DNA from: a virus
Virus record (IMG/VR): IMGVR_UViG_3300034375_009575
Span: 1-27,692 of that record
Direction: 5' to 3' (one strand)
DNA: 27,692 bases
The position numbers were made by a program, and so were the translations under genes. The notes beneath the pieces are model-generated. The model made no database searches. It was not told where the DNA came from and worked only from the letters and a program-made list of their open reading frames with translations. Below, in pieces: positions 1 to 27,692 of the stretch. The first letter of the stretch is position 1. Every line of letters begins with the position of its first letter.

Positions 1-120
1 CGATGCGGAAAGTTTAAGCACCGAGCTTGCAAATGGAAAGAGATGGATCGTGAACCCTGGGTTGAGGGGCGTCATCCAGATTCTCCTTCTAAGCCGAACA
101 AGGAGATAACGCAACCTTGA
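1..120 (+). CDS. 3' end of an unidentified gene, cut by the window edge
   Basis: Frame 1 is open from the first base to a TGA at 118-120, giving about 39 C-terminal residues. The tail is basic and contains Cys at residues 2 and 10 and the stretch VEGRH. It ends in NKEITQP, almost the same end as the Mom-like protein at 23947-24633 (NKQITQP, with FEGRH at the equivalent place). The DNA of the last eight codons and the bases after the stop are nearly identical to that gene's end. The function cannot be read from this fragment. It could be another member of the same family, or an unrelated gene that shares a recombining 3' end. Confidence 0.55.
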   Translation, partial: RCGKFKHRACKWKEMDREPWVEGRHPDSPSKPNKEITQP

Positions 121-185
121 AAGATTGAAAGTGTCACGAACCATGAACCCGAGAAAAACCATAGAAAGGGCGCGGAACCGTAGCG
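96..185 (+). repeat. Left copy of a dispersed inverted repeat (gene end plus downstream leader)
   Basis: Bases 96-128 match minus-strand bases 23971-23939 at 32 of 33 positions. Similarity continues, at roughly two thirds identity by eye, for about 60 bases into the next gene. The core spans the stop codon of the upstream gene and the TTG at 125. Its start, GAACAAG followed by GCAACC, is also recognisable at 24551-24577 and 24966-24993. Confidence 0.75.
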
Positions 186-487
186 CCAAGATGAACAAAT
201 CCCGCTGGAACGCTGACCGGAAGCGTCGAGACGCGGAGGAAGCGGAGCGGGTGGCCGAAATGGAGTTCCGTCGCGTGATCGGGGAGGGACCAACGGAGCC
301 GGGACAGTTTCTCGGGTCGCTATCCTGGCAGGGGGCTGACGGAGTAAAGCGCAAGTGGGTGATTCGCAGAGGACAGTCCCGCAACCGGATCTCTGTGGAC
401 GGGATCGAGAAAGAAAACGGGTGGTCATGGTTGTTCGACCGACTGCGGAGGCATTGCGCTTGCCTCACTCGCTACAACGCCGATTAG
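143..487 (+). CDS. Small basic protein of unknown function (114 aa)
   Basis: This plus-strand gene follows the partial gene at 1-120. I prefer the ATG at 143; a TTG at 125 would add six residues but lies in the repeated leader. Residues 1-45 are very rich in Arg, Lys and Glu with a helical, coiled-coil-like pattern (ERARNRSAKMNKSRW, then RKRRDAEEAERVAEM). The C-terminal half looks like a small beta-rich domain (GSLSWQGADGVKRKWVIRRG). The composition suggests nucleic-acid binding, but no family is recognised. It converges on the winged-helix gene, and the two 3' ends overlap by 23 bases. A degenerate copy of its first codons lies at 23853-23942 on the minus strand. Confidence 0.6.
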   Translation: MNPRKTIERARNRSAKMNKSRWNADRKRRDAEEAERVAEMEFRRVIGEGPTEPGQFLGSLSWQGADGVKRKWVIRRGQSRNRISVDGIEKENGWSWLFDRLRRHCACLTRYNAD

Positions 488-782
488 ACAAATACGGGTC
501 ACGGTCGGCCGGGTAATAGTAATACTTCTTCCGTCCCCTCACGCCCGGCTCAGACGCCGCTACACGTCTCCACTTTCCCTGGCTAACCCGCCGCTGCAGT
601 ATTGCATAGGTGGCCGACGTGGGACGCTCGAGAAGGATTGCCCAGTCATCCGCAGACTTTGCAATCTCGGTGTTGATGTCTCCCGCCATCGCTGGCGGAT
701 CCTCTCCAAATCCCTCGTCGAGATCGTCGAGGGCGCGTTGCAGGGCATCGTCAAATTTTGAGGCGCAATCTTTCAAGTCCAT
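465..782 (-). CDS. Putative winged-helix DNA-binding protein (105 aa)
   Basis: The start is placed at the ATG at 782, which overlaps the end of the phosphoesterase gene by 10 bases and has an AGAGCG upstream; in-frame ATGs further up lie deep inside that gene. Residues 1-40 are acidic and helical. Residues 45-100 have the layout of a winged helix: a helix ending in LLERPTSATY, a recognition-helix-like YAILQRRVSQGKWRRV, then a basic hairpin GVRGRKKYYYYP like the wing of MarR/ArsR-type folds. It is the last gene of the long minus-strand late cluster. It may be a transcription factor or a phage-encoded regulator, but this rests on the sequence pattern only. Confidence 0.6.
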   Translation of the reverse strand: MDLKDCASKFDDALQRALDDLDEGFGEDPPAMAGDINTEIAKSADDWAILLERPTSATYAILQRRVSQGKWRRVAASEPGVRGRKKYYYYPADRDPYLSNRRCSE

Positions 783-1555
783 TTCGCTCTGGGATCCATC
801 CATTCGTTTTCGCCGCGTTGGCGCCTTAGAAACCATCCCTCCCATTTTCCCGTCCGGTTGTTCACCACCCCGAAAATCAACCCGTTATCGTGAGCAAGGG
901 CGGCAACGCTTCGGTCGAGGTAGCGCATATTCAGGTCAGCCAGGCACGGCGCAGACATAGCCATTCCTCCGTCTACGTGGCGCGGTATGTGGAGATCACA
1001 CTTGTGGACGTGTCCGCAGATCACGGAAGGGCCATAGTTCTCGCTGTGGGCCTTGGCGGGATACATGGTAGCGCGGAACCCATGAATCATGTTAATATCT
1101 CCCAACTTGTAAACCCCCCTCGCGCTGTGGTAGGGGACCAGGGTTTTAATTTCCAGTTTACGAAACAGACCGCCGAATTCCTTTACCGGCTCCCGGTCGT
1201 CGGTTCCCTGCAGGGCAATCACCATATCCCGCGCATAGGTGGCTGTGGCGCCGCAGTTGCTGTCCATCGCTTCCCATACGCGCACGTCGTGGTTTCCCAG
1301 TAGCAGCGTGTCGGGGCGATACCACTCAAGCAACTCCTGCTCAGCAATAAAATCATCCTGCATCCTTTCACGCCGCTCCTCGCCGCTTGCCCCCTTGCGC
1401 AGAGGGCGGAGATCAAATAAGTCACCGCCGTGTATACGATGCTTGGGTTTCCAATCTTCGATAAACTCCCGCGCTTTTGCGGCGGCCGATCGGTCGATCT
1501 GGTCCCCGTGTGTATCAGACAGGAACACGAAAGGCTCCCAGTTTAATCCGGCCAT
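773..1555 (-). CDS. Calcineurin-like metallophosphoesterase (260 aa)
   Basis: All the metal-binding motifs of the calcineurin-like phosphoesterase superfamily are present in order: SDTHGD (Asp14, His16), GGDLFD (Asp45), GNHD (Asn88, His89), MIHG (His158) and GHVH (His182, His184). Members hydrolyse phosphomonoesters or phosphodiesters with two metal ions. Phage versions are thought to act on nucleic acids or nucleotides, but the substrate is not evident here. The ATG at 1555 is chosen because earlier codons overlap the 91-aa gene. It sits downstream of the lysis genes and overlaps the winged-helix gene, so both are probably read through from the late transcript. Confidence 0.9.
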   Translation of the reverse strand: MAGLNWEPFVFLSDTHGDQIDRSAAAKAREFIEDWKPKHRIHGGDLFDLRPLRKGASGEERRERMQDDFIAEQELLEWYRPDTLLLGNHDVRVWEAMDSNCGATATYARDMVIALQGTDDREPVKEFGGLFRKLEIKTLVPYHSARGVYKLGDINMIHGFRATMYPAKAHSENYGPSVICGHVHKCDLHIPRHVDGGMAMSAPCLADLNMRYLDRSVAALAHDNGLIFGVVNNRTGKWEGWFLRRQRGENEWMDPRAKWT

Positions 1556-1571
1556 ACATTTGGTTTTTTGA

Positions 1572-1847
1572 TTAGAACACAAATACCGCGCTATATCGCT
1601 CTCGAATTGCCTTCACAGATGGAATTTCTAGGCCCGGGTTTTTTGCTTTGAACTCGCTCCATGCGTCGTTTTCCATGTGGAACGACCACCTGCTTATCGT
1701 TTGCCTCTCCAGTCCCGCCAGTCGATTTTCGAGCTTCTGCAAGCCCGAGCCGATGTAAAACGCGCCCCCGATGATCGAGAAAAAAATGCCCACCTGTATA
1801 GTGATGGGTGTATTTTTTGAGATTACTTCTTTCGTGCTATCGGTCAT
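1572..1847 (-). CDS. Small single-pass membrane protein with coiled segment (91 aa)
   Basis: A hydrophobic segment at about residues 15-36 (TIQVGIFFSIIGGAFYIGSGL) is followed by a short heptad-like stretch (LENRLAGLERQ) and a polar C-terminus. The start is the ATG at 1847, one base after the TGA of the preceding small gene. Longer in-frame starts fall inside that gene. It is third in a row of three small membrane proteins after the endolysin. A holin partner, antiholin or spanin-like role is possible from position, but there is no lipobox and no recognised family. Confidence 0.6.
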   Translation of the reverse strand: MTDSTKEVISKNTPITIQVGIFFSIIGGAFYIGSGLQKLENRLAGLERQTISRWSFHMENDAWSEFKAKNPGLEIPSVKAIRERYSAVFVF

Positions 1848-1848
1848 C

Positions 1849-2052
1849 TCATTTTTTGGTCGTTTCCTGCATGTTGGCCTCAAGCAGGTCGATCCTTTGC
1901 ATGACATCGCTGGGACGGACAACGAGACTCTCCTCAAGTGCATAGCGAAGTGAGCGCATTTCAGTGGAAACCCAGATTGCCCACACAAAAAAGTTTGCAT
2001 AGAGAAAGATAATTCCGGCCTCTGCCAGTGCCTCTGTGATTCTTATTCTCAT
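1849..2052 (-). CDS. Small membrane protein of the lysis region (67 aa)
   Basis: The ATG at 2052 follows the TAA of the 25-aa gene with one base between. A hydrophobic segment at about residues 8-30 (AEAGIIFLYANFFVWAIWV) precedes an amphipathic tail ending DLLEANMQETTKK. Organisation and size fit an accessory holin or antiholin, but no family is identified. Overlap and spacing with both neighbours indicate translation from one mRNA. Confidence 0.55.
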   Translation of the reverse strand: MRIRITEALAEAGIIFLYANFFVWAIWVSTEMRSLRYALEESLVVRPSDVMQRIDLLEANMQETTKK

Positions 2053-2053
2053 G

Positions 2054-2131
2054 TTATCCAAATGCCAGCAACAGCAGCCCGATAACGGCCGCCCATGCCA
2101 GGAGTTCCCAAAACTGCTCTTTTTCAATCAT
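2054..2131 (-). CDS. 25-residue membrane peptide gene
   Basis: A very short frame starts at the ATG at 2131 and stops with TAA at 2056-2054, immediately before the ATG of the 67-aa gene. The product has a charged start (MIEKEQ) and then one hydrophobic helix (LLAWAAVIGLLLLAF). A longer in-frame start exists but would overlap the whole endolysin 3' end out of frame. The tight fit between two genes and the clean membrane helix argue for a real microprotein, though peptides this short can arise by chance. Confidence 0.4.
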   Translation of the reverse strand: MIEKEQFWELLAWAAVIGLLLLAFG

Positions 2132-2153
2132 TCTCACGAGTAGATTTTGATCA

Positions 2154-3458
2154 TCAATTCGCCTTGATGTGTTTCGGTAGACCATGTCGTGCGTAGTAGC
2201 TGCCCGGGCTGATGTGGGGAATAGCCGCCTGGAAGTGCATGTAGTCTTTGTTCCACGCCCGACCGCCAGAAAGAAACCCGTGTTTTTCCATGATCTCAAT
2301 CGCCTCGTCGGAAAACGAAGTGGAGGAGCTGCGCAAGGTGTTTTCGTTCGGATTGATGTCGATCGCGATTCCCCAGGAGTGTGTCGAGAGATTGGATCCT
2401 CCGCGCTTCCTGCGATAGTTGTAGCATCCGCCATAAACGTGCCAGCCTTCTTTTTCGAATCGTTTCCGGCCAAGGGTGTCGAAGATCTCCTTGAGAGCAG
2501 CCTGTAGGGCGTCCTTTACTGCTTTGTGACATCGGTGATCATCAAGGCCGTTTCCGGTTCGATCACTGAGTCCCGCGCCGGATCGGTTATAGAGCCGAAT
2601 ATTGTCCGAAGGGAATGAAAACCAATCCAGGTAATCCGCTCCCGGTTTCGCTGTTCCGTAATAGGCGTTTAGCGATTGTGTGCCCTCTCGCGGCAGTCGG
2701 ATAGATTGCGGGGGCTCATAATCGCCGCTGTCATATGCGGGGGGCGCTGGTTCCGGCGGCACTGGCGCGGCAGCCTCTTGTCCGTTCCACTCGTTGGCGA
2801 TGGCGGCGACTTTATCCCAGCGATTTACTAGCCCTTTCCAAAAATTGGCGCGATAGCCGACCAGATTACGCTCGTATCTCTCGCGAGATTCTCGCAGCCG
2901 GCGGACGATGTGGTCAGACTGGTCACGATCTGCCGCCTCGAGCGCGGCTCGGGTTTTAGGCCCCCAATGGCGGTCTCGGATAATGCAATGCCCGAGAGCG
3001 CGGAGAGCCGTTTGCACAATCCACGCAGAACCTCCCCCGCCTCGGTTAAAAGTCGAATCAAGCACAAAAAACTCCGTGCCATCACGAAGGGCGCTTGATA
3101 TGCCAATTCCGGTCATTTCCCGGGTGTATTTCTCTATATACTCAGCGGCCGCCTGTTCGCGTTCCGACGGTGGCAGCGTCTTGAGCCGGGCGAGCGCCTC
3201 CGGGTGATACTTATCATTGATGCCGGCGATCTCATACGATCCGCCCCGGTCGTTGCCGGGGAGCTTGTAGATTTTAACATGCCCGTTGGCGTCTCGTCGC
3301 GCTTCTAGGTCTACAATCGCAAGGCCAATTCGCCCCTCTGCCGGCTCTGGGCCTGACGGGGGAGCCGGCGGCGTCCTTCGTGGTTCTGGTTGCGGTTCGG
3401 GATCGCTTCCGAAAATCAACTGCAGAAACCGCAAGATTCCTTCGAAAACCGCTTTCAT
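2154..3458 (-). CDS. Two-domain endolysin: GH108-like muramidase plus M15 peptidase (434 aa)
   Basis: Residues 1-17 are hydrophobic and may act as a membrane anchor. A Pro-rich linker follows to about residue 40. Residues 42-222 match the GH108/predicted peptidoglycan-domain lysozyme pattern: LEARRD with a candidate catalytic Glu52, YEIAGINDKYHPE, then DSTFNRGGGGSAWIVQ, DRHWGPKTRAAL and WKGLVNRWDKV. After a second Pro-rich linker (230-250), residues 300-415 carry the M15 D-Ala-D-Ala/L-Ala-D-Glu peptidase signature, with STHSWGIAIDIN (His360, Asp367) and YMHFQ (His408). Such an enzyme would cut both glycan and peptide bonds of peptidoglycan at the end of infection. Its ATG overlaps the holin stop (ATGA), the usual holin-endolysin coupling. 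Confidence 0.85.
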   Translation of the reverse strand: MKAVFEGILRFLQLIFGSDPEPQPEPRRTPPAPPSGPEPAEGRIGLAIVDLEARRDANGHVKIYKLPGNDRGGSYEIAGINDKYHPEALARLKTLPPSEREQAAAEYIEKYTREMTGIGISSALRDGTEFFVLDSTFNRGGGGSAWIVQTALRALGHCIIRDRHWGPKTRAALEAADRDQSDHIVRRLRESRERYERNLVGYRANFWKGLVNRWDKVAAIANEWNGQEAAAPVPPEPAPPAYDSGDYEPPQSIRLPREGTQSLNAYYGTAKPGADYLDWFSFPSDNIRLYNRSGAGLSDRTGNGLDDHRCHKAVKDALQAALKEIFDTLGRKRFEKEGWHVYGGCYNYRRKRGGSNLSTHSWGIAIDINPNENTLRSSSTSFSDEAIEIMEKHGFLSGGRAWNKDYMHFQAAIPHISPGSYYARHGLPKHIKAN

Positions 3459-4072
3459 CGGGTGCCTTTCATATTGCGGAAACGATCCGCCACACGTTCC
3501 AGCCAGCCTCCGCCGTTCGCGTTTGGCAGAATAATGGATTTCTCTACCGATCTGCCCAGAACGTAGGAAGCGCCGAAGAACGTCACCAGACTAAAAAGAC
3601 TGGCCCCAAGCTTAGTAAGTAGTTCAACTTGGTATTCGGTCATTTCCGTTCGGAGAACGAGAACAGCGACCAACGCAACGGCAGCATAAACAAGGGCAGC
3701 GGCAAGGCTGATTGCGAGGGATAGAGGGCGAATATTTTTTGAGAGCCAACTGTCGCTCATCATGTCTGCTTCCCAACGGCGCGTAACGCCGTCGATGGCG
3801 GCCCTCTCGGTTTCCTGTATCGACTCGATCTCTCTGGCCTTTAACTCAAGTATTGCCGCCCTCTGCTCTGGCGTTTCGTTGCCGAGCAAATCCGCGACCG
3901 CATCGGGGTCGTCGGTATCCTTGCCGAGAATCCGCCCCATTCCGCGCACGATCGAAAAAACCGTTCCGGCAGGCGTTCCGCTTAGGAGCACCTCCGCGAC
4001 CTCGTCCAGTTTAGAATCCCGCAGTTTGCCGCGCAATCTGTAAAGCCCTTCCTGTATGTCGTCCAGTCCCAT
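3455..4072 (-). CDS. Holin of the GTA-type family (205 aa)
   Basis: Residues 60-112 hold a charged helical region followed by SDSWLSKNIRPL, a hallmark of the gene-transfer-agent holin (3TM) family. Hydrophobic segments follow at about 116-140 and 152-173 and a polar tail ends the protein. The N-terminal 58 residues contain a further weakly hydrophobic helix. Holins permeabilise the inner membrane at a set time and release or activate the endolysin. The endolysin start overlaps its stop codon by four bases, which supports the assignment. Confidence 0.75.
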   Translation of the reverse strand: MGLDDIQEGLYRLRGKLRDSKLDEVAEVLLSGTPAGTVFSIVRGMGRILGKDTDDPDAVADLLGNETPEQRAAILELKAREIESIQETERAAIDGVTRRWEADMMSDSWLSKNIRPLSLAISLAAALVYAAVALVAVLVLRTEMTEYQVELLTKLGASLFSLVTFFGASYVLGRSVEKSIILPNANGGGWLERVADRFRNMKGTR

Positions 4073-4099
4073 GTTGTTTTCCGGTATTTCTTCGGCTTC

Positions 4100-4699
4100 C
4101 TAGAATCGCTCCCAAACTCCGGGAGCTGCTTTTTCCTGATACTCAAAATCCTGAGCGAATCGATCAAGGACGATCTCCGCAGTCTCGCGATCGTAGTAAT
4201 CTCGCCAGTCCTTACGCTCCGTCCGGTTGAAGTGCGGGAGATCGGGAATCTCCAGGTAGGAGAGGCGCTTGCGAACGTCGCTCCATCCCTGCTGAAGCTG
4301 CTCGAAAAAATAGACATTCTCCACGAGGAGAGTCCCGTCCGAATCAGTCAGCAGATAGAGCTGATCCCGCCATTCGTAATTGTCTTCATTCGGAGCGACT
4401 ACGGAGAGCATGAAATCCCGGAAGCTGTCTCCCTCGTATCGGTTCGGATTTCCCTTCTCTAGGAGCTGCCTGCGGTATTCGAAGGAGCTGACCATCCGAT
4501 CGAACGGATTGCGGAGAAACGCAAACGTGAAAAACTCGGACCAGAGCTGCGGACCGATTGCCGTGAGCAGCACTCGTGCAGGATCGTGACTCCCTCGCAT
4601 ATGCGGGAGATCCTCGTGCTGGCGCAGAGCCTCCGTCATGGAGGTTCCGCCTGCTTTGTTCACATGAACGAAAGCAAATTCCCCACAAAGCGAGATCAT
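4100..4699 (-). CDS. Sulfotransferase, Golgi/carbohydrate type (199 aa)
   Basis: Both PAPS-binding signatures of sulfotransferases are present. The 5'-phosphosulfate loop is at residues 10-21 (FVHVNKAGGTSM, Lys15), and the 3'-phosphate motif is at 61-75 (FLRNPFDRMVSSFEY, Arg63 and Ser71). The C-terminus (YYDRETAEIVLDRFAQDFEYQ) matches the usual end of the carbohydrate sulfotransferase family. It would move sulfate from PAPS to a sugar hydroxyl. The ATG at 4699 overlaps the glycosyltransferase stop (ATGA), so the two are co-translated. The substrate is not shown; candidates are a glycan built by the neighbouring enzyme, host surface sugars or a virion protein. Confidence 0.85.
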   Translation of the reverse strand: MISLCGEFAFVHVNKAGGTSMTEALRQHEDLPHMRGSHDPARVLLTAIGPQLWSEFFTFAFLRNPFDRMVSSFEYRRQLLEKGNPNRYEGDSFRDFMLSVVAPNEDNYEWRDQLYLLTDSDGTLLVENVYFFEQLQQGWSDVRKRLSYLEIPDLPHFNRTERKDWRDYYDRETAEIVLDRFAQDFEYQEKAAPGVWERF

Positions 4700-5592
4700 G
4701 AGCGAGCCGCCTCCTTCAGCAGGTATCGAGCGCGAGCTGCTGCCTGCTGCGCTGCTAGTTTGATGTCGAGGCAATCCTGCCTGCGCGCAGTCTCGCGCAA
4801 GTGGTAATGATAGGACCGGACCTCCTGCCACGGAGATTCGAATCGCCATTTCCCGAAATTGTGAAGCGGAGAGAAATAGTCCGCATGGAAGAGGCGCGGA
4901 ACCTGATCGAGACATTTCTGCTCATAGAATCCAAACTCCCCGCTCTCATAGGTTTCCTTCCACCAACGGCAGAAGTCCGCGCTGCGAGTGAGCAGCATTC
5001 CCGCATTAAAAAGTCCGTCTCTCTCCCAGATCGGAACGCAACCCTTTGAGAAGTCCGCAGGATCCGCGTGAGTCTGCATCTGGAGGTTTCCCCAATAGAA
5101 GGGAGAGAGAACGACATCCCCGAAAAAATGGCGCTCAAAAGGCGCTGCAAAGGTGATGTCGCAATCAAGCATGAGTATTCCAGAATCCGGGAGTCTCTCC
5201 TGCACTCGCTGGAGTGCGTCCAGCTTTACCCATATGTATTCTTTATTCCAGTAGTCGGAGACGGTCGAAACCTTGCGGATCCGCTTCCTAGCTTCTGCGA
5301 TGCGCAGTGGAATCCGAGTGACCTTTTCTGTGAGATGGAGCGACTCGCAGAGAGCGCGCAGCTCCGCTGCAGAAATGTCCGTCGCTACAAAAATCCGCGC
5401 CCTCGGAAATGCGACATTTACGGACGGGAGAAACTCGCGCAGCTCATGCGCAAGCTCCTTAGTGCAGACAGTGACGATCGCATCCGCGATGAGCGGGCGC
5501 GCGGGATCCTGAGTCGAGGACCGCTGCAGGACTGCTTCCGCTTTGCTATGCCTCGATTTCTCGTCTATCCTGCTGCATGGCTCCTCGATCAT
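4696..5592 (-). CDS. GT-A type glycosyltransferase (298 aa)
   Basis: The fold is suggested by an N-terminal Rossmann-like strand (AIVTVCTKE, about residue 38), a DxD metal/nucleotide-sugar motif in GILMLDCDITF (Asp143, Asp145) and FNAGMLLTRS (about 195), as in GT8-like and related nucleotide-sugar transferases. EQKCLDQVP (about 224) resembles the acceptor-side helix of such enzymes. Donor sugar and acceptor are unknown. Its ATG overlaps the fibre gene's stop codon (TAATG) and its own stop overlaps the sulfotransferase start. The three genes therefore form a coupled set, suggesting that the fibre or the receptor it contacts is the modified target. Confidence 0.8.
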   Translation of the reverse strand: MIEEPCSRIDEKSRHSKAEAVLQRSSTQDPARPLIADAIVTVCTKELAHELREFLPSVNVAFPRARIFVATDISAAELRALCESLHLTEKVTRIPLRIAEARKRIRKVSTVSDYWNKEYIWVKLDALQRVQERLPDSGILMLDCDITFAAPFERHFFGDVVLSPFYWGNLQMQTHADPADFSKGCVPIWERDGLFNAGMLLTRSADFCRWWKETYESGEFGFYEQKCLDQVPRLFHADYFSPLHNFGKWRFESPWQEVRSYHYHLRETARRQDCLDIKLAAQQAAARARYLLKEAARS

Positions 5593-7253
5593 TAGTCCGG
5601 ATCAATCGCAAACCAGAACGCGAGCTTTAGCGCTCCCTGCGCAGCGGATCCGCTTCCGCCGGATCCGTTACTCGTTACCTCGATCGTAATGGCATCTCCC
5701 GCGTCTGCGTCTATATCGAGAGCTGCGGTCCCGTATTTTTTGGATCCGGTAGCGGCAGCGGTTGCGATGGTCAGAGGGTTTCCTACCGTCGTTCCGTTTT
5801 TCTTCAAATCCACCGTTACGTCTACGCTCCCAGCAGTCGCGATCTCTCCATCCCACCAGAGGAAACGGAGATTGTCCCTACAGACCCAAACGTCCTCTGG
5901 ACTTCCCGAGCTGAGAGAGGTTCCCGCGTAGTAGGATCTCTCTATCACTTTCGGACCGATCATCGCGTCCGCTCTGCACATTTGCGCGATCCGGGTTGTC
6001 CCTGTCGGAATGACTCCTGCGTCAAAGCGGAGCAGTTTCGTCTCATCCGCCGGATCCTTTACGATGGTCTGCGTATCGAGGACAGGGAGAGAGGATCCGC
6101 CTCCAGGCGCATTCCAGTTTGTCCCGTCATGGTAGAGAACCACGATCTTGTGGGACTCATCGAGAGTGATGTCCGCTCCGTCGAAAGTCTTGATATTCCC
6201 GGTCCCATGTTTCACTACAACAGTCCGAGTCCCGTCCGCCGGCCGGATGACGAGAACGTCTCCGTTCTCTCCTCCGCTGATCGTGGCTAGATCGTCCGAG
6301 GCTGCGTCCGCCTCTGTATCGACCGTATGGAATCCCTGAGTGGCAGTAACGGCGCCGGTTGCAATTGTCAGCTCTGTCGCGTCCGTCAGGTTTAGAAGGG
6401 AAAGCTCTTGTCGAGATGTTCCCGCCACCGAACCATCTGCCTGTAAGGGCGTCCCGGTCGGGATCGTGAGGCGCAGCTTAAAAATTTTTTCGTTTGTTGA
6501 TGCTGCAAAATCATCTGGGCGGATTGTCTCGGGGGCGCTTTCGGCATCGGTCCCGGCGACCAGTTCATATACTCGAAATACCGAGCTGGCATCATCGTCG
6601 AAAAATGCGAACGCCTCACCTGCGGATCGGTTGACAGTCTCGACGGAATCGAAATCTGCGGCCGTTCCTCCCGTCTGTGAACTAACCGCCGGCAGAAATT
6701 GGATTGTGTCTGCGGTGAGGGCGTAGTCGCTGGGCGTTGCCGCGCTCGCTGGGGTTCCCTCGCTACCGGAGAGAACGTCGTGCTTGATCGTGACAGTTAC
6801 GTCATCAATGGACGACCTCACCCCCGCTGTCGGCGAGGACTTGAAAGTCATCTCAAACAATGCATCCTCAATCGCTGCCGTGTCGTTCGTGTCGTCGGCG
6901 TCGTCCCTGTTTAGGGCGGTGTTGATCTCGGTGGTGTTAAGATTGAGGTCGAAAGTGTAGGTTTTCGCCTCGGTATCCTCGGTAAAGCTGGACGTTCCCG
7001 ACAAGAGATCTCCGTCGTGGTAGTCGCCGCTGGCCTTGATCCCGATCGAGATTGTCGCGCCGGCGCTGAGACTTTCCGCCGTCCAGGTTGGTGAGGTGAT
7101 AACCGAACTAGGAGCGGATGCGTCCGGCGACCGCCCGAACTGCAATACAATCTCTTCCGTGTCTCCAGCTTTAAACTCCAACGAATCAAGGGCGTCGTCG
7201 AGGCCGGGCGTCGTAACGAATCGACGCAACCGGAGATCATAATACAAATTCAT
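5592..7253 (-). CDS. Tail fibre / receptor-binding structural protein (553 aa)
   Basis: Acidic and rich in Thr, Ser, Ala and Asp with no Cys-rich or enzymatic motif, as typical for beta-structured fibres. The N-terminal part (about 25-170) begins LEFKAGDTEEIVLQF, like the beta-sandwich adaptor domains found elsewhere in this window (122-aa and 185-aa proteins). The middle (about 330-395) has a fibre-type pattern ending in HKIVVLYHDGTNWNAPGGG. The C-terminal 150 residues form another beta-rich domain (SVDVTVDLKKNGTTVG). The position, between tail-tip genes and lysis genes, is the usual place for a receptor-binding fibre. Confidence 0.7.
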   Translation of the reverse strand: MNLYYDLRLRRFVTTPGLDDALDSLEFKAGDTEEIVLQFGRSPDASAPSSVITSPTWTAESLSAGATISIGIKASGDYHDGDLLSGTSSFTEDTEAKTYTFDLNLNTTEINTALNRDDADDTNDTAAIEDALFEMTFKSSPTAGVRSSIDDVTVTIKHDVLSGSEGTPASAATPSDYALTADTIQFLPAVSSQTGGTAADFDSVETVNRSAGEAFAFFDDDASSVFRVYELVAGTDAESAPETIRPDDFAASTNEKIFKLRLTIPTGTPLQADGSVAGTSRQELSLLNLTDATELTIATGAVTATQGFHTVDTEADAASDDLATISGGENGDVLVIRPADGTRTVVVKHGTGNIKTFDGADITLDESHKIVVLYHDGTNWNAPGGGSSLPVLDTQTIVKDPADETKLLRFDAGVIPTGTTRIAQMCRADAMIGPKVIERSYYAGTSLSSGSPEDVWVCRDNLRFLWWDGEIATAGSVDVTVDLKKNGTTVGNPLTIATAAATGSKKYGTAALDIDADAGDAITIEVTSNGSGGSGSAAQGALKLAFWFAIDPD

Positions 7254-7295
7254 GTGATCGAGTCAAAAGGTCCGTTCCGGTCAGCAAATCCCGGA

Positions 7296-7313
7296 ATAAC
7301 ATACCATAACATG
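7296..7313 (+). promoter_or_regulatory. Paired TAACAT element upstream of the plus-strand 206-aa gene
   Basis: TAACAT occurs at 7297-7302 and again at 7307-7312, spaced by exactly 10 bases, ending 40 bases before the ATG at 7353. The same pair, in gene orientation, precedes the tape-measure gene and, in weaker form, the protease-capsid gene. On the opposite strand a possible divergent promoter for the fibre gene, TTGAAA (7324-7319), 17 bases, TGTTAT (7301-7296), overlaps the element. Confidence 0.55.
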
Positions 7314-7352
7314 GGGATTTTCAAAACGCGCCCGGTCGTGGTAGATTGTAGC

Positions 7353-7973
7353 ATGGCTGGCTTTGCTGATTTGGATTTAGACGTTTCTGAGCTTATCGAG
7401 GCGATGCGCCTCTATGAGCAAGCCACAAAAAAAGACGCTGCAGAGATCGTTAACCGAGCCGCTAGGAATGCGGTCTTTGATAAGACATACGGAGCGTTTG
7501 CACACGCCCCAAAAAGCACAGTCGGAAAAATGGGAAAATACGAGCCGAAGCAGCGGCGGCGGTATTCGGAGGCAAACACGTTGTTTCACGCATTAGCGAC
7601 CGAGGGAAACCGCTTTGGAAAAGCCAAACGTGGCCAGGGAAACCGGGACGTAGCTGCAAAAACTTGGAGAGCCCGGCGGAGGGCCTTCGGATATTCCCGA
7701 GCCGTCTGGGCTGCCATCGCAAAAGACTTCGGGGCAAGGCTCCGTGGAAAGTTTGACGTGGACACCCACAAGACAAGAAAGGCTACGCCGCTCAATCCCG
7801 TGGCCCTGTTCGACACCGGCCCTTTTTCCGACAGTCGCAGCGATTCAGAAAACGCTAAATATCGCGGCGAACAAACCAGGGCACTGCAACGGGGAATTAA
7901 CGGTGCCGCCAAAGACATGGCCGAGTATGCAGCATCAAAACTGCAGGAACGAGCAGATAGGTTTTCCGGCTGA
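7353..7973 (+). CDS. HK97 gp10/minor-tail-like protein on the opposite strand (206 aa)
   Basis: This is the only plus-strand gene inside the structural region. The ATG at 7353 is preferred over 7254 or 7311 because the paired TAACAT element would otherwise lie in the coding sequence. The N-terminus (LDLDVSELIEAMRLYEQATKKDAAEIVNRAARNAVFDK) has the helical pattern of HK97 gp10-like or neck/tail-completion proteins. The rest is basic (KAKRGQGNRDVAAKTWRARRRAFGYSRAVW) with a polar helical tail. No firm family match can be claimed. It ends 9 bases from the convergent 297-aa gene, with no terminator hairpin seen. Confidence 0.55.
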   Translation: MAGFADLDLDVSELIEAMRLYEQATKKDAAEIVNRAARNAVFDKTYGAFAHAPKSTVGKMGKYEPKQRRRYSEANTLFHALATEGNRFGKAKRGQGNRDVAAKTWRARRRAFGYSRAVWAAIAKDFGARLRGKFDVDTHKTRKATPLNPVALFDTGPFSDSRSDSENAKYRGEQTRALQRGINGAAKDMAEYAASKLQERADRFSG

Positions 7974-7982
7974 TTCCTTGCG

Positions 7983-8876
7983 CTAAGACTGCCACGATCC
8001 TGATTCCCAGAGTTCTTTGGGGGAAATCGTAAGCGTTAACGAGTAAGTCCAGGGATCATAAGCCCCAATCTCAAGAGATCCGAGATCGAAAAGCAGAAAC
8101 GGCAACCCGCAGAAAGTCACCCCGGAATAAGTGCTGCCCCTGTCGTCAATCTCATCCCCAAACACGAGTGTGGTTGCAAGGGACTGTGACGTGCCTACGC
8201 CTTCATCGTCCAACACTGACAAAGAAATCGAAAAATAAATCTCTGGCAGGTAAACGCCGTCAACCGGATCCGCGAAAAGATGCTCTTGGGCGTTTGAAAT
8301 ATCTACAGCATTTCCTCCAGCGATTGATGCGGTAATGTTTACATTGCTATCCTCGTTGCTGTCGGTCAGGCTGCACGCGAATCCATATCTCCCGCGCTTC
8401 CCGCTATTGGGGCGAGTGCCCGGTGAGCCAAGGGTTGTAATTGCCCCTGCCGGAATATCTTGATCGAAACTAACTCCCGCGACGGTCGCCTGAAGTCTCC
8501 ACGTTTTCACGTTGTAAATGATGTGCGCGGAAAGGCTGCGGCTCTGCGGCTCGCCCCAGCCGGTGAGGTCGATAGGCGCGTATTTGTAGCCCTCTTGCTC
8601 CCTCTCAAACCTCTCCTTTCGGTTTAAGACCTCTCCGATGCTTCCCTCTCCGCCGTCTCCGTATGTTGGGAATGGAATAATGGGTTGAAAAGGGATCCAA
8701 GGGCCGCCGGATTCATTCCTGACGTTGTCGCCCGATCCATCTACCTCAAGGCCAACTACGTCCGACGGGGTCGTTGATCCCGCCCCTCCCCATATCTCAT
8801 TAGAGAGGAAATTGTGACGACGGCGCAATGCGTATTGCCCGGCCGGCCTCAACTCTTGTAAAAAGATACTGCTCAT
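7983..8876 (-). CDS. Tail-tip-region protein of unknown function (297 aa)
   Basis: The ATG at 8876 overlaps the previous gene's stop (ATGA). The protein is acidic and beta-rich, with an N-terminal region of Gly/Pro-rich sequence (GGPWIPFQPIIPFPTYGDGGEG) and long alternating hydrophobic stretches toward the C-terminus (PEIYFSISLSVLDDEGV, then SLEIGAYDPWTYSLTLTIS). No family is recognised. Third of three coupled genes after the tape measure, it probably belongs to the distal tail or baseplate. Confidence 0.55.
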   Translation of the reverse strand: MSSIFLQELRPAGQYALRRRHNFLSNEIWGGAGSTTPSDVVGLEVDGSGDNVRNESGGPWIPFQPIIPFPTYGDGGEGSIGEVLNRKERFEREQEGYKYAPIDLTGWGEPQSRSLSAHIIYNVKTWRLQATVAGVSFDQDIPAGAITTLGSPGTRPNSGKRGRYGFACSLTDSNEDSNVNITASIAGGNAVDISNAQEHLFADPVDGVYLPEIYFSISLSVLDDEGVGTSQSLATTLVFGDEIDDRGSTYSGVTFCGLPFLLFDLGSLEIGAYDPWTYSLTLTISPKELWESGSWQS

Positions 8877-9520
8877 GCCGGAAGGCAGGAAATTGACGGC
8901 TCCGGCCAATAGCAGGGTATCAAGCGGCCGTTGTCGTCCTCAATCAAGGTTTCGTAAAGCTGCAAGTCTGCGTTCGGCGCAATCCTGATTGCTGAAATGG
9001 TGCTGTTGACGGTTGCCGCGTCCGACGGGGCACCCGTCGATGAAACAAAAGCCCAGAGAGGATAATAAACATTATTCACCGTATACAGCCCCGACGTTGC
9101 ATCTAGAGTGGTGTCGAGCGGCTGCGGGTATCCCGTCCAAGCCGCCGTAACCTTTGCAGTCGTGGTCAAGTTTGGCTGGATCTCCAAAACAAGCCAGGAA
9201 TCAACCGCAGCCGTATGATCTGCCCCAATGTCGGTAATCGTGACAAGCCCCGAACTATTCAGGGCGTGGGTCTTTTTCAGCGTCCCTGGGTTGGTAATCT
9301 GAACAGTTGCCGCCTCGTCATCTTGAACAGCAAGGCCCCATTTCGGATTCTGGATCGACGAAGGCTCTGGAATTGGCGGCGGTTTTACACCTCCTGCAGT
9401 TCGCTCCCAACCCGGAATACCGTCACAGAGGATCCAGTTGGACCGGAGGAGTTTCAGGATGCGGTTAAAGGTGCGTTTCCCGAATCCTTTCTCTACCTGC
9501 TTGAAATCGGGCTGATTCAT
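8873..9520 (-). CDS. Tail-tip-region protein of unknown function (215 aa)
   Basis: Residues 1-32 are basic and helical (FGKRTFNRILKLLRSNWILCDG). A Pro-rich linker (VKPPPIPEP) follows, then a beta-rich domain to the end. This layout suggests an adaptor whose N-terminus docks onto another tail protein. Start and stop both overlap neighbours by four bases. No family was recognised. Confidence 0.55.
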   Translation of the reverse strand: MNQPDFKQVEKGFGKRTFNRILKLLRSNWILCDGIPGWERTAGGVKPPPIPEPSSIQNPKWGLAVQDDEAATVQITNPGTLKKTHALNSSGLVTITDIGADHTAAVDSWLVLEIQPNLTTTAKVTAAWTGYPQPLDTTLDATSGLYTVNNVYYPLWAFVSSTGAPSDAATVNSTISAIRIAPNADLQLYETLIEDDNGRLIPCYWPEPSISCLPA

Positions 9521-10140
9521 CCGTCATTCTCAATGCGAATTGTCCAACTCTCGGTAACGCCCCAAACGCCCGTAGCCAACTCGACAAGAACGAAGTCAGT
9601 AAGGCGCCCCTCTACTTTTGTCTGCAGCGTTCCCGTGTAGGATGCGGGGTAATGACCAAAAAGGGTATTGGTAGGAACCTCCGTCGGAACCACCGCCTTA
9701 TACCGAGGGGCGGTCGGGGCGGATCGGCCTCGGTGAATCCACCTGGTTGTAGCTGATTGTGCGTAAAACTGCGCCTGGACGTTCTGCGACTGTCCATTTT
9801 CGCCGGGTTCGTCCGTGGTAAAGGTTCCGCTCTGCAGGGGTGTGGATTGCTCCACTGAAATGGGGTTTGCTACAGCGCTGGTAAGGTATCCGGCAAAATT
9901 GAGAGTAATTTGGCCGATTGAACTTTTATTTTGCGTAACGCGCTTACTCTGCAAATACATATTAGGGTACCCCAGAGACGTGCCTACGCGCCCCCGTGTC
10001 CACAGGGCGCTTTCTGTGTCCAGCCCGCTGGCTGCCCCTTCTCGGATAATCGTGACCGTATCAACCCCCTCGGAGTTTTCAAACTCGTCCGTGCTAACGG
10101 TGCGGAAAGCCGTGTTTCCTACGTATGATGCGGTTGCCAT
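9517..10140 (-). CDS. Structural protein downstream of the tape measure (207 aa)
   Basis: The ATG at 10140 overlaps the tape-measure stop (TAATG). The sequence is Thr/Ser/Gly-rich and beta-like throughout (TVTIIREGAASGLDTES, then IGQITLNFAGYLTSAVANP), with no membrane segments and no enzyme motifs. By position it is a distal-tail or minor-tail candidate, but it does not resemble a classic Dit or Tal protein by eye. Confidence 0.55.
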   Translation of the reverse strand: MATASYVGNTAFRTVSTDEFENSEGVDTVTIIREGAASGLDTESALWTRGRVGTSLGYPNMYLQSKRVTQNKSSIGQITLNFAGYLTSAVANPISVEQSTPLQSGTFTTDEPGENGQSQNVQAQFYAQSATTRWIHRGRSAPTAPRYKAVVPTEVPTNTLFGHYPASYTGTLQTKVEGRLTDFVLVELATGVWGVTESWTIRIENDG

Positions 10141-11912
10141 TACGTCGCGAGCCCCTCCCGCAGCACAGCAAGTTGCTCCTCCTGAATCCTGATTTGCTCG
10201 TTTGCGGCGGAGAGCTGGTCTTGGAACACTCGCTTTCCTTCGGCCGCGTCGGCTGCCTCCTTGCGCCCTACTGCTTTCACGGCGCCGAGGCCTCCTGTGG
10301 CACCGATGCCTCCGGCTCCAACTGCGACACCGGCGCGCCTCATTGCGTTTAGCGTTCCGAGCGGAGCGCCCCCAAGTCCCCCTTTTGCTCCGATCCCATA
10401 GAATCCAGGGGAAACTCCATCCGCTTTGTCAATTTGTAGCTGCTCCAGTGCTGCGAGTCCGTGAAATCCTCGGGATTTGTGATCTGATCCCGGTTTTGGC
10501 AGAGCCGGCATGAGCGCCATTCCTTTTCCGAACATATCGCGATGCTGATCCAGCCGGGAAACTCGCTTGCTTGCTTTCTCCGCGCCTCTGGCAAGTGCCG
10601 CGTCAATTGCGTGGTGTCCACCCCCTGTCGGTGCAGGAAGGCTGCCGCCGGGGGGCGCGGTTGTGCCAAGAGCCCCTCCGTTGCGATCCGCTGGCGGCCC
10701 TGACGGCTTCGTGAGCGCCTCAACCGCATCTTTTAGGTTCTTTGTGGCATCCTCTAGTCCGAAAAAATCTCCGTCTAACTTGTCATCCAAAAAGTCCGTA
10801 ACCATGCCGCCGAGATCCGCCTTACCTTGTTTTCCCTTTGCCAAACCATCGAGGCCGGCAATAACAACGCCGAAAGGGGCGAGAACGGCAACAAGGGCTC
10901 GAGCGAGCCCTTCCTCAAGGCCGTTCTTGAGCCCATCAACCCAATGCTTTGACATCTTGGCCCACAACTCCCCAAATGCGACTGTAGCCCTCGCTAGGGC
11001 TTCCAAAACAGCGTTTCCTAAAAATGCTGCAGCAACCTTGAAAGCCGCCTTGATAACCTCCAGCGCATTCTCCATGTTGAGATTTGAGGCGATGTTCTGC
11101 CCGAGTTGCGCGAGGTCGAGCGTGTTAAACTTTTCGAGCACTTCAAGTATTTTGGGGGCGGCTACGCTGGCGATGCCGACAAAGAAACCCTGCAGCTTTT
11201 TCCCGGCCGAATTGAGAAGGTCTGAGATGCGGTCAAATGTTTGCGCGTTCTTGTCGAGGATGTCGGCCTGCGTTCCTATGGTTTGCGCCGCCTTCCCGAT
11301 GGCCCCAGCATCATTAAACAGCGCTTGCAGTTCGCCGCCAGACCTTCCGAAAATGTCCATTGCAGTAGCCGCCCGCAAAGTTGGGTCTGGAATTTTTGCG
11401 AGGGAGTTTTGCAGCATTTGAAACTGCTGCAAAGGCGACTTGTTGCGGATGTCATCGTAAGTGATGCCGAGCCTCTCAAATGCTCGCACCTGAGTAGAAA
11501 GGCCCGCGCCAAAGTCGGAAATGCCTTTCTGCATCTTGTTGATAATTGCCCCAACTTTATCGGCGGAAATTCCGTTGTCTTCAAAAGCCTGTTCAAGTAT
11601 GACCAGCTCCTTTACAGCAATCCCGGTTCGGCTTGATAAATCAGATAAAGCGCCTCCTACATCAAAGGCTTTGCGAAGCTCTCGTCCCAGCTTAACCGCG
11701 CCGGCCGTAGCGGCCGCAAAAGTGACCGTCGCAGCGATGGCGGCAAACTTGGCTAGGCTTGCCGTGATTTTCTGCAACGATCCGCCAATCTGCCGAAAGC
11801 TGTTTCCGATGGTCTTTGCCGTTGCGGCACTAGCTAACTTCACACGCCGCAATCCGGCTTGAAATTCGGTAGAGTCGAGGGAAACCTTCCCTTTGAGGTT
11901 GAAAGACGGCAT
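10140..11912 (-). CDS. Tape measure protein (590 aa)
   Basis: The N-terminus (LKGKVSLDSTEFQAGLRRVKLASAATAKTIGNS) is the standard start of tape measure proteins. Residues 55-75 and about 240-370 contain hydrophobic helices (FAAIAATVTFAAATAGAV, ALARALVAVLAPFGVVIAGLDGL) that may enter the host membrane. Residues 90-235 hold the conserved pattern SRTGIAVKELVILEQAFEDNGISADKV and GITYDDIRNKSPLQQFQML, seen in this family. The C-terminal 200 residues are Gly/Pro/Ala-rich and end in a helix (QDQLSAANEQIRIQEEQLAVLREGL). At 590 residues it is short for the family, which implies a fairly short tail. A paired TAACAT element lies 37 bases upstream. Confidence 0.88.
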   Translation of the reverse strand: MPSFNLKGKVSLDSTEFQAGLRRVKLASAATAKTIGNSFRQIGGSLQKITASLAKFAAIAATVTFAAATAGAVKLGRELRKAFDVGGALSDLSSRTGIAVKELVILEQAFEDNGISADKVGAIINKMQKGISDFGAGLSTQVRAFERLGITYDDIRNKSPLQQFQMLQNSLAKIPDPTLRAATAMDIFGRSGGELQALFNDAGAIGKAAQTIGTQADILDKNAQTFDRISDLLNSAGKKLQGFFVGIASVAAPKILEVLEKFNTLDLAQLGQNIASNLNMENALEVIKAAFKVAAAFLGNAVLEALARATVAFGELWAKMSKHWVDGLKNGLEEGLARALVAVLAPFGVVIAGLDGLAKGKQGKADLGGMVTDFLDDKLDGDFFGLEDATKNLKDAVEALTKPSGPPADRNGGALGTTAPPGGSLPAPTGGGHHAIDAALARGAEKASKRVSRLDQHRDMFGKGMALMPALPKPGSDHKSRGFHGLAALEQLQIDKADGVSPGFYGIGAKGGLGGAPLGTLNAMRRAGVAVGAGGIGATGGLGAVKAVGRKEAADAAEGKRVFQDQLSAANEQIRIQEEQLAVLREGLAT

Positions 11913-11949
11913 GGCACGGTGCCCCTTCAGTCCGTAAATATCCCGCTAT

Positions 11950-11965
11950 ATGTTACACCATGTTA
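11950..11965 (-). promoter_or_regulatory. Paired TAACAT element upstream of the tape-measure gene
   Basis: On the minus strand TAACAT is at 11965-11960 and again at 11955-11950, a 10-base phase, ending 37 bases before the ATG at 11912. It lies in the 62-base gap between the 83-aa gene and the tape measure. It shares the 11-base core CCATAACATGG with the element at 7296-7313. Confidence 0.6.
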
Positions 11966-11974
11966 TGGCGTTTC

Positions 11975-12226
11975 TCAATCCTGCAGCCCTGCGTCGAAGA
12001 GTTCGGACGCGGCCTGTATCATCTCCTCTTCCTTTTCCTGCTGGGGGCTGGCCCATCCGCCGTCATGGCCGTCCTGGTCCGCAAGTGCATATCCTTCGTA
12101 ATCTGGCGGGTCAGGTTGGTTCGTAGTCTGGTCGCTGTCTGCCTTCTTCTGGCACAGCTTGCAGACGTAGTTGAGCTCGGGGAGACATACGCAGGGAGTC
12201 TCAGCCATCCATGAAGGGCGTTTCAT
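11975..12226 (-). CDS. Small Cys-containing protein before the tape measure (83 aa)
   Basis: The ATG at 12226 overlaps the stop codon of the -1 frame chaperone extension (ATGA), so its translation is coupled to the frameshift product. The N-terminal half carries two close Cys pairs (CVC at about 12-14 and CKLC at about 22-25) that could hold zinc. The remainder is acidic and Gln/Glu-rich (PQQEKEEEMIQAASELFDAG). No family is recognised. It may be a small tail-assembly factor. Confidence 0.55.
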   Translation of the reverse strand: MKRPSWMAETPCVCLPELNYVCKLCQKKADSDQTTNQPDPPDYEGYALADQDGHDGGWASPQQEKEEEMIQAASELFDAGLQD

Positions 12227-12467
12227 TCGTCAATGATCCAGTCATCAAAATGGTCGCCGAGAATTTCACGAACCTGGTTCCGTAGTTTTCCGCCACCCGC
12301 AGGGCGCATTTTCACGTTTTGCCGCATTAGTCCGAGTGTTCGCAGTTGGAGCATCTGTGCCACGGGCAACTCGAGTATCTCGGCGACGGTATAGGCGCCT
12401 CCCGTGGCAATCGCTATTAAGCCGACGTTTTCGCAGATGCTCCCGATTGTTCCCCCAGGCTTTCCCC
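12223..12467 (-). CDS. Tail assembly chaperone, -1 frameshift extension (G-T type)
   Basis: The -1 frame relative to the 178-aa chaperone gene stays open through and beyond that gene's stop and runs to a TGA at 12225-12223. It encodes about 75-79 residues of normal composition after the slip site (TVAEILELPVAQMLQLRTLGLM, KLRNQVREILGDHFDDWIIDE). It has no good start of its own, and the next gene's ATG overlaps its stop, both expected of a lambda G-GT arrangement. The fused product would start at 12953 and be about 243 residues. In lambda-like phages such products are made at a few percent of chaperone level and help tape measure and tube assemble. Confidence 0.8.
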
Positions 12468-12953
12468 CGGTTCGGCCGGGTTGCTCTGGTCGATCTCAGC
12501 GGCACTCTCAACGATTTCCTGCACGATGTCGCCGAATGCTTCGACTAGATGCCCGTGATTCGCGTTACCGAACCGGATTCCGTTCTGGTTGGCCCAGTTC
12601 ATTGCCTCCTCTCGCACCGATGACGAAACCCGGAGCGCCCTCTTCGACACGGATAGCGGGGAAATGCACAGAAACACGACCAGCACCGCGTCGAGGAAAA
12701 TGCCGTTGTAGGTTCCTCGATCCTGAAACTCTGAAATCGCTTCCTCGCCCATGTTAAAAAACTCCATGCCGAGCTTCTGGGCGGCAATCTGCCGATGCGT
12801 GTTGAAGGGCTCGATTTTGGCCGGCCCTCCATGTTTTCCGCCGAAAGGCAACTCTTTCGTCTCGTCCGCAGCCTTCAAAAAGGCAACGTCTTTGCTGCTA
12901 ATGTCCCCAATCCCGTCGCCGGGATCGTCCAAGTCCAAGTTTAGATCGCTCAT
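12417..12953 (-). CDS. Tail assembly chaperone, G type (178 aa)
   Basis: The ATG at 12953 overlaps the previous gene's stop (ATGA); longer in-frame starts fall in that gene. The protein is acidic at the N-terminus (MSDLNLDLDDPGDG). It has ELPFGGKHGGPAKIEPFNTHRQIAAQKLG at about 34-62, which resembles the start of tail chaperone domains, and a mixed helical middle. Position immediately before the tape measure, together with the conserved-looking -1 extension, makes the role likely even though overall similarity to lambda gpG is not visible by eye. Confidence 0.7.
   Translation of the reverse strand: MSDLNLDLDDPGDGIGDISSKDVAFLKAADETKELPFGGKHGGPAKIEPFNTHRQIAAQKLGMEFFNMGEEAISEFQDRGTYNGIFLDAVLVVFLCISPLSVSKRALRVSSSVREEAMNWANQNGIRFGNANHGHLVEAFGDIVQEIVESAAEIDQSNPAEPGESLGEQSGASAKTSA
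12450..12468 (-). promoter_or_regulatory. Candidate -1 ribosomal frameshift site, tandem GGGGGAA
   Basis: On the minus strand the heptamer GGGGGAA occurs at 12468-12462 and again at 12456-12450, both in the same register (G GGG GAA). The P-site GGG re-pairs perfectly after a one-base backward slip; the A-site GAA would pair with GGA and is imperfect. A slip at either site enters the open -1 frame. Lambda's own heptamer GGGAAAG also occurs here, but in the wrong register. Confidence 0.55.
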
Positions 12954-13663
12954 GTCCACCTCTCTATTAATTCTTTGAATTTCGGCCCTCTCTCCAACAC
13001 CAGCGGCGGCAGACCGTGGCCGCGCTTGATCCTTATGGCTTGTGGCACATCTTGCCACAGGTTGGAGAGTTCCAATCGGTTCTGGCGGTAAGCCTTGAGC
13101 CATCCAACCATTGCAGGGCGCCAACACCGAATCATTACGCTTGCGGCGCGATTTCTGTCTTTCTGCTCTATGGCGCTCTCCAGGTGGGTGACTTCGAACT
13201 TGTCGAGCGTGTCAATCCCGTATTGCTCCTCTTTCCCGATCTCCCACACATCAGGGACAGCAATGCGCCCCCGGGAGAGTTCTTTCATGTGAGCGACGAT
13301 GGCAGATAAGTAGACCGGCTGAAATGCGTGGACGACCTCCACCAGCTTCTGCCCGTCTTTCGCGCCCTTGATGCGCTGGGGAAACGCCTCGGCCGATCGG
13401 AACGCCGCCTCCGGGTCGTTCCAAACCTCGATAAACTCGTTAATGTTGATGTCATTCGCGAGCTGCGGGAGATACATCCGCACATCGCCGGGCTGCCCCG
13501 GCTCAAATGGGTGCCCTTGGTCGTAAACGTTCGATACCTTTGGAGTCCCCTCGCAGAGTTCAAAGCCGATTGTTGTTGCGGCGGCGACAAAGGCGAGCCG
13601 GTCGTCCTTATCGACCGGCTGCGCCTTGAAGCCTACGCGTGTCAGTTCGTTGCCACTTCCCAT
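12950..13663 (-). CDS. Unknown protein between tail tube and chaperone (237 aa)
   Basis: The ATG at 13663 is preferred to a TTG at 13672. The protein is soluble, with a mixed alpha/beta N-terminus (DRLAFVAAATTIGFELCEG, GDVRMYLPQLANDININEF). A helical C-terminal half is rich in Trp and Arg (MIRCWRPAMVGWLKAYRQNRLELSNLW). No known family is recognised. In most siphoviruses nothing of this size separates the tube protein from the chaperone, so it may be a lineage-specific tail or assembly protein. Confidence 0.55.
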   Translation of the reverse strand: MGSGNELTRVGFKAQPVDKDDRLAFVAAATTIGFELCEGTPKVSNVYDQGHPFEPGQPGDVRMYLPQLANDININEFIEVWNDPEAAFRSAEAFPQRIKGAKDGQKLVEVVHAFQPVYLSAIVAHMKELSRGRIAVPDVWEIGKEEQYGIDTLDKFEVTHLESAIEQKDRNRAASVMIRCWRPAMVGWLKAYRQNRLELSNLWQDVPQAIRIKRGHGLPPLVLERGPKFKELIERWT

Positions 13664-13698
13664 ATACCCCAATCGTTTGCAATCCCGTTTATATGGCT

Positions 13699-14082
13699 TC
13701 AGGCAACTGTTACGCCATTGAGCCGCGTCATGTTGAGCGTTGCAGATTGGAACGCGTCCCGGCTCATCGAAATCTCGATGTCATCAAGGAGATAATCGCC
13801 CGTCGTGGTATCGTATCCGTCTGTGGAGTTCGCCACGGTGAGGGCAGCGCCGAAAGAGGCGCCAAAAACGCCAGTGAGGGCAGTAGTGACCTCGCCCTCG
13901 ATCGTTACGGTTGAGTTCGGGTCGAAATCATGGGCAAAGCCGGTGCGGCCGCCGTAGATGTCGAAAACGTATTCTTTCGGATTCTCGAAACGCTCCCGGA
14001 AAGATGAAATGTTGATGCTGCTCTCTGTGCTGCTGATTCCGCGAACGTGGGAGCCGCCTTGAATGTAAGAAGGTGTTGCCAT
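13699..14082 (-). CDS. Probable major tail (tube) protein (127 aa)
   Basis: The ATG at 14082 (MATPSYIQGGSHVRG) is preferred over the longer frame, whose extension overlaps the upstream gene and has low-quality sequence. The body has the pattern of small tube proteins: an opening strand and helix, then TVTIEGEVTTALTGVFGASFGAALTVAN, and a closing strand DDIEISMSRDAFQSATLNMTRLNGV. Order after the connector genes and before the chaperone supports this. Each tail ring would contain several copies. The size is small for a tube protein, so a minor tail role is possible. Confidence 0.6.
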   Translation of the reverse strand: MATPSYIQGGSHVRGISSTESSINISSFRERFENPKEYVFDIYGGRTGFAHDFDPNSTVTIEGEVTTALTGVFGASFGAALTVANSTDGYDTTTGDYLLDDIEISMSRDAFQSATLNMTRLNGVTVA

Positions 14083-14116
14083 TGTAAAATAGGTGTTGGG
14101 TGTTGGGTTGCTGGAA

Positions 14117-14539
14117 TCAGGCAGCGTCAGAAATTTCTTTCGTCTGCGCCCAGACTCCGAATGTATAAGTAAATGTCTCGTCGAGGCCGGATCCGGTCTT
14201 TGTGCCGCCGTCCAGGTCAATTGCCTGGCCCTGCGGCATCACGAACTGGGTCGCGCCCTCAGTAGCGAGAGCGGTTGAAAACTCGTAGGCGTTGTCAAAA
14301 ACCTCCTCCAGAGTGTCTAGGGTCTGGTCGGTGTGCTGCCCGTGTGCGGTCACAGTGACGGAATGCGAAAACATGCCAGAGCCGACGGGGTCCTCTGACA
14401 CGCGAACGGCACGAACCGCAATGTAGTCTTTCTCGGCTTTTTCGCCGTCGCCGAACTGGATTACCTGGGCAGAGGGAAGCGCCGCGTCGATCAATGCGAC
14501 GATTGCAGTCTCAAGTCGTTTTGCTAACGGCGCGGACAT
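14117..14539 (-). CDS. Tail terminator / head-tail joining protein (140 aa)
   Basis: The N-terminus (SAPLAKRLETAIVALIDAALPSAQVIQFG) and following beta-hairpins (DYIAVRAVRVSEDPVGSGMFSHSVTVTAHGQHTD, then LDTLEEVFDNAYEFSTAL) match the layout of tail terminator or tail-completion proteins (gpU-like). The start overlaps the preceding stop (TAATG). It sits between the head-tail joining gene and the tube gene, the expected place. Confidence 0.6.
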   Translation of the reverse strand: MSAPLAKRLETAIVALIDAALPSAQVIQFGDGEKAEKDYIAVRAVRVSEDPVGSGMFSHSVTVTAHGQHTDQTLDTLEEVFDNAYEFSTALATEGATQFVMPQGQAIDLDGGTKTGSGLDETFTYTFGVWAQTKEISDAA

Positions 14540-14856
14540 TACGGTGTCTCAATGGTGAGCGTTTTCGCTCGTGTGCCCTCCTCGGACACCTCAAGAATGC
14601 GAAACGTCGTTGCGCCGATGATGACGGTTGATTCCTCGTCGATTGTTGCCGGAAGGTCCGAGGCCGCAATCGTGATCTGCGTTTGCCCTACGTCGTGGAG
14701 TATCCCTTCCCCGTCCATGTCCAGCGTAGACGACAGCTCGTATGGCAGGATAGCCTGGATGCCGGCAGTTCCGTTGATTGTCACGGTCTGCTCTCCAGTG
14801 AGATCCCACACTTCCGAAAAAGCCTTATCGTGATCCGCTGTAACGTTGGTAGCCAT
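14539..14856 (-). CDS. Head-tail joining protein, gpFII-like candidate (105 aa)
   Basis: A small beta-rich acidic protein with DHDKAFSEVWDLTGEQTVTINGTAG near the start and the characteristic end DEESTVIIGATTFRILEVSEEGTRAKTLTIE. This resembles phage head-tail attachment proteins of the gpFII type. Its start lies just after the 11-bp hairpin at 14863-14902 and it has no clear ribosome-binding site, so that structure may influence its translation. Confidence 0.6.
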   Translation of the reverse strand: MATNVTADHDKAFSEVWDLTGEQTVTINGTAGIQAILPYELSSTLDMDGEGILHDVGQTQITIAASDLPATIDEESTVIIGATTFRILEVSEEGTRAKTLTIETP

Positions 14857-14862
14857 GTAAGA

Positions 14863-14902
14863 AAGGGGGAGCGAAGAAAACTCAAAAACTCCGCTCCCCC
14901 TT
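14863..14902 (-). terminator. GC-rich hairpin between connector genes
   Basis: AAGGGGGAGCG at 14863-14873 pairs perfectly with CGCTCCCCCTT at 14892-14902 (11 bp, 18-base loop). Read on the minus strand the stem is followed by TCTTAC, so the arm end and the next bases give a short T-rich tail. It could be a leaky intrinsic terminator or attenuator, or a translational control element, for the 105-aa gene 7 bases further on. Confidence 0.5.
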
Positions 14903-14950
14903 CGTGCTGGGATTTACAAACCGAGGGTAACGGTTGTGGTAAAAAATTTG

Positions 14951-15262
14951 TTACTTCTGCTTTCGGGTGGCGGATTGAGTTACGGCTTTTTGTGAATCCT
15001 TGCTCTCGGGGCGTGCGGAAAGGAGATCTTTCGCCGAGTTCACAAGGGCGCTTGCGTCGATGCCAAGCGCCTCCTCTGCTGCCTTCTTTTCGGATCCCGA
15101 GAATCCTTCCCACGCGCCAAGGCTGCGTTCCGCATCGGACAGGCCGCGAAGGGCTTGCCTCGTCTGCTGTTGCAGGCCGTAAAGGATGCGAGCAGACCGG
15201 CCACCGCTGGAAGGGGCGGCGCTTGGTGCTAGGTAGGAGGGGAGGGATTTCATCGGACACAT
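14951..15262 (-). CDS. Unknown small head-region protein (103 aa)
   Basis: Mostly helical and polar. Two in-frame ATGs (15262 and 15253) are possible and neither has a clear ribosome-binding site. Residues 20-70 contain RILYGLQQQTRQALRGLSDAERSLGAWEGFSGSEKKAAEEALG, and the tail is basic (ATRKQK). It lies between the capsid-associated 87-aa gene and the head-tail joining gene, where connector or completion proteins occur, but no family is recognised. Confidence 0.5.
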   Translation of the reverse strand: MCPMKSLPSYLAPSAAPSSGGRSARILYGLQQQTRQALRGLSDAERSLGAWEGFSGSEKKAAEEALGIDASALVNSAKDLLSARPESKDSQKAVTQSATRKQK

Positions 15263-15270
15263 GGGGAAAA

Positions 15271-15534
15271 TCAGTCGTCAGCCTTTTTCTGGGCTGCCTT
15301 CTTTTTGGCCGCCTTCTTTTTCGGCGGCTCTGATTTCTGATCGCTCTTTTCTTCCGGTTCCGGGGACGGAGTCGGGGCGGGTTCGGGCGCTGGCCTTTCG
15401 TCGCCTTTCACGGGGACGGCTCCGGCGCACATGAGGCCGCCGGCATGGTTCTTGTCGTCCTCGGTAACGATCTCGCCAGCGGCTTTTGGGACGCCCCGGT
15501 GAATTGTTCCGTTTTTCGTAATCTTGAGCTTCAT
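15271..15534 (-). CDS. Small capsid-associated protein with Lys/Ala tail (87 aa)
   Basis: The ATG at 15534 is chosen over a TTG at 15585. Residues 1-45 form a small beta domain (KLKITKNGTIHRGVPKAAGEIVTEDDKNHAGGLMCAGAVPV) like proteins often found next to phage capsid genes. A Pro/Glu linker (PEPAPTPSPEPEEK) leads to a strongly basic tail, PPKKKAAKKKAAQKKADD, of histone-H1-like composition. The tail could contact packaged DNA or another capsid protein. This is inferred from composition only. Confidence 0.6.
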   Translation of the reverse strand: MKLKITKNGTIHRGVPKAAGEIVTEDDKNHAGGLMCAGAVPVKGDERPAPEPAPTPSPEPEEKSDQKSEPPKKKAAKKKAAQKKADD

Positions 15535-15588
15535 AGAAAATGATCTTACGGGGCTGCGTGGGTGTATGATTTGTTTCCCCTTCAATGA

Positions 15589-15610
15589 CCCTCCCCCGTA
15601 AAGGGGAGGG
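15589..15610 (-). terminator. Hairpin after the capsid gene
   Basis: CCCTCCCC at 15589-15596 pairs with GGGGAGGG at 15603-15610 (8 bp, 6-base loop), located 22 bases after the capsid stop codon on the minus strand. There is no T-run after the stem, so it is not a textbook terminator. It may stabilise the abundant capsid mRNA or lower expression of the genes that follow. Confidence 0.4.
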
Positions 15611-15631
15611 CCTGAAAGGTGTCATGCGCTA

Positions 15632-17641
15632 TTAGCTGAGCGCGCCAGCGTGTGCGGTTCCGTCGTCGCCGATGACAAACGCATTCGGCTGGAGGAGTCC
15701 GCAGTCTGCGAAGGTCTCTGCGTAAAGCTCGACCTGCCCGGACTTCTTCTGACTGTAGGGGTCGTAGGTCAGCATGATGCCGCCCCACATCGCCACGAAC
15801 AAACGCGAGAAGTCTCCGAGGATAACCTTCGTCGCAGTAACGTCGGTGTGCTCGTAGAACGGGCGCCCTGCGACTGTGTAGCCGCCGCTGTTCGGGTTTT
15901 CCTCGATAACAAACTTGCCGGTAGAGGCGGCAAGCTGCGTCTGATACCAGTTCGACCAGGTGGCCGTGTCGGTGAGGAACGTTCCTCGCTCAAGCGGGGC
16001 GTTGTTGTCTCGGTAATCTTCGATCTGCTCGACGATGTTCACCCAGAGTGCGGAGCCGACCTGCCAAGTGTAGGAATCGGTTCCAGAGGCACTCAGGACG
16101 CCAGTAGGGGCGTCTCCACCGGCTCCGGTGATGGCTGCGCGGTCCACTGCGGTTGCGATGGCGTATTGCAGCTCTCCACGAACCCACGACTCGAAATCGA
16201 CCGAGGACTGAGCCAGGAGTTGCTTCGATACTGCCGTTCCTGCGCCTACTCGCTTGGGCGAAAGGGTGAGGTTGGCCGCAAACGTTGCGTCGGCGTTGGC
16301 GATCGTGTCCGTCTCCGCGTCCCAGGTGCCGCTGTAGCCAGCGGTGGAACGAGGAAATTCAAGGTTGCCAACAGCATCCCGAAAGATCGTCGCGCCAACA
16401 CGAGGAAGGATCGAGTAGTCCTTGAGGTAATCGGTGAGGCCCTGCATCTCGGTTTCGACCGTGTTACCGCCCGACGTTCCGGTTCCGACCGTAGCGGCAT
16501 TCTGAATGCCGGAACTCTTGGCGTTCCAGTATTCGGCCGGGATCAGGAGGCCGTCTGCAACCTTGCCGGTTGCGTTGCGGTAATTGGCTGCAAGTTCGTC
16601 CTGCACCTCTTTCTCCAGCCCGTCGAGCCGCCCTTCGTTGACGTGCTGCTTAAGAGCCTTGAAAAGAGAATAACGCTCGGCGCCTTTGTCTCCTACGTGA
16701 GCGGAGTTCTTGAGCTCGTTGGCGTTGATTTGCCCACCGGCAACGGTGGCTGTGAAGCTCTCCGGGTCGAAACCGTCGAGGACGGAATTGCGGAAAGTTT
16801 CGATTTCGACGCCGTCCTCAATCGCTTTGGAGATCTGGTCGTCGGAAAGATTGAATTTCTTACCGATTGCCTGGATCTCGTCGCGACGCGGCTTATCTGC
16901 CGCGAGGGCGTCCTTGATGCTGATTTGCGGCTTTTCTGCCGGCTTGGGTTCTTCACTCATTGCAATGGGTGTTTCGATTGGTTCTTGTGGGGTTGGTTTG
17001 GGTTCGGGTGTGGGTTCCGGCTCTGGCTCTGCCTTTCCGAATACCAACCCTTTTGGAAATTCCTTTTCTCCGATGCGCTCCTTCCATGCAGAAGCACAGG
17101 CGGCGGCCTTCACCGTCTCCATGACCGTGTCGGCAAAACCGCGTTCGACAGCTTCGGCGCCGTCCATAAAAGTTTCGTGGCGCATGAGATCCTCGACCGT
17201 CTCCGCATCGAGCCCAGTGCGCTTAACGTATGCTGAGACAATCCCGTTTTGGATTTTCTCAAGGGTCGCCGCCATGTCGATCATCTCTTGGGCGTCTCCG
17301 ATGACCCCGGCCCAGGGGTTGTGAATCATCAGAAAAGCGTTTTCCGGCATTGAGATGTGATCGGCAGCCATCAGGATGACAGAAGCCATAGACCCGGCGA
17401 AGCCTTCTACTTTAGCGTGGATCTGAGCGGGGTGTTCCTGCAATGCGTTGAAGATCGCCCAGCCGTCGAGAACATCGCCGCCCGGCGAGTGGACAGATAG
17501 CGAAATGGTATCGACCGCATGAAGGGATTTCAGATCGTCGATAAATTGCTTGGCGTTCACGCCGAAGTATCCGATCTCGTCATGGATCGAAATGTCGGCC
17601 GTGTTAGCCTTTGCGTTGATGGAATACCAAGAATTTTTCAT
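15632..17641 (-). CDS. Fused ClpP-like prohead protease and HK97-fold major capsid protein (669 aa)
   Basis: The ATG at 17641 has AGGGG about 8 bases upstream; an in-frame start at 17671 lacks this. Residues 1-185 are a ClpP-type serine protease, with SVHSPGGDVLDGW, the nucleophile Ser84 in GFAGSMAS and His107 in MIHNPW, and then FMDGAEAVERGFAD. A Pro/Glu linker (about 203-227) leads to a scaffold-like helical region (about 240-350) and an HK97-type capsid domain (LLIPAEYWNAKSSG to the end). The protease normally removes the delta/scaffold part during capsid maturation. An internal Met at 16960 could start a separate capsid chain, but no ribosome-binding site is visible there. A degenerate TAACAT pair lies 36 bases upstream. 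Confidence 0.88.
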   Translation of the reverse strand: MKNSWYSINAKANTADISIHDEIGYFGVNAKQFIDDLKSLHAVDTISLSVHSPGGDVLDGWAIFNALQEHPAQIHAKVEGFAGSMASVILMAADHISMPENAFLMIHNPWAGVIGDAQEMIDMAATLEKIQNGIVSAYVKRTGLDAETVEDLMRHETFMDGAEAVERGFADTVMETVKAAACASAWKERIGEKEFPKGLVFGKAEPEPEPTPEPKPTPQEPIETPIAMSEEPKPAEKPQISIKDALAADKPRRDEIQAIGKKFNLSDDQISKAIEDGVEIETFRNSVLDGFDPESFTATVAGGQINANELKNSAHVGDKGAERYSLFKALKQHVNEGRLDGLEKEVQDELAANYRNATGKVADGLLIPAEYWNAKSSGIQNAATVGTGTSGGNTVETEMQGLTDYLKDYSILPRVGATIFRDAVGNLEFPRSTAGYSGTWDAETDTIANADATFAANLTLSPKRVGAGTAVSKQLLAQSSVDFESWVRGELQYAIATAVDRAAITGAGGDAPTGVLSASGTDSYTWQVGSALWVNIVEQIEDYRDNNAPLERGTFLTDTATWSNWYQTQLAASTGKFVIEENPNSGGYTVAGRPFYEHTDVTATKVILGDFSRLFVAMWGGIMLTYDPYSQKKSGQVELYAETFADCGLLQPNAFVIGDDGTAHAGALS

Positions 17642-17676
17642 GGATGCGCCCCTCGTTGCGCATCCCAGCATTTAAT

Positions 17677-17692
17677 ACTTTACGATATGTTA
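17677..17692 (-). promoter_or_regulatory. Degenerate paired TAACAT element upstream of the protease-capsid gene
   Basis: On the minus strand TAACAT at 17692-17687 is followed 10 bases on by TAAAGT at 17682-17677 (four of six matching). It ends 36 bases before the ATG at 17641. The spacing and orientation match the elements before the tape measure and the plus-strand 206-aa gene. Confidence 0.45.
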
Positions 17693-17798
17693 TGATTCTT
17701 GCAAATTCGGCAATCCTGAGAGGATAATTTGAGCACCACAGGCAGCACCGATAGGACGGTCGATCCGAACGAAACCACATGCCCTCGGCGCACTGTCA

Positions 17799-17827
17799 AC
17801 AGGGTTGGATCAGTCACCCGACCCTGT
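17799..17827 (-). other. Inverted repeat at the end of the beta-helix gene
   Basis: ACAGGGT (17799-17805) and ACCCTGT (17821-17827) form a 7-bp stem with a 15-base loop at the stop codon of the 366-aa gene. No T-run follows, so termination is uncertain. The rest of the 155-base gap to the capsid gene (17672-17826) holds only the degenerate TAACAT pair. Confidence 0.3.
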
Positions 17828-18927
17828 CACGCCACTGTCACATGCGCCGTCATGCCCGGAGTCGCTCCCCCGCCGCCCGAACTGTGATCTTGATACGCTC
17901 CGATGTTGTCTGGGTTGTCGGGATCTGCGTTCGTGATGATCGCCGCGCCGATAGAACTTGCACCCGAGTTCAAGGAGTAATCACCCGAGGCCGCATTCGT
18001 GTAGGGATCACTCGACTCCGTCACGTTTGAGAAGCTCAGAGATCCCGTATCTGACGAAACATCCGTGGTATTGTTGTAGAATGCATTATTACCGAGAATG
18101 GTTGGCCCAGCACCGGAAATCGCCAACGATATTGCGACAGCGCCGCTTCCAGAAAAGTTCGTTACCAGATTATTGAATACCCGGCATCCCTCTTGCGCGC
18201 TATTCGCTGAGATCCCTATCGCAGAGGCCCCGCTTCCCGTCCCATCGACCGTGTTGTTTGAGACCATCAAAGATTCGTCAATCTCGATGCCCGTGCCAGA
18301 AAAACCATGCACGAGATTATTTGCAAATATTGCATCGCCAATTAGAGCCCGATAGCCCGAGGCTCCACCTTTTAACTCAGAAAACAAGACCGTCCTGCTC
18401 TGATAACACAACCCAGAGGATGGCATATTTGTTGTGTCGTGAATGTAAGAGTTATAGATTCGATCGGGTGCCCTTACAGCATATGTAGACCCGACATCAT
18501 AGATTTCGCATTCCGTTATAGTGGAATTGGCGCCAAAACGCGCACAGTAACTCGTCGTGCCATGCATCTTGATCCTGTAAAAGGAAAGATACGCTTGCAA
18601 TGAGACTATGTTTGCTACCGCGTCGTTACCGTCAATTTCTCCGACATTTGAAAATGTTTGCCCCCACGGTCCAGTTGCCGTCAGGCTCCCCCCGTTATCC
18701 CATCCCGCTATCGTTAGCGGGTTCTTCTGCCCCGGTGAGTGAGTTGCAAAGCTGAGGGTGGAAGAAAGCACATCTGCCGAGGTATTTGCGAGTCGGATGG
18801 TATTCGGCGCTGCCGTGTCGAATGTGAAATTATCCAGCGCACCTTGCACAGAAGCGTACGGAGACCCGCTGGAACCATCTCCGGTTCCGTCGTCCCCATT
18901 GGTTGGATCTACGTGTGCGATTGCCAT
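17827..18927 (-). CDS. Right-handed parallel beta-helix protein (366 aa)
   Basis: The start HVDPTNGDDGTGDGSSGSPYASVQGALD is the opening typical of DUF1565/pectate-lyase-like beta-helix proteins. About six to eight turn-like repeats follow (for example NSTITECEIYDVG, RIYNSYIHDTTN, AIFANNLVHGFSGTGIEI, LMVSNNTVDGTGSGA, CRVFNNLVTNFSGSG). The C-terminus (SSIGAAIITNADPDNPDNIGAY) is also typical of the group. Phage proteins of this fold are often trimeric tailspikes or surface decorations that bind or cut polysaccharide. No catalytic residues can be assigned. It is the last gene of the portal operon, not of the tail operon. Confidence 0.75.
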   Translation of the reverse strand: MAIAHVDPTNGDDGTGDGSSGSPYASVQGALDNFTFDTAAPNTIRLANTSADVLSSTLSFATHSPGQKNPLTIAGWDNGGSLTATGPWGQTFSNVGEIDGNDAVANIVSLQAYLSFYRIKMHGTTSYCARFGANSTITECEIYDVGSTYAVRAPDRIYNSYIHDTTNMPSSGLCYQSRTVLFSELKGGASGYRALIGDAIFANNLVHGFSGTGIEIDESLMVSNNTVDGTGSGASAIGISANSAQEGCRVFNNLVTNFSGSGAVAISLAISGAGPTILGNNAFYNNTTDVSSDTGSLSFSNVTESSDPYTNAASGDYSLNSGASSIGAAIITNADPDNPDNIGAYQDHSSGGGGATPGMTAHVTVA

Positions 18928-18928
18928 A

Positions 18929-19174
18929 TCATTCCGCGACCCACCGTGGATCGTCCGTTGTCACATTTTCATTCCAGTCCACGACGGGAGCATTCCACAG
19001 GAATGATCGCCCGTCCATATGCTGCCGTCGTATGTATATCGCAGACGGATCCGACTTTGGAGACGCCTCGATCACTTGGTAGTCGATCTCGCCAGTATCG
19101 TTTTCGATCCTCTCGCCACCTGGTAGAGCGACTACGTCGATCCGACCAACCGTCTGAATCACTTGCTTCGCCAT
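18929..19174 (-). CDS. Small protein of the portal operon (81 aa)
   Basis: Unrecognised. It begins with strands (KQVIQTVGRIDVVALPGG) and ends DGRSFLWNAPVVDWNENVTTDDPRWVAE, suggesting a small beta domain that could attach to the adjacent beta-helix protein. Start and stop lie within two bases of the neighbouring genes. Confidence 0.55.
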   Translation of the reverse strand: MAKQVIQTVGRIDVVALPGGERIENDTGEIDYQVIEASPKSDPSAIYIRRQHMDGRSFLWNAPVVDWNENVTTDDPRWVAE

Positions 19175-19175
19175 C

Positions 19176-19379
19176 TTACCTGCCTCCGAATATTTCGTTG
19201 CTCAGTTCGTTCACACGCGCGATCCGCTGATAGAGCGCCGGGTAGCTCGTCGCCAGCACCTGCATGCGTGTCGTCGTGTGCAGGTGCGATAGCTTTTCCA
19301 GCACATCGATCACCTCTTCCAGCGCCGACTGGATCGCCGCCTCCGACTTGTCCGAGAAATCTGCCGTGGTATCACTCAT
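19176..19379 (-). CDS. Small helical protein of the portal operon (67 aa)
   Basis: A predominantly helical chain (AAIQSALEEVIDVLEKLSHLHTTTRMQVLATSY, then LYQRIARVNELSNEIFG) with a heptad-like pattern. Function unknown. It starts four bases after the stop of the 654-aa fibre gene and is followed directly by the 81-aa gene, so it is co-translated with them. Confidence 0.55.
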   Translation of the reverse strand: MSDTTADFSDKSEAAIQSALEEVIDVLEKLSHLHTTTRMQVLATSYPALYQRIARVNELSNEIFGGR

Positions 19380-19383
19380 CGCT

Positions 19384-21348
19384 TCATGCCGCCGTTGTTT
19401 CGAGAGTCACCTTGATCCAGTCCGGGGCTCCCGAGACCGAATCCACATTCCACGCCATCCAGTGCCCCTCCGTCAGCGAGGTCGTCCAACCCGTCAGCGT
19501 GCCATCCGTCGCGTAGACCTCACTCGACAGCGTCGGCTGCGCGCTCGCTGTGATCGAGTCCGCGTCCGTCACATCCGTAGGCGGGTCCGTCGTGATCGAG
19601 TCCACCCAAATATCCACCACCGCACTGCACGATCCCGATGCCAAGATCGACGCGCTGTTGATCGTGTAGCCCTTCGGGATTCGGTGATACCCCGCCACTC
19701 CCGCAGTCGGGTTGTTGATTACGATTGTGATCTCGCCCGCCTTCACCGATGCAGGCTCCGCCGTCGCGCCCACCTCGATTCCATCCAGCTTCGTCTTGTC
19801 GCCGTCCACGAAGGCACCCTCCACCGGCGGCTGCTGCGCCGAGGTCGCGAGAGCCCCCTGTGCCGCAGAAGCGAGCTTCGAATCGTCCGAGAACACTTTC
19901 GTCGCCGCGCCGTCGCCCACCTTGATCTGGTTGTCGTCCGTATCCCACTGGATGTCCCCCTCCGCTGTCGGCGCGGGAGCCGTTCCTTGTTTCAGCGTGA
20001 TCGTGGGAGTCGTCAGCGTCTTGTTCGTCAGCGTCTGCGTGGCCGTGAGACCGACCACCTGCTCGCTCACCGAGCCCGGATCGTAGGTCGACGCGAGCAT
20101 GTCTCCCCCGCCCGCGATCGTCTGCCACGAGCAGGTCCCGTCACCGTCCTCGCGCAGGAACTTGGTGCCGCCCGTCTCGCCCGTCGACAGCACCGCCGTC
20201 CCCTCCACGCTGGAGATGAATCCCGAATCATTCACGAGCTCCGACACATTGTCACCTGGCTGCACCGCCGATGCCGCGAGAGCCCCCTGCGCCGCCGTAC
20301 CGAAGTCGCCGGCAGCACTGGTAGCGGCAGTGCCGAGTCCAAGTGTCGTTCTGGCGGTTGCCGCATCGGTATCGTCAACGAGAGACGCTCCAAATGTCGA
20401 AATACCGTGAACGCCGGATGTGATAGCGGCGTGGGTCGAAACGGCTCCGCTCGCCTCGAAATCTCCGGTGTCGTTCGCAGCTGCCGTTCCTGCATCGGTG
20501 ATGTCGGAGAGCGTGTGGCTGTGTGTTGCGTCTGCAAACGATTCGTCAGGCGTCCGTTGTCCTTGGCAGTTGATGACGAGAACGCCAGTCGAGGCTTGAA
20601 TCCTTCCAACCGTAGCGACAGGCTGAACGCTGCCGGTTGTGGGCCGTGTCGTAGTGAGTCCGCTTGTCCCGACGAAAATCTCGTCGTTGAGCGCCCACCC
20701 AGGCGAATCGGTATCGTAGGTGCGGATCTCGCCGACAATGACTCCGTCGCCTTCTCCGTTGTTTGCCAGTTCCTCAGCCAAAAGCGCAATCGCTGGCATC
20801 TTTGCCGGGTCCGATTGATCTGCCGCTGCGACCTCTACTCGATCGGAACTGCCGACGTGACCCGTCACGTAAACCGGCGTGCCTTTCGCCAGTGTCCCGC
20901 CGCTGGTGTTTTTGACGTGGATGTAAAGCGTTCCGGCGATGTTCCCGTGAATGTGGTCGGCTGTAAGAAGCCCAGGAACGGTCAGATCGTCGGACCACGC
21001 AAGGTCGTAATCATCCCCGCTCGCCTTAGTCGCGATTTGCCCGGTGGTTCCTCCTGCCATCCCTCCCAAGCCGTCCAGCTTCGTCTTGTCGCCATCCACA
21101 AAGGCACCCTCCGCGGGCGGCTGCTGCGCCGAGTCCGCGAGAGCCCCCTGCAGGCTGGTCGCAAACTCCGAGGCATGTTGCCCGTCGAGGAAATCGGCAT
21201 CCAGGCCTGTTCCCGTTCCGTCGTTAGTGGTGTCGAAAAAGCCTAGAGCGCGAATATCTGCCGCAGTTTGCGACCCTGCGCCCGCCGGCCCTTGCCTGCC
21301 GACAGTTATTTTAAGCGTGTTTGTAGAATTATTGACTGTTACACTCAT
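19384..21348 (-). CDS. Fibre-like structural protein with internal repeats (654 aa)
   Basis: It opens with GRQGPAGAGSQTAADIRALGFFD and TGLDADFLDGQHASEFA, phrases common in phage tail fibres. Further fibre-type stretches follow: HSHTLSDITDAG, TAATARTTLGLG-like (DDTDAATARTTLGLGTAA) and TLTTPTITLKQGTAPAP. A repeated unit (AQGALADSAQQPPAEGAFVDGDKTKLDG) appears at the N- and C-terminal sides. The last 130 residues form a beta-rich domain (GYTINSASILASGSCSAVVDIWVDS). It probably builds an extended trimeric fibre. Its place between portal and capsid genes suggests a head or neck fibre, but a tail fibre encoded out of place is also possible. Confidence 0.75.
   Translation of the reverse strand: MSVTVNNSTNTLKITVGRQGPAGAGSQTAADIRALGFFDTTNDGTGTGLDADFLDGQHASEFATSLQGALADSAQQPPAEGAFVDGDKTKLDGLGGMAGGTTGQIATKASGDDYDLAWSDDLTVPGLLTADHIHGNIAGTLYIHVKNTSGGTLAKGTPVYVTGHVGSSDRVEVAAADQSDPAKMPAIALLAEELANNGEGDGVIVGEIRTYDTDSPGWALNDEIFVGTSGLTTTRPTTGSVQPVATVGRIQASTGVLVINCQGQRTPDESFADATHSHTLSDITDAGTAAANDTGDFEASGAVSTHAAITSGVHGISTFGASLVDDTDAATARTTLGLGTAATSAAGDFGTAAQGALAASAVQPGDNVSELVNDSGFISSVEGTAVLSTGETGGTKFLREDGDGTCSWQTIAGGGDMLASTYDPGSVSEQVVGLTATQTLTNKTLTTPTITLKQGTAPAPTAEGDIQWDTDDNQIKVGDGAATKVFSDDSKLASAAQGALATSAQQPPVEGAFVDGDKTKLDGIEVGATAEPASVKAGEITIVINNPTAGVAGYHRIPKGYTINSASILASGSCSAVVDIWVDSITTDPPTDVTDADSITASAQPTLSSEVYATDGTLTGWTTSLTEGHWMAWNVDSVSGAPDWIKVTLETTAA
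19781..19860 (+). repeat. Direct repeat copy 1 within the fibre gene
   Basis: An 80-base stretch that matches 21071-21150 at about 73 of 80 positions by my count. It encodes the repeated AQQPP-x-EGAFVDGDKTKLDG segment. A shorter third trace lies near 20270-20295. Confidence 0.8.
21071..21150 (+). repeat. Direct repeat copy 2 within the fibre gene
   Basis: Partner of 19781-19860, same orientation, 1290 bases away. Recombination between the two would delete 430 codons in frame, because the distance is a multiple of three. Confidence 0.8.
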
Positions 21349-21713
21349 GAAAACGAACGGCGCACCGCCGTTTTTACAGTGACTTTGATTAACCCTTGCG
21401 GAATAATGTTTTCTGCCGAATCCTTAACCCAGAGATCGGCAATCCAAACATCTCCAAAAATCTTAATTCGGTCGCCAACTCCTGACAGGTCGATGTCGAT
21501 TGTAGTTTCCCCATTTGCCGCGTCGGTATGCGATGCCTGTTCAATGAGAACGTAGGCGTCCGAATCTGCATCTTGTTCTGTTTTCTTGGCGGTAAAATAC
21601 ACCGTGCAGCCAGACAAGTCCATTGCGGTGCCGTCTGACTGAAGTATGTCGAGGGTCCAAGTGTTTACCTCTCCGGCATGAAGAATCATTTCTGGCAATG
21701 TTGCGCTACTCAT
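21345..21713 (-). CDS. Beta-sandwich adaptor-type protein, BppU N-domain-like (122 aa)
   Basis: The sequence LPEMILHAGEVNTWTLDILQSDGTAMDLSGCTVYFTAKK, followed by TTIDIDLSGVGDRIKIFGDVWIADLWVKDS, has the pattern of BppU N-terminal-like domains that anchor receptor-binding modules. The opening resembles that of the 185-aa protein on the other side of the portal (PEMLTAGDVYHW). It overlaps the portal stop by 8 bases and the fibre start by 4, so portal, adaptor and fibre are translationally linked. Confidence 0.6.
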   Translation of the reverse strand: MSSATLPEMILHAGEVNTWTLDILQSDGTAMDLSGCTVYFTAKKTEQDADSDAYVLIEQASHTDAANGETTIDIDLSGVGDRIKIFGDVWIADLWVKDSAENIIPQGLIKVTVKTAVRRSFS

Positions 21714-23205
21714 TCGTTACCTCTGCCTCCACGGTTTGCGGTTCTTGAATGTCCAAAAATAAATCGAGCTGCATCTGTTCGGCTTTTTTCTCGTCTTCTG
21801 CCACTTGTTGCAAAACCTCGTCGTGGTCCTTCCCGTGTTGTCGGCATATCTCTTGATGGGAAGTAAGGCGGTTTTTAAGTCTGCGCTCCTCTGCCTTGCT
21901 GTCTTTGTCCGGGTCTACCCATGCCCAACGGCGCCCCGTAAACTCTGCATGATTGAGGCGCTCAAAATCTGCCATGCCATAGCCTGGAATCTTTCCTGCC
22001 ATCAAAGCAAACTGCAGCCACTGCGAAAAGATCGGCTTCTTTACCGTGTCAATCCACCAGCGTTGAATAATCATCCACCGATCACGCTCGGAAAGGGTTC
22101 CGCTGCGAATGCTTGAATAGTTCACTCCCTCCAGATCGTTGCCTAAAATGTTGTAGTTTGTAATGATGCCGGACGCGATACCCCTCAACATCCCCTTGCG
22201 AAAGTCGGGGTAGTTGGCATTCGGATGTGTTGGGTCGATGAGTGTGGCCTTTACTCCCGGGGGCAAGTTCTCAAAGCTGCCGGGGCTGCCGTCCATTGTG
22301 ATATTCCCCAGGCTGTCTTGTCCCTCCCCTTGATACCCTCCCGCCGGAGAGTTGAAGTCCGTTTCGAAAAACCCCAGTTTCGAAGCATGGGCGCGAGCGG
22401 CGATTAGTTCGGCCTCTTCGTATCCGTGGAGCTGGCGGAGTCGCGCAATAACCGGAGTTAGCCAAGGCTTGCCTTGAGACTGACCAAACTCCTCCTTAAC
22501 ATAGGCGTGGATCGCGTCTCCCGAGCCAAGGAACGACCGTTTTCCAGGCAGGGGTCCGCCATAATACCTGTCTCCTGGGTTCTGGTCGAGAATGTGGTAG
22601 CCGATCTCTCTTCCAAAGCCATCGTATTCGACGGACATAGAAATGTTCTTGTTTGGGAAGGAGTATTCTGGGTCTAGGCGGTCGATGGCTATGCCCTGCA
22701 TCGCAAACCGCCAGCCGTTGTCCCGAAACCCCTTTGCCATTCGCGCCAATCCTCCCCCCTTTCGGAACACAGACCGAAGCAAGAGACAATCAAAACCGTG
22801 CTCTGTAACGTCCCCTGTTACAGTGTAATTCTCCGACTGGCAAAACTCCTTCCACGCCTGCCTCACCGCCTCCGATGCTTTCTTGTCCATAGCCCGGCCG
22901 GCGGCTGTTTTGGCGTTTACCTTGATCTTAAACCCTTCTGGGCCGATTACGTTGGATAGCACCTGTTCCTCTGCGTTGTAGGCATAGCCATCGTTTCGGA
23001 CGAGGTCGCTGGAGCGGGATCGAAGCCGAATAAGGCTGGGCTCCAAAAGGCAATCCATCGAGGCATTACTCGTAATCCAGTCCGAGGTGAATCGGTTCAG
23101 CTTGGCCCCCTCGAAAGCGGATGCCTTGGCGAGCCGCTCCGGTTTCGGTTCCGAGAGAATCATGGCGCCCGTTTTAGCGTCTACGGTTGCAGTCTTTCCG
23201 GTCAT
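21706..23205 (-). CDS. Phage portal protein, lambda family (499 aa)
   Basis: Recognisable lambda-type portal features include NDGYAYNAEEQVLSNVIGPEGFKIKVNAK near residue 70, AWKEFCQSENYTVTGDVTEHGFDCLLLRSVFRKGGG, and IDRLDPEYSFPN. The helical crown region reads SSIRSGTLSERDRWMIIQRWWIDTVKKPIFSQWL. The basic and Gln/Glu-rich C-terminus fits the clip/crown end. Twelve copies would form the DNA channel at one capsid vertex. The ATG overlaps the upstream stop (TAATG). Confidence 0.9.
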   Translation of the reverse strand: MTGKTATVDAKTGAMILSEPKPERLAKASAFEGAKLNRFTSDWITSNASMDCLLEPSLIRLRSRSSDLVRNDGYAYNAEEQVLSNVIGPEGFKIKVNAKTAAGRAMDKKASEAVRQAWKEFCQSENYTVTGDVTEHGFDCLLLRSVFRKGGGLARMAKGFRDNGWRFAMQGIAIDRLDPEYSFPNKNISMSVEYDGFGREIGYHILDQNPGDRYYGGPLPGKRSFLGSGDAIHAYVKEEFGQSQGKPWLTPVIARLRQLHGYEEAELIAARAHASKLGFFETDFNSPAGGYQGEGQDSLGNITMDGSPGSFENLPPGVKATLIDPTHPNANYPDFRKGMLRGIASGIITNYNILGNDLEGVNYSSIRSGTLSERDRWMIIQRWWIDTVKKPIFSQWLQFALMAGKIPGYGMADFERLNHAEFTGRRWAWVDPDKDSKAEERRLKNRLTSHQEICRQHGKDHDEVLQQVAEDEKKAEQMQLDLFLDIQEPQTVEAEVTNE

Positions 23206-23762
23206 TAGAATCGGATGTGGATGGTGTTGCCACTGCCTTGGTCGGGGTTCTCGCGCTTAAACTTGGCGTTTCTCTCGTATTCCAGCCTGGCCTTGTAGTC
23301 GGAAAGAAGCCGCTGCGCATCGAGAAGTGTGATTTTGGAGATCGGGACTCCACCAATGGTGTGCGACTCCAAGCCTTCTGGAAGCCTCCCCTCGATATGG
23401 GACTCAAGGAGATCCACCATCCGCTGATTGTAGGACTTGTTCGGATTGGCAGTAGGGTTGTCGAGCAGGACGAGTTTCCCGTCCGATTCCGTTTCCCTTC
23501 CCCATGTGTAGGTGATCAGCTTCGTGATTGTAAACTCGCCCGCGTCGAGGCTCGTTGTCGTTGCCCCTTCCAGCTCAAAGATGAAATACGTGGATTGATC
23601 GGAACCCGTAACCGAGAAAGAAACATCGGAATCGGCCACTGATCGAAAATAAACGACGTAGGAAGATACGTCGTCAATATTGGCAGGAACGTCCTTCCAG
23701 TGATAGACGTCTCCCGCCGTAAGCATCTCCGGCGGGGAAGAGTGAATGGTAATAGTGGCCAT
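23205..23762 (-). CDS. Head protein: N-terminal beta domain plus gpW-like C-terminal helices (185 aa)
   Basis: The ATG at 23762 is preferred to the TTG at 23768. Residues 1-105 form a beta domain (PEMLTAGDVYHWKDVPANIDDVSSYVVYF). Residues 110-185 have the helical pattern of small head-joining proteins found before lambda-type portals: NQRMVDLLESHIEGRLPEGLESHTIGGVPISKITLLDAQRLLSDYKARLEYER, ending in GNTIHIRF. It is the first gene of the portal operon and has its own promoter-like sequence upstream. Confidence 0.65.
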   Translation of the reverse strand: MATITIHSSPPEMLTAGDVYHWKDVPANIDDVSSYVVYFRSVADSDVSFSVTGSDQSTYFIFELEGATTTSLDAGEFTITKLITYTWGRETESDGKLVLLDNPTANPNKSYNQRMVDLLESHIEGRLPEGLESHTIGGVPISKITLLDAQRLLSDYKARLEYERNAKFKRENPDQGSGNTIHIRF

Positions 23763-23809
23763 CAGCAAGAACTGCCGCCGGTCGTGTGAATCCCGTGAAA
23801 AAATAGCCT

Positions 23810-23839
23810 ATTTTGCCGGAAAAGTCGAATTTTTGCCAA
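23810..23839 (-). promoter_or_regulatory. Sigma70-like promoter for the portal operon
   Basis: On the minus strand TTGGCA (23839-23834) and CAAAAT (23815-23810) are separated by 18 bases, 48 bases upstream of the ATG at 23762. The surrounding 178-base gap is AT-richer than its neighbours. The -35 box is partly covered by a palindrome. Confidence 0.45.
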
Positions 23840-23850
23840 CATAGTGGCAA
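23833..23850. promoter_or_regulatory. Operator-like palindrome over the -35 box
   Basis: TTGCCA-ACATAG-TGGCAA has perfect 6-bp arms around a 6-base centre. It overlaps the proposed -35 hexamer, so a dimeric repressor or activator could act here. No other copy was noticed in the window. Confidence 0.45.
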
Positions 23851-23852
23851 TT

Positions 23853-23942
23853 CTAGGGAAAACACCGCGAACCAGGACGGGCGATACAACTCCGCGCCGT
23901 GGCTATGATATTTCTCAATCTCGTGGTTCGTGGTGCTGTCAA
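23853..23942 (-). pseudogene. Remnant of a homologue of the 143-487 gene
   Basis: Minus-strand codons from the TTG at 23942 read LTAPRTTRLRNIIATARSCIARPG and stop at TAG (23855-23853). They align in frame with the leader and start of the left-edge gene (SRTMNPRKTIERARNRSAK), with matching R, T, I and A positions, and about two thirds of the bases agree. The rest of that gene is missing. It looks like a truncated, decayed copy left behind the Mom-like gene. Confidence 0.5.
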
Positions 23943-23971
23943 TCTTTCAAGGTTGCGTTATCTGCTTGTTC
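23939..23971 (-). repeat. Right copy of the dispersed inverted repeat
   Basis: Thirty-three minus-strand bases identical to 96-128 except for one. They cover the last codons (NKQITQP) and stop of the Mom-like gene and the first bases beyond it. Weaker similarity continues through the remnant at 23853-23942. Confidence 0.75.
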
Positions 23972-24633
23972 TGCTTTGAAATATCACGGCGCAGCGTGAA
24001 CTTGTGTTTTGCGTGTCTCCCCTCGAACTGAGCTCCGAGGTCGATCATTTCTTGATGGGTTCGCGTGTTGCCTCCTGCCTTCCGGGCGGTCATCACACCA
24101 TTCACTGTGTAGGTCGCCTCCGCGTTCGTCAGTCCCTCGTATTTCCAGTTCGCTGCTTTATAGATCGTCCCTTCATGGCCGCGCCATTCGTCCGCGTAGG
24201 TCACGAGGCAAGGCCATTTCTCAGCCGGTATCAGTTTCACGCTCCGCGCTAGGAGGAACGAGCAAGCGTTTTTCGGCATATCCGGCGCGACCACCAGCCG
24301 AGACAACGCAAGAACACCTTGCCAGTTCTCAGGGTAGGTGGCCTCCGCTGCGCTTCTCGTCGGCGGTATCCACCACGCCACTCCCACACAATCGCAATCC
24401 CAGAATGCGCCTTTCGGGAACATCCCGTGGAGATAGGTTCGCGTATTCGATGCGCCTTTCGCGTAGTGGTATTCTTGCACCATTCGCCGCGCAACGTCGA
24501 TTGACACTGGACGCACTTCCCAATCGGCTTTTCGCAACCGATCCCCATAAGCAGAACAAGGCGCGGCAGAGCAACCCGCCTTAGCTGTGGGTTGCTCTGC
24601 CGTCTCTCGTTTCAATAGGGTTGTGTCCGTCAT
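23947..24633 (-). CDS. Mom-like DNA-modification protein, GNAT-type fold (up to 228 aa)
   Basis: The pattern resembles the phage Mu Mom family (methylcarbamoyl modification of adenine in phage DNA): VSIDVARRMVQEYHYAKG, FWDCDCVGVAWWIPP, LALSRLVVAPDMPKNACSFLLARSVKLIP, PCLVTYADEWRGHEGTIYKAANWKYEG. Such modification protects phage DNA from host restriction. The conserved part begins at about residue 38. The ATG at 24633 gives 228 residues, but a TTG at 24537 preceded by GGGGAT would leave the direct repeat and hairpin in an untranslated leader. Assignment to Mom itself, rather than another GNAT-like phage protein, is by motif recall only. Confidence 0.7.
   Translation of the reverse strand: MTDTTLLKRETAEQPTAKAGCSAAPCSAYGDRLRKADWEVRPVSIDVARRMVQEYHYAKGASNTRTYLHGMFPKGAFWDCDCVGVAWWIPPTRSAAEATYPENWQGVLALSRLVVAPDMPKNACSFLLARSVKLIPAEKWPCLVTYADEWRGHEGTIYKAANWKYEGLTNAEATYTVNGVMTARKAGGNTRTHQEMIDLGAQFEGRHAKHKFTLRRDISKQNKQITQP
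24551..24577 (+). repeat. GAACAAG...GCAACC element inside the Mom-like gene
   Basis: GCAGAACAAG followed after 11 bases by CAACCC, similar to 96-116, 24966-24993 and the minus-strand copy at 23977-23952. Read on the minus strand, this element and the one at 24966-24993 encode similar peptides, GCSAAPCS and GCSPPACS, near the N-termini of two adjacent genes. Confidence 0.45.
24564..24602 (-). promoter_or_regulatory. Perfect 14-bp hairpin in the 5' part of the Mom-like gene
   Basis: CGGCAGAGCAACCC at 24564-24577 and its exact complement at 24589-24602 enclose an 11-base loop. In the mRNA it forms a strong GC-rich stem about 30 bases after the first ATG and 27 bases before the alternative TTG start. 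In phage Mu, mom translation is controlled by a leader hairpin opened by the zinc protein Com; a similar role here is inference. Confidence 0.6.
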
Positions 24634-24644
24634 TCAATAGGGTT
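24611..24644 (-). repeat. 12-bp direct repeat across the Mom-like start codon
   Basis: On the plus strand TTCAATAGGGTT occurs at 24611-24622 and at 24633-24644, a 22-base period close to two helical turns. The upper copy overlaps the ATG at 24633. The pattern suits binding of a tandem or dimeric protein that controls the gene. Confidence 0.5.
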
Positions 24645-24685
24645 TGGTGTATCGTCGGCGGGTGCCTGCGCTTGGGCGTTCTGTC

Positions 24686-25033
24686 CTAAAGTTTCGACCA
24701 GTCGTGGCAGGTATCCGCCATAACCTTAGCCATTCGCTCAACTTCGCGGAACGCTTTGGAGGCAGTCTCGGCTTGGATCTGGGCGGATTTCAGCGCGACT
24801 ATTTTATCCTCTTCGGGATCTTGGAACCGATACATCGCTTTTCGCAAGTGGTGCGCGCCGAACCCCGCGTATTCCAACATTTCGGCGACATCGTAGCGCA
24901 GTTCGCACAGCGCATCGTCGGTGATGCCTTCGCCTGTCCAGTCGCAGCCGTCCTCGCCCCACGGGACAGAACAAGCAGGTGGAGAGCAACCGCCCTCCCG
25001 CTGGGTGTTTTCGTCGTCTTTTTTCTTATTCAT
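24686..25033 (-). CDS. Unknown protein with Cys-bearing N-terminus (115 aa)
   Basis: The first 35 residues are charged and Cys-containing (GGCSPPACSVPWGEDGCDW). The rest is helical: ITDDALCELRYDVAEMLEYAGFGAHHLRKAMYRF, then KSAQIQAETASKAFREVERMAKVMADTCHDW. The GCSPPACS stretch mirrors GCSAAPCS in the Mom-like protein, and the DNA is also similar, suggesting a shared inserted or duplicated segment. No family is recognised. It lies between the zinc-ribbon gene and the Mom-like gene in the same direction. Confidence 0.55.
   Translation of the reverse strand: MNKKKDDENTQREGGCSPPACSVPWGEDGCDWTGEGITDDALCELRYDVAEMLEYAGFGAHHLRKAMYRFQDPEEDKIVALKSAQIQAETASKAFREVERMAKVMADTCHDWSKL
24966..24993 (+). repeat. 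GAACAAG...GCAACC element inside the 115-aa gene
   Basis: ACAGAACAAG followed by GAGAGCAACCGCC, homologous to 24551-24577. On the minus strand the shared features are GGTTGCTCT, seven bases, CTTGTTCTG, four or five bases, TGGGG. Confidence 0.45.
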
Positions 25034-25074
25034 CGGTTTCAGGTAAATCGTGTTTTACTTGTCGGGGCGGTGCC

Positions 25075-25323
25075 TCACCCTTGGACGTTCGCACAGAAAT
25101 CGCAGAAAAGCGCGCCAGAGAATCCCTCGTTGATTATTGTTTGGCAGCTGTGGCAGAGCGTAGCCCCTCTGCCTCCGTTGAACTTGTGAATCGGCTCAAG
25201 GGGAGGACAACAAACATCGATCAACGCATCGCCTTCTCCCGACTCTCGTTCGTCACAGTTGCAATCGGGGCCTCCTTGGCAGTCAGGATAGTGGTGTTTC
25301 ATGGTGCGGCTGATCCTAGTCAT
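25075..25323 (-). CDS. Small Cys-rich zinc-ribbon protein (82 aa)
   Basis: It contains nine Cys, including CNC and CC in the first half and a clean zinc ribbon at the C-terminus: CHSC, 13 residues, CDFC. The ATG at 25323 directly follows the terminase stop (TGAATG); an ATG seven codons in (MKHHYPDC) is also possible. The C-x2-C-x13-C-x2-C layout is of the same type as the Mu Com translational activator and many phage zinc-ribbon proteins. Since a Mom-like gene with a leader hairpin lies two genes downstream, a Com-like role is an attractive but unproven reading. Confidence 0.6.
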   Translation of the reverse strand: MTRISRTMKHHYPDCQGGPDCNCDERESGEGDALIDVCCPPLEPIHKFNGGRGATLCHSCQTIINEGFSGALFCDFCANVQG

Positions 25324-27153
25324 TCACTTTGCCATTTTCGAAGCGATTACTCCGTAATTCGGGTTCATTATCCGCTCCGCCGCGAGATTGTAAACCATTA
25401 AATCGAGTGCCTCGTTCCGTTGCCCGCGAGGACAATCGAAAAAACGCACAAACTCGCCTGTGCGGGTGCTTCGCTTCATCACCGAATCTTCCGCCAGAAG
25501 CATCTCGAAAAAACCAGTTGCCTCGCCCCCTGTCGTCTCGCTGAACGCCTCAACCTCTGGAACATGGATAAACCCCCGAGGGTAGGTGTTTCCCTTTTTC
25601 GGCGGATCCAGCTCCAGGCGTTGGTAAATCAGGTCTTTGGCCTCATGCGTGCCGATATGATACTGTGGCGCCGGAGGTCGTCCAATCATTGTCGGCTTTT
25701 TGCTGACGAGCTCGCGGTCGATCGACTTCGCCCCCTTGATGGCATAGACTCGCGCCCGGGTTCTCGGCCCGGTATACTCAAGAATCGTGCTTTGCCATTT
25801 CCCGGAGTCCACGACGACACAAGCCGGCGCGAGGTTGCCGGCGTGCGGGTGCGGCCAGCGTTTGAGGCGATACTTGTCTAGTTTGTTCCAGGTGCCCACC
25901 GATTGGCAGCTTCCCTGGATAACCTTGTAGTCGATAAGCCAACATTCCGAGTTCACGCCCCACCCGACCGTCATGCATTCGAGGCGGTTCTTTTGCACAT
26001 CTACCGCCATCGTGATCATCAATACGCCCGGCGGCATCATCTGGACGGGATCCCATTTCTCACGCTTCGCATAGAGCGTGTCAGGCTGCGGCTTTTGCTC
26101 CATCTCCTCGGCGAAAGATTCCGCATCCATCGTGTTCACGAACACGCGCCGAGATTTCTCTGGGTTGTCGCTGGTCTTGCGTGCCTCGATCTTGGCGGCT
26201 ACTTCATGCAAATATCCATCGTAGGCGCCGTTGTGGTCGCCGGTGTGATTCATGCATCCCAGATGAAACCCGCGATCGACCCCTCGCTGCGGCTTTTCTC
26301 GGTTCCGGTTGAGCCATTCGCCGGCCTTGGCCATCTCTATGCGCTCGCCCTCTTTCAGCTTCCTTTTGCACTCAGGGCAGATCAAATGGGCAGTTTCCGG
26401 CTTTTTCGGAGTCCATACCATCTGATTCGTGTGCATCACGTATTGATGCTCACACTTCGCGCACCGCACAAACAGATTACAACGGTCGCTCTTGTCATAC
26501 CAGGCATCGACCTTTGAGGCTCCTTTTAACGAAGGGTAGGAGGTCAGCCATTTGTTCTGTCGCTTCCTACCCCTCGCTCGCATGTGGAACTGGTCAATCT
26601 TATCTCCCTCATCGCTCTTGTCTTGCTCGATGGCGTCAATCTCGTCCGCGTAAAGAATTGAAGCCTGTAGACGGCGTATCTGGGTAGAGCTGTTCGCGCC
26701 AAGGCCTGACAGCTTTCCTCCGTTGTTCCAGACCTTTAGCAAGACTTTGTCGGTGAGCATTCGCAAATCTGCGATTGCCGGGGTCGATTCAAACATCTTC
26801 GACAACTCCTCCCCGATCCACTCTTGTGCGGCATCCTTGTTCGGAAACATGATCCCGATCTGCTCCCGCAACTGCTCGACCGCGTAACACATTGCGGCCG
26901 AAATCAGGTAGGTTTTCCCCGCGCCAGAATAAGCGCGGATCGTCACGCTTGGCAGGGACAGGTCAAAGAGGTCCCGCGCCGGCTGGACCTGCCAAGGGCG
27001 GAACCGGAAGGGAGTCCCGTCCGGGTTTTCGATGAAGCGCGGCGCCCACTCTTCGAAAGAGAGTTTCGGCTTGTGAAGCAGGATCTCATCTGCTCGGCGG
27101 CAAAACTCCGTCAATGCAGCCGCCTGTGATATTGTCCATCTCGCCTCACGCAT
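25324..27153 (-). CDS. Terminase large subunit, GpA family (609 aa)
   Basis: The ATPase half has a Walker A-like loop (AYSGAGKT, about residues 74-81) and a Walker B strand with acidic pair (ASILYADEID, about 164-173). A treble-clef-like zinc site follows (CAKC about 231, CPEC about 259), characteristic of GpA-type enzymes. The nuclease half starts at ITMAVDVQKNRLECMTVGW and ends with QRNEALDLMVYNLAAERI. It drives ATP-powered DNA packaging and cuts the concatemer. I chose the ATG at 27153, overlapping the small-subunit gene; a TTG at 27168 with AGGGAG four bases upstream is a real alternative. Confidence 0.92.
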   Translation of the reverse strand: MREARWTISQAAALTEFCRRADEILLHKPKLSFEEWAPRFIENPDGTPFRFRPWQVQPARDLFDLSLPSVTIRAYSGAGKTYLISAAMCYAVEQLREQIGIMFPNKDAAQEWIGEELSKMFESTPAIADLRMLTDKVLLKVWNNGGKLSGLGANSSTQIRRLQASILYADEIDAIEQDKSDEGDKIDQFHMRARGRKRQNKWLTSYPSLKGASKVDAWYDKSDRCNLFVRCAKCEHQYVMHTNQMVWTPKKPETAHLICPECKRKLKEGERIEMAKAGEWLNRNREKPQRGVDRGFHLGCMNHTGDHNGAYDGYLHEVAAKIEARKTSDNPEKSRRVFVNTMDAESFAEEMEQKPQPDTLYAKREKWDPVQMMPPGVLMITMAVDVQKNRLECMTVGWGVNSECWLIDYKVIQGSCQSVGTWNKLDKYRLKRWPHPHAGNLAPACVVVDSGKWQSTILEYTGPRTRARVYAIKGAKSIDRELVSKKPTMIGRPPAPQYHIGTHEAKDLIYQRLELDPPKKGNTYPRGFIHVPEVEAFSETTGGEATGFFEMLLAEDSVMKRSTRTGEFVRFFDCPRGQRNEALDLMVYNLAAERIMNPNYGVIASKMAK

Positions 27154-27580
27154 CCTCGTCAATCCCAAGTTGCTCCCTGACCGATTTCATTTTGGCAATC
27201 AGGTTTTCCTTCGACTCGTTCGGCATTTCACAATTTTGGATCTCCTTGTTGACCGCCGAAAGGTAGGCCGTGACCGGCGCCACCACTTCCGCGATCGGGA
27301 TGTATTTGCCACGCAGAATATCAGTCTCCACTTGGGCCTTCTCCGCCTGGGCCTCGTTCCTCAGATCGGTTGAGCTCTTGTCCCGCGATAATTTGTGTCG
27401 CATGACGATTTGCGTCGTCTCATCTCGCGGATAGTAATGTGCCGGACCGGCAATTCGGGGCTTAATTCCAGCTTGAGCACATAGGTCAGCAAAATCGCCC
27501 TTGTCGATCTCCATCACCTTGGCGGCATGGGAAACCGTCCACTCCGCCGCCCTGTTTTTTGCCGCCTGTGTCGTGCTCAT
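27146..27580 (-). CDS. Terminase small subunit, Nu1-like (144 aa)
   Basis: Residues 10-50 form a winged-helix-like DNA-recognition region (WTVSHAAKVMEIDKGDFADLCAQAGIKPRIAGPAHYY). A helical linker follows (LRNEAQAEKAQVETDILRGKYIPIAEV) and then an oligomerisation helix. It would bind the packaging site and hand DNA to the large subunit, whose start overlaps its stop. The proximal GAGGA touches the ATG, an unusually short ribosome-binding spacing. Confidence 0.8.
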   Translation of the reverse strand: MSTTQAAKNRAAEWTVSHAAKVMEIDKGDFADLCAQAGIKPRIAGPAHYYPRDETTQIVMRHKLSRDKSSTDLRNEAQAEKAQVETDILRGKYIPIAEVVAPVTAYLSAVNKEIQNCEMPNESKENLIAKMKSVREQLGIDEDA

Positions 27581-27692
27581 TCCTCGGAAACATGCGCAAC
27601 ATACCGCAGAATGTCGCGAACTTGCAAATGGTGCATTATGGTCGTTCTAGTGGTGGTGGCCTATGGGGGCCATCAGACAGAGACTCAATTTA
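27581..27692. other. Noncoding leader upstream of the terminase genes
   Basis: The 112 bases to the window edge contain no convincing gene. In lambda-type phages the packaging (cos or pac) site lies just upstream of the small terminase gene, so this is the natural place for one. A small inverted repeat (GGCC-TATGGG-GGCC, about 27659-27672) is visible, but nothing proves a cos site. Confidence 0.3.

Follow-up and report, generated by a model that had tools for sequence, protein, structure and literature searches.

Tandem RTAACAT boxes before the capsid, tape-measure and a third gene of uncultured phages: a candidate promoter element for virus-particle genes

In well-studied phages, the late genes are under positive control, and in P1 a phage activator binds a phage-specific repeat present in several late promoters (PMC10695390). 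The middle promoters of T4 join a host -10 to a phage element upstream, the MotA box, and are read with the host polymerase (PMC2988021), and the stoperators of mycobacteriophage L5 are asymmetric sites that lie in short intergenic gaps along the direction of transcription (PMC9283540). Here, we describe a spaced direct repeat that bears some likeness to each of these systems and offers a phylogenetically footprinted, testable candidate for a promoter element of structural genes, from a phage family that lacks a cultured close member. A literature search returned no paper joining TAACAT with phage, promoter and direct repeat. The window, as we call the whole stretch of DNA analysed, is an entire virus record of 27,692 bases, itself a fragment.

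The paired box and the genes behind it

A motif search of the window located TAACAT-N4-TAACAT exactly at 7297-7312 (+) and 11950-11965 (-), together with a third copy at 17677-17692 (-), TAACATATCGTAAAGT, which is read from 17692 to 17677 and has two mismatches. These are the places given in the initial annotation, whose claim that every copy is aimed at the next gene was likewise borne out. On the sequences compared, the unit is refined to RTAACAT-N3-RTAACAT: it takes the form ATAACAT-acc-ATAACAT before a gene for a 206-aa protein (7296-7312, +), ATAACAT-ggt-GTAACAT before the tape-measure gene (11950-11966, -) and the degenerate ATAACAT-atc-GTAAAGT before the protease-capsid gene (17677-17693, -). 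From the end of the pair to the start codon there are 40, 37 and 35 bases, respectively (ATG 7353, 11912 and 17641), and across nine sites of the window and its relatives this leader measures 35-45 bases. The repeat within the pair is direct, not inverted. Its first half is the better conserved, being exact in 11 of the 12 listed sites, and variant second boxes (TAAAGT, TAACCT, TATCAT, TAGCAT) retain TAnnnT in most sites. Since box 1 hardly varies and a variant box 2 mostly keeps its TA...T, the main protein contact is apparently made at box 1, and box 2 has the look of a -10 with a resemblance to box 1.

The tape-measure gene (10140-11912, -) encodes 590 aa and matches PHROG 8462 (E 1e-19), and the capsid gene (15632-17641, -) fuses a head-maturation protease with the major capsid protein (Pfam CLP_protease and Phage_capsid); its true start is ATG 17641, not 17671, because relatives align from there. 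Directly before this ATG lies a predicted leader hairpin, GGATGCGC...GCGCATCC (17642-17665, -; fold of -15.8 kcal/mol for the leader plus 15 coding bases). Inverted repeats also stand directly before the capsid start in G012, G015, G017 and G018, and CCTGACGG is common to the capsid leaders of the first three. The 206-aa gene (7353-7973, +) runs opposite to the structural genes and matches no known family: its product has no Pfam or PHROG match and structure prediction gave no reliable model (pLDDT 39), its homologues being 32-45% identical in five contigs. It opposes the structural genes from a gap of its own in the window and in G003, G004, G008, G012, G018 and G022.

Two other loci of the window deserve mention. 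At 12240-12953 (-), a second frame after 12417 continues with KMRPAGGGKLRNQVREILGDHFDDW, which by eye matches the stretch preceding the tape measure in relatives, and the locus is likely a tail-chaperone pair made by programmed frameshift. A Mom-like DNA-modification gene lies at 23947-24633 (-; Pfam Mom, E 2e-26); in the near-identical contig L003, about 1.5 kb of other DNA replaces 23973-25086, and G022 (locus L253) has another Mom-like gene, 27% identical, at 11503-12027.

Recurrence in diverged relatives

Within the window, two exact pairs are seen as against none in 200 dinucleotide shuffles. When any 6-mer pair at spacings of 0-15 is counted, the window has two recurring pairs and the shuffles a mean of 0.43 with a maximum of 2, some 6-mer pair at a fixed spacing recurring by chance in about one-third of them. 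As a recurring word pair is thus unremarkable, a single genome could not settle the question, and the window by itself makes a weak case. The expectation of 0.003 with which the initial annotation had introduced the pair was post hoc, word and spacing having been picked after looking, and the 11-mer that it found shared between two sites, CCATAACATGG, carries no weight because it matches the second box of one site to the first box of the other and is lost in relatives. The significance of the motif lies in its recurrence at the same gaps in diverged relatives.

Such relatives were found by a terminase scan, a capsid-alignment scan and a tail-tube scan. The terminase scan returned relatives at 55-59% identity, in seven of which there is no exact pair, and the pair is absent from most relatives. 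The initial annotation had counted relatives without the pair at the three gaps as evidence against its reading, and on this point the outcome is mixed. Some of the corresponding gaps in these pair-less phages hold other sigma70-like sequence, and promoter-like sequence, for example TTGATT-16-TATATT (read by eye), precedes the tape-measure gene. In G003, G004, G005, G009 and G010, TTGATT/TTGATA-16-TATATT ends 5-8 bases before the tape-measure start codon, which suggests a leaderless transcript.

Set against the seven relatives without the pair are two from the capsid-alignment scan, G015 (contig 3300035070_003862; capsid 60% identical) and G018 (contig 3300043015_002321), in each of which an exact pair precedes the capsid gene. 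All three homologous gaps of G018 hold the pair, at 51% identity to the window in the capsid, 27% in the tape measure and 44% in the 206-aa protein: GTAACAT-ttc-ATAACAT is 42 bases before the ATG of the 206-aa gene (13185-13201; exact), ATAACAT-gtt-GTAACCT 35 bases before the tape-measure start and GTAACAT-tag-ATAACAT 37 bases before the capsid start. Between the window and G018, the boxes agree at 13 of 14 positions (206-aa), 13 of 14 (tape measure) and 10 of 14 (capsid), and the flanks at 7-15 of 45, which is chance level. The comparison shows that the pair is conserved and establishes its location, spacing and direction. Degenerate forms occur in two further relatives: the 206-aa site of G022, found by the tail-tube scan, has box 1 intact and box 2 degenerate, while a second gap of this contig holds ATAACAT-ttc-ATAGCAT 45 bases before an ATG, and the capsid gene of G017 is preceded by ATAAGAT-gaa-TTAACCT. 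The near-identical L003 (99.6%) also carries the sites; it excludes an assembly error only and was rejected as evidence of constraint.

Copies inside coding regions, which the initial annotation had named as evidence against a control site, are wanting: at up to one mismatch, none lies within a gene in 1.71 Mb of family loci (overlaps included), where all matches fall in gene-start gaps of pair-bearing contigs. With up to two mismatches, RTAACATN3RTAACAT occurs three times in the window and seven times in G018 against 0.1 expected in each. G018 further contains 14 single RTAACAT boxes against 1.75 expected, among them boxes at 9- and 8-base periods upstream of its terminase gene; there, TTGACG is found 17 bases ahead of a third box, TAACGT (spacing by eye). 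Some extra copies in G018 adjoin start codons. This contig appears to be a rearranged or composite element: it (L107/L108) has no portal match, its terminase and integrase genes are placed between the 206-aa gene and the genes for the tail, and 667-2412 holds another tape-measure-like gene.

That a word pair merely recurred by chance in one genome, in promoter-like AT-rich gaps, would agree with the shuffles of the window and with the presence of the pair and a TTG in many unrelated AT-rich phages. It is already contradicted by the relatives, in which the same gaps of G018 and G015 hold the pair at 44-60% protein identity (27% in the tape measure) amid randomised flanks, and we regard it as highly improbable. 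As for the AT-rich phages, a viral-contig scan for TTG plus the pair returned 112 stretches, with G015 as the sole relative and, as the largest group, AT-rich phages in which the pair forms the end of a reading frame. In L117, L123, L176 and about 20 other viral contigs, 3-5 RTAACAT boxes recur with a period of about 10 bases; they stand between a reading frame that ends in FDYINNIR and a gene of 700-820 aa whose product begins with MQKLQLY, and are partly coding. This class was rejected for the window, the sites of which lie outside any such frame and have no protein relation to it.

Promoter anatomy and the putative regulator

The six capsid and tape-measure sites of the window and its relatives all have a TTG at a distance of 16-17 bases upstream of box 2, which would therefore be a sigma70-like -10 with box 1 in the spacer. 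The proposed -35 of the tape-measure site is TTGAGA (11973-11978, -), 17 bases from box 2 in the promoter scan and the spacing table, and that of the capsid site is TTGCAA (17699-17704, -), 16 bases from box 2 in the spacing table; TTGC stands at the latter position in G015, G017 and G018. The promoter scan, whose total count was no higher than in shuffles, listed the tape-measure promoter independently. A sigma70 pattern (TTGACA-like -35, 16-18 bases, TAnnnT -10) is present at the tape-measure and capsid sites and not at the 206-aa sites, neither these nor the G022 1444 site having a suitably spaced TTG, and the second box at the 206-aa gene of G022 does not resemble a -10. An alternative -10 downstream of the pair was rejected as inconsistent among the sites (by eye).

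Judged by this comparative evidence, the paired box almost certainly functions in the control of virus-particle genes. More specifically, and with a probability of about one-half, we favour a cis-regulatory element within sigma70-type promoters of the capsid, tape-measure and 206-aa genes that is read by a phage activator. Box 2 would be the -10, which at the capsid and tape-measure sites is paired with the TTGnnn -35; box 1 would lie one helical turn upstream, inside the spacer. A phage-encoded DNA-binding protein would most likely bind these boxes on the same face and recruit or assist host RNA polymerase at weak cores (TTGCGC, TAACAT) or, at the 206-aa gene, where a -35 is wanting. Promoter function, reading by a phage protein and a positive, late action are inferred here. 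The weak cores, the missing -35 and the rule of positive control would favour an activator; several points count against such a promoter-activator arrangement, namely the 206-aa and G022 1444 sites without TTG, the second box at the 206-aa gene of G022, the G018 copies adjoining start codons, whose box 2 could not serve a gene with a leader as its -10, and the seven pair-less relatives.

Overlap with the -10 is commoner among repressor sites, and the same boxes could be operators through which a phage repressor covers the -10 and the spacer, silencing the particle genes in the lysogen or early in infection, like the L5 operators and stoperators. Identical boxes would imply one protein on both, the integrase of G018 makes for an apparently temperate member of the group, some G018 copies adjoin start codons, and the sites, like stoperators, are oriented along transcription (PMC9283540). 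We nevertheless find this rather unlikely: the pair-bearing core promoters look weaker than those of pair-less relatives, the 206-aa sites have no -35, and the window has only 2-3 strong copies against more than 20 sites in L5. The regulator of these putative structural-gene promoters is probably an activator and possibly a repressor.

At the capsid and tape-measure sites, the distances that separate the TTG, the two boxes and the start codon are almost constant, which could also mean that TTG-N6/7-TAACAT-N4-TAACAT is a single unit, recognised without a separate regulator by an alternative sigma factor or a phage-modified polymerase. A sigma factor would not be expected to recognise a 7-mer in duplicate, TTG is missing from the 206-aa sites, and no sigma or polymerase gene was found among the G018 proteins scanned, all of which makes this improbable.

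Among candidates from the window fragment, G018 and G022, no regulator was accepted. A winged-helix-like frame (by eye) at 465-845 (-), after a metallophosphoesterase gene, has no Pfam match; it was rejected because it has no homologue in other pair-bearing contigs and a similarly placed gene (10871-11152) occurs in the pair-less G012. An XRE-like gene of G022 has no homologue elsewhere, and a small HTH-like gene is common to G018 and G022 only; both were set aside. Two scans of cellular genomes revealed no host or prophage, and a verrucomicrobium is the host of the isolated phage that comes closest in its tape measure.

The initial annotation had proposed a dedicated late promoter or activator site defining the late regulon of the phage. 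A dedicated promoter or regulator site, directed at the next gene and common to the capsid, tape-measure and 206-aa genes, agrees with our results. No site of this kind accompanies the terminase, portal or remaining structural genes of the window: core sites score 20-24 bits in the matrix and anything else in the window at most 12. The sites therefore mark three candidate promoters, two of which lie within the run of structural genes; a whole late regulon is more than they demonstrate. As a tentative wider picture, a phage regulator of an undescribed family may read tandem RTAACAT boxes in spacer and -10 and control a regulon of scattered particle genes that also takes in a gene on the opposite strand, in uncultured, perhaps verrucomicrobial, phages, the sites being quickly replaced by other promoters in sister lineages. 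The element suggests that, from one sister lineage to another, capsid and tape-measure genes retain an internal promoter in the same position but exchange its control elements.

Comparison with known phage systems

The Verrucomicrobia phage P8625, the isolate nearest by tape measure (30% over 256 aa), has a similar gene order and is partly the nearest in the protease part of the capsid gene (43%). It differs in having no exact or 1-mismatch pair, only one copy with two mismatches.

With L5, the present sites share asymmetry, placement in gaps and direction along transcription. L5 has one 13-mer at more than 20 sites genome-wide, whereas the present element is a direct repeat with a spacer, has a -35 in phase and occupies few gaps (three strong sites in the window and 4-7 in G018).

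The likeness to the T4 middle promoters lies in a phage element upstream of what we propose is a host-type -10. The MotA box is single, centred at -30, replaces the -35 and is accompanied by an excellent -10; here, in contrast, box 1 would lie near -20, 10 bases upstream of the proposed -10, the -10 is weak and TTG is kept at six sites.

The P1 Lpa system offers a phage-specific repeat in several promoters, as does this phage, the activator here being putative. In place of the 9-bp inverted repeat found among the 11 P1 promoters, the present phages have 7-mers repeated directly at a distance of one turn; one 7-mer coincides with the proposed -10, and some sites retain a TTG. In P1 the repeat is situated around -22 in promoters with a sigma70 -10, which is close to where box 1 falls in the phages described here.
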